Of a stretch of DNA of 64,000 nucleotides, positions 1-64,000 are shown one piece after another (position 1 is the stretch's first letter; each line of letters opens with the position of its first letter). The position numbers and the translations under genes were made by a program. The stretch covers positions 1-64,000 of the forward strand of contig NZ_BOOG01000014.1 in NCBI RefSeq assembly GCF_016863115.1, in the 5' to 3' direction. This stretch comes from Sphaerimonospora thailandensis (GTDB lineage: Bacteria > Actinomycetota > Actinomycetes > Streptosporangiales > Streptosporangiaceae). The notes below the pieces were generated by a model that did not search any database, was not told the origin of the DNA, and saw only the letters and a program-made list of their open reading frames with translations.

Positions 1-364
1 TTCTCTCATCCGCCTGATCATGAACGCCCAAGGGCAGGTCCTGGACATGGGCCGCAAGGTCCGCCTGGCCACTCCCGCCCAACGCCGGGCCATCGCCGCC
101 CGTTACGCCACCTGCATGGTGGACGGCTGCCCCCTTCCCGCGAGCATGTGCCAGGTCGATCATGTTGACAACTGGAGCGAGGGCGGCCGCACCGACCTGG
201 CCAAACTCGGCCCCATGTGCCAGCACCACAACCGCGACCGCTACCGGCGCCCCGACCACTACCAACGCCGCCGGATCGGCCCCGATCGCTGGGCCTTCAC
301 CTATGTCGGCCCCTCTCGCGCCGGAACACGTGGCATCCGGTCCGCGGGGAGCCGAGCCAGGTGA
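1..364 (+). CDS. HNH endonuclease, DUF222 family, 3' end only
   Basis: The reading frame is open from the left edge (codons before the ATG at 20 continue in frame), so this is the C-terminal part of a longer protein. It carries a zinc-finger-like CMVDGC pair, then DH in QVDHVDNW and a closing CQHHNR, the layout of the HNH nuclease module that ends actinobacterial DUF222 (13E12-type) proteins. These are usually 400-500 residues with an N-terminal DUF222 region, which would lie outside the window. The family is commonly repetitive in actinobacterial genomes and its role is unclear. The ATG at 20 is probably an internal methionine. A small hairpin follows the stop codon. Confidence 0.85.
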   Translation, partial: SLIRLIMNAQGQVLDMGRKVRLATPAQRRAIAARYATCMVDGCPLPASMCQVDHVDNWSEGGRTDLAKLGPMCQHHNRDRYRRPDHYQRRRIGPDRWAFTYVGPSRAGTRGIRSAGSRAR

Positions 365-384
365 GCACATCGCACACGATGTGT
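365..384 (+). terminator. Short hairpin after the HNH gene
   Basis: A perfect 7-bp inverted repeat (CACATCG at 366-372, CGATGTG at 377-383) with a 4-base loop, extendable by one G-T pair, lies directly after the stop codon. There is no T-tract, as is usual for actinobacterial terminators. From 385 to 608 no convincing gene is seen. Confidence 0.4.
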
Positions 385-608
385 TGATGATCTTAAGGTA
401 GGCGACCGTTGCCGCATGACGGCGAAACTTCAGCTAGCACGGCAACTTCCGCGGTATGGCCCGCGCAGCCTCACCGAGTCGGCGGACGAGCCGTACGCAG
501 GCGCGGGGCCAGTGGCTCTTCTCCCGCGCAGTGCGGCGTTGCGACGGTCTGGTTGAGGTCCACGTCGATCTTCTCGACCTGCGTGCTCGCCTGCATCACC
601 ACCAGGCG

Positions 609-1477
609 CTAGGAAACTACGTCCTTGCGGCGGAAGCGGCGGAAGGCGAGGGCGATCAGGATCACCGAGTACGTCACGGAGACCGCCACGCCCTTGATCA
701 TTCCGCTGTAGTCGGGCTGCGGGGCGAGCGCGTCGAGCCAGGCGGCGTTCCAGAACGTGGGCAGGAACTCACGCAGCGAGCCGAGCGCCTCCACCGCCTG
801 GAGGATGCTGCTCACGATGACCAGGCCGACCGCCCCGCCGACCGCGCCGAGCGGCGAATCGGTGCCCACCGAGAGCAGGAAGGCCAGTGACGCGACCACG
901 AGCTGGCTGACCAGGGCATATCCGATGACGACGGCGAACTTCGGCAGCACGTCGGCGGCCGGGATCAGCTCTCCCGTGCCGGGCACCCGGATGTCGTGCC
1001 AGCCGAAGGCCAGCGTGCCGGCCAACAGGGCCATCAGCGGGAGCACGGTCACGGCGGCAGCGGAGTAGCCCAGCGCCACGATCAGCTTCTGCCGCAGCAG
1101 CCTGCTCCTGGGCACCGGCGCGGCCAGCAGGTAACGCAGCGACGACCAACTCGCCTCGCTCGCCACCGTGTCGCCGCAGAACAACGCCACCGCGACGACC
1201 AGCAGGAAGCTCGCCGACACCGACAGTGCGAAGGCCGCGAAGTTGAGCCCGCCCTGGGTGGCGAGGTCCGACAGCCGCAGCGAGCCCTGGTCGCCGCGCT
1301 GTGGACCGAGCTGGAAGGCCACGACGAGGAGCCACGGCAGCGCCAGCAGCAGGCCGAACATCACGAGTGTCCGGCGTCGTTTGAACTGGCGCAGGATCTC
1401 CACCCGCAGCGGCAGCGTCCGCCCGGGAGCGTAGCCGGGCGCCTGCCCGAGGTCCTGGGACTTCTGCGTCAACGGGC

Positions 1478-1481
<4 letters not shown>
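609..1481 (-). CDS. ABC-2 type transporter permease
   Basis: This 290-residue protein has a cytoplasmic N-terminus of about 35 residues, then about six hydrophobic segments (first near residues 38-57, then near 80-100, 135-160, 185-205, 215-230 and 260-280), and ends in a basic tail, as in ABC-2 permeases of the CcmB/NatB type. The ATG overlaps the stop of the upstream gene by four bases (ATGA), so it is translationally coupled to the hydrolase-ATPase fusion and should be its membrane partner. The substrate is unknown; drug, lantibiotic or lipid export are usual roles. A short minus-strand open stretch after its stop, towards position 480, did not look like a gene. Confidence 0.85.
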
Positions 1482-4063
<2,582 letters not shown>

Positions 4064-4199
4064 GCGGCGATGCTACTGGCCCGGACAGACAGTGCCTCCG
4101 ATGCCGGCGCGTGCCGAATCGTGATGATGCATCGGGGAAGTCCCTGATTGCGTGGCCAGTCACGGGACCGGCATCATTTCGGGCGTGGCAACAGGAACG

Positions 4200-5444
4200 A
4201 TGTTCAGGCTACTCACCGCACCCGTCCGCAGGTGGGGGTACGCCGTTCGCGCGCTGGTGCTCCGCGTTCTCGCGTGGGCGCTTCCCTACTGGACCCGTGG
4301 GGAGGCGGGCCGGGAGACCCCGGCCGACCTGTTCCGGGTCCTCTACCTCGGCTGGCTGGCGGCGTTCCTGCTGAAGGTCCTCGGATCGAGCTGGGACGTG
4401 TCGTGGCACTTCAAGTGGCTGCGCGACGACCTGGCTCCGCCGCACCTGCTCAACACGGTGGGCACGGTCATCGCGGTCGGTCTGGCGCTGGTGCACTGGT
4501 ACACCGGTTACGGCGTGGACCGGACGGCGTCCCGCCTGATCGTGTGGGGCACCGGGATCTTCCTCATCGCGATCCCGCTCGACCTGATCAACCACCGGGT
4601 GAACGGGCTCGACATCACCGCATGGAGCCCCTCGCACGCGCTGCTCTACATCGGGACCGCGCTGATGCTCGCCGGGGCGATCCGGGGATGGTTCGTCGGC
4701 GCCGGGCCGTACACCGGGGTCTCGGCGCGGCGGCGCACGCTCGTGCTGGGCGGCCTGTTCGCGTTCTTCCTGGAGAACGTCCACTTCGCGCAGCAGCAGC
4801 AGGAGTACGGCGTGCTGGAGATCGCCTCATGGGACCGGGGCGACCCGTACGCCGAGCCCAGCCTGCTCGAGTTCGCCGCCCAGCAGATGGGCCGGGCGGT
4901 GGACCGTACGATGGTCGTCAAGTTCTCCCTGCCGATCCCCGAGTGGGTTTACCCGGTCTACGCCGTGGTGGTGGGCATGGCCGTCGTGGTCTTCGCCCGT
5001 CTCATGGTCGGGCGGCGCTGGACGGGTACGGCCGTGGCGGCGGCGTACGTCGGGTACCGCTGCGTGATCTGGCCGCTGCTCGTCGGGGGCGATTTCCCGG
5101 CGTCGGCCGTGCCGTTCTTCCTGGTGCTGGGCGGGCTCTGCGTCGATCTGGCGTTCCTGGTGCGGGTGCCGTACCTGCGACCGGTGCTCGGCGCCGTGCT
5201 CGTGACGGGCGGGGTGTACGGCGGTCTCGCCGTACAGGCCCGCCTGCAGACGCCGCCGTACGCCGTCGAGTCGTGGCCGGTCGCCCTCGCCGGGCTGGCG
5301 GTCGCCTGGCTGGCGATCGAATGGTTCGCCGGCAGACACCGCCTCACGGCCCCTGAGCCGGGCGCGATGCCGCCCGAGACGCAGGCCGCCCCGCAGTCGG
5401 AGGCCCCGCAGCCGGAGGTGGTCGTGCCGGCCGCCGGAACCTGA
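4200..5444 (+). CDS. Multi-pass integral membrane protein, function unknown
   Basis: A protein of about 414 residues with roughly nine or ten hydrophobic segments and a Pro/Glu/Ala-rich C-terminal tail of about 40 residues. No enzymatic motif was recognised. The ATG at 4200 is preferred because AGGA lies a few bases upstream; in-frame GTG codons at 4152 and 4185 would add up to 16 residues. It is divergent from the hydrolase-ATPase gene across about 135 bp. Between it and the convergent kinase gene is a weak hairpin (CAGGC/GCCTG around 5490) among short CCGAACCTCC-like repeats. Confidence 0.75.
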   Translation: MFRLLTAPVRRWGYAVRALVLRVLAWALPYWTRGEAGRETPADLFRVLYLGWLAAFLLKVLGSSWDVSWHFKWLRDDLAPPHLLNTVGTVIAVGLALVHWYTGYGVDRTASRLIVWGTGIFLIAIPLDLINHRVNGLDITAWSPSHALLYIGTALMLAGAIRGWFVGAGPYTGVSARRRTLVLGGLFAFFLENVHFAQQQQEYGVLEIASWDRGDPYAEPSLLEFAAQQMGRAVDRTMVVKFSLPIPEWVYPVYAVVVGMAVVVFARLMVGRRWTGTAVAAAYVGYRCVIWPLLVGGDFPASAVPFFLVLGGLCVDLAFLVRVPYLRPVLGAVLVTGGVYGGLAVQARLQTPPYAVESWPVALAGLAVAWLAIEWFAGRHRLTAPEPGAMPPETQAAPQSEAPQPEVVVPAAGT

Positions 5445-5529
5445 GCTTCCGGACCCTGCGAACCCTCCGAAACCTCCGAACCTCCCAGGCCTACGAAGCC
5501 TGAGTCCCGCAGCCGGCCCGGTCCCGTGA

Positions 5530-6957
5530 TCAGGATCGCGCCGGCTGCAGCTCTTCGTCCGGCTGAGGGCTCGGCCGTAGGTCCGTGAGCGGCAGGCGGA
5601 GCACGAAGCGCGCTCCCTGCGGCGAGTCCTCGACCGCGAGGGAACCATGGTGGGCCCTGGCGGCCTCGCGGCAGATCGCCAGACCGAGCCCGCTGCCCCC
5701 CGGGTCGCGGCGCAGTCCGTCCGCCAGCCGGACGAAGGGTTCGAAGACCCGCTCGCGGTCCTCCGGCGCGATGCCGTCGCCGTCGTCCTGGACGATCAGC
5801 ACGGCCTGGTCGCCGGAGCGTTCGACGGTGACATCGACGCGGGAGTGCGCGTGCCGCTGTGCGTTGGCCAGCAGGTTGCTCAGGACGCCCAGCAGATGCA
5901 GCCGGATGCCGAACACGGTCAGCCGTTCGGAGGCGGCGTGCAGCAGGACCGGCTTGCCGTGAGGGGGCCGCGTGCCGAGCTCCGCCCGCACCATCGCGGT
6001 GAGGTCGACGGGTTCGGGAGCCGACGTGCCGGTCCGCTTCACCCGGGTGTAGGCCAGCAGTTCGTCGATGATCCGCTGAAAGCGTTCCGTCGAACGCAGA
6101 GCCCCACGGAGGGCCTCGTGCGGATCCACATCGTCGGGATAGAGGAGCGCCTCCTCGACCTGGGCGCGCAGAGCGGCGGCGGGGGACCGGAGCTCGTGGG
6201 AGACCATGGAGGCGAAGCGCCGCTGATCGGACACGAGCTTGTCCAACTGGTCGAGAAACCGGTTGCTCGCGCGGGCGAGCCTGGCGATCTCGTCGTCGCC
6301 GGGCGGCTCGGGCAGTCGCAGGCTCACGTCCCGCACCGTGGCCTCGGAGACCTTCTCCCGTATCGCCGCCACCGGCCGCAGCGTCCGCCCCACCACCAGC
6401 CAGATGATCCAGGCCGAGAAGGCGGAGGTGAGCAGGACCAGGGCGGCGGTCGCGGCTTCCAGGCGGATCCCGGCCAGGACGCCGGGCTCGTCCGCCCCCG
6501 AGTAGACGTAGTGGGGCTCGCCGCTCCAGAGCAGGGAGGCCGCCTGCGGAGTAGGCCGCATGGCCGTGAGAAGGACGCATCCGCCCGGCGAGGAGCACGT
6601 TTTCAGGTACTGGATCCGGTCGTGGACGGGTGGCCGGATCGTGCTCAGCGGCGGCCTGTCCGCCGCCGCTGAGCTGGCCGCCACCACACGCCCTCGGGAA
6701 TCGACGAGTTGGAGGAGCCGGGCTCGATCGGCCGGACCATCGGCCCGCGGCGTCCCGTCGGGCCGCATCGACGACATCCAGTCCATGGCGGCCTGCTGCG
6801 TCGTGTTGAAGACGTGCGACTCGATGGTCTTGCGGATCACGAAGTCGGAACCGGCGCCGATCACCGCGAGAATGATCAAAGAGACCAATCCCGCGGTGAG
6901 CGTGAAGCGACCCCTGATGGAGCGCGGGCGCGGCAGGCGCACCCCCCTGACCTTCAA
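5530..6957 (-). CDS. Sensor histidine kinase, orphan
   Basis: A 475-residue membrane sensor kinase. TM1 is about residues 18-40 and TM2 about 175-197, enclosing an extracytoplasmic sensor region of about 130 residues with a Cys pair in CSSPGGC. A HAMP linker follows, then the H-box SHELRSP, the N-box NLLANAQRH, the G1 box DDGDGI and the G2 box GGSGLGLAI. The start is a TTG at 6957 with GGGGGA upstream. No response regulator gene is adjacent. It resembles the kinase at 25457-26824 in its dimerisation helix and its C-terminus (EDS..GARFVLRLP), so the two look like paralogues. The upstream 6958-7130 stretch is unusually AT-rich for this window and probably holds the promoter. Confidence 0.9.
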   Translation of the reverse strand: MKVRGVRLPRPRSIRGRFTLTAGLVSLIILAVIGAGSDFVIRKTIESHVFNTTQQAAMDWMSSMRPDGTPRADGPADRARLLQLVDSRGRVVAASSAAADRPPLSTIRPPVHDRIQYLKTCSSPGGCVLLTAMRPTPQAASLLWSGEPHYVYSGADEPGVLAGIRLEAATAALVLLTSAFSAWIIWLVVGRTLRPVAAIREKVSEATVRDVSLRLPEPPGDDEIARLARASNRFLDQLDKLVSDQRRFASMVSHELRSPAAALRAQVEEALLYPDDVDPHEALRGALRSTERFQRIIDELLAYTRVKRTGTSAPEPVDLTAMVRAELGTRPPHGKPVLLHAASERLTVFGIRLHLLGVLSNLLANAQRHAHSRVDVTVERSGDQAVLIVQDDGDGIAPEDRERVFEPFVRLADGLRRDPGGSGLGLAICREAARAHHGSLAVEDSPQGARFVLRLPLTDLRPSPQPDEELQPARS

Positions 6958-7156
6958 GGTAGATCCCCCGTGTCCAATAAAAGAGCCAAGTGCACTAAAT
7001 ATTACTTAACGGCACCCCATGTCCGGGCTCTATGGAAATTTTGGGCTAGATCTATATTGAAACCTGGGAGAGGTATTACGTTCTCTTTATTCGAGGTTTT
7101 CCGAGTGATGAGAATTAGGTGGAGATAGTGGCCGATGTGTGCATCGGTGCCGCGGA

Positions 7157-7179
7157 TGCTCCTGGTTTTGCAGGGAGCA
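7157..7179 (-). terminator. Hairpin downstream of copD
   Basis: TGCTCCTG (7157-7164) pairs with CAGGGAGCA (7171-7179) with one bulged base and a loop GTTTTG. It lies about 20 bases beyond the copD stop on the minus strand, so it is a likely terminator of the copC-copD unit. A second small palindrome, CCGATG/CATCGG with loop TGTG, lies at 7132-7147. Confidence 0.5.
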
Positions 7180-7197
7180 CCCGGGCATGCCGATCCA

Positions 7198-8262
7198 TCA
7201 GATCACGGGGGTTCTGGTGATGACGACGGCGACGCCGTACGCGAGGCCCATGATGGTCAGCTCGAACACGGCCCAGGCCGCGAACGCGGTGCGCGACCGG
7301 CGCTCGATCGCCGGCATGAGACGCCATCGAATGTTGGCCCCGAGCAGCGCGATGATCCCGCTGAGGACGGTCTTGGCCACGATCAGCCAGCCGTACCGGG
7401 TGGTCAGCAGCGACCCCGGGAAGCTCTCGCCGGGCGTGAGCAGCAGCACCACCACCCCGTTGAAGATCCCGGACAGGCTGACGATGATGAGCGCGTAGGT
7501 GGCGAGCCGGGAGAAGCGCGGCAGCGTGGCCGCGAGGAGGTCACGCCGGCGGACCAGCAGCACGGCGAGCGCGACCAGTCCACCCGTCCAGGCCGAGGCC
7601 CCGATGACGTGCAGTTCCATGGCGACCATGCTGAGGTCGTGCCAGTACCAGTTCGAGGCGTGGCCGGTGACCGGGAGCGGCAGCAGCCCGAACCCGGCGA
7701 CCAGCACCCGCAGCTCGGCCGGGACCTTCTCGCCGAACCGCACGGCGAGCATGCCCACGGCGGCACTGAGCAGGGCGAAGGACGTGCTGATGATCAGGCC
7801 TCGGCCGGACGGGATGCGGGCGACATAGGTCGCGATGTCGGGCATCTGCCCGGGGGTCAACTCGGCCGCGCTCAACACGGTCGACACCAGCGCGGCGGCG
7901 CCCCAGACGAGCGAGGCGAGCACGGCCCAGTGGCGGGCGCGCGCGGCCACCGGTTCGGTCCGCTCGGGGTCGTCGAAGCCGAGCAGCTTGGGCAGGAGAC
8001 TGAGGCCGAGGGCCGCCGTCGCGGCCAGATCGAGCACCAGCCGGACGATCGGCAGGCCGTAGTCGACGGCCAGGCTCGGCATGGGGATGCCCGGGGCGCG
8101 TCCCGGCAATGTCAGCCACGTGGCGATCACCGCGGCGAGCAGGCCGGCCGTGATCAGTCCGGCGATCGGGAACCGCGGCCGGTCGGCAGGCGACGTGCGC
8201 TCCGACGTGCGCTCCAACGGCGTGGGGTCCGGCGGCGTGCGCCGTACCGTGGTCGAGGTCAT
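7198..8262 (-). CDS. copD: CopD family copper resistance membrane protein
   Basis: A 354-residue polytopic protein with about eight transmembrane helices after a Pro/Thr-rich cytoplasmic start. It carries the CopD (PF05425-type) pattern of conserved membrane histidines, including GHASNWYWHD and the ELHVIGASAWTGG stretch. CopD proteins act with CopC in copper handling, probably import across the membrane. The ATG overlaps the copC stop (ATGA), so the two are co-translated. No CsoR or other copper regulator lies next to the pair. Confidence 0.88.
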   Translation of the reverse strand: MTSTTVRRTPPDPTPLERTSERTSPADRPRFPIAGLITAGLLAAVIATWLTLPGRAPGIPMPSLAVDYGLPIVRLVLDLAATAALGLSLLPKLLGFDDPERTEPVAARARHWAVLASLVWGAAALVSTVLSAAELTPGQMPDIATYVARIPSGRGLIISTSFALLSAAVGMLAVRFGEKVPAELRVLVAGFGLLPLPVTGHASNWYWHDLSMVAMELHVIGASAWTGGLVALAVLLVRRRDLLAATLPRFSRLATYALIIVSLSGIFNGVVVLLLTPGESFPGSLLTTRYGWLIVAKTVLSGIIALLGANIRWRLMPAIERRSRTAFAAWAVFELTIMGLAYGVAVVITRTPVI

Positions 8263-8855
8263 GCCGCGCTCCGCTGCCGATGGTCATGCCGCACCAGCAC
8301 GTAGGCGCACAGCGCGAGCAGCGAGGCGGTCATGGTCAGCAGGACCCACACCCAGCCCCCGCCGCCGGACTTCGACACGGGAGCTCCCGGCGGGGCAGCG
8401 CCGGGCGGGGGCGTGCCGGGCGGGGACGCTGTCACCGGCGGCCCGCCCGTCGCCGCGGCGCCGTCGCCCGTCACGGTGCCGTCGCCCGTCACGGTGAAGT
8501 CGATGGTGCCGGTGATGGGATGCCCGTCGTTCGACACGATGCGGTAGCCGATGGAGTAGGCGCCCGCCGGCGCCGGGGACCGGACGCCGATGAAGACGGT
8601 GGTGCCGTTCACGGCCACCTCGCCCTGCTCGTAGCGGGCGCCGTCGGGACCGGTGACGGCCATCCTGGCGAAGTCGGGACGTACGGGCTGATCGAAGGTG
8701 AGCGTCACCCGGGCGGGCATGGCCGCGAGTGTCGCACCGTCCTTGGGATCGCTGCCGGTCAGCACGTTGTGCGCTCGCGCGGGCGCCGTGAGCAGCAGCA
8801 GGGCCGCGCACACGGCCAGCGGGACCACCAGCGCGCGTATAGCCGCCCGCCTCAT
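8259..8855 (-). CDS. copC: CopC domain copper-binding protein, membrane anchored
   Basis: About 198 residues. A signal peptide ends in ARA before His-Asn-Val, so the mature protein begins with His, the usual first Cu(II) ligand of CopC. The beta-sandwich follows, with the conserved SNDGHPITG motif providing the second His. A Pro/Gly-rich linker leads to a C-terminal transmembrane helix and basic tail. The ATG at 8855 is chosen over the upstream GTG at 8897 because it gives a normal signal peptide. It is the first gene of copC-copD with a four-base overlap. It probably delivers or buffers extracytoplasmic copper for CopD. Confidence 0.88.
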   Translation of the reverse strand: MRRAAIRALVVPLAVCAALLLLTAPARAHNVLTGSDPKDGATLAAMPARVTLTFDQPVRPDFARMAVTGPDGARYEQGEVAVNGTTVFIGVRSPAPAGAYSIGYRIVSNDGHPITGTIDFTVTGDGTVTGDGAAATGGPPVTASPPGTPPPGAAPPGAPVSKSGGGGWVWVLLTMTASLLALCAYVLVRHDHRQRSAA

Positions 8856-8996
8856 CTCCAACACCTGCTTTGCCTCCAATTGGCGGGGTCTTGCCACGCA
8901 ATGGTCCCACTGATCACGGCTGATCGGTCCCCCGGCGTCTCAAGTGCAAGATCACGCGGAGGGGAGGGACAGGGAAGCGGGGGTGGACATGAGGGC

Positions 8997-9026
8997 GCCC
9001 GGCGGTCCCTTGTGGGACCGCCGGGC
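8997..9026 (-). terminator. Perfect 13-bp stem hairpin
   Basis: GCCCGGCGGTCCC at 8997-9009 pairs fully with 9014-9026 around a TTGT loop. It is one of three hairpins in the 300-bp gap between the chitinase stop and copC, and is probably a chitinase terminator. It is strong on both strands. Confidence 0.7.
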
Positions 9027-9036
9027 GGCGGTTGGG

Positions 9037-9078
9037 CTCCGGACCGCGAGAGTGTCACCGGTCTCGCGCGGTCCGGAG
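9037..9078 (-). terminator. 15-bp stem hairpin with two-base bulge
   Basis: CTCCGGACCGCGAGA (9037-9051) pairs with 9062-9078, which has an extra GC, around a 10-base loop. It lies between the first hairpin and the chitinase stop at 9160, so a chitinase transcript meets it before the 13-bp hairpin. Confidence 0.65.
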
Positions 9079-9088
9079 GTTTGTGGGC

Positions 9089-9119
9089 CGGGCGGCTGGG
9101 GGGTCTTACGCACCGCCCG
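9089..9119 (-). terminator. 7-bp GC hairpin close to the chitinase stop
   Basis: CGGGCGG (9089-9095) pairs with CCGCCCG (9113-9119) over a 17-base loop. It is the third and weakest of the hairpins and the one nearest the chitinase stop codon. Confidence 0.4.
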
Positions 9120-9159
9120 ACCACGTCTCAGATCGCGACCTCGGGGCCGGGGCCTCGGG

Positions 9160-11739
9160 TCACAACTTCTTCCACAGCGCCGCCACGTTCGGCGGCTCCC
9201 ACCCGGCGAGTGCCGTGTGCGCCTGGAGGCACTGGTAGTTCGAGCCGCCGTAGCTCACCTTCGCCCCCGCGGTGTAGCTCGTGCCGGCCTTCCAGGCGGG
9301 GTTGTCGCCGCCGGGTGAGCTCGGGCTCGGTGAGGGGCTGGGCGACGGGCTCGCGCTCGGGCTGGGCGACGGGCTCGGGCTGGCGCTCGGTGAGGGGCTG
9401 GGGGAGGGGTTGTCGTTCCCGCAGGTGCCCCTGTCCTCCCAGACTCCCGCCGTGCCCGGGGTGTCGCCCTGGGTCCACCACTTGGCCCGCCAGGTGTGGC
9501 CGTTGTGGGAGACCAGGTTGCCGCCCGTGTAGACGGTCGTGGCGGACCAGGGGGCGGCCGCGCAGGGGGTCCCGGACGGCGACGGGGACGGTCCTCCCGG
9601 CGAGCTCGACGGGGACGGCGACGGCGAGGCGACGGTGCCGCCGCGGGCGAGGTCCTGGAGGATGCCGTAGGAGTTGCCGCCGAACGTGACCGTCCAGTTC
9701 GACGGGGTCGAGGTCGGCAGCTGGTACACGAAGGCGAGGTCAACCGAGCCGCCCGGCGCGAGCGTCTGCCAGCTCGGGAGCTTGAACGACACCCGGTTGT
9801 AGTCGCCCTTGAGACCACCGACGTTGTTGGGCGCGTTGTGGTCCTTGCGGATCACCGTCATCCCGAAACCGGACTGGTCGGAGGCGGTGCCCGGAGCCGA
9901 GCTCGCGTAGTCGAACTGGAACTCCGTGCCGCCCGGCAGGGTCATCGACGACTTGTTGGTGATGTGGATCTTCGGGTTGATCGGGTAGTTGTTGTCGCCG
10001 AGCGCGAAGTCCCGGAACTCGACCGAGAGGTCCAGCTTCTGCGCCGGGATCGCGGTGGTCGCCCGCACGTTCGTGTACGGCGTGGCCGTCTTGAACTTGT
10101 CGTACATGAGCGTGGTCAGCGTCGTGCCGGGCTCGTACTGTCCCTTGGCGGCGTTCCAGCCGTAGTCGCCGGCGAGCTCCCAGATCATGGTGCCGCCGAG
10201 GCCCTTGTCGATCACGTAGTCGGCCTTGGCGCCGACCGACTGCTCGTCCTCGGTGGACAGGAACACCCTCTTGGTGGAGTTCCACAGCCAGGGGGCGGTG
10301 AGCGTCGAGCTGTAGTTGCGGGTGTAGGTGCCGGTCAGCGTGGCGTCCCCGAGGCCGTAGGAGGCCAGGTAGTCGCCGAGGATGCCCTTCTCCAGGTTCT
10401 TGGCGTGCCACATCGGGTTGGAGCCGGCGGGGGACTCCTTGCCGTTGTCGTCGAGGTCGTGCCAGAGGTTGTCGATGCCGACCGCGCCGTCACCGCAGCT
10501 GGTCAGGCCGGAGCCCGCCGGGCAGGTGGTCCCGGGGGCCGTGCCCCACAGGCCGTTGGTGCCGCCGTTGACGTTCTTGAACCCGCGTGTGTAGTACGGC
10601 AGGCCGATGTTGATCCGGCCGGGCTGCATCGCCCCGCGGAAGTAGTGGTAGGCCCAGTCGGTGTTGAGGTAGCCGATGCCGCCGTACTGCCCGGCCCCGT
10701 AGACGCCGCCGGCGGCGAGCTCGCCGTCCTTGCCGTCGTCGTACAGGGAGGCGTTGGGGCCGACGTACTGGTTCCAGGCGCCGTGCAGGTCGTACGACAT
10801 GATGTTGAGGTAGTCGAGGTACTGCGTGACCTGGTAGGTCTCCATGCCGCGCAGCAGCCAGCCGGAGGCGGGCGCGGCGACGGTGAGCATGTAGTACCTG
10901 CCGTCGGCGGCGGAGGCGCGGTCCAGCTTCTCGCGCAGCGTCTTCATCAGCGCGACGTAGCCCTTCATGAGGGTGCCGCGCTTGCCGTTGGCGATCGGCC
11001 AGTCGAGGGGGTTGCCCGCGTCCTTGTTCGACGTCGCGTACTCGTAGTCGATGTCGACGCCGTTGAAGCCGTACGTCCGAAGGAACGACACGACGGAGTC
11101 GGCGAACGTGTCGATGCTCGCCTGGCTCGCGGTCATCGTGTAGAAACCGCCGCTGGCCTGCCGCTTGCCGGAGTCGTCGAAGTAGCCGCCGGTCTCCGCC
11201 CAGCCGCCGACGCTGACCAGCGTCTTGGTGTTCGGGTACTGCTTCTTGAACTTGCTGAGCAGGTTGAAGTGGCCCTTGTAGGAGTAGGCCGGGTCCATCT
11301 CGGCGCCGGCGACGCCCGGCCAGGTCATGCCGATTGCCGCGTTCTCCGGCCTGTTGGACCCGACCGAGATCTTGTTGTCCGCTCCCACGTGGGCGAACGC
11401 GTAGTTGATGTGGGTGACCTTGCCCCAGGGGATGTCGCTCGCCAGGTAACGGGTCTGCCCGTTGCCGCCGTCACGCCAGCCGGTGAAGTATCCGATGATG
11501 CGGCGCGCGTGGTCCGCGCCCATCTTCTCCCGCCCCTCCCCGTCATAGGTGAGGCAGTACGGAACGTCCACACCGGGGGTCCGGTAGAGGCCGTCGGGGC
11601 GGCAACTCTCGTTGTCGGCCGCCGCGACCGCGCCGGTCGCGCCGCCGACCGCGGCGAAGCCGGCCGCCACTCCCGTGAGGAGGGCGAGTAAGGCCGCTCC
11701 CGACGCCGCGCGCAGGCGCACGGCATTGCCCTTCAGCAC
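9160..11739 (-). CDS. Secreted GH18 chitinase with two chitin-binding modules
   Basis: An 859-residue secreted enzyme that hydrolyses beta-1,4 bonds in chitin. A signal peptide covers about residues 1-41. The GH18 barrel (about 78-560) has the catalytic DxxDxDxE-type motif with Asp229, Asp231 and the proton donor Glu233, and the SVGGW motif near 176. A beta-sandwich module (about 590-700) follows, then two CBM5/12-type chitin-binding modules with aromatic WSATTVYTGG and WKAGTSYTAG repeats, separated by Pro-Ser-rich linkers. The start is GTG at 11739 with GGAGG seven bases upstream. The modular C-terminus suggests action on insoluble chitin. An inverted repeat overlaps the probable promoter. 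Confidence 0.93.
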   Translation of the reverse strand: MLKGNAVRLRAASGAALLALLTGVAAGFAAVGGATGAVAAADNESCRPDGLYRTPGVDVPYCLTYDGEGREKMGADHARRIIGYFTGWRDGGNGQTRYLASDIPWGKVTHINYAFAHVGADNKISVGSNRPENAAIGMTWPGVAGAEMDPAYSYKGHFNLLSKFKKQYPNTKTLVSVGGWAETGGYFDDSGKRQASGGFYTMTASQASIDTFADSVVSFLRTYGFNGVDIDYEYATSNKDAGNPLDWPIANGKRGTLMKGYVALMKTLREKLDRASAADGRYYMLTVAAPASGWLLRGMETYQVTQYLDYLNIMSYDLHGAWNQYVGPNASLYDDGKDGELAAGGVYGAGQYGGIGYLNTDWAYHYFRGAMQPGRINIGLPYYTRGFKNVNGGTNGLWGTAPGTTCPAGSGLTSCGDGAVGIDNLWHDLDDNGKESPAGSNPMWHAKNLEKGILGDYLASYGLGDATLTGTYTRNYSSTLTAPWLWNSTKRVFLSTEDEQSVGAKADYVIDKGLGGTMIWELAGDYGWNAAKGQYEPGTTLTTLMYDKFKTATPYTNVRATTAIPAQKLDLSVEFRDFALGDNNYPINPKIHITNKSSMTLPGGTEFQFDYASSAPGTASDQSGFGMTVIRKDHNAPNNVGGLKGDYNRVSFKLPSWQTLAPGGSVDLAFVYQLPTSTPSNWTVTFGGNSYGILQDLARGGTVASPSPSPSSSPGGPSPSPSGTPCAAAPWSATTVYTGGNLVSHNGHTWRAKWWTQGDTPGTAGVWEDRGTCGNDNPSPSPSPSASPSPSPSPSASPSPSPSPSPSSPGGDNPAWKAGTSYTAGAKVSYGGSNYQCLQAHTALAGWEPPNVAALWKKL

Positions 11740-11803
11740 AGGGCCACCTCCATAGGCGAAGTGCCAAGTCGTACGAACACCCCGGCCGCCAGGGGCTTGA
11801 CCC

Positions 11804-11858
11804 GGAAACTAATCCCGCTGGAGCAGGGCAGTCAATGGGTTCTATTAATAAAGTTTCC
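11804..11858 (-). promoter_or_regulatory. Chitinase promoter with flanking inverted repeat
   Basis: On the minus strand TTGACT (11830-11835) and TAGTTT (11806-11811) are separated by 18 bp, a plausible sigma-70-type promoter about 70 bp upstream of the GTG. GGAAACT at 11804-11810 and AGTTTCC at 11852-11858 form inverted arms that bracket the promoter, one overlapping the -10 element. This is a reasonable regulator site, but no DasR-type TGGTCTAGACCA palindrome is present here. Confidence 0.45.
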
Positions 11859-11865
11859 TGTTAAT

Positions 11866-12111
11866 TGCTTCTTAAGCCTCGCCTGACCCTGCTCTCAGCC
11901 TCATCAGCGGAGAGTGAAAAGGTCGTGACGTCACGTGGTATCGCTGAGAGCATCCATCCATGCGTGAGCACCTCTTGAGTGACGCGGGCGTGGACGGTGA
12001 AGGCCCGCGGCCCGGCGTGGACCCGGCTGACCATGACGAGATGCGGGAGCTCGCGTACGGCGACCGCCTGTGATCGCTGCTTTGAAAGTTTCGGAGGAGG
12101 GGGTGAGGTCT
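11866..12111. other. Non-coding gap between chitinase promoter and TAP-like hydrolase
   Basis: No gene is supported. The minus strand has an open stretch around 11960-12075 that reads like a weak, start-less coding remnant (possibly DUF397-like, ending with VAVRELP-type residues), but it lacks a start and ribosome site. GAAAGTTTC at 12084-12092 is a 9-bp palindrome of the same class as those upstream of the LacI gene. Confidence 0.4.
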
Positions 12112-14058
12112 TCAGGCGACCAGCCAGCCGTAGAACCAGGCGAGGCAGGCCAGTCCCGTCAGGACGGGGACGATCCGTACGGCCCTGGCGTGCAGCCGGA
12201 AGGCCTCGATGCCGGACAGCACGGTGGCCACGACGATGAGCAGGCCGTACCACGCGACCGCCGGCGGCACCCCGATGGCGAGCATGGCCGGCTCGGCCCG
12301 GCCGGACACATCCAGCGCGGACAGGCCGCCGAACGCGACCCCGGCCAGCCCGGCGAGCACCGACAACGCGGCCGGTGCGCCGCGCCGCCGGGCCGTGTTT
12401 CGGGCGGCCCTCCGGACCGGAGCGACCAGTCCGGCGAGCAACTGCACGGCCGCCACGATCACGAACACGACGCCCGGCGCGAGCAGCGCCGGTGTCACGG
12501 TCGCCTGATAGGCCGACGGCGTCAGCAGCACGTCCCCCGGCCGCACCAGCGGACGGGGCGCCTTCCCGGGCTCGCAGGCCGCCGCGCCCGTCGACGCGGG
12601 ATCGTCGAAGAACGCGGCGATCGTACGGCGGCCGCAGTCGCTCGACAGGAACACGGCGTGGCCGACGCCGGCGAACTCCGTGAAGCGGGCGCCGGGGAGC
12701 GCGGCGGCGGTCCTGCCCGCTGACTCGGGAGGGGCGGCCGGGTCGAGTTGCCCACCGACGACGAGGACCGGCGCGGCGACCTGTGCGGCCGCGTCCTGCT
12801 GCGCCCAGCCGTTCCGCGACGGGGGCAGCCGCCATGCCCCGCACACGGCGGCGTCGGCCACGACGGCGGACAGCCGCGGCCGGGCGTCGCCGGGGAAGTC
12901 GTTGAACGGCGCCTCGTCCTGGCACTGGACGGCATAGTAGAGCCCCCAGTCACGTGAGGTCAGCCTCTCACCCATGCGGTCCACGAGCGGCCGGAGCAGG
13001 CCGGTACGGCCGTCGGCCAGGCCGTCGACCAGGGCAGGGACGATCGGGACGAGGTCGGCGTCGTGGAGTGCCTCCTCGACGAGCGTCGCCACGTCGTCGC
13101 CGGTCAGCCGTAAGGAGATCCGCCTGCCGTTGATCGGGTCGCGGGTGTCGAAGACGGCCGGGACGGCGTTGAACCGGGTCACCATCGCCGCGAAACGCGC
13201 CGTGCCGCCCAGCTTGGCGATGGTCGCCGCGAGGTTGGGCGCGGCGTCGTCGTACCGCTTGGCCTCGGCAGGCGGGAACGAGTCGAGCACCACCGCCCGG
13301 GTGCCCTCCGGGTCCAGCGCGGCGGCTCGGAGCGTCGGACGGGTGGAGTAGCCCACGCCGAACAGGTTCCACCGCTGATAGCCCAGCGCCCGGCGCAGAT
13401 CCACGACGTCGCCGGCGATCTCGGCGGTGCGGTAGCCGCGCAGGTCGACCCCCTCGCGCTGGAGGCGGACCAGACAGGCCTCGGCCTCATCGAGGATCCC
13501 CGGATAGATCTCGGTGGCAGCCCCGTCTCCGGCCTCGCCGGTGTCTTCGGGCATGTCTTTCTGCGTGTCTTTCTGCGTGTCTTTCGGCGTGTCCGTGGGC
13601 GTGCCCTTGGGGGGCGCCGTCAGTGTCGCCACCATGCCCCGGGCGATCTCCGGGCAGCTCAGCCGAGGCTCGGAGTAACGGCCGCCGCGCTGCTCGATCA
13701 CCACCACGTCACGGTCCGGGAACATGCCGGCGAGCAACCCGGTGAGCGGTGACGACGGAGAGCCGGGGCCGCCGCCGGTGAAGACGACGGGATCTTCGGA
13801 GTCGCCGGAGGGGGGCGTCGCACGGCGGACGGCGAACCCCACCTTGATCGTCCTGCTGTTCGGCACGTCACGCCGCTCGGGGACGAGGAGGAACCCGCAG
13901 GTCGTGCCCGATGGCATCGCGACCGGGCACGGCCGCTCCTCGACGCCGCCCCATGCGTCGATTGCATCGACGGCCTGGGCCGTCGCCGGGACCCCGAGGA
14001 AGGTCAGTACGAAGGCCGTCACCAGGGCCGTGACGGCCGCCCCATGCCAACTGCGCAA
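12112..14058 (-). CDS. TAP-like alpha/beta hydrolase with membrane anchor, displaced nucleophile
   Basis: A 648-residue protein of the S33/TAP-like family (tripeptidyl aminopeptidase-like). It has a signal peptide (about 1-30), the GGGPGS oxyanion motif at 95-100 and the VIEQRGG motif near 120. The nucleophile elbow, normally GxSxG (GVSYG), reads Gly-Val-Gly236-Tyr-Ser238: Ser and Gly are exchanged. The acid Asp439 (GQLDP) and His467 (GVGHAVF) are in place. Residues 153-173 hold a TPKDTQKDTQKD repeat not typical of the family. About 130 C-terminal residues add three or four transmembrane helices. The start is a TTG at 14058. It may be inactive or use Ser238; that is open. Confidence 0.82.
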   Translation of the reverse strand: MRSWHGAAVTALVTAFVLTFLGVPATAQAVDAIDAWGGVEERPCPVAMPSGTTCGFLLVPERRDVPNSRTIKVGFAVRRATPPSGDSEDPVVFTGGGPGSPSSPLTGLLAGMFPDRDVVVIEQRGGRYSEPRLSCPEIARGMVATLTAPPKGTPTDTPKDTQKDTQKDMPEDTGEAGDGAATEIYPGILDEAEACLVRLQREGVDLRGYRTAEIAGDVVDLRRALGYQRWNLFGVGYSTRPTLRAAALDPEGTRAVVLDSFPPAEAKRYDDAAPNLAATIAKLGGTARFAAMVTRFNAVPAVFDTRDPINGRRISLRLTGDDVATLVEEALHDADLVPIVPALVDGLADGRTGLLRPLVDRMGERLTSRDWGLYYAVQCQDEAPFNDFPGDARPRLSAVVADAAVCGAWRLPPSRNGWAQQDAAAQVAAPVLVVGGQLDPAAPPESAGRTAAALPGARFTEFAGVGHAVFLSSDCGRRTIAAFFDDPASTGAAACEPGKAPRPLVRPGDVLLTPSAYQATVTPALLAPGVVFVIVAAVQLLAGLVAPVRRAARNTARRRGAPAALSVLAGLAGVAFGGLSALDVSGRAEPAMLAIGVPPAVAWYGLLIVVATVLSGIEAFRLHARAVRIVPVLTGLACLAWFYGWLVA

Positions 14059-14113
14059 CCGTCAGCCCCGTCCCGCGAACCCGGCGATATCGGCAGAAAC
14101 CTTAGCGCGAATA

Positions 14114-15124
14114 TCACCGCGGCGGTGCGGTGCTCTCGCGGATCACCAGGTCGGTGGCGAGTTCGACCCGGCGCGCCTCCGCGCCCTCGCCGCGGCCCAT
14201 CGCCAGCACCATGCGGGCGGCGAGCGCCGCCATCTCCTGGAGCGGCTGCCGCACGGTGGTCAGCGGCGGCCAGGCCGAACTCGACAGCGGCAGGTCGTCG
14301 AAGCCGACCACGCTGAGGTCCTCCGGCACGCGCAGGCCGCGCTGGCGCGCCGCCTCGAACACGCCGAACGCCTGCAGGTCGCTGCCCGCGAAGATCGCCG
14401 TCGGCGGGTCGTCGAGCGAGAGCAGTTCGTGCCCGTAGTCATGGCCCGAGTTGACCAGGAAGTCGCCGTGCTTGATCAGGGCGGGGTCGATGGCGACCCC
14501 GGCGGTCTCCAGGGCGGCCCGGTAGCCGTCGATCCTGGCCCGGCTGCACAGCATGTCGGGCGGTCCCCCGATCATGCCGATGCGGGTGTGGCCGAGATCG
14601 AGGAGGTGCCGGGTGGCGGCCAGGCCCCCGTGCCAGTTCGTCGCCCCCACCGAGGCGACCCCCGGCGGCGGCTCACCCTCGGGGTCGACCACCACGAACG
14701 GGATCGATCTCGCGCTGAGCTGCCCCTGCTGACGCACCGACAGACGCGAGGTCACGATGATCACACCGTCCGTGCGTCGCGCCGCGATCCGTTCCAGCCA
14801 GTCGCGTCCCGGACCGGCGTGGGTGTGCAGCACGGAGATCACGACGCTTGCCGCCGCCTCGTGCGCCGCGGACTCGGCGCCGCGTACCAGTTCCATCGCC
14901 CAGGGGCTCTCGATCTCCGAGAAGACCAGGTCGAGCAGCCCGACGGGGCCGTCGCCATGCCCGGTCCTGCGCTGGTAACCGTGCTTGTGGAGGAGTCGTT
15001 CGACCCGCTGCCGGGTCTCCGGGGCCACCTCGGGTCGGCCGTTGATCACTTTGGACACCGTTGGGACGGAAACCCCCGCCTCCTCGGCGATCAGGGCGAT
15101 CGTCACCCGCCTTTTCCCTGCCAT
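14114..15124 (-). CDS. LacI/GalR family transcriptional regulator
   Basis: About 336 residues. The N-terminal helix-turn-helix reads VTIALIAEEAGVSVPTVSK then the hinge VINGRPEV, and the rest is a periplasmic-binding-like sensor domain with the GHTRIGMIGG and VVGFDDLPLS family motifs. It should bind a sugar or related ligand and repress target genes. The start at 15124 (MAGKRR) is preferred over the longer frame to 15196, since it puts the DNA-binding domain at the terminus. A 17-bp perfect palindrome lies 14 bp upstream, a likely autoregulatory operator. No sugar transporter or glycosidase is adjacent apart from the chitinase two genes away. Confidence 0.9.
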   Translation of the reverse strand: MAGKRRVTIALIAEEAGVSVPTVSKVINGRPEVAPETRQRVERLLHKHGYQRRTGHGDGPVGLLDLVFSEIESPWAMELVRGAESAAHEAAASVVISVLHTHAGPGRDWLERIAARRTDGVIIVTSRLSVRQQGQLSARSIPFVVVDPEGEPPPGVASVGATNWHGGLAATRHLLDLGHTRIGMIGGPPDMLCSRARIDGYRAALETAGVAIDPALIKHGDFLVNSGHDYGHELLSLDDPPTAIFAGSDLQAFGVFEAARQRGLRVPEDLSVVGFDDLPLSSSAWPPLTTVRQPLQEMAALAARMVLAMGRGEGAEARRVELATDLVIRESTAPPR

Positions 15125-15137
15125 GAGACCACAGGAT

Positions 15138-15154
15138 ATCCGAAACTTTCGGAT
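15138..15154. promoter_or_regulatory. Probable LacI-type operator
   Basis: ATCCGAAA-C-TTTCGGAT, a perfect 8+1+8 palindrome 14 bp upstream of the LacI start. The CGAAACTTTCG core resembles operators described for LacI regulators of xylan and cello-oligosaccharide genes in streptomycetes. Autoregulation is inferred. Confidence 0.65.
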
Positions 15155-15221
15155 CCATCGTGTGCAGGGTCTCCCTGGAAGCTCTTGCCGCCCCACCGCG
15201 GTTCTCTCGATCCTCCGGGCC

Positions 15222-15234
15222 TCGAAACATTCGA
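15222..15234. promoter_or_regulatory. Secondary operator-like palindrome
   Basis: TCGAA-ACA-TTCGA, perfect 5-bp arms, about 70 bp upstream of the main palindrome and of the same GAA/TTC class. Confidence 0.35.
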
Positions 15235-15243
15235 ATTTGTAGC

Positions 15244-15252
15244 GAAAATTTC
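15244..15252. promoter_or_regulatory. Third GAAA-N-TTTC palindrome
   Basis: GAAAATTTC matches the 9-bp core of the main operator with a different central base. With the sites at 15138 and 15222 it forms a cluster over 115 bp. Confidence 0.3.
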
Positions 15253-15405
15253 ATTGAACGGGGTCGATCAGCGGCTCACGCCGGTGCAGCCGGCAAGGGC
15301 GACGCGCGCGTCGGCCTCGCTCGCCACGACCACGGAAGTGGCGCACGGGGGCTCGCGCAGCCTCGCGGTGACCGACCGGTCGGCCTCCTGGGACGGCCCG
15401 GCAGT

Positions 15406-15470
15406 GTCCTGGCATGACGTCCTGGCATGACGTCCTGGCCTGACGTCCTGGCCTGATGTCCCGGCGTGAG
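15406..15470. repeat. Five tandem 13-bp repeats
   Basis: Units GTCCTGGCATGAC, the same again, GTCCTGGCCTGAC, GTCCTGGCCTGAT and GTCCCGGCGTGAG run head to tail with no spacer. The first two are identical and divergence grows to the right. They lie in the non-coding region between the divergent LacI and oxidoreductase genes and end where a long hairpin begins. Confidence 0.85.
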
Positions 15471-15502
15471 CGGAGCCGTCGCCGCGGCTGCGACGGCTCC
15501 GC
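15470..15502 (+). terminator. Perfect 13-bp stem-loop in the FAD oxidoreductase leader
   Basis: GCGGAGCCGTCGC (15470-15482) pairs without mismatch with 15490-15502 around a 7-base loop. No gene ends upstream on this strand, so it is either a leader attenuator or insulator for the gene at 15642 or the end of an unseen small transcript. There is no T-tract. Confidence 0.6.
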
Positions 15503-15641
15503 CTGAATGGCGCGGAGATCCACCGGTGAGGCGCTCATGGGAGATACCCTTCCCCTCAGGCCACTCCTGTGTGACCTTTTGGAACGTCCCGGCCTCGCCT
15601 ACTTTCGAATAGGGGGTCCGGTGGAGCATTGGGAGTCACGC

Positions 15642-16838
15642 GTGCTTGAAACCTGCGATGTCGCGATCATCGGTGGCGGCGTGATCGGATGCGCGATCGC
15701 CCACCGGCTCGGCTCAGAGGGCCGGACCGTCCTCCTCGTCGAGGCGGAGTCACGCCTGGGCCAGGGCGCCTCCAACGCCGCGATGGGCGGCATCCTCACC
15801 CAGACCGAGCCCTCCTGCCTGGGGCCGCTGACCCCTGTGATCAAGCGCAGCCGGGATCTGTATCCGGACTGGGTGGCCGAGATCGCCGAGATCTCCGGTG
15901 TGACGGTCTCCCTGCTCGAAGGGGGCGACCTGCAGGTCGCGGTCGACGACGCGGAGATGGATCGCCTGAAGAACCAGGTCCTGCCGAGGTGGCGGGAGTC
16001 GCCGTTCCCCGTCGAACAGCTCACCGGAGCCGAGGCCAGAGAGCTGGAGCCGATGCTGAGCGAGGCGGTCGTCGGCGGGTTCCTGCTGCCGGACGAGCTC
16101 GCGCTCGACCCACGTGAGCTGATGGGGGCCCTGTGCGGGGCGCTCGACGGCATGGCCGCGGCGATCCGCGTCCGGACCGGCGTACGGGCCGAGCACCTGG
16201 CGGAGCTGCCCGGCTCCGCCGAGGTGCGCCTCGACGACGGCACCCGGGTCTCGGCCGGGACGGTGATCGTCGCGGCCGGCTGCCTCAGCGGTGGATTCCT
16301 GCCCGACCACCACCGGCATCTCTATCCCATCAAGGGCGAGGCCTTCGACACCCGTCCCCCCGGAGGAACCGGATATCCGCTGCGCCACCACATCTTCGCG
16401 GAGATCAGGGACGGCGACTTCGAGGGCTACCCGTACCTGGTGCCCAGGCGCGACGGCAGGGTCGCGATGGGCGTCACCTACGAGCCTCACGTGGGAGACG
16501 TGACGGTCACCGCCCGCGCCCGCGAGGAGATCCTGCGCGGGGTGGGCATCGTGATGCCGCAGGCCGCGACCTGGCCGATCGAGCGGAGCTGGGCCGGGCT
16601 GCGGCCGGGCAGCACCGACCACATCCCGATCATCGGTTACACCGGCGAGCGGGTGCTCGCCGCCACCGGCCACAGCGGGCTGGGCATCACGCTCGCTCCC
16701 GTCACCGCCGAGCTGGTCTCGGCCGTCCTCAACGGGAACGCCGACGACGGGACGCGGCAGCTGCTGGGTGTGTGCCGCCCCGACCGGGAGTTCGTCCCCG
16801 TCATGCCGGGGGAGACGCCATCTCCCACAGCTCCTTGA
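15642..16838 (+). CDS. FAD-dependent oxidoreductase, DAO family (ThiO/glycine oxidase-like)
   Basis: About 398 residues starting at the GTG 15642, which has GGGAG six bases upstream; the frame stays open to 15507 but that extension would be family-atypical. The FAD-binding Rossmann motif DVAIIGGGVIGCAIAHRL is at the N-terminus and the DAO C-terminal motif RPGSTDHIPIIG with GHSGLGITLAPVTAELV at the end. Length and motifs fit glycine oxidase/ThiO-type amine oxidases, which oxidise glycine or other amino acids to imines with H2O2 release. No thiS or thiG is nearby, so a thiamine role is not supported by context. It overlaps the 3' end of the convergent operon by 38 bp. Confidence 0.85.
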   Translation: MLETCDVAIIGGGVIGCAIAHRLGSEGRTVLLVEAESRLGQGASNAAMGGILTQTEPSCLGPLTPVIKRSRDLYPDWVAEIAEISGVTVSLLEGGDLQVAVDDAEMDRLKNQVLPRWRESPFPVEQLTGAEARELEPMLSEAVVGGFLLPDELALDPRELMGALCGALDGMAAAIRVRTGVRAEHLAELPGSAEVRLDDGTRVSAGTVIVAAGCLSGGFLPDHHRHLYPIKGEAFDTRPPGGTGYPLRHHIFAEIRDGDFEGYPYLVPRRDGRVAMGVTYEPHVGDVTVTARAREEILRGVGIVMPQAATWPIERSWAGLRPGSTDHIPIIGYTGERVLAATGHSGLGITLAPVTAELVSAVLNGNADDGTRQLLGVCRPDREFVPVMPGETPSPTAP

Positions 16839-17757
16839 ATCGTTCGATCCGCTGCCGCACCCTGGGCTGCTCCAGCACCAGCAACGTGTGCACGAACGTG
16901 TGGGTGGTGATCTCGCCCACCTGTGGAGCGGAGGGGGTCACCTCGTAGCTGAGCACCTCGTCGAAGACGATGAAGTCGAACAGCCCCAGCGGGCTCGCGA
17001 GCTGCTCGGGCGTGAGGATGCGCACCTGGACGCCGATCTCCGAGTGCATCTTGCAGACTCGCCGGAATATCTCCGCGCCCAGGCGTTCCGAGCTGTCGAC
17101 GAAGAAGATCCGGCGGATCCGGACGCCTTCCCGGATCCGGTCGCGCTGCGCGTCCAGATATCGCTGACCCGCGTCGGTGGTCCAGAACCCCCCGTCGAAC
17201 TCGCTCGGCCCCTGGTCCACGACGTTGAGGCTGAGCGCGTCCAGGCTGTGCTGCGTGTTGTGGGTCAGGCCGAGCAGCCAGTCCCGATCCTCTCCCTCGT
17301 AGATGACGTTGCCCTCCCCGAGCTCCCGCAGGAGCGTGGAGATCCTCGCGATCTCCCACTGGGCGAAGGCCTGGACCAGGGTGGGCATCTCCTTGTCGAC
17401 CCGCGTCGCGTTGCGGACGAGCTGGGTGACCACGTCGGCCTGTACCGCCGACTCCTCCACCAGCCCGAACAGCTCGGTCGCCTCGTTGATCCGCGACAGG
17501 CCCGACCCGACCTCCTCGCGCAGCGTCTCCAACTGCCTGTCGACCTCGATGAGGTACTGCACCACGAAGACCACGGCACTGATGAAGACCGTGAGGATGA
17601 TGCCCCACGCTTTACGCGGCTCGCCGGTGCCGATGAAGGGGCCGTCGTCGTCGGTCAGGAGGTACGTGGGAACGCCGACTGCCGCCGTGATGAGGAACTT
17701 GCGAAGGGTGCGCGGAATCAACTCGCGGTTCACTCGGGATCCCTCCGGAGTCGTCAT
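16801..17757 (-). CDS. Membrane protein of the SCO2521-type cluster, unknown
   Basis: A 318-residue protein. Two hydrophobic segments (about residues 20-34 and 50-70) are followed by a coiled-coil-like region (VDRQLETLREEVGSGLSRINEA), then a soluble domain with a WLLGLTHNTQHSL motif and a C-terminal alpha/beta segment (RIRRIFFVDSSERLGAEIFRR, then FDFIVFDEVLSYEVTP). The latter pattern recalls nucleotide- or PLD-like folds without catalytic HKD; no firm family was recognised. The ATG directly follows the SCO2521-type stop (TAGATG), so it is the last gene of the operon and the likely membrane tether of the system. Confidence 0.75.
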   Translation of the reverse strand: MTTPEGSRVNRELIPRTLRKFLITAAVGVPTYLLTDDDGPFIGTGEPRKAWGIILTVFISAVVFVVQYLIEVDRQLETLREEVGSGLSRINEATELFGLVEESAVQADVVTQLVRNATRVDKEMPTLVQAFAQWEIARISTLLRELGEGNVIYEGEDRDWLLGLTHNTQHSLDALSLNVVDQGPSEFDGGFWTTDAGQRYLDAQRDRIREGVRIRRIFFVDSSERLGAEIFRRVCKMHSEIGVQVRILTPEQLASPLGLFDFIVFDEVLSYEVTPSAPQVGEITTHTFVHTLLVLEQPRVRQRIERFKELWEMASPPA

Positions 17758-18783
17758 CTACCACCCGCCTTTTCTGATGAGGAGGGTCAGCATGTTGACC
17801 GAGATCTGGTCGCGGATGCGGTCCACCAGCGACTGCCACTGCCGGGTGAACCCGGGATATCGCTCCAGGCTCTCCCACAGCGGGGTGAGCGTCTCGTCGA
17901 CCCGTGCGGCGGGCATCCACAGGTGCAGGAGGTGGTCGACGGCCGGGGTCAGCTTGGCGACCGCCTCCGGCCCCGGCGCGCCGCCGGTCAGTGCCCGTTC
18001 GACGATCACCAGCAGCGTCGTCAGCAGCCAGTCGTGCAGTGCCAGGTCCTCGCACAGCTCGGCGACGGCGGGCGTGAACTCCCCGTCATGGACCAGGCGC
18101 AGTGTGCGCAACTGATCGTTGTGGAGGGTGAAGCGGATGGCCGGGGCGCCGCTTTCGGACGCGCTCTCCGCCACCCAGCGCAGGCGGGTCCGCGGGATCT
18201 TGAAAGGAGCTCTGCGATCGAGCAGCGGCGACGACTGGACCAGGTCCACGAACCTGCCGCTGATCGCGCCGAGATCGAGGGGAGCCGAGCCCGACCAGCC
18301 CGGGCCCCGGTCCCCGCGAGCAGGGTCCGGGCGAGCAGGGTCCGGGCGGGTCCGGCCAGCGGACGCGCCGCTCAGACGGTCGCCGGGGAGGTCATCGGTG
18401 AACCCGTCGGAGAGGTCCCGGGGCTTCGCCTTCCCGAGCACCTCCATCACCCCCGGACGGGCCAGATAATGCGACCACGGCAGGCGGCGGTCGACGGCGG
18501 CGCGCACGATCCGGACATAGGACGAGCCCTGGACCACCCGGCCACCGGTGATCGAGCACCGGGTCAGCACCGTCCCTACGCCCCTGACCCGCGACTGGGA
18601 TGCGGAGGGAAGGCGGCAGTCCACTCCGGTCAGCCGGTCCGGTGACACCGCGTGGACGATCGGACGACGGGAGACCCGTACCGTCTGTCCCGCGAGCAAC
18701 CCGAGAAGCCGCCGGCAGGTGGATGCGGCGACCTCCCCCGAGTTCTGCAGCAGCCCTGTGTGGACTTCCCCCATGACCAGCAT
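17758..18783 (-). CDS. SCO2521 family protein
   Basis: About 341 residues, no signal peptide or transmembrane helix. It matches by order and size the SCO2521-type proteins that accompany SCO2522-SCO2524 in streptomycetes. The first 110 residues are rich in short beta-type segments (GEVHTGLLQNSGE, TVRVSRRPIVHAVSP), then there is a low-complexity stretch with two RPDPA units, then a helical C-terminus. No catalytic motif is visible. ATG at 18783 has GGGAAG eight bases upstream, 13 bp after the preceding stop. The function of the family is not known. Confidence 0.7.
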   Translation of the reverse strand: MLVMGEVHTGLLQNSGEVAASTCRRLLGLLAGQTVRVSRRPIVHAVSPDRLTGVDCRLPSASQSRVRGVGTVLTRCSITGGRVVQGSSYVRIVRAAVDRRLPWSHYLARPGVMEVLGKAKPRDLSDGFTDDLPGDRLSGASAGRTRPDPARPDPARGDRGPGWSGSAPLDLGAISGRFVDLVQSSPLLDRRAPFKIPRTRLRWVAESASESGAPAIRFTLHNDQLRTLRLVHDGEFTPAVAELCEDLALHDWLLTTLLVIVERALTGGAPGPEAVAKLTPAVDHLLHLWMPAARVDETLTPLWESLERYPGFTRQWQSLVDRIRDQISVNMLTLLIRKGGW

Positions 18784-18796
18784 CGAATGCGCTTCC

Positions 18797-19738
18797 CTAA
18801 ATGAATACGTAGGAGATGCGGTCGACGAGCTCTTCCTCCAGCCGGATGCCCTCGCCCTCACTACGGCCGGCCACCTGCTCCAGGACCTCGGCGTCCACCG
18901 CGACCTGGCTGAGGATCGTGCGCACGGCCAGTTCGACGGGCAGGAACCGGGGGGACAGGACGGACATGGTGGTGTAGGCGGCGAACGGTGGAGCATGATC
19001 GCCCAACTGGACGATGGGGGACAGCGCGTCCCAGTCGGTGGGCCAGGCCTGCGGCCGGAGCTCCGGTCGTAACGGCAGCCGGCCCCCGTCGCGCAGTAGC
19101 CCGAGCCGCAGGAGCTGCCAGACGGCCGCCAGGAACGGACACGACCAGGTGCGGTGCGGTCCGGTCTCATCCCACAACTCCACGTCCACGAAGATCGAGT
19201 GCCCGCGTTTGGCGTTCTGGGCCGGCGGCGCCCACCGCTGCGCCCTGCCCATGGCCTGTACGGCTCCCGCCTGCGAAGAGCGCATGCCGTTGCAGAGCCA
19301 GCCCGTCTCCTTGACGGGCGGACGCGAACCGTTGGCGCCCGGTGGCGGGTCGTCGACGAGCCGATCCTCGACCAGTCCGGCCGGCTCGGCGCAGGCCGAC
19401 TCCCGCGCGAGGTAGTCGATGGTCAGGTCGCTTTCCGCCGCCGCCTCGAGAACCATCGGCACCAGTTCCGCGGGAGAGCTGAACCGGCTGAAGTAGTCAT
19501 CGATGAGGAAGCACGTGCTGACTCTCGCCCGCCGCCCGGGCACCTGCTCCTCCCAGGTCGACCGGACGGCGCCGGCCCAGGGGGCGACCCGGCGGAACAT
19601 CCGGCGCAGCCGGTCGGGGCCGGCCTCGAAATCCTCCATGTAGAGGTGCCCGAGCTCGATGGACACATGGGACAGGGGCGCGGCGGCGATCCGCCGCTCC
19701 GCGGTGACCTCGCCGAACATCGCGTTCATCGGCGTCAC
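18797..19738 (-). CDS. SCO2522 family protein
   Basis: About 313 residues, soluble, starting at a GTG overlapping the previous stop by four bases (GTGA) with GGAGG just upstream; the ATG at 19729 is an alternative. N-terminal segments SHVSIELGHLYMEDF and RARVSTCFLIDDYFSRFSSP look like a folded alpha/beta core. Residues near 135-160 hold a charged, Pro-rich loop, and the C-terminus is helical with LPVELAVRTILSQVAV. It belongs to the uncharacterised SCO2522 family by neighbourhood and sequence feel. The longer open frame running upstream to 21736 is a shadow of the two genes before it. Confidence 0.7.
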   Translation of the reverse strand: MTPMNAMFGEVTAERRIAAAPLSHVSIELGHLYMEDFEAGPDRLRRMFRRVAPWAGAVRSTWEEQVPGRRARVSTCFLIDDYFSRFSSPAELVPMVLEAAAESDLTIDYLARESACAEPAGLVEDRLVDDPPPGANGSRPPVKETGWLCNGMRSSQAGAVQAMGRAQRWAPPAQNAKRGHSIFVDVELWDETGPHRTWSCPFLAAVWQLLRLGLLRDGGRLPLRPELRPQAWPTDWDALSPIVQLGDHAPPFAAYTTMSVLSPRFLPVELAVRTILSQVAVDAEVLEQVAGRSEGEGIRLEEELVDRISYVFI

Positions 19739-20649
19739 AGTCCCTCCCATGCGCTGTCGTCCATGATCTTTTTGGCCAGGTCCTCGAAAGCGGCGGCCGT
19801 CTCCGCATTCGCGATCTTGGTGGCCAGCACGTCCTCGTCGGAGATGAGCTGCTCGCGCCACTGCAGGATCGGGTCGAGCGGAACCTTGCCGAGCATCGCC
19901 GTACGGCCGACGCCGTGGCGGCCGGCGAGTTCGCGCAGCTCGCCGTCGTAGGCGCTCAGCCAGGCCCGCTGTTCGTCGCGCAGGCCCACGAGCTCGGCCG
20001 CCTCGGATTCGAGCACCGCCGTGCGGACGAAGCGGATCCGCTCGCGCAGGACCTCCGGGTCGTGCCCGAACCGGGCGCCGACGTCGAGCAGCCCGTCGGC
20101 TCCGTTGACGAGGCCGTCGGCCGCGATGATGTGCTGACGCGTCCAGCGGTGGTAGACCAGCCAGCGGAACGGCACCGCGGGCAGCCGTACCGTGGCCTGC
20201 AGGATCATCTCGGCGGTGAACGAGCGCCCCGCGCTCACGTCCACCACGCACAGATCGAACTCCTCCTCCAACCGGCTGAAGAGCTGAACGCACCTGTTCG
20301 CCATCTCGTCGTCCACCGTGGACAGCTCGCCCCCGCCCTCGCTGCCCGGGAGCAGCACGAGCCGTCCCGCGCCGGGGGGCTTGACCCGCAGCCCCTCCCT
20401 GTCGGACTCCGCCCACACGTCGATGCGCTGCGGTTCGGTGAGCTCGCCCCGCAGGTACTCGTGCAGTCCGCCGGCGCGGGTGCCGCGTGCCACCGAACTC
20501 ACGCTGAAGATCGCACCGGCTGTCGGAGAGCCGAAGTCGAAGTCCAGGTAACAGGCGTCGTTGCCCTGGAGGGCGTGCCGATAGGCGATGTTCGTGCTCG
20601 TGACCGAGCGCCCTGTCCCGCCCTTGTCGGAGATCGCGAAAACCAGCAT
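19735..20649 (-). CDS. SCO2523 family variant P-loop protein (ParA/MinD-like)
   Basis: A 304-residue P-loop ATPase-like protein. The N-terminal DKGGTGRS (residues 8-15) is a deviant Walker A of the ParA/MinD type: the signature Lys9 is kept but the canonical P-loop lysine is Arg14. Walker A' is seen as CYLDFDFGSPTAG and Walker B as FDLCVVDVSAG. Such proteins form nucleotide-dependent dimers and often position partners or switch between membrane and cytoplasm. The ATG directly follows the upstream stop (TAGATG) and its own stop overlaps the next gene. The Lys-to-Arg change may lower or abolish hydrolysis, making a nucleotide-locked scaffold; that is inference. Confidence 0.85.
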   Translation of the reverse strand: MLVFAISDKGGTGRSVTSTNIAYRHALQGNDACYLDFDFGSPTAGAIFSVSSVARGTRAGGLHEYLRGELTEPQRIDVWAESDREGLRVKPPGAGRLVLLPGSEGGGELSTVDDEMANRCVQLFSRLEEEFDLCVVDVSAGRSFTAEMILQATVRLPAVPFRWLVYHRWTRQHIIAADGLVNGADGLLDVGARFGHDPEVLRERIRFVRTAVLESEAAELVGLRDEQRAWLSAYDGELRELAGRHGVGRTAMLGKVPLDPILQWREQLISDEDVLATKIANAETAAAFEDLAKKIMDDSAWEGL

Positions 20650-22485
20650 CTAGATGGCCTCCGCCGCGTTGTCGCGGGCGGCGGCCAGCCGCTCGAGGTC
20701 GAGCAGGGCATCGTAGACCAGAGCTTGGGCCGTCGCGGGCCGCTCGTCGATGATCGCCCTGGCCCGCTGGAGCGCGGCCTGAATGCCGCGCAGCTTGGGC
20801 TGGATCGTCTGCCCGGCCGTCAACGGCCGTAGGACCAGCTCCTGATCCAGCAGGTGCTCGGCCTCGCCGAGCATCTCGTACGCCATCTCGACGAGCCGTG
20901 GGTTGCGCAGCGGCGGATCGCTCCTGGCCTGGGTCGCCGCCACGAGGAACTCGACAACCCGTTCGCTGAAATACCACGACGGGTCCTCCGAATGCGCGTC
21001 GAGTCCGGCGAACACGTTGCCCGGCTGGTCCCACAGCCCGCGTGCCCGGCCGCTCGTGCACCGGCGAGCCGAAACGTGCCGCCAGATCTGGTCGGCGAGC
21101 CCGAGCAGCTTCTCTTTGGTATGGGTGTTCTGCACGATCGACGCGGCCCAGATCGTCCGCTTGAGCAGCGTGATCGCGAAGTCGGAGACGATCCAGATCA
21201 GGTTCGGGCCGAGATCCTCCGCGCCGCGCATGTTGATCGCGACTCCGGGGGAGTGCATGGAGACCGAAGGGTCCCCGGGCACCGCCCTGCGGATGATCCT
21301 GGCCCGCACGGCCAGCTCTTCCAGCACGTCCGCGACCCGGCCGAGGTCGACGTCGGCCGCCCGGCTGTTGACGAGGCTCTGCACCACCATCGCGGTGACG
21401 CCGAGGCTGTAGTATTCCGACTCCTTCTCGTCTGTCGTCTTCCACGGGATGTCCTGCAGCGGCCATTGGCCCCGGCCGTACATGGCGATCGTCCGCCAGT
21501 AGATCTGGGTGAGGTCCCAGCGGCGCTGGATGGCCTGTGCGAGGGTCTGCTGGGGGTCGTTGAGCAGGCCGAGCACGCGGGTGCGCTCGGAGAACAGGTC
21601 GGCGATGCCGACGAGGGCGTTCACGGTGAAGTAGAGGAAGGGCGTCTCCTTCGCCACGCCCTTGGGCTGCGGGCCGATGTCGTGCGGAGTGGCGACCTCG
21701 GGGGAGTCCTTCACGATGCCCCAGGTCCATCCGCATTCGAACAGCAGGTTCTCGTTGTCGAGGTCGACCTGGCTGCCGGATCCGATCGTGAGGTCTCGCA
21801 GTCCCGCCCGTACCGGACGCAGCTCACGCCGCAGATCGTCGAGGACCCGGCGGTCCGGGGCCCCCGCCTGGTTGACGGTCCGCACCAGCGCGCGGCCGGA
21901 GGGCGAGCCGGGATCGAATGCGTTGACCGTGAAGCTGCGCAGCATGCCCACCATGGCGGCCGTCAGCCGTTTGCTCGCGAGATCCTCCAGCTCCCGGATC
22001 TCGGCGCGCAGCGACTGCCTTCGCACGCTCTGCCGGAAGACCTTGAGGAAGCCGAGCGTGGACAGCGCGAGCGTGACCGACATGGAGAAGGAGTCGACCA
22101 CGTCGAGCTGGAGCTGTTCGGGAGCGGGCTTGCCGTCGGGGGCGGCGGCGCGGAAATAGCTTCCGCCCGAGAAGATCGGCCGCCCGTCGTCCGCCGTGTA
22201 CTTCCGCAGGTACTGACCGATCACCTGCAGGAGCAGCTTCGGGATCTCGACGGAGTCGCCCAGCCGGGCCAGCGCGGCCAGGACGTCGTCGGCGGTCTCG
22301 TCCGGCGTGTCGAGCCGGAGGCCCGGCAGCTCCGCCGCCGGGTAAAGGAAGCACAGGAGTTGCTCGGCGTCCGAGATGGAGTTCGACCCGTCTCGCCCAC
22401 CCCACGTCCACACTCCGTCGCGGTACGAAGCTCGGGCGGCCGCCTCCCAGACATCCAGGAGCTGCTGGCGCGGCTGAAACTTCAT
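20650..22485 (-). CDS. SCO2524 family protein
   Basis: A 611-residue, mostly helical soluble protein, first gene of the operon. It has no signal peptide and no recognised catalytic motif. Aromatic-rich motifs such as VWTWGGRDGSNSISDAEQLL near the N-terminus and GPNLIWIVSDFAITLLKRTIW near residue 410 suggest a large alpha-solenoid-like or scaffold fold. It corresponds in size and position to SCO2524 of Streptomyces. ATG at 22485 with AAAGG about nine bases upstream. It is divergent from the dehydrogenase gene at 22702 across 216 bp containing a nested palindrome. Function unknown. Confidence 0.75.
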   Translation of the reverse strand: MKFQPRQQLLDVWEAAARASYRDGVWTWGGRDGSNSISDAEQLLCFLYPAAELPGLRLDTPDETADDVLAALARLGDSVEIPKLLLQVIGQYLRKYTADDGRPIFSGGSYFRAAAPDGKPAPEQLQLDVVDSFSMSVTLALSTLGFLKVFRQSVRRQSLRAEIRELEDLASKRLTAAMVGMLRSFTVNAFDPGSPSGRALVRTVNQAGAPDRRVLDDLRRELRPVRAGLRDLTIGSGSQVDLDNENLLFECGWTWGIVKDSPEVATPHDIGPQPKGVAKETPFLYFTVNALVGIADLFSERTRVLGLLNDPQQTLAQAIQRRWDLTQIYWRTIAMYGRGQWPLQDIPWKTTDEKESEYYSLGVTAMVVQSLVNSRAADVDLGRVADVLEELAVRARIIRRAVPGDPSVSMHSPGVAINMRGAEDLGPNLIWIVSDFAITLLKRTIWAASIVQNTHTKEKLLGLADQIWRHVSARRCTSGRARGLWDQPGNVFAGLDAHSEDPSWYFSERVVEFLVAATQARSDPPLRNPRLVEMAYEMLGEAEHLLDQELVLRPLTAGQTIQPKLRGIQAALQRARAIIDERPATAQALVYDALLDLERLAAARDNAAEAI

Positions 22486-22632
22486 CTACGAGAGCCTTTC
22501 TGTACGGTCGGACCCTTTCCGCACGGTTCAATGACCCGATGGCTGGCGGGAAGATGTACAAGGGGCTACACGACCCTTATATCATTGAGACGCTGCTCCG
22601 TCGCCTGGATGACCGGTGAGATTTCGCGTTGT

Positions 22633-22667
22633 CTGCTCATCGTGCTAGCACAGATGCAGATGAGCAG
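22633..22667. promoter_or_regulatory. Nested palindrome in a divergent promoter region
   Basis: CTGCTCAT (22633-22640) and ATGAGCAG (22660-22667) are perfect 8-bp inverted arms. Inside them GTGCTAGCAC (22642-22651) is itself a perfect 10-bp palindrome. The structure lies 35 bp before the dehydrogenase start and 150 bp from the SCO2524-type start, well placed as an operator for either. Confidence 0.5.
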
Positions 22668-22701
22668 AATCAACATAAATGCCTAATTCCTGAGAGATCA
22701 A

Positions 22702-23760
22702 ATGTCCCAAACAGCGGCGTTCAGGGATATATCGGACCATCTCGTGGCGGTGCGGGACTTCGTCGGAGAGACGGCGGCGATGGACGGGACGATCCTGGTC
22801 ACGGGGGCGGGCATCGACATGTCGCTGCTCGAGTCGCTGCGTGAGCATGGGCTGCGGATCCCGGACAGGCCGATCCAGCCGCTGACGGAGGAGGAGCTGA
22901 TACGCGGGCTGCGCGGTGCGGTGGCCTACGTGCACGGGGGCGAGGAGCGGGCGACGGCCGGGGTGTTGGCGAGCGCGCGGGAGACGCTCAAGGTCGTCGC
23001 TTTCCTGGGTGTGGGCTATGAGAACTTCGTCGACGTGGCTGCGGCGGACGGGCTCGGGATCGTCGTCACCAGCACGCCGGGTGCGGCGACGGACTCGGTG
23101 ACCGAGCTCACCATCGGTCAGATCATCAATGCCAACCGGCATATCGGACAGTTTCTCGGCGACCGATATCCCGGCTGGCGGAGCCCGGAAGAACTGCCGC
23201 ACGAGCTGAGGTCACGCAGGGTCGGCATCGTCGGACTGGGCGCGAACGGCACCCGGATCGCGGAGGTCCTGCGGGCGTTCCACACGGACGTCGCCTACTT
23301 CAGCCGCACGCGGAAACCCGACGTCGAGGAGCGGCTGGGCCTGTCTTACCTGCCCCTGCCCGAACTGGCGGGCCGCAGCGACATCCTCGTCGTCATGGTC
23401 CCCTGCACCGCGGAGACCAGGTTCATGATCGATGTCGACGTCCTGAAGCGGTTGCGCCCGGGGGCGGTCTTGATCAACACCGCACGCCCGGCCGTCGTCG
23501 ACCCCCACGCGCTGCATGAGGCCATGAGCGCGGAGCGTGTGGGCATGGCCGTTTTCGATGGATTCTATGACCGAAATTCAGAGATCGCGGCTAAATTGCT
23601 GAGTGACTTCGGTGACCGGCTCCTCGTCACCGGTCATATCGCCTCCCACACCCGGGAGGCCATGGACCGCATGGTGAGCCAGGCCGTCGGTTCCATCAAG
23701 AACGTGCTGTCCACGGGGGCCGACGAGTACGCCGTCGGAAAACACGGCGGAATTTCCTGA
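22702..23760 (+). CDS. D-2-hydroxyacid dehydrogenase family protein, NAD-binding
   Basis: A 352-residue protein of the D-isomer specific 2-hydroxyacid dehydrogenase family. The catalytic-domain segment AFLGVGYENFVDV is followed by the dinucleotide motif GIVGLGANGTRIAEVL, the NTARPAVVD stretch (catalytic Arg; usually ARGxxVD) and HIASHT with the catalytic His. The DVFEPEP-type segment with the usual Glu is replaced by VFDGFYDRN, so substrate use may differ. ATG at 22702 with GAGAG upstream. It probably forms an operon with the ThDP enzyme 73 bp downstream, pointing to conversion of a 2-oxo acid to a 2-hydroxy acid beside decarboxylation. Confidence 0.83.
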   Translation: MSQTAAFRDISDHLVAVRDFVGETAAMDGTILVTGAGIDMSLLESLREHGLRIPDRPIQPLTEEELIRGLRGAVAYVHGGEERATAGVLASARETLKVVAFLGVGYENFVDVAAADGLGIVVTSTPGAATDSVTELTIGQIINANRHIGQFLGDRYPGWRSPEELPHELRSRRVGIVGLGANGTRIAEVLRAFHTDVAYFSRTRKPDVEERLGLSYLPLPELAGRSDILVVMVPCTAETRFMIDVDVLKRLRPGAVLINTARPAVVDPHALHEAMSAERVGMAVFDGFYDRNSEIAAKLLSDFGDRLLVTGHIASHTREAMDRMVSQAVGSIKNVLSTGADEYAVGKHGGIS

Positions 23761-23833
23761 CTTCAAAAGGCGTATGAGATTACAGGGAAGGGCAAACGTA
23801 TTGTGAAGCCCTCTCCCGACCCCCGGATGGATC

Positions 23834-25441
23834 ATGACGCCCAACGGAGCCCGGATCCTCGTCGAGGCACTCCGGCTGCACGGCGTGGACATCGTCTTCG
23901 GCATCCCGGGCACGCACAACCTCGCGATCTACCGTGAGCTCGGCCGAGCGGATATCCGGTGCGTCACCCCGCGCCATGAGCAGGGCGCGGGGTACGCGGC
24001 CGACGGGTACGCCAGGGTGACCGGCCGGCCGGGGGTGGTGCTCACCACGACGGGTCCCGGGCTGGTCAACGCCTACACCGCCATGGCGCAGGCCTACTCC
24101 GACTCCTCGCCGGTCCTGGTCGTCTCGCCGGGCGTTCCCGGCGACCACCCCCGTCACGGCCGCGGCTACCTGCATGAGAGCAAGGACCAGTCGGCCGCGG
24201 CCGACGCGCTGTGCGAGTGGAGCCACCGGGTGAGCTCGGTCCGGGAGATCCCGGCGGCCGTGGCACGCGCGTTCGGCCGTTTCGCCGAAGGACGTCCCCG
24301 GCCGGTCCACATAGAGATCCCGGTGGACCTGCTCGAGGCCGAGGACGACGTCAGGATCGCCCCGCCGTACCGGATCATGCCCCGCGTCCCCGATCCGGGC
24401 GTGCTGGACGAGGCGGCGCGGCTGCTGGGCGACGCGCGGCGCCCCGGGCTCGTGCTCGGCGGCGGCGTCCAGCGGCCGGGTGACGACGAGTCGCCCGTGG
24501 GCCGTACGGCCATGCGTCTGGCCGAGCGGGTGGGCGCCGCCGTGGTGACGACGGTCAACGGCAAGGGATCGGTGCCGGAGAGCCACGACCTGGTGCTGGG
24601 GGCCACGCTGCACCTGGAAGCCGTACGGCACTGGCTCGCCGGGTGCGACGTCGTGCTGGCCGTCGGCACCGAGTTGGGCCCGGCCGATCTCTGGGACGAC
24701 GAGTTCGCCCTGACCGGAAGCCTGATCCGGGTGGACGTGGACCCCGGTCAGATGTATGGCGATCATGTCGCGGACGTCGCGATCGTGGCGGACGCCGCAC
24801 TCGCCCTGGAAGGTCTGAGCGAACGGCTCGACGGAGCGGAACGGCAGCCCGTTCCGCCGCCTGGCGCGGCAGCCGTACCCCGGCCTCGCCACGACCGGGA
24901 GCTGGGCGAGCTGACCCGCCGGTGGACGGGACACCTGGCGGCGCTGCGCCGGGCCCTGCCGCCGGAGGCGATCCTCGTCGGCGACAACTCGATGATCGTC
25001 TATCACGGGGCGCTGCTCGCCGTCCCCGTGGACCCGCCGGGCCGGTTCCTGTTCCCGACCGGGTTCGGCACGCTGGGATTCGCGCTGCCGGCCGCGATCG
25101 GCGCCAAGCTGGGCAGGCCGGACCGGCCGATCGTGGTCCTGGCCGGGGACGGCGCATTCCAGTTCAGTGTGCAGGAGCTGGCCACCGCCGTGGAGCTGGG
25201 GCTCAACCTGCCCATCGTGGTGTCGGTCAACGGCGGCTTCGGGGAGATCAGGGAGGAGATGGCCAGGCAGGGCACGACCCCCGTGGCCGTCGACCTGCAC
25301 GGGCCGGACCTCCCGGCGCTCGCGCGGGCCTATGGGGCGCTGGGGCGGGCCGTCAGGACGCCGGACGAGCTCGAGGACGCCGTGGCCGAGGCGCTCGGGG
25401 CTCCGCTCCCGACGGTGATCGCCCTGCCTGAGGACGGGTGA
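23834..25441 (+). CDS. ThDP-dependent enzyme (2-oxo acid decarboxylase / acetolactate synthase-like)
   Basis: A 535-residue ThDP enzyme. The PYR domain begins with GIPGTHNLAIYR and holds the catalytic Glu in TPRHEQGAGYAADGYAR. A central Rossmann-like domain follows. The PP domain carries the Mg-ThDP motif GDGAFQFSVQEL ending in SVNGGFGEI. The N-terminus and size resemble proteins annotated as 5-guanidino-2-oxopentanoate decarboxylase or large-subunit acetolactate synthase paralogues; without ilvN alongside, a biosynthetic acetolactate synthase is unlikely. Partner to the dehydrogenase upstream. The exact substrate cannot be told from sequence. Confidence 0.85.
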   Translation: MTPNGARILVEALRLHGVDIVFGIPGTHNLAIYRELGRADIRCVTPRHEQGAGYAADGYARVTGRPGVVLTTTGPGLVNAYTAMAQAYSDSSPVLVVSPGVPGDHPRHGRGYLHESKDQSAAADALCEWSHRVSSVREIPAAVARAFGRFAEGRPRPVHIEIPVDLLEAEDDVRIAPPYRIMPRVPDPGVLDEAARLLGDARRPGLVLGGGVQRPGDDESPVGRTAMRLAERVGAAVVTTVNGKGSVPESHDLVLGATLHLEAVRHWLAGCDVVLAVGTELGPADLWDDEFALTGSLIRVDVDPGQMYGDHVADVAIVADAALALEGLSERLDGAERQPVPPPGAAAVPRPRHDRELGELTRRWTGHLAALRRALPPEAILVGDNSMIVYHGALLAVPVDPPGRFLFPTGFGTLGFALPAAIGAKLGRPDRPIVVLAGDGAFQFSVQELATAVELGLNLPIVVSVNGGFGEIREEMARQGTTPVAVDLHGPDLPALARAYGALGRAVRTPDELEDAVAEALGAPLPTVIALPEDG

Positions 25442-25456
25442 GGCCCAGGCGGCCGC

Positions 25457-26824
25457 TTACTCGGCGGCGGCCGGTCCGGTGGGCGCCACCGGCAGCCGCA
25501 GGACGAAGCGGGCGCCGACCTCGCTGTCCTCGATGGTCAGGGCGCCGTTGTGAGACTGGGCGACCTGGCGGGCGATCGACAGGCCGAGACCGCTGCCGCC
25601 GGCATCCTTCTTGCGCGCCTGCTCCAGCCGGGTGAAGCGCTGGAACACCACCTCCCGATATTCCGGGGGAATGCCGGACCCGTCGTCCTGCACCTCCAGG
25701 ACCGCGTCCGGATCCTCGAGGCGGACGGCGACCCGCAGCATGGACGCGGCGTGGCGCTCGCCGTTGTCGAGCAGGTTGCCCAGCAGCCGGGCCAGACTCA
25801 GCCGGTCCCCGATCACGATCACCCCGGACGCCAGCTCCCGTACCACGTCCACCTTGCGCGGGCGGCGGTCCAGCTCCCGCGCGGCGAGCTCGGCCAGGTC
25901 GATGCGCTCCAGCGTCGGCCGGGTCGCCCCGGCGTCCAGCCTGGCGAGATGGAGGAGGTCGGCGACCATGGCCTGCAGCCGGTCGAGGCTTTCCAACAGG
26001 GCCTCGCCGGTGGCGCGCCAGTCGGCGTCGTCGGGGTGCAGCATCGCCCCTTCGATCTCGGCGCGCATCGCCGTCAGCGGGCTGCGCAGGTCGTGGGACA
26101 CGTCGGAGGCGAATCTCCGCTGCTGTTCGACCGCGAGCTCCGCCCGGGCGAGGGTCTGGTTGGCGGCCTCGGCCAGCCGCCGCAGCTCGTCCCGGAACTT
26201 CGACACCGGCACGCGTCGGCTCAGGTCGGTGGAGGAGATCATGGCGAGCCTCTCGGTGATGGCGCCGACGGGTGCGAGGGCTCTGCGCACGGTCTGGTAC
26301 ATGCCGAAGGCGGTGAGGGCCGTCAGCGCCGACGTGATGCAGACGAGCGTGGTCAGCAGCCGGTTGTCGACGTGCCAGGGCACGTCGTAGTCGGCCGCGT
26401 AGACCGTCCACACGCCGTCCCGTCGCGGGATGCGGAATGCCGCGACGGTCACGCATCTGCCGGGGAAGGCGGGCGACCGGCACTCGGACCGCCGTGCCTG
26501 CGTGCCGGACCCGTTCGGCTGGAAGTCGGCCATCCTCGGCCGCCCGGCGATGCCCGCCGTCGTCGACGCGATCCGGCCTCTGGGGTCGATCACCTGCACG
26601 CCCGCCACCGCCTCGTCCAGCATCACCGGCGGCAGCCGCTCGTGCGCGGCCGCGTACCCCAGCCGCTCGGCCGTGTCCACGATCGCCTGGGTCGTGTACG
26701 TCTGTGCCGTTATGCGTACGGTGAACAGCACGGCCACCGACGCGGCGACGCACATCAGTCCCATCACCACGCTCGCGATGACCGTCAGGCGAGTCCTGAC
26801 GGACCGGCCCTGCCACAATCTCAC
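25457..26824 (-). CDS. Sensor histidine kinase, orphan
   Basis: A 455-residue sensor kinase: TM1 about residues 12-36, an extracytoplasmic sensor with a CRSPAFPGRC cysteine pair, TM2 about 160-180, a HAMP linker, H-box SHDLRSP, N-box NLLDNGERH, G1 DDGSGI and G2 GGSGLGLSI. The start is GTG at 26824 with a GGGGGAT ribosome site. No response regulator gene is next to it. It is paralogous in layout to the kinase at 5530-6957. It ends 15 bp from the convergent ThDP enzyme. Confidence 0.9.
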   Translation of the reverse strand: MRLWQGRSVRTRLTVIASVVMGLMCVAASVAVLFTVRITAQTYTTQAIVDTAERLGYAAAHERLPPVMLDEAVAGVQVIDPRGRIASTTAGIAGRPRMADFQPNGSGTQARRSECRSPAFPGRCVTVAAFRIPRRDGVWTVYAADYDVPWHVDNRLLTTLVCITSALTALTAFGMYQTVRRALAPVGAITERLAMISSTDLSRRVPVSKFRDELRRLAEAANQTLARAELAVEQQRRFASDVSHDLRSPLTAMRAEIEGAMLHPDDADWRATGEALLESLDRLQAMVADLLHLARLDAGATRPTLERIDLAELAARELDRRPRKVDVVRELASGVIVIGDRLSLARLLGNLLDNGERHAASMLRVAVRLEDPDAVLEVQDDGSGIPPEYREVVFQRFTRLEQARKKDAGGSGLGLSIARQVAQSHNGALTIEDSEVGARFVLRLPVAPTGPAAAE

Positions 26825-26890
26825 CCGATCCCCCCGGTGACCAGATGATCACATTAGGTCAACCTGTCGCCAATCCAGGGAGATCCCGTT

Positions 26891-27997
26891 TTAAAACTGG
26901 ACAAACCTCCGGACGAGCTCCGAGACCAGCCGGGCCCTGGCCGGCATCTCCGCCACGATCACGTGCTCCCCGGCCGCGTGCGCGCCTCCGCCGACCGCGC
27001 CCAAACCGTCCAGCGTCGGGCAGCCGGCCCCCGCGGTGAAGCAGCCGTCGGAGCCGCCGCCCACCGTCGCCCCGCGCAGCGGCCCGATGCCGAGTTCCTC
27101 GGCGATCCGGACGGCCGCTTTGAACAGGTCGGCCGAGGACGCCGGGTCGAGGGGCGGACGGCCCGGACCCCCACGCAGCTCCAGGCGAGTGCCCGGGACG
27201 CGGGGGACCAGCTCGCGCATCAGCTCGTCGACGCGCGCCTGGGCGGCCGCGTCCGGCACCCGTACGTCGATCGCGACCCGGCCCAGCGCAGGCACCGTGT
27301 TCGTGCTGGTCCCGGCCGACAGCATGGTCGGCGTCACCGACACCATGCCCGCCTCGGAGGACGACCGGATCCGCGCCGCGATATCGGCGATCGCGATGAT
27401 CTGGTGGGCCAGCTCGACGCCGGCGTTGGCGCCCAGTTCGGGTTCGAGGCCCGCGTGGGCGGCCCTGCCGTACACGGCGAGCTCGTAGCGTGAGATGCCC
27501 TTGCGCGCGGTCTTGAGCGCGCCGCCGTCGGCGCTGGCCTCCAGCACGAACGTCGCCGCGCAGCCCGCCGCGATCTCCTCGGTGAGCGGCCGGGACGTCG
27601 GCGAGCCGAGCTCCTCGTCGCCCACGACCAGCACGCTCAACCCGTCGCGGGACGGCAGCGCGGCGGCCGCGTGGAAGAGCTGCACGAGCCCGGCCTTCAT
27701 GTCGAAAACGCCGGGCCCCCGCGCCACTCCGTCGCGCAGCGACCACGGGTGGTCGCGGAGCGAGCCGATCGGCCAGACGGTGTCGTGATGGCCGAGCAGC
27801 AGCACCCGCGGCCTGCCGAACGTCCAGCGCAGATGCGGCACGCCCCCGATCACGATCGTCTCCGGCTCGGCCCCCAGCAGCCGGCGCCCCTGCTCGGCCA
27901 CCACCCGGGCGCTGCGGGCGAGTGCGGCATGGTCGGAGGAGTACGACTCGCAGAGCACCAGCTCCTCGAGGTCGGCCAGCATCGCGTCCAGGTTCAC
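26891..27997 (-). CDS. M20 family metallopeptidase (carboxypeptidase G2-like)
   Basis: A 368-residue cytosolic zinc peptidase of the M20 family. Metal and catalytic residues are seen in GHHDTVWP, GVFDMKAG (bridging Asp), GDEELGS (catalytic Glu pair) and the terminal GGGAHAAGEH. A dimerisation (lid) domain sits between, with GRAAHAGLEP. It likely cleaves an acyl- or glutamyl-type amide or a dipeptide. GTG start at 27997, divergent from the nif3 gene across 91 bp. Confidence 0.88.
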   Translation of the reverse strand: MNLDAMLADLEELVLCESYSSDHAALARSARVVAEQGRRLLGAEPETIVIGGVPHLRWTFGRPRVLLLGHHDTVWPIGSLRDHPWSLRDGVARGPGVFDMKAGLVQLFHAAAALPSRDGLSVLVVGDEELGSPTSRPLTEEIAAGCAATFVLEASADGGALKTARKGISRYELAVYGRAAHAGLEPELGANAGVELAHQIIAIADIAARIRSSSEAGMVSVTPTMLSAGTSTNTVPALGRVAIDVRVPDAAAQARVDELMRELVPRVPGTRLELRGGPGRPPLDPASSADLFKAAVRIAEELGIGPLRGATVGGGSDGCFTAGAGCPTLDGLGAVGGGAHAAGEHVIVAEMPARARLVSELVRRFVQF

Positions 27998-28076
27998 CCT
28001 ATGGGCCCGTCCTTGTCCGGAGAGGTGTCGTCACAGGGACGGTACCCGGCTCCACGCTCCGGGACGCGCCGCGCGA

Positions 28077-28082
28077 TAGTGT
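28077..28082 (+). promoter_or_regulatory. -10 element for a leaderless nif3 transcript
   Basis: TAGTGT ends six bases before the GTG start, so transcription should begin at or next to the start codon. No ribosome-binding site is seen. Confidence 0.45.
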
Positions 28083-28088
28083 GCGCGG

Positions 28089-28955
28089 GTGGCAATGATC
28101 TCCTGCACTCTCGCCGAGGTCGTCGCGGAGATGGAGGCGATGTACGACCCCGCCTGGGCCGAGCCCTGGGACGCGGTCGGGCTCGTCTGCGGCGACCCGG
28201 ACCAGCCCGTACGGAAGGTCCTGTTCGCGGTGGACCCGGTGGCGGCAGTGGTCGACGAGGCGCTCGACTGGGGAGCCGACCTGGTCGTCACGCACCATCC
28301 GCTGTACCTGCGCGGCACCACGAGCGTCGCCGGCACCACCTTCAAGGGCCGGGTCGTCCACCGCCTGATCCGCGGCGGCGTCGCCCTCCACACGGCGCAC
28401 ACCAACGCCGACGTCGCCGACCCAGGCGTGTCCGACGCGCTCGCCCGCGCGGTCGGCCTCACATCCGAGCTGCGCCCCCTCCAGCCGTCCGCCGACGATC
28501 CCCGGCGGGGACTCGGCCGCGTCGGCACGCTCCCGGCGCCCGTTCCGCTGCGCGAGTTCGCCGTACGGGCCGCCGCCGGGCTGCCCCGTACGGCGGGGCC
28601 GCCGCGCGTGGCGGGAGACCTGGAGCGGATGGTGCGGACGGTGGCGGTCTGCGGCGGATCGGGAGACTCCCTGCTGGGCACGGCCCGGGCCGCCGGGGCC
28701 GACGTCTTCCTCACCGCAGACCTGCGGCACCACCCGGCCAGTGAGCACATGGAGGCCGCCGACGGTCCGGCCCTGATCGACGCCGCCCACTGGGCCACCG
28801 AATGGCCATGGCTCGCCGACGCCGCCCGGCGGCTGACGTCGGCAATGGAGAACAAGGGCATTACTGTTGAGGCGCGTGTCTCCGACACCGTCACGGACGC
28901 GTGGACGGCGACGACCACCGACTTGGACCCCCGAGCATTTGAGGGATGGGGATGA
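28089..28955 (+). CDS. Nif3-like dinuclear metal centre protein
   Basis: A 288-residue member of the Nif3/YqfO/YbgI family, which forms toroidal hexamers with a di-metal site. Metal ligands are visible in VVTHHPLY, the HTAHTNAD segment and the C-terminal DAAHWATEWPW. Biochemical role is not settled (older annotation GTP cyclohydrolase 1 type 2 homologue). GTG at 28089; ATG at 28095 is an alternative. It overlaps the zinc-ribbon gene by four bases. The order nif3, zinc ribbon, RNase H/phosphatase matches Rv2230c-Rv2229c-Rv2228c in mycobacteria. Confidence 0.9.
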   Translation: MAMISCTLAEVVAEMEAMYDPAWAEPWDAVGLVCGDPDQPVRKVLFAVDPVAAVVDEALDWGADLVVTHHPLYLRGTTSVAGTTFKGRVVHRLIRGGVALHTAHTNADVADPGVSDALARAVGLTSELRPLQPSADDPRRGLGRVGTLPAPVPLREFAVRAAAGLPRTAGPPRVAGDLERMVRTVAVCGGSGDSLLGTARAAGADVFLTADLRHHPASEHMEAADGPALIDAAHWATEWPWLADAARRLTSAMENKGITVEARVSDTVTDAWTATTTDLDPRAFEGWG

Positions 28956-29692
28956 AGGCCGCACCGGAAGCACAGAAGCGTCTGCTCGACCTGGCGGAGA
29001 TCGACGCGGGTCTCGACCGGCTCAGGCACCGCCGCCGGTCCCTGCCCGAACTCGCCGAGATCGACGACCTGTCCAAGCAGCTCGCCGCGCTCGCGACCCG
29101 GGTCATCGCCGCCGAGACCGACGCCGGTGACCTCGCCCGCGACCAAGCGAAGGCCGAGTCGGACGTGGACACCGTACGGACCCGGGCCGAGCGCGACCAG
29201 AAACGCCTCGACTCCGGGCAGATCTCCTCGCCCAAGGACCTGGCGAGCCTGCAGTCGGAGATCGCGTCACTGCGCCGACGTCAGGGCGACCTGGAAGAGG
29301 TGGTGCTGGAGATCATGGAACGCCGGGAGGCGGCCGAGGCCCAGGTCGCCACGTTCAAGTCGGAGCGGGACAAGGTGACCGCCGAGCTGCGCGCGGCCGA
29401 GGACCGGCGCGACGCCGCCCTGGCGGAGATCGACAAGGATGCCGCCGAGCTGCGGGATAGGCGGCCGCCGATCGCGGCCGACATCCCCGCCGACGTGCTC
29501 GCGCTGTACGAGAAGCTGCGCGAGCAGTCGGGCATCGGGGCCGCGATGCTGCACGGCGGCCGGTGCCTCGGCTGCCGTACCAGCCTGTCGATCGCCGACC
29601 TGAGCCGCATCCGGGCCGCCGCCCGCGACGAGGTGGTCCGCTGCGAGGAGTGCCGCAGGATCCTGGTCCGCACGGCCGAGTCCGGCCTGTGA
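28952..29692 (+). CDS. Coiled-coil protein with C4 zinc ribbon
   Basis: About 246 residues. Residues 1-180 form a long antiparallel coiled coil (heptads rich in Leu, Ala, Arg and Glu). The C-terminus has a zinc ribbon with CLGC and CEEC pairs. Homologues occur beside nif3 in most actinobacteria and resemble the chlamydial CT398-type fold; a nucleic-acid or scaffold role is proposed but unproven. ATG 28952 overlaps the nif3 stop (ATGA); ATG 28946 is two codons longer. Its stop overlaps the next gene. Confidence 0.88.
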   Translation: MKAAPEAQKRLLDLAEIDAGLDRLRHRRRSLPELAEIDDLSKQLAALATRVIAAETDAGDLARDQAKAESDVDTVRTRAERDQKRLDSGQISSPKDLASLQSEIASLRRRQGDLEEVVLEIMERREAAEAQVATFKSERDKVTAELRAAEDRRDAALAEIDKDAAELRDRRPPIAADIPADVLALYEKLREQSGIGAAMLHGGRCLGCRTSLSIADLSRIRAAARDEVVRCEECRRILVRTAESGL

Positions 29693-30882
29693 CGGCCATG
29701 ACCTGTGTGAGATTCGTCGTCGAGGCCGACGGCGGATCCCGGGGCAACCCGGGACCCGCCGGATTCGGCGCGGTGGTCAGGGACTCGGCGGGACGGGTGC
29801 TCGCGGAGGTCGCCGAGTCGATCGGGACCGCGACCAACAACGTGGCCGAGTACCGCGGCCTGATCGCCGGCCTGCGAGCCCTGCACGATCTCGGCGCCGA
29901 GGGCGAGCAGGTCGAGGTACGGATGGACTCCAAGCTGGTCATCGAGCAGATGGCCGGCCGCTGGAAGGTCAAGCACGAGGGCCTGCGGCCGCTCGCCGCC
30001 GAGGCGGCCGCCCTGGCCGGGAGCTTCCGGGTGACGTGGCGGTGGATCCCGCGCGAGCAGAACAGCCACGCCGACCGGCTGGCCAACGAGGCCATGGACG
30101 CGGCGGCCCGGGGCGAGACCTGGCAGGCGAAGACCGTCTCCTCCGAGCCCGCGCCCGGCGGCCCGGAGGTCCTGAGCCCCTCGGCCGAACCCCCGAACGT
30201 GGACGCCGGCCCGGCCCCCGTGAAGGACCTCCGGCGGGGGCCCGGCTGGATGCCGTCTCCGGCCCGGACGCCCACCTCACTGCTGCTGCTGCGACACGGT
30301 CAGACGCCGCTGTCGATCGACAAGCGGTTCTCCGGACTCGGCGACCCCCTGCTCACCCCGGCCGGCATGGCCCAGGCGGAGGCCGCGGCCGCGCGGCTGT
30401 CGCGTGAGCCGTACGAGATCGACGTGATCGTGAGTTCGCCGCTGAAGCGTGCCAGGCAGACGGCTGAGGCGGTCGCCGTACGGACCGGTCTGACGGTGGA
30501 GGTGGACGAGGACCTGCGCGAGACCGACTTCGGCGTGTGGGAGGGGCACACGTTCGCAGAGGTCCAGCAGCGGTGGCCCGACCAGCTCGCGGCGTGGCTG
30601 GCCGACCCGGACGTGGCCCCGCCGGACGGGGAGAGTTTCGCGGCCGCCGCCCGCCGGGTGGATCGGGCGAGGGAGCGGATCGTCAAGGCGTACGAGAGCC
30701 GACACGTCCTCGTGGTCTCCCACGTGACACCGATCAAACTGCTCGTCCGTTTCGCGCTGAACGCCCCGCCGGAGGCGCTGTACCGGATGCATCTCGACCT
30801 GGCCTGCCTGTCGGCGATCGACTACTACGCCGACGGCCCGGCCGTCGTACGAACCCTGAACGACACCGCCCATCTGCATTAG
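29689..30882 (+). CDS. rnhC: Bifunctional RNase H / CobC-type acid phosphatase
   Basis: About 397 residues with two domains. Residues 1-140 are RNase HI: EADGGSRGNPGP (first catalytic Asp), NNVAEYRGL (Glu), MDSKLV (Asp) and HADRLANEAMD. A Pro-rich linker of about 45 residues follows. Residues about 190-395 are a histidine phosphatase (LLLRHGQTPLSI with the RHG nucleophile; SHVTPIK with the second His) of the alpha-ribazole phosphatase/CobC type. This architecture is that of mycobacterial RnhC (Rv2228c), which removes RNA from RNA/DNA hybrids. GTG 29689 gives a GTGA overlap; ATG 29698 is equally possible. Followed by rnpB. Confidence 0.92.
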   Translation: MTAMTCVRFVVEADGGSRGNPGPAGFGAVVRDSAGRVLAEVAESIGTATNNVAEYRGLIAGLRALHDLGAEGEQVEVRMDSKLVIEQMAGRWKVKHEGLRPLAAEAAALAGSFRVTWRWIPREQNSHADRLANEAMDAAARGETWQAKTVSSEPAPGGPEVLSPSAEPPNVDAGPAPVKDLRRGPGWMPSPARTPTSLLLLRHGQTPLSIDKRFSGLGDPLLTPAGMAQAEAAAARLSREPYEIDVIVSSPLKRARQTAEAVAVRTGLTVEVDEDLRETDFGVWEGHTFAEVQQRWPDQLAAWLADPDVAPPDGESFAAAARRVDRARERIVKAYESRHVLVVSHVTPIKLLVRFALNAPPEALYRMHLDLACLSAIDYYADGPAVVRTLNDTAHLH

Positions 30883-30929
30883 CTCGGCGGGAATGCATGG
30901 GGGAGCCGCTAGGGTTATGGATACGGCAG

Positions 30930-31321
30930 ACGAGTCGGCCGGGCGGCCGCGTCAGGATCTTCGGATCCTGCCGAGGAAGGTCCGGGCTCCACAGGGCAGG
31001 GTGGTCGGTAACGCCGACCCGGGGCGACCCGCGGGAAAGTGCCACAGAAAGCAGACCGCCCCCTGTTCGCAGGGGGTAAGGGTGAAAGGGTGGTGTAAGA
31101 GACCACCAGCGCCCACGGTGACGTGGGTGGCTCGGTAAACCCCACCCGGAGCAAGGTCAAGAAGGGGCGTTCTCCGGAACGCCCCGCGCGCGACGTTCGA
31201 GGGCGGCCCGCCCGAGCCGCGCGGGTAGACCGCACGAGGCCGTCGGCAACGACGGCCCTAGATGGATGGCCGCCGGTCAGCGACAGCTGATCACAGAACC
31301 CGGCCTACAGGCCGACTCGTC
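30930..31321 (+). ncRNA. rnpB: RNase P RNA, type A
   Basis: The catalytic RNA of RNase P, which trims tRNA 5' ends. The P1 helix forms from CGAGTCGG (30931-30938) and CCGACTCG (31312-31319). The conserved core GAGGAAGGTCCGGGCTCC lies at 30973-30990, and the universal ACAGAA with the following GGCCTACAGGCC lies at 31293-31313. GGTAAACCCC near 31133 is also typical. About 390 nt, normal for actinobacteria. A TAGGGT at 30910 and TATGGAT at 30916 are candidate -10 elements. End positions are good to a few bases. Confidence 0.95.
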
Positions 31322-31337
31322 CGCCCTCATCCCGGTT

Positions 31338-31359
31338 GAGCTGGGCCGACTTCCGGCTC
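31338..31359 (+). terminator. rnpB terminator hairpin
   Basis: GAGCTGG (31338-31344) pairs with CCGGCTC (31353-31359), including one G-T pair, around an 8-base loop. It lies 17 bases after the mature RNA end and just touches the stop codon of the integrase remnant. Confidence 0.5.
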
Positions 31360-31513
31360 ACTCCTGATCGGGGCACATCGGGGGCACATTGAGTGCGAAA
31401 CGGAACGCGGCATCCAGCGCCGTACGAGCCCGTTCGGAGGCCTCCGGCACGAGGTGCCCGTAGAGATCGACGGTCGTCGTGATGTACTTATGGCCGTCAG
31501 CGGGGCGGTACGG
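31358..31513 (-). pseudogene. Tyrosine recombinase (phage/ICE integrase) C-terminal remnant
   Basis: On the minus strand an open stretch ending with TGA at 31358-31360 reads GHKYITTTVDLYGHLVPEAS, then ERARTALDAAF and a short tail. This is the C-terminal end of actinobacterial tyrosine integrases, where the Tyr in VDLYGHL is the catalytic nucleophile. Homology seems to begin near 31500; upstream codons do not resemble the family and no start is present. It marks an old integration next to rnpB and the left edge of accessory DNA. Too short and start-less to be functional. Confidence 0.7.
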
Positions 31514-31620
31514 CAGTGCCGGACGGCAAACGACGTGCGGCGCTATCGCGGGGCGACGCCTGGGAAATGCGGCCTGGGCTGCGCGAAGAGTCGTCAGTGG
31601 GCAGTGTCGCCAGGTCTTGA

Positions 31621-32262
31621 TCAGTCGTTGGTCAGTGCCGCTCGCCAGTCGTTGAACCGGGATCGGAGCCGACGGACCTCGGGCTCGGTCAGGCCGTAGG
31701 CGACGAATTCGCCATCCGGGTATAGCTCCAGAGCTGAGAGCATCTCAGCGAAGACGGTTCTGTCGAAGCCGAGGTCGCGGGATGCGGCGAGGTCGAGCAG
31801 TTGTTCGCGGGTGAACCTGCCGGTGGTCAGGAGGGCGTCGATGTCTATGAAGTCGCGGACCTCGGCTCGGGTGAACAGGGCTTCGACCTTGCCTCCCGCG
31901 ACGTCGTCGAGGTGGACAACCGGACCGATCTCCATCGTGACCGGTGGGTGTGAGCGGAGGTCGGCGGCCAGTTCCACCTTGCTTGTCCGGCCTGTGGCGG
32001 GATCGGAGACGCTGAGCCGTACGAACTGAGGACTGTCCACGTCAACTTTGATCATCAGGCCGTATTCAATGTAGGCGTTGGAGATCTTCGCGACTCCTTC
32101 GGTGAAGTCGTCGCGAACACTGGAGGTGAACAGGTCGATGTCCTCGCTGGGCCGCTGGAGCACGCCGTGAGCTTGCACGGCGTAGCCGCCCGCCAGGGCG
32201 AAACCGTGATCGCTGGCTGCCGTCAGGGCGATGCGGGCCAGACGACGATGGAAGTCGTCCAT
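31621..32262 (-). CDS. AbiEii/AbiGii-type nucleotidyltransferase toxin
   Basis: A 213-residue nucleotidyltransferase-fold protein. The motif ALAGGYAVQAHG is followed by RPSEDIDLFT (the DxD metal site), and later an Asp/Glu-rich core with GGKVEALFTRAEVRDFIDIDAL, all typical of AbiEii-family toxins. These modify tRNA or other targets with nucleotides in type IV toxin-antitoxin or abortive-infection systems. ATG at 32262 is chosen (MDDFHRR) because it overlaps the preceding stop by one base (TGATG). Its partner is the 106-residue gene just upstream. Confidence 0.82.
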   Translation of the reverse strand: MDDFHRRLARIALTAASDHGFALAGGYAVQAHGVLQRPSEDIDLFTSSVRDDFTEGVAKISNAYIEYGLMIKVDVDSPQFVRLSVSDPATGRTSKVELAADLRSHPPVTMEIGPVVHLDDVAGGKVEALFTRAEVRDFIDIDALLTTGRFTREQLLDLAASRDLGFDRTVFAEMLSALELYPDGEFVAYGLTEPEVRRLRSRFNDWRAALTND

Positions 32263-32582
32263 CAGGCGGCTTGACGCTGAAGCTCGGGGAATCGGTTGTG
32301 CCACAGGGCGCGGACGCGTGGGGGCAGGACCAGTTCGGGCCAGAGCTTGCGCAAGAGCGATGCGTTGAGGAAGCGTCGCAGGTCGTCAGGTGTGGCGCTT
32401 TCCCGGATTACCCGCATGTACAGCAGTCGCGCGTCGGCGATCTGGTCCAGGTGGTAGCTGCGCTCCGGCCCCCAGTCGAGATGCTTGGGCAGCATGATGA
32501 CGCCCCTGACTGGTCCGGTGAGCTCTTCCAGAGTCGCGGGAACGACGTAAGGGCGGAGCGCGCCATATCCCCTGGCATCCAT
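32262..32582 (-). CDS. Small partner of AbiEii toxin (probable antitoxin)
   Basis: A 106-residue basic protein in the antitoxin position of the AbiE-like pair. It reads EELTGPVRGVIMLPKHLDWGP near residues 20-40, then a helical C-terminus with TPDDLRRFLNASLLRKLWPE. It lacks an obvious winged helix like full-length AbiEi, so the antitoxin role rests on operon position. The ATG at 32582 has GGAGG almost touching it, and CACACT lies six bases upstream as a possible leaderless -10. Confidence 0.65.
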   Translation of the reverse strand: MDARGYGALRPYVVPATLEELTGPVRGVIMLPKHLDWGPERSYHLDQIADARLLYMRVIRESATPDDLRRFLNASLLRKLWPELVLPPRVRALWHNRFPELQRQAA

Positions 32583-33403
32583 GCCTCCAGTGTGACCGAT
32601 CCAGCGCTGATCGTCAGGTCGATCTCTCTAACGCGGTTGCTGACTGCAGCCTTGGACAGCCATCGAATCCCGCGGTATCCGCATCACCGACGCACTCCGC
32701 AACGATGGCCCGTTCGTCCGAGTCCACGACGGAACGCACCTGCTGTAGCCGTCTCAAAGATCACCACCGGCTGACCTGTTACGGATTTCCCTACGGGTTC
32801 AAGCCGCCGCCCGATGGGCGGCGGCGGCGCGGCGCGTTCGGACGCGGCCGGGCATGCGGCCTCTTCGGGCCGGTCCCGACCGCGCCGCCGCCAGCCGCGC
32901 CCAACGGGCAGACGCATGACAACTGCGGAAAGCTCGACCACCAGGACGACGACCGCGACACCGGCCACCGCGACCAGAAGGACGCGCCGCAGCGGGCCGA
33001 GGTCTTCTTTTGCCTCCGGCGGGGATCTCCGGCCCCGAGGTGATCGCGGAAAGTCGAGGTTCGTGGGTGGCTGGGGGAGCCCTGATCGCCTCGCACGCCA
33101 TCGACCCAGGCGAGCCCAGCAGACCGGCTCCTACGGCTCAAGCCCGGCCGTGCAGGTTGGCATCCAATGACCGAGGAACGACGACCGGTTGACGTACACG
33201 CGAGGCCGGGCTTGCTCCTCCGTCGTCGGCCCGCTGCCGCTCCGCGGTGGGTCGACGGCGTACGAGGTGATCAGTGCAGGGAGAGCACGTGCGGAGAGGG
33301 CAACTGGCAAGCGTGAAGAGATCGACGGGAGCATCTACACGTGATCGACGGCTTACCTGCAGGCGTCCGGCTCGGCACGGTCGCGGCTGCCCGAAGGGGG
33401 ACG
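32583..33403. other. Accessory gap without a supported gene
   Basis: About 820 bp. On the plus strand a start-less stretch ending at TAG 32746-32748 reads AIESRGIRITDALRNDGPFV and looks like the tail of a lost gene; a perfect 10-bp stem hairpin follows at 32803. On the minus strand an open frame from about 33030 to 32684 encodes one strong hydrophobic helix (RVLLVAVAGVAVVVLVVEL) but has no good start or ribosome site. Further minus-strand open frames up to 33334 are not convincing. The region looks like decayed coding DNA. Confidence 0.5.
32803..32825 (+). terminator. Perfect 10-bp GC stem-loop
   Basis: GCCGCCGCCC (32803-32812) and GGGCGGCGGC (32816-32825) with a 3-base loop, 55 bases after the plus-strand remnant ending at 32748. 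Probably the terminator of that lost gene. Confidence 0.5.
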
Positions 33404-33496
33404 ATGGAAGAAAAGGTGGATCTTGCCAGAAGTTACCTATCGAGTCAAGATCTTGAAAAAGATTATCGCATCAGACAGGATTTAGAACGCAATTGA
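33404..33496 (+). CDS. 30-codon mini-ORF upstream of a secreted protein
   Basis: ATG at 33404 is preceded by GAAGGGGGAC, a good ribosome site. The peptide starts MEEKVDLARSYLSSQDLEKD and ends LERN before TGA at 33494-33496. It is charged, amphipathic and AT-richer than its surroundings. It lies 77 bp upstream of the secreted-protein gene, with a hairpin between, so it may be a leader peptide or a small regulator. No homologue was recognised; expression is unproven. Confidence 0.4.
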   Translation: MEEKVDLARSYLSSQDLEKDYRIRQDLERN

Positions 33497-33507
33497 CCGA
33501 TTAGGGC

Positions 33508-33542
33508 CACGGGCGGGACTTTGCCCAAGACCATCGCCCGTG
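33508..33542 (+). promoter_or_regulatory. Leader hairpin before the secreted protein gene
   Basis: CACGGGCG (33508-33515) pairs perfectly with CGCCCGTG (33535-33542); a nested GGGC/GCCC alternative pairing lies inside the 19-base loop. It sits 31 bases before the ATG at 33574, suited to attenuation or to termination of the mini-ORF transcript. Confidence 0.45.
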
Positions 33543-33573
33543 ACCCGACTTCAGCAAGGAGAATTTTACTCCA

Positions 33574-33951
33574 ATGCGTCACAAGCTGGCTACAGTCATC
33601 GCGGCCTGTTCGCTGACCGCGCTTGGCTTCGCTGCGACCCCGGCCTCTGCGGCCTCGCTTTCGGACACTGCCCCGATCTCGAACGAGCCGGGTAGCAGCG
33701 CACCGAGCGACATCACTCCTCTCGGAGGGAACGGGAGGTGCTACACCAACTGGACGACCAGCACCCAGGCCAACGTCTGGTGCGATGGGACCGGACCAGA
33801 GCGGTACGGAGCAAGCATCGTCTGCGCGAAGGGGTCGAAGACAAAGCAGATCGACTATAGTAACGGTCCGTGGTTCGGAGATCGTCGAGGCATTACGATG
33901 ACCTGTCCGTCGGGCTGGACGCGTGCGACGCAGTGGGGCTGGCCCGCTTGA
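33574..33951 (+). CDS. Small secreted protein with four cysteines
   Basis: A 125-residue protein. A Sec signal peptide (RHK basic start, hydrophobic core to about residue 22) ends in ASA-A near residue 27. The mature part has four Cys (in GRCYTNW, VWCDGTG, SIVCAKG and MTCPSGW), enough for two disulphides, and many Trp, Tyr and Gly. AAGGAG lies 12 bases before the ATG. Similar short secreted proteins occur in actinomycetes without known function; surface, inhibitor or toxin roles are possible. It sits in the accessory region between toxin pairs. Confidence 0.75.
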   Translation: MRHKLATVIAACSLTALGFAATPASAASLSDTAPISNEPGSSAPSDITPLGGNGRCYTNWTTSTQANVWCDGTGPERYGASIVCAKGSKTKQIDYSNGPWFGDRRGITMTCPSGWTRATQWGWPA

Positions 33952-34113
33952 CCTAACCGTGAACACGTCAAGGCCTGACTAGGGCTTTGGAACGTTCTCG
34001 CTATTGGCGGGAAACCAGAAGCGCCCTCGGGCGCCGGCTTGTCATCGCGGCAGGACGGACCGAGGGCGCTTTCTCCTCGCTGGTGAATACCGGCCAGACA
34101 CCGGGAAGCGCGC

Positions 34114-35622
34114 ATGCTCCGTCTTGTTCCTCAGCGGCGATTTCCTGCCGGTTTCCGTCATGGATATGCGGTGGGAGCACTCGGTGCACTGGCATTTCTG
34201 GCATATTCGCTACTCGGGCTGGTCAAGTTCGCGACGTTACGGACTGGCATCTACGACCTGGTCATCTTCGATCAAGGCATCCGAGGATATGCGAACTTCG
34301 AGCTACCGATGTCGTACGCGAAGGGAAACTGGCAGGAACTCGGATCGGCGTTCTCTCTGCTGGGGGATCACTTCTCGCCGATCCTCGTGTTACTGGCCCC
34401 GCTGTACTGGATCCATGACGGCCCCGAGACGCTCATCGTGGTCCAGGCCGCTCTTTTCGCCCTTGCGGTGCTGCCGCTGTGGGTCTACGTGCGACGGCAG
34501 CTCGGCGCCGAGGCCGCATATCTGCTTGGCACCGCCTACGCCCTGTCTTGGCCGGTCGCTGAGGCGGTGAACTTTCATTTCCATGAGTATGCGTTCGTCC
34601 CGTTGCTCACGGGGATCCTGTTCGAACGGTTGCAGGCGGGACATCGAGGCCATGCCCTGGCGGCGGCCGCAGCCTTGCTCTTGGTCAAGGAGGACTTGGG
34701 GATCTTTGTGGCTGGTCTGGGGGTCGGTCTTCTATTCATCAGCCGATGGCGCCGTATCGGGACCCTGATGGTCGTCGGGGGAGCGGGCTTCCTGCTGCTG
34801 GCCAGTCATGTGATCATCCCTGCGTCCGGCGGTGATCCCGATCGTTACTGGTACTTCAACGGATGGGGCCGGACCCCGGGTGAGGCGATCGAGCGCATCG
34901 TGACGCGGCCGCAAGAGGTGCTGAGCGTTCTCGCCACGCCTGACACGAAAGTGTGGACGATCCTGCTGCTCTTCGCTCCGTTGCTCTTCCTCCCACTGCT
35001 CTCGCCGTATGCGCTGGCGCCCGTGGCCTTGCTGGCCGAACGCATGCTCGCCACCGACCCCGGTGCGGCCGGCTGGTGGGGAACGCGTTACCACTACAAC
35101 GCCGCGATCATCATGGCTCTCTTCTGCGCCGCTGTGGATGGTGCGACACGGCTTCGCCGGATGATTAAAGGTCGGCGAGTGCGGCAGTTCACCCGCTCCT
35201 GGGCGGCCGTCACGGCGATCGTGACATTGGGGATCATGCCGTTCTTCGCGCTGGGTGACTTGCTCAAGCCGAGTTGGTACCAAGCGGGTCCCCGGTTCGC
35301 CATGGCCACGGAAGCTATGCGCCGGGTGCCGGACGGCGTCCTCGTGGAGGCGGCCAATGCTCTCGGTCCGAACATTTCGGCGCGGGCCAAGGTCGTGGCC
35401 TGGGCAGCGAAGACCGCCGAGCGCCCCGCCCGTGCACCGTGGATTCTGGCCGATCTCCGGGACAGACAACCGCACTTCGACTCGCTTCAGGACCAGGTTG
35501 CGGACGTGGAGCGGCTTCGGCGGCGCGGATACCGTGAAGTCTTCGCGCGAGATGGATATGTCGTCCTATGCGATCCATCCTCGGTGTACCAACTGGCACA
35601 GGACAAGCTGTGCCCAAAATGA
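34114..35622 (+). CDS. DUF2079 family membrane protein
   Basis: A 502-residue polytopic protein with about ten hydrophobic segments. The motifs TGIYDLVIFDQGIRGYANFE and LGDHFSPILVLLAPLY near residues 44-110, then NFHFHEYAF, are characteristic of DUF2079, a glycosyltransferase-C-like (GT-C) membrane family. The C-terminal 110 residues are a soluble extracytoplasmic part (VPDGVLVEAANALGP). It may transfer sugars from lipid carriers; this is inferred from fold similarity. ATG at 34114 with GGGAAG upstream. Confidence 0.85.
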   Translation: MLRLVPQRRFPAGFRHGYAVGALGALAFLAYSLLGLVKFATLRTGIYDLVIFDQGIRGYANFELPMSYAKGNWQELGSAFSLLGDHFSPILVLLAPLYWIHDGPETLIVVQAALFALAVLPLWVYVRRQLGAEAAYLLGTAYALSWPVAEAVNFHFHEYAFVPLLTGILFERLQAGHRGHALAAAAALLLVKEDLGIFVAGLGVGLLFISRWRRIGTLMVVGGAGFLLLASHVIIPASGGDPDRYWYFNGWGRTPGEAIERIVTRPQEVLSVLATPDTKVWTILLLFAPLLFLPLLSPYALAPVALLAERMLATDPGAAGWWGTRYHYNAAIIMALFCAAVDGATRLRRMIKGRRVRQFTRSWAAVTAIVTLGIMPFFALGDLLKPSWYQAGPRFAMATEAMRRVPDGVLVEAANALGPNISARAKVVAWAAKTAERPARAPWILADLRDRQPHFDSLQDQVADVERLRRRGYREVFARDGYVVLCDPSSVYQLAQDKLCPK

Positions 35623-35681
35623 GTCCTGGGCCTCACCACGGAAACGCGTTGAAAGCCCAACGCCGTTCATGGTCTGGGTAG

Positions 35682-35867
35682 CAGCCGCAGGCCAGCCATA
35701 CGGGCGGATTAGACGGGATCGATCTTGTTAACGTCATCACCGATCAGACCACAGCCGAAGCCATTCAGCTCGCTATCGAGTACGACCCGCAGTCGCCCTT
35801 CGACGCCGGATCCCCAGCCAAGGCGTCGCAGGATGCCAAGGACCTTCTTGCACGCGGGTTCGGTTAA
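35682..35867 (+). pseudogene. DJ-1/PfpI family C-terminal remnant
   Basis: An open stretch with no start, bounded upstream by TAG at 35679 and ending in TAA at 35865-35867. It reads GIDLVNVITDQTTAEAIQLA then IEYDPQSPFDAGSPAKA, which is the conserved C-terminal segment of actinobacterial DJ-1/PfpI (isonitrile hydratase-like) proteins. The catalytic elbow region is missing, so it is a fragment. It is followed at once by the convergent RelE-type toxin gene. Confidence 0.6.
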
Positions 35868-36172
35868 GGCCGATAGATGTTGTGATATCCGATGGCCAGC
35901 CAGGTGACTATCGGTTGGCCGGCTTCGTCGTCCTCCACGATGAAGGTGAACAGCGCTCGCCCGTCAGGAGAAGCGAAACTCCAGGTCAGTGAATAGACCT
36001 CGTCGACTCTGTGGATCCGCAGCCGCCGCGGCCAGGGGACCCTCCCGGTATGCGCGCCCTGTTCCAGCGCGGGGAGGAAATGGTCGAAGACCACCTGCTG
36101 GAACATCTTGCGGTGCTCGGCCGGCAGTTTGCGGTAGTCGTTGTCGAACTGGGCGGTGCGGCGATATTTCAC
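35864..36172 (-). CDS. RelE/ParE-superfamily-like toxin
   Basis: A 102-residue basic protein, starting at a GTG that overlaps the antitoxin stop (GTGA). The pattern KYRRTAQFDNDYRKLPAEHR, then LRIHRVDEVYSLTWSFA and ALFTFIVEDD, fits RelE/ParE/YafQ-like mRNA interferase or gyrase toxins. It is encoded downstream of a Phd/YefM-type antitoxin, the usual order. The last four bases overlap the DJ-1 remnant on the other strand. Confidence 0.8.
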   Translation of the reverse strand: MKYRRTAQFDNDYRKLPAEHRKMFQQVVFDHFLPALEQGAHTGRVPWPRRLRIHRVDEVYSLTWSFASPDGRALFTFIVEDDEAGQPIVTWLAIGYHNIYRP

Positions 36173-36468
36173 CCCTCGGTCTCCAGATCGGCGAACATCT
36201 CGTCCATCGAGCCGAAGGTTTTGGTGCGCCCCTCGGTGATGTCGTCCTTCGCTCGCGCGAGCTTCTCCTGCCACTGTGGGGTGTAGAACCAGGCATCCTC
36301 TTCCGGGATGATCCGGGCGAGACGCCGTCCGTCCCTGGTCAGGATCGTGTGCACGTGGCCGTAGACCGCCTGGTTGACAAGTTCGGCGAGGTCCTTGCGG
36401 GCCTGGGTGGTGCTGATTTCCTGGACCGTGTAAGGCGGCGGTGGGAACTCGGGTGCGGGCTCACTCAT
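36169..36468 (-). CDS. Phd/YefM family antitoxin
   Basis: A 99-residue antitoxin. The YTVQEISTTQARKDLAELVN segment is the Phd/YefM DNA-binding start, with YGHVHTILTRDGRRLARIIP completing the fold; the acidic C-terminus should wrap the toxin. ATG at 36468 (MSEPAPEF) is preferred over the open extension to 36591, because an array of GTAC repeats sits right at this start. Autoregulation by the antitoxin and the complex is expected. Confidence 0.82.
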   Translation of the reverse strand: MSEPAPEFPPPPYTVQEISTTQARKDLAELVNQAVYGHVHTILTRDGRRLARIIPEEDAWFYTPQWQEKLARAKDDITEGRTKTFGSMDEMFADLETEG

Positions 36469-36492
36469 GTACGTAGTGTACGTCCTGTACAT
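36467..36492. promoter_or_regulatory. Antitoxin operator: three GTAC cores at 9-bp spacing
   Basis: ATGTAC (36467-36472) and GTACAT (36487-36492) are inverted ends, with a third GTAC at 36478-36481. The cores repeat every 9 bp and overlap the antitoxin start codon. Likely autoregulatory site. Confidence 0.55.
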
Positions 36493-36595
36493 CCGGGGAG
36501 AGAAGGGCTCGCGAAACGCTGTGCTCCCGGCGGCCTGCGAACCACCAGGCATGAGGGACGTCTGGTCTGCCTGACGTACGGACAAGGACATGGCT

Positions 36596-37402
36596 TCAGC
36601 GCGCTGTTGCCGCCGCGGGACGGTGGGCAGCCATCCAGGCGGTCGCGAAGTCGACCAGCGCGCGCTGACCCATCAGACGCGCGGGCGCGTCACCGACCCG
36701 GCCGATCACTGCCGCGCCCGTGGCCTCGAAGTCGGCCCCGAGCTGATCGAAGTCATCTTCGTCGGGGACCACGTCGACCCAGGTGGTCCACTGGCTCGCT
36801 CCGTCAGGCCGCAGGATCGCCGAGCCCGTGCGGGCGCGTGGCGGCGACACCTGCCGCCACTCGGCCAGGTGCAGCGACGTATTCGACGCGTGCCCACACC
36901 CCAGCAGCAGCACCCGTCCATCCAGCCGGTACACCGCGCCGAGCGGTGAACGCTCGCCGAGTGCGTCGTCGAGTTGGTGCCCGCCCACGATTTCCGAGGC
37001 ATGCCGTCCGACCGTGGCGAAGGAGACCTGCGGGTGACCGCTGCGCAGGGCGCCAGGCCATGTGCGGGCCGTCTCGGCGATGACGCCCATCCATCGACTC
37101 GGGGTGCGTAACGGGTCGAAGCCGGGCGTCCCCTCACGTATCACCGGCCACCATGCCTCGGGGACGGGTGGATGCCGCCAGTCGGCGGGATCGGTGTTCT
37201 CGGGCGTGTGGGTCGGAACGACGAGAGTGCCCCCGGGACCGAGCACATCCAGCAACGCCTGCACGACACCCTGGGCGCCGCCGGCGACGAAGCCGAGGCT
37301 TCTCATCGATGAGTGCAGCAGCACGACGTCGCCCGCCGTCAAACCGAGCGCATGCAGGTCCGCCGAAAGAGACCGAACCGTGTGAGGGAGAGACCGATCC
37401 AC
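36596..37402 (-). CDS. AAC(3) family aminoglycoside N-acetyltransferase
   Basis: About 268 residues, the usual length for AAC(3) enzymes. Motifs include VVLLHSSMRSLGFVAGG, GTLVVPTHTPENTDP, RTPSRWMGVIAE, GHPQVSFATVGRHA (catalytic His region) and NTSLHLAEWRQ. The family transfers acetyl from acetyl-CoA to the 3-amino group of 2-deoxystreptamine aminoglycosides; related proteins act on other antibiotics or metabolites. The GTG at 37402 fits family length, but the frame runs to an ATG at 37537 that overlaps the preceding SDR stop (ATGA), adding 45 Arg/Pro-rich residues. Resistance is inferred, not shown. Confidence 0.85.
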   Translation of the reverse strand: MDRSLPHTVRSLSADLHALGLTAGDVVLLHSSMRSLGFVAGGAQGVVQALLDVLGPGGTLVVPTHTPENTDPADWRHPPVPEAWWPVIREGTPGFDPLRTPSRWMGVIAETARTWPGALRSGHPQVSFATVGRHASEIVGGHQLDDALGERSPLGAVYRLDGRVLLLGCGHASNTSLHLAEWRQVSPPRARTGSAILRPDGASQWTTWVDVVPDEDDFDQLGADFEATGAAVIGRVGDAPARLMGQRALVDFATAWMAAHRPAAATAR

Positions 37403-37533
37403 TCGGCGGAGTCTACCCAGCGAGACGGCATCCGCCCGAGGCGCGGCTCGGACTCGAGGCTGCGTGGTGCGGCCGCAGGCCGGGGGCCAGGGCGAGGGCG
37501 TGGCGATCCGGACCGGCAGGTGCCGGTGCTCGG

Positions 37534-38565
37534 TCATTCATGAGCCGATGCGCTCCATTCCGCCAGGACGTGGGCCTCCTTGTCGGGGTCGATGCCGTGG
37601 CGCAGGTTCCGTACCCCGAAGCTGCGCCGCTCCTCCGGGATGTCCTTCAGCCACTCCCACGTGTCGCGTACGGTCTGCGACATCGGGCGGCAGGTCAGGC
37701 CGGCGGCCAGCGCCTTGGCGGAGGAGGTGGCCCAGACGTCATCGCTTGTCGACCACAGGGGAAGCTCGGTCCACTGCCCGACGCCGTGATCGATCAGGAA
37801 CGCGTCGTCGATCCACACCAGTTCGGCGTCGGAGCCGGTGACCTCGACGCATTCGCGCAGCCAGCTTCCGTAGGTCTCCCTGCCCGGCACGCCGCCGGTC
37901 AGGAAGCGGCCTGTTGTGCTCTCGGCGACCTTGTCGAGGGTGAAGGCCGCGATGTCGCGGGCGTCGATGAGCTGGATCGGCCGCTCGGGGTCGCCGGGCG
38001 CGACCACCCTGCTTCCGGGGGCGGGCGCCCGGCCTCCGCGGGCGATGCGGGTGAGCCACCAGGGCAGGCGGCCGACGTTCTCGTGCGGCCCGAGGATCAG
38101 GCCAGGCTGGATGACCAGGACCGGACCGTCGAAATGCTCCTCGACCGCCCGCTCGCACCCTGCCTTCAGCACGCCGTAGTCGCCGTAGTCCGCGTCGGCG
38201 TCCGGCGGGCACTCGAATCGGGCGAAGCTCTCGTCGATCCCCGGCTTCTCACCGAAGTCGGCATAGGCGGAGATGCTGGAGATGAACGTGTAGTGCCCGA
38301 CGTGTCCGGAAAGCCGCCGCACCGAGTCGAGGACGACCCGCGGGGTGAAGCCGCAGACGTCGATCACGGCGTCCCACCACTCGCCGTCCACCAGCCGGTC
38401 GAGGTCGGCGGAGACCTCACGGTCGCCGCGGACCGCCGCCACGCCCGGCAGGTCCTCCCCGCTCCGGCCGCGGTTGAACGTCGTGACCTCGTGCCCCCGG
38501 CGCAGCGCCTCCGCCGCGATCGCCCGGCCGAGGAAGACCCCACCACCGATGATCAGAAGTTTCAT
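37534..38565 (-). CDS. NAD-dependent epimerase/dehydratase-like SDR protein
   Basis: A 343-residue extended SDR. The N-terminal KLLIIGGGVFLGRAIA is the dinucleotide-binding Gly motif, VIDVCGF follows, then ISSISAYADFG with the catalytic Ser and YGVLKAGCE (YxxxK). The C-terminal half resembles reductases acting on nucleotide-linked or small sugars. ATG at 38565 with GAGGA upstream. Its stop overlaps an in-frame ATG of the AAC(3) gene, so the two are co-transcribed. Confidence 0.85.
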   Translation of the reverse strand: MKLLIIGGGVFLGRAIAAEALRRGHEVTTFNRGRSGEDLPGVAAVRGDREVSADLDRLVDGEWWDAVIDVCGFTPRVVLDSVRRLSGHVGHYTFISSISAYADFGEKPGIDESFARFECPPDADADYGDYGVLKAGCERAVEEHFDGPVLVIQPGLILGPHENVGRLPWWLTRIARGGRAPAPGSRVVAPGDPERPIQLIDARDIAAFTLDKVAESTTGRFLTGGVPGRETYGSWLRECVEVTGSDAELVWIDDAFLIDHGVGQWTELPLWSTSDDVWATSSAKALAAGLTCRPMSQTVRDTWEWLKDIPEERRSFGVRNLRHGIDPDKEAHVLAEWSASAHE

Positions 38566-38641
38566 GGGGCCATCCTCGGCCGGATCGGGTGATCCGTCAC
38601 CGCCGTTTCACCCTTGGCGGATCCTCGCTGAGCGAACGGGA

Positions 38642-40339
38642 TCAGCGGTAATAGTCGGGGTAGTCGGTCTCCGGTTCGCTCCGGTGGCTGCCCCGGCGCG
38701 CGGTGGTCGGCTTCTGCGTGTCGCCGTACATCTCGTCGTAGGTGGGCCAGTTTCCGCCGGTGTTCTGCTCCTGCCAGGACGACGACGCGGCCTGCTCGGT
38801 GCCGTACCCGCCCTGCTGCTGCTCATAGCCGTAGTAGTTGCTCTGTCCGGAGGGGACGTCATACCCGGCCGACTCGTACGGCGAGGCCGTCGGCACCGCA
38901 CCGGTAACGGTGTCGGACTCGTCTATCGTCGCCCAGCCCGCACTCACCTCGTACGACGAGGGCGTCGACGGCGGCACGGAGCCGTAGGCGACGCCGTCGC
39001 CGGGTGCGGCGGCGGTGGCCGAGTAACCGTCGTAGGCCGACGGGACCGGTGACGGCGGTGGTGTCTGAGTCTGGGGCATCTGGTACGTCTCCACCGCCGG
39101 CCAGGACGAGGAGGCGGGGCGCGGCGGCTCCGGCTCGTCGAGCACGTCGCGCATGCTCGGCCAGCCAGGTGACGTGGTGGAAGCCGGGTTGGAGCCGGCC
39201 TCGTGGTTCGCGGAGGTCGGAGGGGTCACGGGGTAGGACGGACCGGTGTCGGCAGGGGAGAACGGCCCGGTCGCGTTCCGGGACAGGTCGTAGGCGTCAC
39301 CGTGGGGCGAGTCGTAGGCCGACGGTTCGTACGCCGACGGCCAGGTCGACGCCGAGCCGGTCCCGGCTGCGGGGGTGGCCGCGGTGGGGGGTGTGGCCTC
39401 GAACGGGCCGGTGCCGAGCGGGGTCTCATAGGAGCCGGCGCTGAACGCCCCGGTTGTCGGCATCGGAGTGGCGGGGCTCGTCATCGGAGCGGATGGTGCC
39501 TCGAAGGAGCCGCTGGCACTCGTACGGCCCGCCTCGGCGGCCGCGGCCGAACGCCGCCCGCCGGACCGCGTTGATCGGGACCCGGCGCGTGAGGACCGGC
39601 CGCGCGAGGGACTGGTCCCCAGCGCATCCGGTGTCGGCGTGGGCGCGGAGAACGTCACGGTCTTCTGCTCGGCCAGTGCCGAAGCGGACATGGAAGCGGA
39701 GGCGGTGGACGTGGAGGCCGCAGGAGTCTGCTTGGCCCTGCCCCTCGAGGTGCCGGCCGCGGTCTGGGAGGTCTCCACCAGGTCGGCGAGCCCGGCGGGG
39801 ACCGGACGCTGCGGCAGCGGAACCTGCATGGTCGCCGCGTTGGGGTCGGCGGCCGCGCCGGTCGTCGCCTCGGCCTCGGCGGGCTGCTCGGCCGGCCGCG
39901 GGGTGGCTACCCGGGCGGCGATGCTGCCGCCGAAGCCGCCGTCGTCGGCGCGGACGCGGGACCAGTAGTCGTCGTCGTAGTCGTCGTGCTCGCCCCATTC
40001 GTCGACGCCGCGCTTGCCGCGCGCTCCGGCAGCGGCGGCCTGTTTGCCGCCACGCTCCGCGGCGCGCGCCTGCCGGCCACCGCCCTGGCGGGCGGATCCG
40101 GGGCGCGGCTGCTTGGCCGGTTCGGCGGGCTCCTCGAAGGCGTCGAAACCCTGGGGGAAGCTCTCGAAGAACGTCTCCTCCGCCGGCCGCCGAGGCTTGG
40201 GGCCCTTGTTCTCGGCCATCGCCTTGATGCGCTCGGCGGACAGAGCGCTCTCCCTGCGATTCATCGACCGCATGCCCAGCGCCACAACCATCAGCACCAC
40301 GAGCACGACGGCGACAAGGCCCGAAATGACCCCTATCAT
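38642..40339 (-). CDS. Single-pass membrane protein with long disordered tail
   Basis: A 565-residue protein. Residues 2-22 are one strong transmembrane helix followed by a basic MRSMNRRE segment, so the long tail should be cytoplasmic. The tail is low-complexity, rich in Ala, Ser, Thr, Pro and Gly; the last 180 residues have many Tyr in SAYDGYS-, SYEVSAG- and YYGYEQQQGG-like motifs, ending in DYPDYYR. No domain was recognised. ATG at 40339 with AAGGGTGG upstream. It could be a scaffold or phosphoprotein; that is inference. Confidence 0.7.
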   Translation of the reverse strand: MIGVISGLVAVVLVVLMVVALGMRSMNRRESALSAERIKAMAENKGPKPRRPAEETFFESFPQGFDAFEEPAEPAKQPRPGSARQGGGRQARAAERGGKQAAAAGARGKRGVDEWGEHDDYDDDYWSRVRADDGGFGGSIAARVATPRPAEQPAEAEATTGAAADPNAATMQVPLPQRPVPAGLADLVETSQTAAGTSRGRAKQTPAASTSTASASMSASALAEQKTVTFSAPTPTPDALGTSPSRGRSSRAGSRSTRSGGRRSAAAAEAGRTSASGSFEAPSAPMTSPATPMPTTGAFSAGSYETPLGTGPFEATPPTAATPAAGTGSASTWPSAYEPSAYDSPHGDAYDLSRNATGPFSPADTGPSYPVTPPTSANHEAGSNPASTTSPGWPSMRDVLDEPEPPRPASSSWPAVETYQMPQTQTPPPSPVPSAYDGYSATAAAPGDGVAYGSVPPSTPSSYEVSAGWATIDESDTVTGAVPTASPYESAGYDVPSGQSNYYGYEQQQGGYGTEQAASSSWQEQNTGGNWPTYDEMYGDTQKPTTARRGSHRSEPETDYPDYYR

Positions 40340-40522
40340 CGCACCACCCTTAAGGCCATGGCCTTCCAGCGGCGCCGGTGAGATCGCGCGGCCATCGACG
40401 CGATCTGCCCCCTTTGATCACCTGCGCTCAGCAATCGGATCCGATTCTGCTCGACCACGATGACCGTTGTCACACCCTACGTGAAGATTCGTGTAGCACG
40501 ACTACCTCCGGTGTTCAACGGA

Positions 40523-41068
40523 TCACTCGATGGTGGCCGCCGTGAGGCGGCCGCGAGCGATCGTGTGATCGGCGATGTTCTCCAGGGTCTCCGAGAGGGG
40601 GGCGCCCTGTTGGAGATCGAGTTCTGAGTTGAGGGCGTAGACAGTGAAACGGTAGCTGCCATCGGCCTCGCATGGAGGCGTATAGCCCACTTTCCCGTTC
40701 GTCGTCTGGCCCTGCCTCGCGCCCCTGGGGACGTCGTTCTCGCCGAGTTCGGTGGTGTTCGGATCGATGTTGAACACCACCCAGTGCACCTCCGCGCCGG
40801 TGCGGGGGTTGCTGTCGTCCACCACCAGGGCGACCGACCTGGCCCCAGCCGTACCAGACCAGCGCAGCGGCGGGTTACCCTGCCCTCCCTTGCACGAGTA
40901 GTCGGGTGGCAGGGGGGCGCCGTCGCGGAACCGCGGGCTCGACACGCTGATCAGATCGAGGTTCCTGGGCGATCCGCCGCCCAGGATCCCGCAGCCTGAC
41001 GCGAGCACGGCCGCCGCCGTTGTGGCGAGGGCGACTCGCGCGACCGCTGATTTTCTCGGCGACCCCAT
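40523..41068 (-). CDS. YbhB/YbcL (PEBP) family lipoprotein
   Basis: A 181-residue lipoprotein: basic start, hydrophobic core and lipobox LASGC with Cys26. The mature domain is a phosphatidylethanolamine-binding-protein fold: PDYSCKGGQGNPPLRWSG, VALVVDDSNPRTG (usual DPDAP replaced), VHWVVFNIDP and FTVYALNSELDL. Bacterial members are envelope proteins of uncertain role. ATG at 41068; open codons further upstream to 41716 are a shadow of the PH-domain gene region. Confidence 0.87.
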   Translation of the reverse strand: MGSPRKSAVARVALATTAAAVLASGCGILGGGSPRNLDLISVSSPRFRDGAPLPPDYSCKGGQGNPPLRWSGTAGARSVALVVDDSNPRTGAEVHWVVFNIDPNTTELGENDVPRGARQGQTTNGKVGYTPPCEADGSYRFTVYALNSELDLQQGAPLSETLENIADHTIARGRLTAATIE

Positions 41069-41284
41069 GCCCGATGATGCTACGCGGAATATACGGGTGC
41101 ACCGACCGGATGCGCCACAATCGAGGCATGAGGGGGCGACGGCAGCCCGCGGACCGCGTCGGCGAGGTGGGTGACCGGGTCGATCTCCACCCATCGCCGC
41201 GGCCACTCCGGCATCGTCTTCGTCGGGACGAACGCGCTGAGCCCGGTCACCAGCCGCTGACGGATCACTGACGGGCCTTCCAAT

Positions 41285-41290
41285 TAGGCT
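41285..41290 (+). promoter_or_regulatory. -10 element, leaderless PH-domain gene
   Basis: TAGGCT ends six bases before GTG 41297; no ribosome site is present. The mRNA is probably leaderless. Confidence 0.5.
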
Positions 41291-41296
41291 GGAAAC

Positions 41297-41818
41297 GTGA
41301 GAGGTCAGCGAGGACCGCTGCGTGATCCGTCCGAACGGGTCTCGCGCCGAGCCATCGTGCTCTGGCTGATCGAGGCCCTGATCGGGTTCGTGCTCCTGGT
41401 CGGCGGGGCCGTCATGGTCGCCGGCTGGATCGGGCCGGACTGGAAGATCGTTCCCGGCTGGCTGTCGGGGAACGTCTGGATCCTGCCCGTCGCCGCCGGC
41501 GCCGTGATGCTGCCCTTCGTGATCATCGAACCGCTGTGGCGCTATGCCGTACATCGCTGGGAGTTGTCCGGAGACGTGGTTTACGCCCGGTCTGGATGGT
41601 TGAGTCGGGAATGGGTGTTCGTGCCCGTCAGCCGCATCCAGACGGTGGACAAGGCCCAGGGCTGGTTCGAGCGGGCGCTCGGTCTGGCCACTGTGGAGAT
41701 CCGTACGGCTTCGCACGCCGGATCATCGACGATCAAGGGCCTCGACTACGAGGTCGCCGCCCGACTGGCAGAGGAACTCGCCCGCCGCGCCCAGGAACTC
41801 CGGGACGACGCCACATGA
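41297..41818 (+). CDS. PH domain-containing membrane protein (YdbS-like)
   Basis: A 173-residue protein with two N-terminal transmembrane helices (about 20-45 and 58-78) and a bacterial PH-like (bPH2) domain: YAVHRWELSGDVVYARSGWL, VFVPVSRIQTVDKAQGW and LGLATVEIRTASHAG. It resembles YdbS and is followed by a YdbT-like gene with ATGA overlap, the pair's usual arrangement. Roles of YdbS/YdbT include resistance to some bacteriocins in Bacillus; here unknown. Confidence 0.88.
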   Translation: MRGQRGPLRDPSERVSRRAIVLWLIEALIGFVLLVGGAVMVAGWIGPDWKIVPGWLSGNVWILPVAAGAVMLPFVIIEPLWRYAVHRWELSGDVVYARSGWLSREWVFVPVSRIQTVDKAQGWFERALGLATVEIRTASHAGSSTIKGLDYEVAARLAEELARRAQELRDDAT

Positions 41819-43443
41819 CGCCCTCCGACCACTCCGATCCCAGTGACCCCGGCGACGCCGGCTTCGGTCCTGGCCTTGGTGGCGGCTTCGGGGCGGGTGC
41901 CGGGCCGTACGGCGCCCGGCGGCTCAGCCCCCGGGTCCTGCTGATCGATCCGATCCGCCTGCTGCCCTCGCTCTTCCTCCCCCTGGCGGGCGTGCTGCTG
42001 GTCGGCGGGTTCTCTCCGGCCTCGTTCGGCTGGGCGGCGCTGGCCGTCGTCGCGTCGGCGGTGTACGCGGTGGTGCGCTGGGCCACCTTCACCTACGACC
42101 TGACCGGGGACCGTCTGGAACTGACCCGAGCCTTCATCGGCCGAACGGCCAAGACCATCCCCCTCGAGCGCATCCGCGGGATCGACATCACCGAGCCGCC
42201 GCTGCATCGCCTGCTCGGCCTCGCCGTACTGAAGATCGACACGGGTGCCGGGGGCAACGACCAGGAGGGCACCCTCGACGCGGTGACGATGGAGCAGGCC
42301 CGCGCGCTCCGTACGGCGCTGCTCGCCCGGCGGCCCGCGACACCCGTGCCGGCGGAGGCCACCGGGCCTACCGACACCGGCCCTGAAGCGACTGAACCTG
42401 GCGTGACGGCCGGGGCCGGTCCGGAGCCCTCCGGTCCCGAGCGGGCCGGGCGGGTGCTCGCCAGGGTGCCGCGGCGGTGGCTCAGGTACGGCCCGCTGTC
42501 GGGGGCCTATCTGCTGACCCCGTTCGCGCTGGCGGCCGGTGCGGCCGGGCTCGTCTTCCAGTGGGGCGAGGAGCTGGGCCTGACCGAGCGATCGGCCAGG
42601 CAGGCCCTGGAGTGGGTGTGGGCGCATCCCCTTCTGCTGGTCGCCGTCGGCGCGCTGCTGCTGACGGCGATGCCGATCGTCGGCGCCGTGATGTACGCGA
42701 TCTTCAACTGGGACTTCACGCTGCGAACCCGAGACGGTTACCTGGTGGCCGAGCGCGGCCTGCTCACCCGGCGTACGGTCTCGCTTGAGCGCCGCCGGAT
42801 CCGGGGCTACGAGATGACCGAGGCGCTGTTCGAACGCTGGGCCGGGGTCGTACGGCTGTGGGCCGTGGTCACCGGGCTCGGTGACTCGGCGACCAGGGGG
42901 CAGTTGCTGCCCGTGACGCCGAAGGCTTTCGCCACCGGGGTCGCGAGCGAAGCCGTCGAGCCGTTCGTCACGCCGCTGCGGCCGCATCCGCCCCGGGCGC
43001 GTCAGCGCAGACTGGTGCGGGCCATCGTGCCATGGCTGGTGCTCGCGGCCGTGGCGTTCGCGCTGGGCTGGGCCGTGGCGGGGGTCGTCGCCCTCGGCCT
43101 GGCGGTGCTGGGAATCCCGCTCGGGCTCGATCGCTACCGGGGCCTCGGGCACGCCTACGACGGCGCCTGGCTGTCGGTCAGGTCCGGGTCGCTGCGGCGG
43201 GTGCAGGCCGTGGTCGAGCGCCGCGCCGTCGTCGGCTGGACCCTGCGGCAGACGGCGTTCCAGCGGCTGGCCGGTCTGATCACGGTGACGGCGGGTGTCG
43301 GCGCCGGCAGCGGCGGCTATCCGGCCATCGACACCGGGGAGACCCAGGGCGTCGAGTTCGCCGCCGAGGTCACCCCTGACTGGCTCCACCCCTTCCTTAC
43401 GGATCCGCCGCCCCCGCCCGGCGACCCCTCACAGGGGCGATGA
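41815..43443 (+). CDS. PH domain-containing membrane protein (YdbT-like)
   Basis: A 542-residue protein with an N-terminal Gly/Pro/Ser-rich stretch, then three units each made of two transmembrane helices and a bPH2 domain (motifs IPLERIRGIDITEPPLHRL, VSLERRRIRGYEMTEALFER and RRVQAVVERRAVVGWTLR). The units are separated by acidic or Pro-rich linkers. ATG 41815 overlaps the YdbS-like stop. The complex is likely a membrane surface receptor or adaptor. Confidence 0.88.
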   Translation: MTPSDHSDPSDPGDAGFGPGLGGGFGAGAGPYGARRLSPRVLLIDPIRLLPSLFLPLAGVLLVGGFSPASFGWAALAVVASAVYAVVRWATFTYDLTGDRLELTRAFIGRTAKTIPLERIRGIDITEPPLHRLLGLAVLKIDTGAGGNDQEGTLDAVTMEQARALRTALLARRPATPVPAEATGPTDTGPEATEPGVTAGAGPEPSGPERAGRVLARVPRRWLRYGPLSGAYLLTPFALAAGAAGLVFQWGEELGLTERSARQALEWVWAHPLLLVAVGALLLTAMPIVGAVMYAIFNWDFTLRTRDGYLVAERGLLTRRTVSLERRRIRGYEMTEALFERWAGVVRLWAVVTGLGDSATRGQLLPVTPKAFATGVASEAVEPFVTPLRPHPPRARQRRLVRAIVPWLVLAAVAFALGWAVAGVVALGLAVLGIPLGLDRYRGLGHAYDGAWLSVRSGSLRRVQAVVERRAVVGWTLRQTAFQRLAGLITVTAGVGAGSGGYPAIDTGETQGVEFAAEVTPDWLHPFLTDPPPPPGDPSQGR

Positions 43444-43619
43444 GGACACTCGATCCCACACGGTGAAGCCGCAGGTCGCCTTGTGCAGTACCGGTGAGTC
43501 AGCCGGAACCTGGGAGGTCTGCTGCAAAGCCATGATCGAGCACGTGGAGGAGTACCACCGGACCTGCTTCGGGGCTTACAGGGGACGTGGCGCACCAGGG
43601 GCGGCCCAACGGTTTGGCG

Positions 43620-43625
43620 TAAACT
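43620..43625 (+). promoter_or_regulatory. -10 element, leaderless hicB
   Basis: TAAACT ends six bases before GTG 43632. Transcription should start at the codon itself. Confidence 0.5.
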
Positions 43626-43631
43626 GATCGG

Positions 43632-43853
43632 GTGAGTAAGACCTTGAGGCTGACCGCGACCATTGTTCCGGACGAAGAGGGTTGGTATGTGGCCCGCTGC
43701 CTACAGGTCGAGGTCGCCAGCCAAGGCCGGACGGTCGACGAGGCGTTGAGTAGTCTCCGAGAAGCCTTGGAGCTCTATCTCGAGGACGGTGTTATTCCCG
43801 AGGCCCCGCAGCAACCGATCGTCGCGCCGATCGAGATCCGGCTCTCCGCGTGA
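43632..43853 (+). CDS. hicB: HicB-like antitoxin
   Basis: A 73-residue HicB-type partial RNase H fold: VPDEEGWYVARCLQVEVASQGRTVDEAL is the family hallmark (seen in short segments GWYVARC and SQGRTVDEAL), followed by a helix LREALELYLED. It lacks a C-terminal DNA-binding domain. It precedes the toxin gene and overlaps it by four bases (GTGA), the reverse of the commoner hicA-hicB order but known. Confidence 0.85.
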   Translation: MSKTLRLTATIVPDEEGWYVARCLQVEVASQGRTVDEALSSLREALELYLEDGVIPEAPQQPIVAPIEIRLSA

Positions 43854-44083
43854 GCCCACGTCAGTTTCCTGTCTGCTCTGGCGCACAGGTCGTACGCGCG
43901 CTGGAGAAATGCGGATTTGACGTCGTCAGTACCAGGGGTAGCCACTGCAAGCTACGCCAGCAGCTTGACGAGGAAGCCCTTACGGTGATTGTTCCCCTGC
44001 ATGCCACGCTGGCTGTCGGCACGATCGCTTCCATCGTCCGCCAGGCCGGACTTACCCCAGAGCGTCTCCGCGACCTGCTCTGA
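43850..44083 (+). CDS. hicA: HicA-like mRNA interferase toxin
   Basis: A 77-residue dsRBD-like HicA toxin. The pattern VVRALEKCGFDVVSTRGSHCK has the catalytic His in GSH, followed by VIVPLHATLAVGTIASIVRQ and GLTPERLRDLL. Such toxins cleave mRNA. Intact by length. Start at GTG 43850, coupled to hicB. Confidence 0.87.
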   Translation: MSPRQFPVCSGAQVVRALEKCGFDVVSTRGSHCKLRQQLDEEALTVIVPLHATLAVGTIASIVRQAGLTPERLRDLL

Positions 44084-44188
44084 CCATGTCGCGCCTACGG
44101 CAACCTCGTCGCCCGCGAGAAGTTGACCCCTCGTAGGGGCGATGAGGACCTCGGCCCCCTTCTCGCCCGGCTTGAATCGGGCTCCGCT

Positions 44189-46147
44189 TCAGTCCGGTTT
44201 GCGGGCGCCGAACATGATCTCGTCCCAGGTGGGGACGGAGGCGCGGCGGCGGGACTTGCGCGGGCGAGGTTTCGGCACGGGCGGGGTCAGTTCCGGCGTG
44301 GCGTCCGCCGCGGCCCCCTGCTTCTGAACGGCGTCGGTCCCCGCGGCGGCCGCGCTGGCGGCGGGAGCGTCCGAGGCGGGACGTGCCGCCGGGACGGTGG
44401 GACGCGGCCTGGGCTTCGGCCGCGGCGGCGCGCCACTCGGCACGGCAGGCCGAGCGGCTGCGGGGTTGGTCGCGGCGGGCGTGGTGACCGCGGCCGCGAC
44501 ACCCGGCTCGGCAGCGGGGGCCGGTCCGTCGGTCCCCGCCTTGTCAGTCCCGGCCGTCGTGGTCGCCGAGGTCTTCTCGACGGGGTCGGAGGAGACGGGC
44601 TTGCCGGTCGCCGGGACGTCAGCCGTTGCGGGCGTCACCTCCGGCGTCCTGTTCTCGGCGACGGGTTCTGCAGCCCGCTCGGCGGCTGTCGTGTCGGCGG
44701 CGGGCGTGGGCGCCTCGGACGGGGAGACCGCCGCGTCGGGGGCGGCCTCAGCGGAAGCGACGGGGGCCGGGACGGTGGGCTCGTCTTTCTCGCTCGCGGC
44801 TTCGGTATCCGTAGCGGCCGACGTGTCGACGGTCGTCGGCCGCTCGGTGGTCACGGGCCCGGCGGTGGTCACGGGCTCCGTGGTGGTTACGGGCTCTCTG
44901 GTGGCTATGGGATCAGCGGTGGCTGTGAGATCGGCGGCGGTCGGCGGCTGAGTGGTGGCCGGGTCGGGCTCGGCTGCGGCCGGCTTGGACGTGGCTGTGG
45001 CCGGCTTGGACGTGGGGTCCGGCAGGTGTACGGGGGCCTCGGACGTGGACGCGGCGGACACAGCGGTGGACACGACGGTGTGGTCCACCGCCGTCGCGGC
45101 GTTCACCTCGGAGACGGCTTCGTGAACAGCCTCGGCGCTCCGGTCGGCGGGAGCCACCGCGGGGAGGCCGATCACAGGGTTGCCGCGGTCGGCCGCACCG
45201 GCCCGGCCGTGAGAAGCGTGGCCGTGAGAATCCCGGCCGTCGGCGTCGTGGTCCTTGGCTGCGGGCACGTCCAGATCGGCGAGCGGGTCCGGCAGGCGGA
45301 AGGGCACGGGGGTCAGGTCGGGCCGGAACGCGGCGGGCGGCTCCGTTCGCGGCTCGGGCCGTACGACGGGCTCATGCTGCCAGGCCGCGGGCGGCTCGCG
45401 CCGCACAGCGGGCTCATGCCGTACGGAAGGCTCAGGCTGGGCGGCCCTGGGCGGGTCGGCGGGCAGTGACGGCACCGAGGCCAGCTTGGGGGCCGGCTTG
45501 GGGGCGAGCCGGGGCACGAAGGGGCGGACGGTGGCGTCCTCCTCCTTCGCCCGCTCCGTGACCGGCTCGACGTAGTCGGCGGCCGACAGGCGCATGGCCT
45601 CGTCGTCGTTGGGCGTGATGTGGCGGCGGCGGGGGTCGAACAGCCACTCGGCGTGGCGGGTGTGACCGTTCCAGACGAAGCCGAGCTTCACCCGCCAGAG
45701 GTTGTCGTCGCGCTTGCAGGAGTCCCAGTCGATCTCGTCGGCGGGGACGCCGCGCCGGGTGAGCCGTTCGGCGACCAGCTCGCCGAGCGTGGGCCCGGGC
45801 GTGGCCTCGCCGGGCAGCCGGACGGGCACCCGCTGGGCCTGCTGCGCCATGTACTCGCGCTCCTGGAGAACCGGTCCCTCGAACCAGCGGACGCGCTCCA
45901 CCGGGATGCCGGCGGTCGCCGCGATCTCCTCGGCCGTCTCCCCCGCGCGGATGCGCGCCTGGATCTCCTTGGGGCGCAACGGGCTCTCCACTTCGATCTC
46001 GTACTGGCCGAGACGGGAGAAGTTGCCGCGGACCGCGGCACGGAGCCGGTCGTCCACGGGAAGCGTGAACCGCGTGCCCCGCCCGGCCGTGGCCAGGACG
46101 AGGTACGTTCCGTCCTCACTTACCGCGACGAGACGGAGCTCCTGCAT
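44189..46147 (-). CDS. sepH: Septation protein SepH with expanded linker
   Basis: A 652-residue SepH (DUF3071). Residues 1-170 are the conserved domain: MQELRLVAVSEDGTYLVL, then the helix-turn-helix-like ETAEEIAATAGIPVERVRWF and WFEGPVLQEREYMA. A very long disordered region of Ala, Pro, Thr, Val and Glu follows, with tandem VTTTEPVTTAGPVTTE units, and the C-terminus holds SVPTWDEIMFGARK, a conserved end motif. SepH binds FtsZ and promotes its assembly in Streptomyces and mycobacteria; homologues there are about 300-350 residues. ATG at 46147 with AAGGGA upstream; the open frame beyond it is non-coding. Confidence 0.93.
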   Translation of the reverse strand: MQELRLVAVSEDGTYLVLATAGRGTRFTLPVDDRLRAAVRGNFSRLGQYEIEVESPLRPKEIQARIRAGETAEEIAATAGIPVERVRWFEGPVLQEREYMAQQAQRVPVRLPGEATPGPTLGELVAERLTRRGVPADEIDWDSCKRDDNLWRVKLGFVWNGHTRHAEWLFDPRRRHITPNDDEAMRLSAADYVEPVTERAKEEDATVRPFVPRLAPKPAPKLASVPSLPADPPRAAQPEPSVRHEPAVRREPPAAWQHEPVVRPEPRTEPPAAFRPDLTPVPFRLPDPLADLDVPAAKDHDADGRDSHGHASHGRAGAADRGNPVIGLPAVAPADRSAEAVHEAVSEVNAATAVDHTVVSTAVSAASTSEAPVHLPDPTSKPATATSKPAAAEPDPATTQPPTAADLTATADPIATREPVTTTEPVTTAGPVTTERPTTVDTSAATDTEAASEKDEPTVPAPVASAEAAPDAAVSPSEAPTPAADTTAAERAAEPVAENRTPEVTPATADVPATGKPVSSDPVEKTSATTTAGTDKAGTDGPAPAAEPGVAAAVTTPAATNPAAARPAVPSGAPPRPKPRPRPTVPAARPASDAPAASAAAAGTDAVQKQGAAADATPELTPPVPKPRPRKSRRRASVPTWDEIMFGARKPD

Positions 46148-46553
46148 GCGAGTCCCTTCGTCGTCGTGCTGCGTCTTCCCCCGGACCCTCGAGTCTCTCG
46201 TGTGAGCCGGCTGCCTTCCAGCACCGTACCCGGCATGTCCGAACTTCGCCTTGCCTGGGGGCGTGGCAGTCGTCGTGACTCCAGTCACTTTTGTCCCGTT
46301 CACCTTGCCACAACCCCGTGGTGATGAGAGTCCAAGTCGCGAGAGAGAGGGGCGTGTCGCCCGAGATGGCACGCGCGCCCTGTCGCGTGGAAGGCTTCCA
46401 CGGCTTCCATCGTCGCTTGCTCCCTCGGTTCGAGTGGCGCGCCGGGTTCGGGCGGACCCGTGCTCCGCAATCTGCCCATCCGAAGGTCTGGCGAGGGCAA
46501 CGCGACACGCGGGGGCACCGGACCCTGGATCGCGACTTTACGCGCCCTTGGCG
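46148..46553. other. sepH upstream region without a gene
   Basis: About 400 bp between sepH and the convergent end of the lactone oxidase. No gene is supported. It holds the probable sepH promoter and a 14-bp palindrome at 46275. The stretch 46430-46470 has GGTTCGAG-like sequence but no tRNA fold. Confidence 0.5.
46275..46288. promoter_or_regulatory. Palindrome upstream of sepH
   Basis: GTGACT-CC-AGTCAC, perfect 6-bp arms, about 130 bp upstream of the sepH start codon. A candidate operator; no regulator known. Confidence 0.35.
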
Positions 46554-47867
46554 TCAGCGTCCGGGCGGCGCGCCGAGGACGCGGTCGAGGTAATCGTTGG
46601 CGAACAGTCCGTGAGGGTCGAGACGGTCGCGCAGCGCGACGAATTCCCCAAATCTGGGATAGACCGTGTCGAGGTAGGCGGCGTCGCGGGTGTGTAGTTT
46701 GCCCCAGTGCGGCCGTCCCCGGAGCCTCGTCATGATCTCCTCGACGCCCTCGAAGTACGCGGGGTTGGGCGTCGGCTGGTAGACGTGGCAGGCGATGTAC
46801 GCCGTCGGCCTGCCGTACGCGGTGGACAGCCAGGCCTCCGACGGCGGCGCCACCCGGACCTCGACGGGGAAGCCGATCATCCAGCCCGACCGCTCGACGA
46901 GGTCGCGGACCTCGCACAGCGCCTGGGCGAGGTGCTCGCGCGGGACGGCGTACTCCATCTCCAGGAAGCGCACCCGCCGCACGGTCGCGAAGATCTTGTA
47001 GGAGGCGTCCACGCACTCCGACGGGCCGAGCGCCTTCGCCGAGACCGCGTTGATGCCGGGGATGGCCCGGGGGAGCCGGGCGCCGAGCGCGCAGGCCGCC
47101 CCGAAGAGCGTGTTCTCCAGGAACTCGTTGTCCAGCCAGCGGCGGAAGGCCGACGGCGGTGCGGCCGGCCCCGGGCTGCGGTCGTTCCGCTTGACCAGGC
47201 AGGCGTCGGTGTGCGGCAGCCAGTAGAAGTCGAGGTGGTCGGCCTGCTCGGTCAGATCGTCGAGTGACTCCAGGACGTCGCTGAACCGCATCGGCTCGCG
47301 CCGCCCACGCAGCAGGAACGCCGGCTCCACCTGCAGCGTCACCGCAGTGATGACGCCGAGCGCGCCGAGCCCGACGCGGGCCGCGGCGAACAGGTCGCCC
47401 GCCTCGCCGTCGTCGCCCTCGCGCACGGTCGTGATCGAGCCGTCGGCCAGGACCATCTCCAGCCCGACGACCTGGTCGGCGAGGCCGGTGACGATCCGCC
47501 GGCCGGTGCCGTGCGTCCCGGTCTGTACGGCTCCGGCGATCGTCTGGGCGGTGATGTCGCCCATATTGGCCAGGGCGAGGCCACGCCGGTGGAGTTCGTC
47601 GTTCAGGACGTGCAGCGGGGTTCCGGCGGCGACCTTGACCCACCCGTCGCCCGCGTCCAGGACGCCGGTCAGCGCGGCGGGCCGCAGCAGGATGCCGTCG
47701 GTGAGGGCCACGCCGGTGAACGAGTGGCCGCTGCCGACCATGCGCACCCGCCGACCGTCGCGCGCGGCGTCCCGTACGGCCTGGGCGACGTCGGCGGCCG
47801 AAGCGGGCGTGCGGACCTCGGCGGGGGTGGCGGACTGGTTCCGCGACCAGTTGACGAACGCGTCCAT
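46554..47867 (-). CDS. D-arabinono-1,4-lactone oxidase family protein
   Basis: A 437-residue FAD-linked oxidase of the vanillyl-alcohol oxidase superfamily. The PCMH-type FAD domain has VGSGHSFTGVALTDG and GTHGTGRRIVTGLADQV; the C-terminal ALO domain ends with MTRLRGRPHWGKLH, whose HWGK motif contacts FAD in aldonolactone oxidases. It likely oxidises an aldono- or gulono-lactone or alditol. ATG at 47867 (MDAFVNW) with GGGAGG upstream. The MFS gene follows upstream on the same strand, 94 bp away. Confidence 0.9.
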   Translation of the reverse strand: MDAFVNWSRNQSATPAEVRTPASAADVAQAVRDAARDGRRVRMVGSGHSFTGVALTDGILLRPAALTGVLDAGDGWVKVAAGTPLHVLNDELHRRGLALANMGDITAQTIAGAVQTGTHGTGRRIVTGLADQVVGLEMVLADGSITTVREGDDGEAGDLFAAARVGLGALGVITAVTLQVEPAFLLRGRREPMRFSDVLESLDDLTEQADHLDFYWLPHTDACLVKRNDRSPGPAAPPSAFRRWLDNEFLENTLFGAACALGARLPRAIPGINAVSAKALGPSECVDASYKIFATVRRVRFLEMEYAVPREHLAQALCEVRDLVERSGWMIGFPVEVRVAPPSEAWLSTAYGRPTAYIACHVYQPTPNPAYFEGVEEIMTRLRGRPHWGKLHTRDAAYLDTVYPRFGEFVALRDRLDPHGLFANDYLDRVLGAPPGR

Positions 47868-47961
47868 GATCCTCCCATCGCAATGGCGCGTCCCCCGATC
47901 GCGAATATGAACACTACTCATAATCGGGTCCGTTGCCTACCGATCGCCTACCGATGGGGGG

Positions 47962-49158
47962 TCAGCCGGTGCTGTGCCCCTCGACCCGCACCAGTGCGGA
48001 ACCGGCCGCGCCGACGACCGCGGCGGTCAGCGCGCAGACGAGGGCGAAGCCGTAGGCGTTGGCTGTGCCGAACACGTCGGTCAGCCACCCGCCCGCCCAC
48101 GCGCCGAGGGCCACGCCGAACCCGATGGAGGTCGAGAGCCACGCCATGCCCTCGGTGAGCTGACCGGTCGGGACCATGCGTTCGACCAGCGAGAAGCCGG
48201 TGATCATGGTGGGAGAGATCGACAATCCGGCGAAGAACATCGCGATCGCCATCAGCCGGAGATCGTGCATCAGCAGCACCGGGGCGAGCCCCACGGCGAA
48301 CAGCCCCAGCCCCCGCAGGAACCGGGTGCGCAAGCTGATCTTCCACGGGCGTGAGCCGTACCATAGGCCGGAGATCATGCTGCCACCCGAGATGCAGGCG
48401 AGCAGGAGGCCGGCGGCCGCCTTGTTGCCGTGTTCCTCGGCGAACGCCACGGTGACGACGTCGATCGAGCCGAACACCCCGCCGACGCCGAGGAACACGG
48501 CCGACAGCAACGCGACGCCCGGGATCGCGATCGGCGAGCCGGAGTGCGTCCGGTGCCGCGTCACCGGCGGCTCCGTGCCGCGCAACGCGGAGAAGGCCAG
48601 GGTGCCCGACACGGTGCAGACGATCGCGACGATCAGCCCGGCGTACGGATTGACCGCGACGGCCAGCGCGGTGACGAAGGCGGGGCCGGTGACGAAGATC
48701 AGCTCGTCGATCACCGCCTCGAACGAGAACGCGGTGTGCAGTCTCGACGGGTCGTCCCGGAGCGCATGCGACCAGCGGGCCCGCACCATCGAACCCAGAG
48801 AGGTGGCCGAGACGCCCGTCGCCACGCCGGTGGCGTACAGCGTCCACTCCGGGGCCTTCGCGTGCGCGCAGAGCATGAGGCCGGACAGCGACGCCGCGTG
48901 CGCCAGGGCGAACGGCACCAGCACCTTCGCCTGGCCCAACCGGTCGACGAGGCGGCCGGACAGGGGCGCCGCGATGGCGAAGGCGACCGACACGACGCCG
49001 GACACCGCGCCCGCCTTCGCGTAAGAGCCCGTCAACCCTGATATCAGGAGGATGATCCCGATGCCGAGCATCGACATGGGGATCCGGCCTACGAATCCCG
49101 CCAGGACGAAGCCCCTGGCTCCAGGCGTGCCGAACAGCCCGCGGTACGGCCCTACCAT
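47962..49158 (-). CDS. MFS transporter
   Basis: A 398-residue protein with 12 predicted helices in two halves. The loop 2-3 motif GRLVDRLGQAKVLVPFALA is the MFS A-motif, and FAVGLAPVLL and GMAWLSTSIGFGVALGAWAGG mark the second half. It resembles drug or sugar efflux proteins of the YcaD/SetA class; substrate unknown. ATG at 49158 with AAGGGGA upstream. Confidence 0.88.
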   Translation of the reverse strand: MVGPYRGLFGTPGARGFVLAGFVGRIPMSMLGIGIILLISGLTGSYAKAGAVSGVVSVAFAIAAPLSGRLVDRLGQAKVLVPFALAHAASLSGLMLCAHAKAPEWTLYATGVATGVSATSLGSMVRARWSHALRDDPSRLHTAFSFEAVIDELIFVTGPAFVTALAVAVNPYAGLIVAIVCTVSGTLAFSALRGTEPPVTRHRTHSGSPIAIPGVALLSAVFLGVGGVFGSIDVVTVAFAEEHGNKAAAGLLLACISGGSMISGLWYGSRPWKISLRTRFLRGLGLFAVGLAPVLLMHDLRLMAIAMFFAGLSISPTMITGFSLVERMVPTGQLTEGMAWLSTSIGFGVALGAWAGGWLTDVFGTANAYGFALVCALTAAVVGAAGSALVRVEGHSTG

Positions 49159-49308
49159 CTCGTATCCCCTTCGGCAGCCGTGCGGCGGCCTGTTCTTCGG
49201 ACCGTTCCCCCGGTCGGGCGCGCGAACGGCGTCACCCAGTGCCGACCGTGCCGGGCCCGCCTATCGTGTGGCAAGTGATTTTTCCATCACTGAGACGAAG
49301 GGTTTAAC

Positions 49309-50535
49309 GTGGGGCCGGTGCGACATCTTCCCGGGTCCGTGCCGCTTCGCACGTTTGTGGCGGGACTCGCAGTCGCCATCGCCGGGGTGATCGTCATGGG
49401 GAGCCTCTTCCTCGTCACCGAGGGTGGGGCGGGCGCGGCCGAGCGCTCTCCTTCTCGGGCGCCGGCGCCGGCTCCCACGCTCCGGCCGGAGGCCGCGCTC
49501 GTGCCCGACGCCTCGCTGCCGTCGAGCCGGCCGGTCGTCGCAGTCCCCGCGGAAACCGCGGAAACCGCGAGCACCGGGGGTACCGCGGGTACCGACATCC
49601 GGGTGACCCCGCCCAGCCTGATGGCGATCGCGCAGTCGAAGGTGACCGCCAGGACGCTGCGCGAGATGGCCAAGCTCCCGCACGTGACGAAGGCCGCCGC
49701 CGTCGACGGCGGCTCCGTCCGCGTCTCCGGTACGGCTCTGCGCCTGCTCGCGGTCGATCCGGCGCGGTTCCGCCAGTGGACGCCCAAGGCGGTGGCGCGG
49801 CACCCGGAGGTGTGGCGCGCCCTCGCCGGGGACGAGTTCGTGGCCGATCGCGCGGCCGCCAAGCGCCTGAGCCTGGTCCTGGGCGCGGAGTACCAACTGG
49901 ACGGCGGGCCCCGGCTGCGCCTGGCCGCCTCGGCGGCCCTCGGGCTTCCGGGCATCGACGGGCTGATCGGCAAGGATCTCGGGAGACGGCTGGGCTTCGC
50001 CGAGGGCATCGTGGTGCTGGTACACGGCGAGGACGGCCTGATCGACCGGAATGGGGTGAAGCGCCTGCTCGGCGGCACTGCCGAGATCGTCCCCGTCACA
50101 TCCTCGTCCGGCGGCGGCCGTACGCCGAGCCGTACCTCCGAGGGACTGGTCGGGCGGCCGGAGAGCTACCTGGAGCTCTACCAGCGGTCGGCCGAGCTGT
50201 GCCCGGGGCTGTCGTGGACCGTGCTCGCCGCGATCGGCCAGGTGGAGAGCGGCCACGGGCGCAACAACGGGCCGTCCTCGGCCGGCGCCCTCGGACCGAT
50301 GCAGTTCATGCCGGCGACGTGGAAGGCCTACGGGGTGGACGGCGACGGGGACGGCGAGACCGACATCTGGAGCGCCTACGACGCCGTGCCGTCCGCCGCC
50401 ACGTACCTGTGCGCCAACGGCGCCGGGCGCGGCGGCGAGAAGCTCAGGAAGGCCGTGTGGTTCTACAACCACTCCTGGGCCTACGTCGACCGGGTCCTGT
50501 CGCTCGCCGACGCCTACGCCCGCACCTACTCCTGA
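49309..50535 (+). CDS. Lytic murein transglycosylase, membrane anchored
   Basis: A 408-residue protein. Residues about 10-32 form an N-terminal hydrophobic anchor or signal. A region of about 200 residues without a recognised domain follows, then the transglycosylase (about 280-408): catalytic Glu in [13 protein letters not shown], then [17 protein letters not shown], an EF-hand-like [16 protein letters not shown] (calcium-binding type), and [15 protein letters not shown]. It cleaves the MurNAc-GlcNAc bond to 1,6-anhydro products. GTG at 49309 with GAAGGG upstream. It overlaps the convergent ferrochelatase by 10 bp. Confidence 0.9.
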
Positions 50536-51566
50536 CCGTGCTCCGCACCCGGGCCCCGGCCCTGATCCCGTCGCGGCCTGGGACAGCAGGTGGCGGGGCA
50601 CGCCGCGGGCTCCGGCTCGGCCAGCAGCTCACCGATCATCGCCACGAACCGCGGGTGGACGCCGGCGGTGGCCGCCCGGGTGAGGGCCATGCCGAGCTTG
50701 TCCGCGGCGGCGGCCGCCTCCACGTCGAGGTCGTAGACGACCTCCATGTGGTCGGACATGAACCCGATCGGCACCAGCACCACCGCGCCGACCCCCCGGG
50801 CGTGCAGCGCTTCGAGGTGGTCGCAGACGTCGGGCTCGAGCCACGGCACCTGTGGCGGGCCGCTGCGGCTCTGCCACACCAGGTCCCACTCCCGCTCCGT
50901 GCCTCGGCCGGCGGGCGCCGCCTCGGCCACGATGAGCTCCGCGGTCCTGCGCAGCTGCGCCTCGTACGCGCCGCCCGCGGGCCCGGCCGTACGGGCCATG
51001 GTGAGCGGGATGCTGTGCGCGGTGAAGACCAGCCGGGCCGCGTCCCGTACGCCCCCGGGGAGCCTGCCGAGGGCCTCGCGGGTGTGGTCGGCCATCGCGG
51101 CGACGAAGCCCGGGTGATCGTAGTGGTGCCGCAGCTTGACGATCTCCGGCGCGCCGGGGACGGCGGCACGGGCCCGGGCGATGTCGTCGAGGTACTGTCG
51201 GCAGCTCGAATAGGAGCTGTAGGCCGACGTGACGAAGGCGGCCGCCCTGCGGACCCCGTCGTCCTTCATCCTGCGGACGGTGTCCTCCAGGAACGGGTGC
51301 CAGTTGCGGTTTCCCCAGTACACCGGCAGGCCGACGGCCGGTTCCGCCTCGATCGCCTCGATCAGCTGTCGGCACTGCGCGTTGATCGGGCTGACCCCGC
51401 CGAACCTCTGGTAGTGGTCCGCCACCTCCAGCAGCCGCTCGCGCGGCACGCCGCGGCCACGTACGACGTTCTCCAGGAACGGCATCACGTCCTCGGGCCC
51501 CTCCGGACCCCCGAACGACACGACGACCAGCGCGTCATAGCCGGCGTTACCGGTGGTGCTGTCCAT
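50526..51566 (-). CDS. hemH: Ferrochelatase (coproporphyrin type likely)
   Basis: About 346 residues. Family motifs: [59 protein letters not shown] (catalytic His) and [16 protein letters not shown] (catalytic Glu). In actinobacteria this enzyme inserts iron into coproporphyrin III (cpfC). The Cys in SSCRQY and a C-terminal CPATCC cluster are as expected for the 2Fe-2S centre of actinobacterial enzymes. ATG 51566 is preferred because TAGGGT lies eight bases upstream; TTG 51575 extends it by three codons. Confidence 0.93.
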
Positions 51567-51633
51567 GGGCGTCAACCCTATGCCGCGCCGCGGCCGGTGC
51601 GGCCAGCGGCTTGGGGATCACCCGGGAGGCGGG

Positions 51634-51639
51634 TAGGTT
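51634..51639 (+). promoter_or_regulatory. -10 element, leaderless S9 peptidase gene
   Basis: TAGGTT ends six bases before GTG 51646; no ribosome site. Confidence 0.5.
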
Positions 51640-51645
51640 CGAACG

Positions 51646-53658
51646 GTGAGCCAATCTCCGGACGCCCCGTTCGCCGATCTCCAGGAATACGTCGCCCTGC
51701 CCCGAGTGGTGTCGCTGCGGCTCTCGCCCGACGGGACGCGACTCGTGGCCGTGGCCCAGTCCCTCAACCCCGACGAGATCTCGTACGGCACCGCGCTGTG
51801 GGAGATCCCCCTGGACGGCGACGGCGAGCCGTACCGGCTGACCAGGTCGGCGAAGGGGGAGGCGGGCGCGGTGTTCGCCCCCGGCGGAGGCGTGCTGTTC
51901 ACATCGCGGCGGCCCGACGAGACGGTGAAGGACTCCGGCGACGGCGACGTTCCGGCGCTGTGGCTGCTGCCGCCGAGGGGTGAGGCCCGGCGGATCGCGA
52001 CGCGTCCCGGCGGGATCGGGGGAGTCAGGGCGGCCGGCGACGCGATCGTCTACGCCGCGCAGGTCCTGCCCGGGGACGCCGCGACCGAGGAGGAGCGCCG
52101 CAAGGCCCGCAAGGAGGCCGGGATCAGTGCGATCCTGCACGAGGACTACCCGGTCCGCTACTGGGACCACGACCTCGGCCCGGACCAGACCCGCCTGTTC
52201 GCCGCGCCCGCCCACGATCTGGCCGCCGCGCGGGATCTCACGCCCGAGCCGGGCGGGGCGATGGACGAGCGCCTGTCGTTCGACGTCACGCCGGACGGCT
52301 CGACGGTGATCGCCACCTGGCGGGTCCCGATGTCGAAGGGCGAGCTGCGCTTCGAACTGGTCGCCATCGACGTCGCCGACGGCTCCCGGCGGACCCTGGC
52401 CGCTTCGGACTCCCATGACTTCGGCGGGCCGGTGGCGGTCTCGCCCGACGGGCGGCACGTCGCGTGCGTGCGGGAGCGGCACGGCACCGAGGAGATGTCC
52501 GCCAAGCTCGAACTGTGGGTGGTCGACCTGACGACAGGAGAGGGCCGGGCGCTGGGCGGAGAGCTGTTCCCCGCGGCGATCGCCTGGGCGCCGTCGTCGA
52601 AAGAGATCTTCTTCGCCGCCGACCACCGGGGTCGCCGCCCTGTCTTCCGGGTGGACATCGACTCCGGCGCGGTGGCCCGGCTGACCCCCGACGACGGGTC
52701 CTACCTGGAGCTGTGCCCGGCCCCCGACGACTCCGCGCATCCCGGGTCGGTGTACGCCCTGCGCAGCGCCGTCGACTCGCCTCCCAGGCCGGTGCGGATC
52801 GCGCCGGACGGCTCGGTGGCCGAGCTGCCCTCGCCCACTCCGCGGCTCGACCTGCCCGGCACGCTGACCGAGGTCGAGGCGACCGCCGAGGACGGCACCC
52901 CGCTGCGGGGCTGGCTGGTGCTGCCGGCCGGGGCGTCGGCGGAGGATCCCGCGCCGTTCCTGCTGTGGATCCACGGCGGGCCGGTGTCGAGCTGGAATGA
53001 CTGGAGCTGGCGCTGGAACCCGTGGATCATGGCGAGGCACGGCTACGCCGTGCTCCTGCCTGACCCGTGCCTTTCCACGGGGTACGGCCAGGCGATGATC
53101 GACAGAGGCTGGGGCGAGTGGGGGCCGGTCACCCACGCCGACCTGATGACGATCACGGACGAGTGCCTCAAGCGCCCGGAGGTGGACGATCAGCGGATCG
53201 CGGCGATGGGCGGCTCGTTCGGCGGCTACATGGCCAACTGGGTGGCCGGGCACACCGATCGGTTCCGGGCCGTCGTCACCCATGCCTCGCTGTGGAACCT
53301 CGACCAGTTCGCCGGGACGACCGACGCCTCCATGTACTGGCAGCGGGAGTTCGGCGCCCCGGGCTCGGCCCGCTATGAGCGGCTGTCGCCGCACCGGTCG
53401 CTGCACGCCATCACCACGCCCATGCTCGTGATCCACGGCGACCGGGACTATCGGGTGCCGATCGGGGAAGCCCTCCGGTTGTGGTGGGATCTGCGGCGTT
53501 CGGAGGTCGAGTCGAAGTTCCTCTACTTCCCCGACGAGAACCATTGGGTGCTCAGGCCCGGCAACATCGTCGTGTGGTACCGGACCGTGCTGGACTTCTT
53601 GGGTCATCACGTGCTGGGCGAGACGACCGGACAGGAGGGAGATGATCGCGATGGCTGA
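51646..53658 (+). CDS. S9 family prolyl oligopeptidase (acylaminoacyl peptidase-like)
   Basis: A 670-residue serine peptidase. Residues about 20-400 form a WD40-like beta-propeller (repeats such as LRLSPDGTRLVAVAQ and VAVSPDGRHVACVRE), and residues about 410-665 the alpha/beta hydrolase: Ser in GGSFGGYMANW, Asp in HGDRDYRVP, His in DENHWV. It trims peptides or acyl amino acids in the cytoplasm. No signal peptide. It overlaps the inositol monophosphatase gene by 17 bp. Confidence 0.92.
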   Translation: MSQSPDAPFADLQEYVALPRVVSLRLSPDGTRLVAVAQSLNPDEISYGTALWEIPLDGDGEPYRLTRSAKGEAGAVFAPGGGVLFTSRRPDETVKDSGDGDVPALWLLPPRGEARRIATRPGGIGGVRAAGDAIVYAAQVLPGDAATEEERRKARKEAGISAILHEDYPVRYWDHDLGPDQTRLFAAPAHDLAAARDLTPEPGGAMDERLSFDVTPDGSTVIATWRVPMSKGELRFELVAIDVADGSRRTLAASDSHDFGGPVAVSPDGRHVACVRERHGTEEMSAKLELWVVDLTTGEGRALGGELFPAAIAWAPSSKEIFFAADHRGRRPVFRVDIDSGAVARLTPDDGSYLELCPAPDDSAHPGSVYALRSAVDSPPRPVRIAPDGSVAELPSPTPRLDLPGTLTEVEATAEDGTPLRGWLVLPAGASAEDPAPFLLWIHGGPVSSWNDWSWRWNPWIMARHGYAVLLPDPCLSTGYGQAMIDRGWGEWGPVTHADLMTITDECLKRPEVDDQRIAAMGGSFGGYMANWVAGHTDRFRAVVTHASLWNLDQFAGTTDASMYWQREFGAPGSARYERLSPHRSLHAITTPMLVIHGDRDYRVPIGEALRLWWDLRRSEVESKFLYFPDENHWVLRPGNIVVWYRTVLDFLGHHVLGETTGQEGDDRDG

Positions 53659-54499
53659 CGGGGACGCGCTGCTGGAACTGGCCGTATCGATCGCGCGGGA
53701 GGCGGGCGAGATGCTCCTCGCCAAGCGTCCCGCCCGGCCGGAGGTGCTCGCCACCAAGTCCAGCCCGACCGACGTGGTCACCGTGCTCGACCGCGCCGCC
53801 GAGGAACTGATCCGCACCCGCATACGCCAGGCCAGGCCGTACGACGCGATCCTCGGCGAGGAGGGCGGCGAAACGCCGGGCCTGAGCGGCCCGAGCGGCG
53901 AGGGCAGTACGCCGGGCCTGAGCGGCCCGAGCGGCGAGGGCGGCGTCAGATGGGTGGTCGACCCGATCGACGGCACGGTCAACTTCCTGTACGGCCTGCC
54001 GGACTGGGCCGTCAGCATCGGCGTCGAGGTGGACGGCGAGATCGTCGCCGGCGTGGTCCACAACGTCCCACGCGCAGAGATCTTCACCGCGGTCAGGGGC
54101 GGCGGAGCCTGGCTGGCGGGTGAGCGACTGCGGTGCAACACCGGCGTCCCGCTCTCGCGCGCGCTGGTCGCCACCGGCTTCGGATACGGCGCCGAGCGCC
54201 GCCGAGTGCAGGCCGAGGTGCTGGCCGACGTGGCGCCGGTCGTCCGGGACATCAGGCGGGGCGGCTCGTGCGCGATCGACCTGTGCTCGGTCGCCGCCGG
54301 GCGCGTCGACGCCTACTACGAGCGCGGCGCCAACTACTGGGACTGGGCCGCCGCCGGGCTGGTCGCGGCCGAGGCGGGAGCGCGGGTCGCGGGCCTGAAC
54401 GGCAAGCCCGCCAATCCGGAACTGACGCTGTCCGCCGCGCCCGGGCTGTTCGAGGAGCTGCATGACCTGCTGGCGCCCCTCGATCCCGAGCGCGGCTAA
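53642..54499 (+). CDS. suhB: Inositol monophosphatase family protein with duplicated insert
   Basis: A 285-residue Mg-dependent phosphatase: ILGEEGG (metal Glu pair), WVVDPIDGTVNF (metal Asp residues) and WDWAAAGLVAAEAGA. It dephosphorylates inositol-1-phosphate or related substrates (suhB in mycobacteria is nearby in the same neighbourhood). Between the two metal motifs lies a perfect 33-bp duplication encoding TPGLSGPSGEG twice, lengthening the loop. GGAGG lies just before ATG 53642; ATG 53651 is an alternative. Confidence 0.9.
   Translation: MIAMADGDALLELAVSIAREAGEMLLAKRPARPEVLATKSSPTDVVTVLDRAAEELIRTRIRQARPYDAILGEEGGETPGLSGPSGEGSTPGLSGPSGEGGVRWVVDPIDGTVNFLYGLPDWAVSIGVEVDGEIVAGVVHNVPRAEIFTAVRGGGAWLAGERLRCNTGVPLSRALVATGFGYGAERRRVQAEVLADVAPVVRDIRRGGSCAIDLCSVAAGRVDAYYERGANYWDWAAAGLVAAEAGARVAGLNGKPANPELTLSAAPGLFEELHDLLAPLDPERG
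53873..53941. repeat. 33-bp direct repeat inside the inositol monophosphatase gene
   Basis: 53873-53905 and 53909-53941 are identical over 33 bases, separated by AGT. In frame, so the gene stays open. Confidence 0.95.
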
Positions 54500-54526
54500 C
54501 AGCGCCTTGTGATCGGCGCTGTGTGG

Positions 54527-54691
54527 TCAGCGCCGGATCTGAACGCCGTGATCTTCAGCGAGGCGCCGCAAGTCCTCGATCTCGGCGGTGAGGGTGTCGG
54601 CGAGGAAGTCGTCGCCGCTCGAGGTGGCCTCCTCGAGACCCTTGTAGGCCTGGTCGAGCCTGGAAGCGATCGTGGTCGTGAACTCGCCCAT
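54527..54691 (-). CDS. Small helical protein, unknown
   Basis: A 54-residue protein starting MGEFTTTIASRL, predicted as two amphipathic helices, with acidic and Leu/Ala-rich heptads (LDQAYKGLEEATSS, TAEIEDLRRLAEDHGV). GAAGGTGAG precedes the ATG at 54691. Codon pattern is typical of the genome. Similar short proteins occur in actinomycetes without known function. An in-frame extension to 54784 is not supported. Confidence 0.55.
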   Translation of the reverse strand: MGEFTTTIASRLDQAYKGLEEATSSGDDFLADTLTAEIEDLRRLAEDHGVQIRR

Positions 54692-54900
54692 CTCACCTTC
54701 TCTCTCAGGGAACGAGCTGCCGATACGCCTGCCCGGCGCACGACAATTGGGATGTAGCGGTGCCTTACCCACCCCGGTATGCATCTCAAACCATCGAATT
54801 CATGTGCTCTACGTCACGTAGAGACGAGGAACCCACTTACCGGCGTCTTACGGCCGACCCGGCCAGAATGTAGACGTCGTTCCAGCTGAGGAGGACCTTG

Positions 54901-55554
54901 ATGCGCGTTCTTGTGGTGGAGGACGAGCGGGTGCTCGCCGACGCGATCGCCACCGGACTCCGCCGTGAGGCGATGGCCGTCGACGTCGCCTATGACGGCG
55001 CCGCCGCGCTCGAGAAGATCGGGTACATCGACTACGACGTGATCGTCCTCGACCGGGACCTGCCCAAGGTCCACGGGGACGAGGTGGCCCGGCGGCTGGT
55101 CGCCCAGCGGTCGGCCTCGCGGATCATCATGCTGACCGCGGCCGGTGACGTCGACGACAAGGTCGAGGGGCTGGAACTCGGAGCCGACGACTATCTCGCC
55201 AAGCCGTTCGTGTTCGTGGAACTGGTCGCCAGGGTGCGGGCGCTCGGCCGGCGGTCCGCGCCGCCGCTGCCGCCCGTGCTGGAGCGGGCCGGGGTCCGGC
55301 TCGACCCCGGCAAGCGGCTCGTCATGAGAGAGGGCAGGGAGGTGCCGCTCACCAAGAAGGAGTTCGCCGTGCTGGAGGAGTTGATGCGCGCCGAAGGCGC
55401 GGTCGTCAGCCAGGAGGATCTGCTGGACAAGGCGTGGGACGAGCACATCGACCCGTTCACCAACGTCGTCCGGGTGACGATGATGACGTTGCGCAAGAAG
55501 CTCGGCGACCCCCCGATCATCGAGACCGTGCCCGGGGTCGGGTACCGACTGTGA
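54901..55554 (+). CDS. OmpR-family response regulator
   Basis: A 217-residue regulator: receiver domain with the acidic pocket VEDE, phosphoacceptor Asp in VIVLDRDLP, LTA and the K of AKPF; winged-helix DNA-binding domain with LTKKEFAVLEELM and VVRVTMMTLRKKLG. ATG 54901 has GAGGAGG six bases upstream. It is followed after 13 bp by its sensor kinase. A two-component pair resembling envelope-stress systems by architecture. Confidence 0.93.
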   Translation: MRVLVVEDERVLADAIATGLRREAMAVDVAYDGAAALEKIGYIDYDVIVLDRDLPKVHGDEVARRLVAQRSASRIIMLTAAGDVDDKVEGLELGADDYLAKPFVFVELVARVRALGRRSAPPLPPVLERAGVRLDPGKRLVMREGREVPLTKKEFAVLEELMRAEGAVVSQEDLLDKAWDEHIDPFTNVVRVTMMTLRKKLGDPPIIETVPGVGYRL

Positions 55555-55567
55555 TGAGGGTTCAGCT

Positions 55568-56842
55568 GTGAGCAGGCTCCATACCCCGCCCCCGCCCAGC
55601 GGCCCGCCCGCCTGGGACGGCCCGCCGCCCGAGGTCGCCCACCCGGTGCAGCGCAATCTCATCGGCGAGATCAAGGCGCTTCAGGGCAGGATCAGCATCC
55701 GCTGGCGGCTCACGCTCACCTACGGCGCGTTGTTCTTCGCTGTCGGCGCCGTGCTCCTGTTCGTGATGTACACCCTGGTCGGCCTGGCGATCAGCACGGC
55801 GTGGCCGCCTATCGAGTCGCGCGGGTACCCACCCGAAGTCGCCCAGCAGATCGAGGCCTGGTGGGCCTCCCACCGGGATCTGGCCATCGAGTCCGCGCGT
55901 GCCGAACTGCTGAACAGGTCTCTGATGGCGCTCGTCGGAGTGGGGGTCCTCGCGCTGATCTTCGGTTACGTGGTGGCGGACCGGGCACTGCTGCCGGTCA
56001 AGCAGATGACCGCGACCGCGCGCAGGCTGTCGGAGACCTCGCTCGCCCACGAGCGGATCGGCCTGCAGGGGCCCGACGACGAGCTGAAAGAACTGGCCGA
56101 CACCTTCGACGCCATGCTCACCCGGCTCAACACGGCCTTCGACGCCCAGCGGCGGTTCGTCGACAACGCCTCGCACGAGCTGCGCACCCCGCTGGCCATC
56201 AACCGGACGGTCCTCGAGGTCGCGCTCGCCGACCCGGAGGCCTCCGAGGACCTCAAGGTGCTCGGCCGTACGCTGCTGGGCACCACCGCGCGCAACGAGC
56301 GGCTGATCGAGGGGCTGCTCCTGCTCGCGCGCAGCGACAGGGAGCTGTCGGTACGCAAGCCGGTCGACGTCCGGGAGGTCGCCAGAACCGCCGTCGAGCA
56401 GCTCGCGCCGTTCGCGGCGGAGGAGTCCGTCACGATCGAGCACGATTTGCATTCCGCCCCCGCGACGGGGGATCCGGTTCTCCTCGAACGCTGTGTTTCC
56501 AACCTCGTCGAGAACGGCATCAAGCACAACTCCGGTCCCAATGGAAAAGTGTGGGTCCGTACGGGAATGGTCGGTAGGGGTGCCGTTGTTCAGGTCGCGA
56601 ACACGGGACCGCACGTGCCCGCGTACGAGGTGGAGAGCCTGTTCGAGCCGTTCCGGAGACTGAACTCCGACCGGGTGCAGTCCGCCAAGGGCGCGGGCCT
56701 GGGTCTGTCCATCGTGCGTGCGATCGCGGGTGCGCACGGCGGCGCGGTCACCGCTGTCCCACGGGACGGCGGCGGTCTCGTGGTGACGGTACGCCTCCCG
56801 GAAAGCGGGGCGGCCATCGGCTCGCAGCAGTCGGCGCGCTGA
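55568..56842 (+). CDS. Sensor histidine kinase, partner of the regulator at 54901
   Basis: A 424-residue kinase. A Pro-rich start is followed by TM1 (about 55-80), a short extracytoplasmic loop, TM2 (about 118-138), HAMP, H-box DNASHELRTPLAINR, N-box NLVENGIKHN, and ATP-binding ANTGPHVP and GAGLGLSI. GTG start at 55568. The small sensor loop suggests membrane or envelope sensing. Confidence 0.92.
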   Translation: MSRLHTPPPPSGPPAWDGPPPEVAHPVQRNLIGEIKALQGRISIRWRLTLTYGALFFAVGAVLLFVMYTLVGLAISTAWPPIESRGYPPEVAQQIEAWWASHRDLAIESARAELLNRSLMALVGVGVLALIFGYVVADRALLPVKQMTATARRLSETSLAHERIGLQGPDDELKELADTFDAMLTRLNTAFDAQRRFVDNASHELRTPLAINRTVLEVALADPEASEDLKVLGRTLLGTTARNERLIEGLLLLARSDRELSVRKPVDVREVARTAVEQLAPFAAEESVTIEHDLHSAPATGDPVLLERCVSNLVENGIKHNSGPNGKVWVRTGMVGRGAVVQVANTGPHVPAYEVESLFEPFRRLNSDRVQSAKGAGLGLSIVRAIAGAHGGAVTAVPRDGGGLVVTVRLPESGAAIGSQQSAR

Positions 56843-57103
56843 TGGCGCGCGCCCGCCGTACATGTGGTTGGATGTGCCGTCGAGCGTGATGGGGTCATAC
56901 CCTCGATACTGTGGTTTTCGCCATATTTGGCTAACTATGGCCTCGTGTGGAATACCCCTCGCGTCTCGGGAGGTTCAGGGTTCGCCCAAGTGGGTACCGA
57001 TTGCACGATTTCCGGGCCCCCGTGGGCACAACTACGGCCTCTCAAGCGTTGAAGACGCGCGACGCAGGCGCAGAAGGATAGATGAGGGGGATGGAGCACG
57101 CCA

Positions 57104-57403
57104 ATGGCTACCGATTACGACAGCCCGCGCAAGACCGACGACGACCTGAGCGAGGACAGCCTTCAGGAACTCCAGGCTCGGCGTAGTGACAAGTCGTCGG
57201 GCAGCATCGACATCGATGAGACCGATCTCGCCGAGTCGCTTGAGCTGCCGGGGGCGGATCTGTCGAACGAGGAACTCTCGCTCCGGGTGATTCCTCGGCA
57301 GGCGGACGAGTTCACGTGCTCGCGCTGTTTCCTGGTGCACCACCGCAGCCAGTTGGCCTCGGAGAAGAACGGCCAGCAGGTTTGCCGCGAGTGCGCGGCC
57401 TGA
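57104..57403 (+). CDS. DUF4193 zinc-ribbon protein
   Basis: A 99-residue protein, conserved in actinobacteria (mycobacterial Rv2699c). The acidic N-terminal part has DIDETDLAESLELPGADLSN, and the C-terminus a zinc ribbon with FTCSRCFLVHHRSQL and QVCRECA. Probably a transcription-linked or nucleic-acid-binding protein. ATG at 57104, GGAG seven bases upstream. Before it, 56843-57103 holds no gene and presumably the promoter. Confidence 0.92.
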   Translation: MATDYDSPRKTDDDLSEDSLQELQARRSDKSSGSIDIDETDLAESLELPGADLSNEELSLRVIPRQADEFTCSRCFLVHHRSQLASEKNGQQVCRECAA

Positions 57404-57428
57404 GTTAGGAGACCCTTAGGAGGGTCCG

Positions 57429-58169
57429 TTGAGTCCCGAATCGAAGGACGAGGTTGCCGATCTGGTCGGCAAGCTCGTGGCCCCTGAGGAGACGGACGGG
57501 GCCGAGCGGCGTCGGCTGCTCGGCCGCCTCAGCAAAGTGCTCGCCGAGTCCGCTCGCAGGGCGGGGAAAAGGGGACGGGGCCGCTGGCTGGCGGACGTGT
57601 TCCTGAACATCGCCCCGCGGTTACCGATCAGGGACTACACGACACTGCAAGAGCACCATTACGGCCTGACCGGCGAGCAACTCGCCGACGATCTGGTCCG
57701 CACCGCCGCCAAGGCGACGATGGCGGTAGGCGCGGTCGGGGGAGCGCTCGCCGCCGCCGAGTTCGCCGCACCACCCCTTCTTCTGTCGGCCCCAGCCCAG
57801 CTCGTGGCCGAGACACTCGTCGTCGCGGCCATCGAGGTGAAGCTCCTGGCCGAGTTGCACGAGGTGTACGGCGTGCAGATCCCCGGCAACGGCGCCCAGC
57901 GCGCCGCCGCGTACACTGTCGCCTGGTCCAAACAGCGCGGCGTCAATCCCCTCGCCCCCGGCTCCGCGACGATCGCCATTGGCACGGCGGCCAAGACGGC
58001 GCTGCGCAACCGCCTGATGCGCACCCTCGGCAGGCACCTCACCACCCTCGGCCCGTTCCTCACCGGCGCCGTCGCCGGCGGAGCGCTGAACCGGGCCGCC
58101 ACCCGCAAGCTCGCGCAGGCCGTACGGGCCGACCTACGGCGCCAGCAGGCCCTGCCGCCGTCACCCTGA
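57429..58169 (+). CDS. Conserved actinobacterial protein, unknown
   Basis: A 246-residue protein, TTG start with AGGAGGG upstream. A charged N-terminal helix (ESKDEVADLVGKLV, then ARRAGKRGRGRWL) is followed by Ala-rich hydrophobic segments (AAKATMAVGAVGGALAAAEF, APAQLVAETLVVAAIEVKLL), a motif LHEVYGVQIPGNGAQRAAAY, and a Gly/Ala-rich membrane-associated end. It weakly recalls EcsC-like proteins. Function unknown. Confidence 0.75.
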   Translation: MSPESKDEVADLVGKLVAPEETDGAERRRLLGRLSKVLAESARRAGKRGRGRWLADVFLNIAPRLPIRDYTTLQEHHYGLTGEQLADDLVRTAAKATMAVGAVGGALAAAEFAAPPLLLSAPAQLVAETLVVAAIEVKLLAELHEVYGVQIPGNGAQRAAAYTVAWSKQRGVNPLAPGSATIAIGTAAKTALRNRLMRTLGRHLTTLGPFLTGAVAGGALNRAATRKLAQAVRADLRRQQALPPSP

Positions 58170-58200
58170 CTCCGCGGTCAGATAGATCAGTGTCACCCGA

Positions 58201-58213
58201 TTGGTCTAAACCA
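58201..58213. promoter_or_regulatory. DasR-like (dre) palindrome upstream of otsA
   Basis: TTGGTCTAAACCA: TGGTCTAAACCA (58202-58213) matches the dre core TGGTCTAGACCA at 11 of 12 bases. It lies 131 bp before the otsA start codon. Confidence 0.5.
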
Positions 58214-58344
58214 CCGGGGAATACCTGTGACCTGCGGTGAGATCATTCTCACACCCTCTTTAACGAATGCCCAGGTAATGGGCGGGTATGGGCGTGGTTC
58301 GGTGCCTTTCGTATGGTGGTACCAGGCGACCCTGGAGGGGCTCA

Positions 58345-59742
<1,398 letters not shown>

Positions 59743-59760
59743 AGCTAGATGGTCGCGACA

Positions 59761-60054
59761 CTAGAGCGCGTCCTTGGCGGCGGCTTCCTTCCACGTGTGC
59801 CACTTCTTCGCGGCCGCGCGGGTCGCGACGATCCTGGCGACCTCCATGCCCAGACCCATCACCACCGCGTAGGCGATCGCCTCGCCGAGGCTGATGTCCG
59901 GTGAGTCCGCGTTGGCCGGAGGCTTCCTGCCCGTGGCCTTCTCCCAGGCGAACCCGAGCACCTTGCGCGAGGCGAACCCCACGGCCAGGCCGATGAGGCC
60001 GCCCAGGATCCGCCACTGCAGGTCCGGTTTCTCAGCGCTCTTGTCGTCCGACAT
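59761..60054 (-). CDS. DUF4235 membrane protein
   Basis: A 97-residue protein with two hydrophobic helices (LGGLIGLAVGFASRKVLG and EAIAYAVVMGLGMEVARIV) and the GFAWEKATGRKPP loop typical of DUF4235. Function unknown. ATG at 60054 with GAGGA upstream. Confidence 0.88.
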   Translation of the reverse strand: MSDDKSAEKPDLQWRILGGLIGLAVGFASRKVLGFAWEKATGRKPPANADSPDISLGEAIAYAVVMGLGMEVARIVATRAAAKKWHTWKEAAAKDAL

Positions 60055-60200
60055 GATTCCTCCTCAGTGCTGACCCTATCCGCCCGGGCCGCGCGCACAC
60101 GCCTCATCACTCCTGACGGCCTGCCCGGCACCACCATGCCCTCGTTTTGAACCGGTAAAAGGGGTGCGCGCCCGGAAGAGGAACGTGCCAGTCTGGACAT

Positions 60201-61448
60201 GTGATCTCGCATAAGAGGCGTGAGGCCGAGGGCGTGCCTCCTGTGCTCGCCACCCTGGCCGCCTGGAGCTGGCGGCTGCTGCTGATCGGCGCGCTGATCT
60301 ACGTCCTGGCGCTGATCATCGGCAGGCTCAACTTCGTCGTCCTGCCGCTGGCGGTGGCCTTCCTGCTGACCGCGCTGCTGCACCCGCTGACCCGGCGGCT
60401 CAGGACCGCCGGTTTGCGCCCGATCTATGCCACGTGGATCACGATGCTCCTCGGGCTCGCGGTCATCGTGGGCGTCGGCTTCATGATCGGCGCCAGGGCG
60501 AACGAGGAGTTCCCCCGACTGGTCGAGCAGATCCAGCTCACCGCTCGCAGCGTTCAGGACTGGCTGCTGCACGGACCGCTCCATCTCAAGGAGGCGCAGC
60601 TCGCCGACATCGTCGACGAGCTGGGCAAGCAGATCAACGAGCGGCGCACCGAGATCACGGGGACGGTGCTCAGCGGTGCGACCGCGGTCGTCGAGGTGCT
60701 CGCCTCCATCGTGCTGATCCTGTTCGTCACGTTCTTCCTGCTCAAGGACGGCGATCGGATCTGGTCGTGGTTCCTGCGCGCGTTCGGCCGCGCCACGCCG
60801 CGAGTGGACCGGGCCGGGCGCGCCGCCTGGGTCACGATCTCCCAGTACGTGCACGGCACGGTGGCCGTGGCGGCGATCCACGGGTTCATCATCGGCGTGG
60901 TCCTCGCCGGAATGCAGGTGCCCCTGTGGGCGCCCCTGGCAGTGCTGATCTTCTTCGCGAGCTTCATCCCGGTCGTCGGCATCTTCTTCGCCGGCGGCAT
61001 CGCCACCCTGGTGACCTTCGGATCGCAGGGCTGGGTGTATGCGTTGATCTTCGTGGGCATCCTCGTGGTCGAGCAGCAGCTGGAGAACCACGTGCTGCAG
61101 CCGTTCATCGTCGGCAGGGCCCTCGCCTTCCACCCCCTGGCGATCATCCTCGTCCTCGCGGTCGGCGGTGTGCTCGGCGGGATCGCCGGCGCCGTCGTGG
61201 CCGTGCCGTTGACCGCGGTCATCTACCGGGCGCTGCCCGAACTGCGCCGCGATCCCGAGGCGCCGATCGCCGAACCCCCGGACTCCGCCGCGCCTCCCGC
61301 CAGGCCACTCGTCGTGCCGCACACCGTGCCGCACTCCGAGCCGTATTCCGAGCCGCACTCCGACCAAGAGAAGTCCGCCGTGCCGCCGGCCACATCAGAG
61401 GCGGCAGAGGAGACGGAGAGGGTGACACCGCAAGGCAAGGGACAGTAA
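60201..61448 (+). CDS. AI-2E family transporter (YhhT/PerM-type)
   Basis: A 415-residue membrane protein with about eight helices, the FLLKDGDRI motif near 185, and the [19 protein letters not shown] and [17 protein letters not shown] signature of the AI-2E/UPF0118 family. The C-terminus is a Pro/Ser-rich cytoplasmic tail. Members export quorum signals or Na+. GTG at 60201, with CAGTCT six bases upstream and no ribosome site, so possibly leaderless. Confidence 0.88.
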
Positions 61449-61501
61449 CCCGGCGGGCACGCCGGTGCGGGTGCTCACAAACAAACGCCCAGTGGTGGCG
61501 G

Positions 61502-61507
61502 TAGGGT
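61502..61507 (+). promoter_or_regulatory. -10 element of dut
   Basis: TAGGGT ends eight bases before ATG 61516; no ribosome site; probably leaderless or nearly so. Confidence 0.45.
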
Positions 61508-61515
61508 TTTTCGTC

Positions 61516-61953
61516 ATGAGTGTGGAGGTGCTGATTCAGCGGCTCGATCCGGAGCTTCCGATGCCGTCGTACGCCCACCCGGGCGACGCCGGCGCCGATC
61601 TCTACGCGGTGCGGGACGTAGAGTTGCTGCCGGGGGAGCGGACAGTCGTCGGCACCGGGATCGCGATCGCGCTGCCCGACGGGTACGCCGCCTTCGTGCA
61701 TCCCCGCTCGGGACTGGCCGCCAGGCTCGGAGTGACACTGGTGAACGCGCCCGGCACGGTCGACGCCGGCTACCGCGGCGAGATCAAGGTGACGCTGATC
61801 AATACGGACGCCAAGGACGCGGTACGGCTCAGGCGGGGCGACCGCATCGCCCAGCTCGTCGTCCAGCCGGTGGAGAAGGCGGCCTTCCACGAGGTGGATC
61901 GGCTGCCCGGCTCGGTCCGCGGCGCGAACGGCTTCGGCTCCACCGGAACCTGA
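61516..61953 (+). CDS. dut: dUTP diphosphatase
   Basis: A 145-residue trimeric dUTPase, converting dUTP to dUMP and diphosphate. The five motifs are visible: [49 protein letters not shown], and GANGFGSTG at the C-terminus. First gene of the dut-DUF3710-OB fold-DUF3159 block, as in mycobacteria. Confidence 0.95.
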
Positions 61954-61984
61954 AGCCCGCACATATTCAAGGAGAGTGAACGAA

Positions 61985-62659
61985 GTGTTCCGACGTCGGC
62001 GACACGCGGAGGAGGAGACGGCACCGGTCGTCGCGGAGGTCGCTGAGGAGCCCACCGCCCGGACATCGGGCCCCTGGGACGCGCAGGACGCCTATCCGGA
62101 GGCCGAGCGGGTCGATCTCGGTGGGCTGCTGCTGCCCATCGGCCCGCGCTTCGAGATCCAGCTCAGCGTGACCGGGGACCACATCGACGGGGCGATCGTC
62201 CTGGTCGAGGAGAGCGCTCTGCGGGTGCAGGCGATGGCCGCGCCCAAGCGGAGCGGGATCTGGGGCGAGGTGCGCGCGGAGATAGCGCGAGAGGTGACCG
62301 CCGCCGGTGGCACCGTGCAGGAGCAGGAAGGGCCGTTCGGGGCCGAACTGGCGGCGAGGATGCCGCAGGCGCCCGGCGAGGCGCCCCAGCCGGTTCGCTA
62401 CCTCGGGATCGACGGCCCCCGATGGCTGCTGCGCGCGATGATCAGCGGCCGGGCGGCCCTCGACTCCACCGCGGCCGAGATCGTCGAGAACGTGGTGCGT
62501 GACATCGTGGTCGTCCGCGGCGACGAGCCGATGCCTCCCCGGGAGACCATCCACCTGCGGCTGCCGGCCGAGGCTCGGCAGGCGATGGAGCAACAGGCGG
62601 CCCCGCAGGGGGAGCTCCGGCCGTTCGAGCGTGGCCCGGAGATCACCGAGACCCGGTGA
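61985..62659 (+). CDS. DUF3710 family protein
   Basis: About 224 residues, conserved in actinobacteria beside dut (Rv2696c). Motifs VDLGGLLLPIGPRFEIQLSV, RSGIWGEVRAEIAREV and PRWLLRAMISGRAAL. GTG 61985 has AAGGAG nine bases upstream; GTG 61976 is an alternative. Function unknown. Confidence 0.9.
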   Translation: MFRRRRHAEEETAPVVAEVAEEPTARTSGPWDAQDAYPEAERVDLGGLLLPIGPRFEIQLSVTGDHIDGAIVLVEESALRVQAMAAPKRSGIWGEVRAEIAREVTAAGGTVQEQEGPFGAELAARMPQAPGEAPQPVRYLGIDGPRWLLRAMISGRAALDSTAAEIVENVVRDIVVVRGDEPMPPRETIHLRLPAEARQAMEQQAAPQGELRPFERGPEITETR

Positions 62660-62688
62660 CGTATCCTGCGAGCGGAGGTGAACGACCG

Positions 62689-63081
62689 ATGAGCACGCCG
62701 GAGCCCGCCAAACCGGGCGGCCTGCGCGGATTCTTCCGGAGGCTGACCACCAGTCAGGCCGAGCTGGAGGCCGAAGAGCTCAGGGAGGACACGGGACGGC
62801 AGGGCGCGACGCCCATCGCCTCGTGCGGCGAGCGGCGGCGGTTCTGTGTGGCCGGGACCCTCCGTACCGTGACTTTGCGGCCGCGGGGCGGCGCCCCGGC
62901 CCTGGAGGCGGAGCTGTACGACGGGTCGGACGTGATCGACCTCGTCTGGCTCGGCAGACGTAAAATCGCCGGAATCGAGCCGGGTCGTGTCGTGCGCGCC
63001 GAAGGTTTGGTCAGCGTCCAGGACGGCCGCAAGGTCATGTTCAATCCGCGTTACGAGCTGCGCCCCGCCGACGGGCAGTGA
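62689..63081 (+). CDS. OB-fold nucleic-acid-binding domain protein
   Basis: A 130-residue protein: an N-terminal helix (GLRGFFRRLTTSQAELEAEE), then an OB fold (VAGTLRTVTLRPRGGAPALE, DLVWLGRRKIAGIEPGRVVR, VMFNPRYEL). Homologue of Rv2694c. ATG with GGAGGTG upstream. Probably single-stranded nucleic acid or protein binding. Confidence 0.9.
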   Translation: MSTPEPAKPGGLRGFFRRLTTSQAELEAEELREDTGRQGATPIASCGERRRFCVAGTLRTVTLRPRGGAPALEAELYDGSDVIDLVWLGRRKIAGIEPGRVVRAEGLVSVQDGRKVMFNPRYELRPADGQ

Positions 63082-63097
63082 ACTACCGGGAGACCAT

Positions 63098-63772
63098 ATG
63101 AGTACAGCGGACATGGCGGCCGCCCCGGCGGCGCACGCGACCGTTGAGGCGGCCGTACGTGCCCAGCTGGCCAAGGCACTGGGCGGCAGGCGCGGCATCG
63201 TCGAGGCGGCCGTCCCCACGATCGTCTTCACGGGAATGTGGATCGCCACCAGCCAGCTGAAGGCGTCTCTGATCGTCAGCGTCGCCGCCGCGGTGGTCCT
63301 GCTGCTGGTCCGGATCGCCCAGCGCACCACTCCGCAGTTCGTGCTCAACAGCCTCTTGGGCATCGGTATCGGCGCGTTCTTCGCGATGCGGTCAGGTGAC
63401 GCCAAGGACGTCTTCCTGCCGGGGATCTACTACAACGCCGGCTACGCGGCCGCGATGCTGCTGTCGATCGTCGCACGCTGGCCGGTGGTGGGCTTCCTCA
63501 TCGGCTCGGTGACCGGCGACCCCACGGCCTGGCACCGGGATCCCGGCCTGGTCCGCCTCTGCTCCCGGCTGACCTGGCTGCTGATGCTGCCGTGCCTGAT
63601 CCGGGTGGTGGTGCAACTCCCGCTCTACTGGGCGGGTCAGGTCACCGCGCTGGGCATCGCCAAGATCGCACTTGGCTGGCCCCTGCAGGTCGCCGGCCTC
63701 GCGGCCATGGCCTGGGTGCTGGCGCGGGGCCGCACTCCCATCCCGACTCCCAGCCGGCAGCCCGCGGAGTGA
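63098..63772 (+). CDS. DUF3159 membrane protein
   Basis: A 224-residue protein with about five or six helices; family motif GGRRGIVEAAVPTIVFTGMW and LPGIYYNAGYAAAMLLS. Homologue of Rv2693c. Start ATG with GGGAG upstream. Function unknown. Confidence 0.9.
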   Translation: MSTADMAAAPAAHATVEAAVRAQLAKALGGRRGIVEAAVPTIVFTGMWIATSQLKASLIVSVAAAVVLLLVRIAQRTTPQFVLNSLLGIGIGAFFAMRSGDAKDVFLPGIYYNAGYAAAMLLSIVARWPVVGFLIGSVTGDPTAWHRDPGLVRLCSRLTWLLMLPCLIRVVVQLPLYWAGQVTALGIAKIALGWPLQVAGLAAMAWVLARGRTPIPTPSRQPAE

Positions 63773-63823
63773 GTCCGGCGCCGGCGGTGAGACGACGTCA
63801 GTAGCCAGAGAGGGCAGAGGGCG

Positions 63824-64000
63824 TCAGTGGCCGGAGAGCAGGTGGGCGAGCTGACGCTCGACCTCCTGGTTGGCCACGAACAGCAGTTCGTCGCCCGCCT
63901 CCAACGGGTCGTCGGCGGAGGGTACGAGGACCCGGCTCTCGCGCAGGATCGCCACGAGGGCGGCGTCCTCCGGCCAGGGAACCGACCCGGCTCGTTGGCC
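63824..64000 (-). CDS. TrkA family potassium uptake protein, 3' end only
   Basis: 58 codons at the right edge, read on the minus strand to TGA 63824-63826. The reading PWPEDAALVAILRESRVLVP, then DDPLEAGDELLFVAN and a LAHLL end, is a TrkA-C (RCK-C) domain. Corresponds to CeoC/TrkA of the mycobacterial neighbourhood. The N-terminal RCK domain is outside the window. Confidence 0.88.
   Translation of the reverse strand, partial: GQRAGSVPWPEDAALVAILRESRVLVPSADDPLEAGDELLFVANQEVERQLAHLLSGH

Follow-up and report, generated by a model that had tools for sequence, protein, structure and literature searches.

What do five tightly packed genes in Sphaerimonospora thailandensis do, and do their products act together? 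The genes lie in a stretch of 64,000 nucleotides of contig NZ_BOOG01000014.1, which we analysed as a whole and call the window. They had been singled out from the sequence as five minus-strand genes at 16801-22485 that resemble an uncharacterised cluster of streptomycetes. We asked which families they belong to, how they are distributed and inherited, and which explanation best accounts for this.

The operon and its families

The relevant features of the window are as follows.

20650..22485, minus strand: SCO2524-family protein, 611 aa (NF040567, 926.7 bits, cut-off 300)
19735..20649, minus strand: SCO2523-family variant P-loop (ParA/MinD-type SIMIBI) protein, 304 aa (NF040564, 503.2 bits, cut-off 200)
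18797..19738, minus strand: SCO2522-family protein, 313 aa (NF040566, 441.5 bits, cut-off 200)
17758..18783, minus strand: SCO2521-family protein, 341 aa (NF040565, 398.7 bits, cut-off 150)
16801..17757, minus strand: membrane partner P0005 (fifth gene), 318 aa, with a DUF6879-like / PLD-superfamily-like C-terminal domain
22486..22701, strand not applicable: divergent intergenic region upstream of the operon

The operon is tight. The SCO2524-like gene abuts the SCO2523-like gene at a TAGATG junction, the SCO2523-like and SCO2522-like genes overlap at GTGA, 13 bp separate the SCO2522-like and SCO2521-like genes, and another TAGATG junction leads into the gene for P0005. These coordinates and junctions are as originally described, and the assignment to SCO2521-SCO2524 also holds, as all four proteins score far above the NCBIfam cut-offs. 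The core genes are contiguous in the order 2524-2523-2522-2521, which is also their order in the NCBIfam cluster and in the sco2521-sco2526 operon of Streptomyces coelicolor. Unlike those sets, the window has no SCO2525 and no GNAT gene, and it has an additional membrane gene, whose product matched no family in a scan of NCBIfam. A promoter scan of 22486..22701 gave no match to a sigma-70-like promoter.

The original prediction named this as a candidate for an undescribed system. That is right for the function but not for the families, given that the four core families and SCO2525 each have an NCBIfam model. What is new here is the features of P0005, an alternative membrane partner with two transmembrane helices (2-TM), the way that partner type tracks the core tree, and the exchange of the genes as a block.

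A P-loop protein with an invariant arginine

NCBIfam labels the SCO2523 family "variant P-loop protein." In the window its P-loop reads SDKGGTGRS, so that, as had been noticed from the sequence, Lys9 is retained and Arg14 occupies the position of the catalytic Walker A lysine. Both the arginine and Lys9, the signature lysine that opens the deviant Walker A motif, are found in all 47 distinct orthologues in our alignment, and so Arg14 is a trait of the family and not a peculiarity of the S. thailandensis genome. The switch and Walker B aspartates (Asp36, Asp38, and Asp137) are invariant, Ser15 is also conserved, and 77 of the 304 positions are near-invariant. The conservation of Lys9, Arg14, Ser15, and the three aspartates makes it likely that the nucleotide site is under selection. 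The protein thus resembles the ParA/MinD Walker-A cytoskeletal ATPases in its SIMIBI P-loop, its signature lysine, and its aspartates, but it differs from them in having arginine in place of the catalytic lysine in every orthologue, and its operon has no ParB/MinE-type partner. SCO2523 also matches NF047398 (KGGVGR-motif variant AAA ATPases) with E = 2e-8 and 34.8 bits, which is under the 90-bit cut-off for that family.

The fifth protein

P0005 probably has two membrane segments: by hydropathy, there is one clear and one weaker hydrophobic segment at its N-terminus. A coiled-coil-like linker joins these segments to a C-terminal domain (about residues 157-316) that resembles DUF6879 and the PLD superfamily. 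Against Pfam's DUF6879 (PF21806, gathering threshold 23.9 bits), P0005 itself scores 16.2 bits, and its orthologues at loci L049 and L064 score 24.6 and 25.2 bits. With hhalign, the domain matches DUF6879 at 97.5% and PLDc_2 (PF13091) sequences at 91.1%, the latter as compared to a background of at most 0.2%; both alignments span the domain's length. Where the PLD family has its catalytic HxK(x4)D motif, P0005 has L-x-D(x4)D (L259, D261, and D266). The catalytic histidine and lysine are lost, which argues that P0005 is not a phospholipase. It also differs from DUF6879 and PLDc_2 in that membrane segments and a coiled coil precede the domain in the same protein. This domain had been overlooked in the earlier reading of the sequence, as had the lack of SCO2525 in the window and the occurrence of Arg14 throughout its family.

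One locus, two kinds of membrane partner

Of the 198 genomes of the class that we compared, 21 have the SCO2521, SCO2522, SCO2523, and SCO2524 families; these are the same 21 for all four families, and in each of them the four are together at a single locus. The genes are therefore not scattered independently among related genomes, which had been named as the result that would speak against one functional unit; their co-occurrence supports the unit instead. Across several actinobacterial families the core proteins are about 40-58% identical and nearly all loci keep the same order, so the core is not a chance arrangement. The operon is found only in actinobacteria.

The membrane protein with a coiled coil turns out to be a regular partner of this core. 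P0005 is full-length in 17 of the 21 core-bearing genomes, and elsewhere there are just two partial matches. In one genome (G066) all five genes are together in an altered order, with the gene for P0005 between 2523 and 2522. Another 12 distinct loci, all without P0005, have the 2-TM protein beside the core, and the two partners never co-occur. The two proteins are unrelated (hhalign 0.3%), so we rejected a common origin. At four loci whose downstream region is readable (L063, L087, L088, and L091), neither partner is present.

Which partner is present follows the tree of the core genes and not the host family, and on the concatenated core tree partner type changes just once. Monophyly of the host families is rejected on this tree (AU p = 4.8e-9, delta lnL 165). 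In one genus the whole block has been exchanged at a fixed site, where the flanks are 89-98% identical and the core is 40-55% identical. The core and its membrane partner are passed on, and exchanged, as one block. That related bacteria inherit or swap the five genes in this way points to a joint action of their products.

The other core proteins

The SCO2524-like protein is mostly helical and is predicted to have an alpha/alpha-toroid-like fold (AlphaFold2 pLDDT 88). Invariant in the family are an FECGW.W motif, His411, His470, and Arg474. Its best structural matches with Foldseek are alpha/alpha-barrel epimerases and glycosidases, all at about E = 0.03 or worse; the top match, cellobiose 2-epimerase, has a probability of 0.99 but E = 0.027. 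Because of these weak E values and because a profile comparison gave 0.0% (hhalign), we rejected homology to the AGE/cellobiose 2-epimerases and retain only a resemblance in fold. The SCO2522-like protein has an alpha/beta N-terminal domain (AlphaFold2 pLDDT 68), and its invariant polar residues include H24, E28, H31, D80, D81, D108, E113, H180, D185, and E187. Foldseek found no match to its fold, with nothing under E = 0.18. Searches of PDB sequences with profiles of SCO2522, SCO2524, and P0005 found no relatives, and a viral fold library gave no match.

An indirect link to development

A search of the literature by locus tag found no paper on SCO2522-SCO2524 and mentions of SCO2521 and SCO2525 in passing only. 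Passages in PMC6344877 and PMC11472566 refer to SCO2525 as a gene with a published role in the development of S. coelicolor, describe it as morphogenetic or needed for normal growth, and place sco2521-sco2526 as co-regulated genes in the HupS regulon. SCO2525, an NNMT/PNMT/TEMT-type methyltransferase, flanks the core in 12 of the 21 genomes, and in many relatives it sits at the region that matches 22486..22701; a GNAT acetyltransferase is linked in relatives as well. SCO2525 is absent from the window locus and has no match in the whole S. thailandensis genome. Since SCO2525 and GNAT are the sole recognisable enzymes and are missing from the window locus, the developmental link is indirect.

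What the operon may do

Our tentative explanation, to which we would give a probability of about 0.45, is that the operon is one functional unit that encodes a membrane-attached, nucleotide-gated regulatory complex affecting growth or development. A cytosolic core of SCO2524, SCO2523, SCO2522, and SCO2521 would attach to a dedicated membrane protein. SCO2523 would bind nucleotide, probably in a dimeric state that depends on Lys9, and owing to the arginine at the position of the catalytic lysine, it may be a slow or non-hydrolysing switch. This switch would gate the assembly of the other three proteins on the membrane protein. Sensing of a ligand, or docking of the core, might fall to the PLD-like domain of P0005, which lacks the catalytic motif, or to the helical domain where the 2-TM protein is the partner. 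The output would be an adjustment of growth and development, and SCO2525 and GNAT may act with the complex in many lineages. In favour of this explanation are the shared 21 of 198 genomes, the partner in 17 of 21, the mutual exclusion of the partners, the single change of partner type on the core tree, the block exchange, and the linkage in G066. The conserved nucleotide site, the loss of the HKD residues, the HupS co-regulation, and the growth role of SCO2525 also speak for it. On the other hand, loci for conflict or self-recognition likewise show exchange of blocks at a fixed site, the conservation of SCO2524 and SCO2522 could mean that they are enzymes rather than a scaffold, and four loci have neither membrane partner.

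A possible, if rather unlikely, alternative is a cassette for biological conflict or self/non-self recognition, in which sensing or gating would be the task of the arginine-variant ParA-like protein, and the membrane protein that is exchanged would act as effector by forming a pore or damaging the membrane. A divergent block with a different membrane protein does replace the resident one at the same site, the cassette is patchy within Streptomyces and within the host family, and L088 has an NTPase/FGE-like gene in the partner's place. The Lys-to-Arg P-loop is shared with NF047398 and with the MinD/ParA-like domains of actinobacterial conflict systems, which are predicted to be inactive (Kaur et al. 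2020, PMC7159879). The same KGGTGR motif also occurs in G224, in a frame for a 1703-aa protein. However, scans with Pfam, NCBIfam, and PADLOC found no vWA-MoxR or other ternary conflict core and no variable effectors in the operon, which, unlike the NTP-dependent systems of that study, has no vWA, MoxR, VMAP, or NACHT component. PADLOC gave no meaningful match (it and PHROGs gave only weak ParA-like ones), plasmid and phage collections held no copies, and in Streptomyces the cassette sits next to core genes at a constant place in the chromosome. In the Microbispora-like genus the rate of change is no higher in the cassette than in its flanks, and the core proteins, SCO2523 above all, are strongly conserved.

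We also think it unlikely that this is a biosynthetic or modification cassette, with SCO2524 (toroid fold) and SCO2522 as enzymes that act on a sugar, lipid, or peptide along with SCO2525 and GNAT, SCO2523 as a chaperone or coupling ATPase, and the membrane protein as an anchor or exporter. The structural matches of SCO2524, the many invariant His, Asp, Glu, and Trp residues of SCO2522 and SCO2524, and the linked methyltransferase and GNAT would fit. But the best of those matches is weak and no epimerase-family profile matches, SCO2522 has no fold match, the window locus has neither methyltransferase nor GNAT, and we noticed no precursor gene in the intergenic gaps.

We are more doubtful still that this is a new kind of locus with which filamentous actinobacteria signal or recognise self. 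It would combine a nucleotide-locked ParA-like switch with three dedicated partners and either of two membrane proteins that can replace each other, and species would trade it as a complete block at a fixed chromosomal site. Classical ParA/MinD-type positioning, in which ATP-driven gradients place a cargo, is very improbable: the SIMIBI fold, the signature lysine, and a membrane partner are there, but the catalytic lysine is not, scans of the operon with NCBIfam and Pfam found no ParB-, MinE-, or MinC-like protein, and there is no cargo. The spatial role first proposed is unsupported.

Implications

Four actinomycete families that are strictly found together, beside a known developmental gene of Streptomyces, have had no reported function. 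From the fifth gene, the pair of alternative membrane partners, and the exchange as a block comes a concrete hypothesis that can be tested in S. coelicolor or S. venezuelae. If confirmed, the PLD-like assignment would give DUF6879 a fold. And if the hypothesis is true, the invariant Lys-to-Arg P-loop, with the other residues of the nucleotide site, would show how evolution makes use of a non-hydrolysing SIMIBI switch.

The operon and its distribution

The original prediction described five minus-strand genes at 16801-22485 that overlap, abut, or lie 13 bp apart, and both the gene positions and the junctions are as it described them. It called the operon SCO2521-SCO2524-type, and four of the genes scored above the NCBIfam cut-offs of these families.

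Genes of the operon and its neighbors (window coordinates)
20650-22485, minus strand, SCO2524 family (926.7 bits; cut-off 300)
19735-20649, minus strand, SCO2523 family (503.2 bits; cut-off 200)
18797-19738, minus strand, SCO2522 family (441.5 bits; cut-off 200)
17758-18783, minus strand, SCO2521 family (398.7 bits; cut-off 150)
16801-17757, minus strand, membrane protein P0005
15507 or 15681 to 16838, convergent to the P0005 gene, ThiO-like oxidoreductase
22702-25441, divergent from the operon, 2-hydroxyacid dehydrogenase and 5-guanidino-2-oxopentanoate decarboxylase-like genes

At the protein level, the window's SCO2524 shares 90% identity with its S. mesophila counterpart, which points to a Sphaerimonospora-like host. 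The divergent pair adjoins the operon only in Streptosporangiaceae and is probably an unrelated catabolic pair. The ThiO-like gene, which is retained across Streptosporangiaceae loci, shares 38 bp (16801-16838) with the 3' end of the P0005 gene.

Among 198 genomes drawn evenly from the class, with each family scored at its cut-off, the four core families were present in the same 21 genomes and absent from the rest. In all 21 the core genes lie in one locus, so they are not scattered among relatives, and the operon stands as a unit. Across the phylum, 5 of 297 genomes encode SCO2524, all five within the window's class. The usual order is 2524-2523-2522-2521 and changes are rare: one genome (G066) has the membrane gene between 2523 and 2522, and two Catenulispora loci have inverted parts, which nevertheless stay within about 11 kb. 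There are two exceptions. In genome G017 a membrane protein-SCO2525 pair stands apart, and one contig of genome G002 has this array, with the rest of the core not found nearby on the same stretch:

L069:8005-11418, SCO2522, P0005-like gene, SCO2525, second SCO2522 copy

The second copy has its C-terminal half exchanged in frame for a DUF5753 tail, and the array may be decayed or a separate sub-module. G017 belongs to the window's family, most members of which match the window's core at 64-90% identity; its own core reaches only about 42-53%, so it was likely gained from outside.

A variant P-loop

As originally read, the P-loop of SCO2523 (MLVFAISDKGGTGRS) retains the signature Lys9 and has Arg14 at the MinD/ParA lysine position. 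Arg14 is present in 47 of 47 distinct orthologues, and Lys9, Gly10, Gly11, Thr12, Gly13, and Ser15 are just as fixed, so Arg14 is a selected feature of the whole family. Asp36, Asp38, and Asp137 are also invariant and are candidate switch and Walker B residues. The other ParA-like proteins of this genome, among the best matches listed, all have the lysine. A separate ParA-like family of about 300 amino acids (L038-L044; small genomes, mainly family f7) is the mirror image of SCO2523: in its RGGTGKS motif the signature lysine is replaced by arginine while the catalytic lysine is retained.

Two membrane partners and block exchange

P0005 was expected to be a membrane protein with a coiled coil, and it does have N-terminal hydrophobic segments (one strong and one weaker; both are clear in most orthologues), joined to a C-terminal domain by a linker that resembles a coiled coil. 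Of the 21 genomes with the core, 17 encode a full-length member of its family; the profile search found just two partial matches elsewhere. The loci without P0005 (Nocardia, Catenulispora, Actinospica, and two members of family f19) instead encode, adjoining or close to SCO2521, a helical protein that ends with two membrane segments. It matched no Pfam or NCBIfam family and is unrelated to P0005 in sequence (hhalign 0.3%). This alternative partner is found in 12 distinct loci, never together with P0005; four distinct loci (L063, L087, L088, and L091) have neither. In L088, from Planotetraspora thailandica (12630-15383, without a membrane gene), SCO2521 is followed by a convergent 918-aa NTPase whose C-terminal part is FGE/EgtB-like.

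We built trees from the four concatenated core proteins and from single genes. Partner type switches once on the concatenated tree, and monophyly of f19, which holds both types, was rejected (delta lnL 165, AU p 4.8e-9). In two loci of one genus (L059 and L062), seven flanking proteins are 89-98% identical, but identity in the core drops to 40-55% and the partners differ, so the whole block was exchanged with its partner at a fixed site. L055 and L064 show a like contrast, based on two flanks; Microbispora-like genomes show none. Contrasts in Streptomyces are weaker evidence because many of the genes beside those loci are core genes that evolve slowly.

Associated enzymes

In 12 of the 21 genomes, every one with a P0005-type partner, the gene upstream of SCO2524 is SCO2525, which encodes a methyltransferase of the NNMT/PNMT/TEMT type; the window's genome lacks it. 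A GNAT gene adjoins the block in many loci (beside SCO2521 in Actinospica). The SCO2524 model is good (pLDDT 88) and all-helical; its best matches are alpha/alpha barrels, but the E-value is 0.027 and profile homology is lacking. The SCO2522 model is poor (pLDDT 68) and gave no structural match. Because each of these two proteins has many invariant polar and aromatic residues, enzymatic roles are possible.

What the operon might do

The four core families are already catalogued, yet uncharacterized; our literature search found no paper mentioning SCO2522-SCO2524. The SCO2525 phenotype reportedly comes from a mutant screen (Gehring et al., 2004) and is not known to be free of polar effects on sco2524-2521. 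Two later papers cite that study for a methyltransferase required for normal growth (PMC11472566) and for a morphogenetic role (PMC6344877). The first also gives sco2521-sco2526 as a single HupS-controlled operon (PMC11472566).

The operon has the same general arrangement as known ParA-like switch-plus-partner systems. We suggest that its products would form a physical complex, with SCO2523 as a nucleotide-bound but slow switch, and would act in growth or development. Because of the block exchange, a recognition or conflict system remains a viable if rather doubtful alternative; in conflict systems of actinobacteria, the MinD/ParA-like domains are described as predicted to be inactive (PMC7159879). 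A biosynthetic system, kept viable by the enzyme-like conservation, seems slightly less probable still. A classical positioning system is unlikely.

In the switch complex that we favor, the C-terminal domain of P0005 would be a sensor or docking domain. This domain scored 97.5% against DUF6879 sequences and 91.1% against PLDc_2 sequences in hhalign (unrelated profiles that we tried scored at most 0.2%); two orthologues, and not the window protein, pass the Pfam gathering score for DUF6879. The His and Lys of the PLD motif HxK(x4)D align to Leu259 and Asp261, which argues, from the alignment, for a PLD-like domain that is non-catalytic; Asp261 and Asp266 are invariant. DUF6879, on which we found no paper, (e.g., L103-L116) reaches up to 15 copies in some genomes of the host family. 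Its own resemblance to the PLD superfamily is weaker (43% by hhalign), so the link is tentative for that family as a whole. The PLD likeness offers a possible fold assignment for the DUF6879 family.
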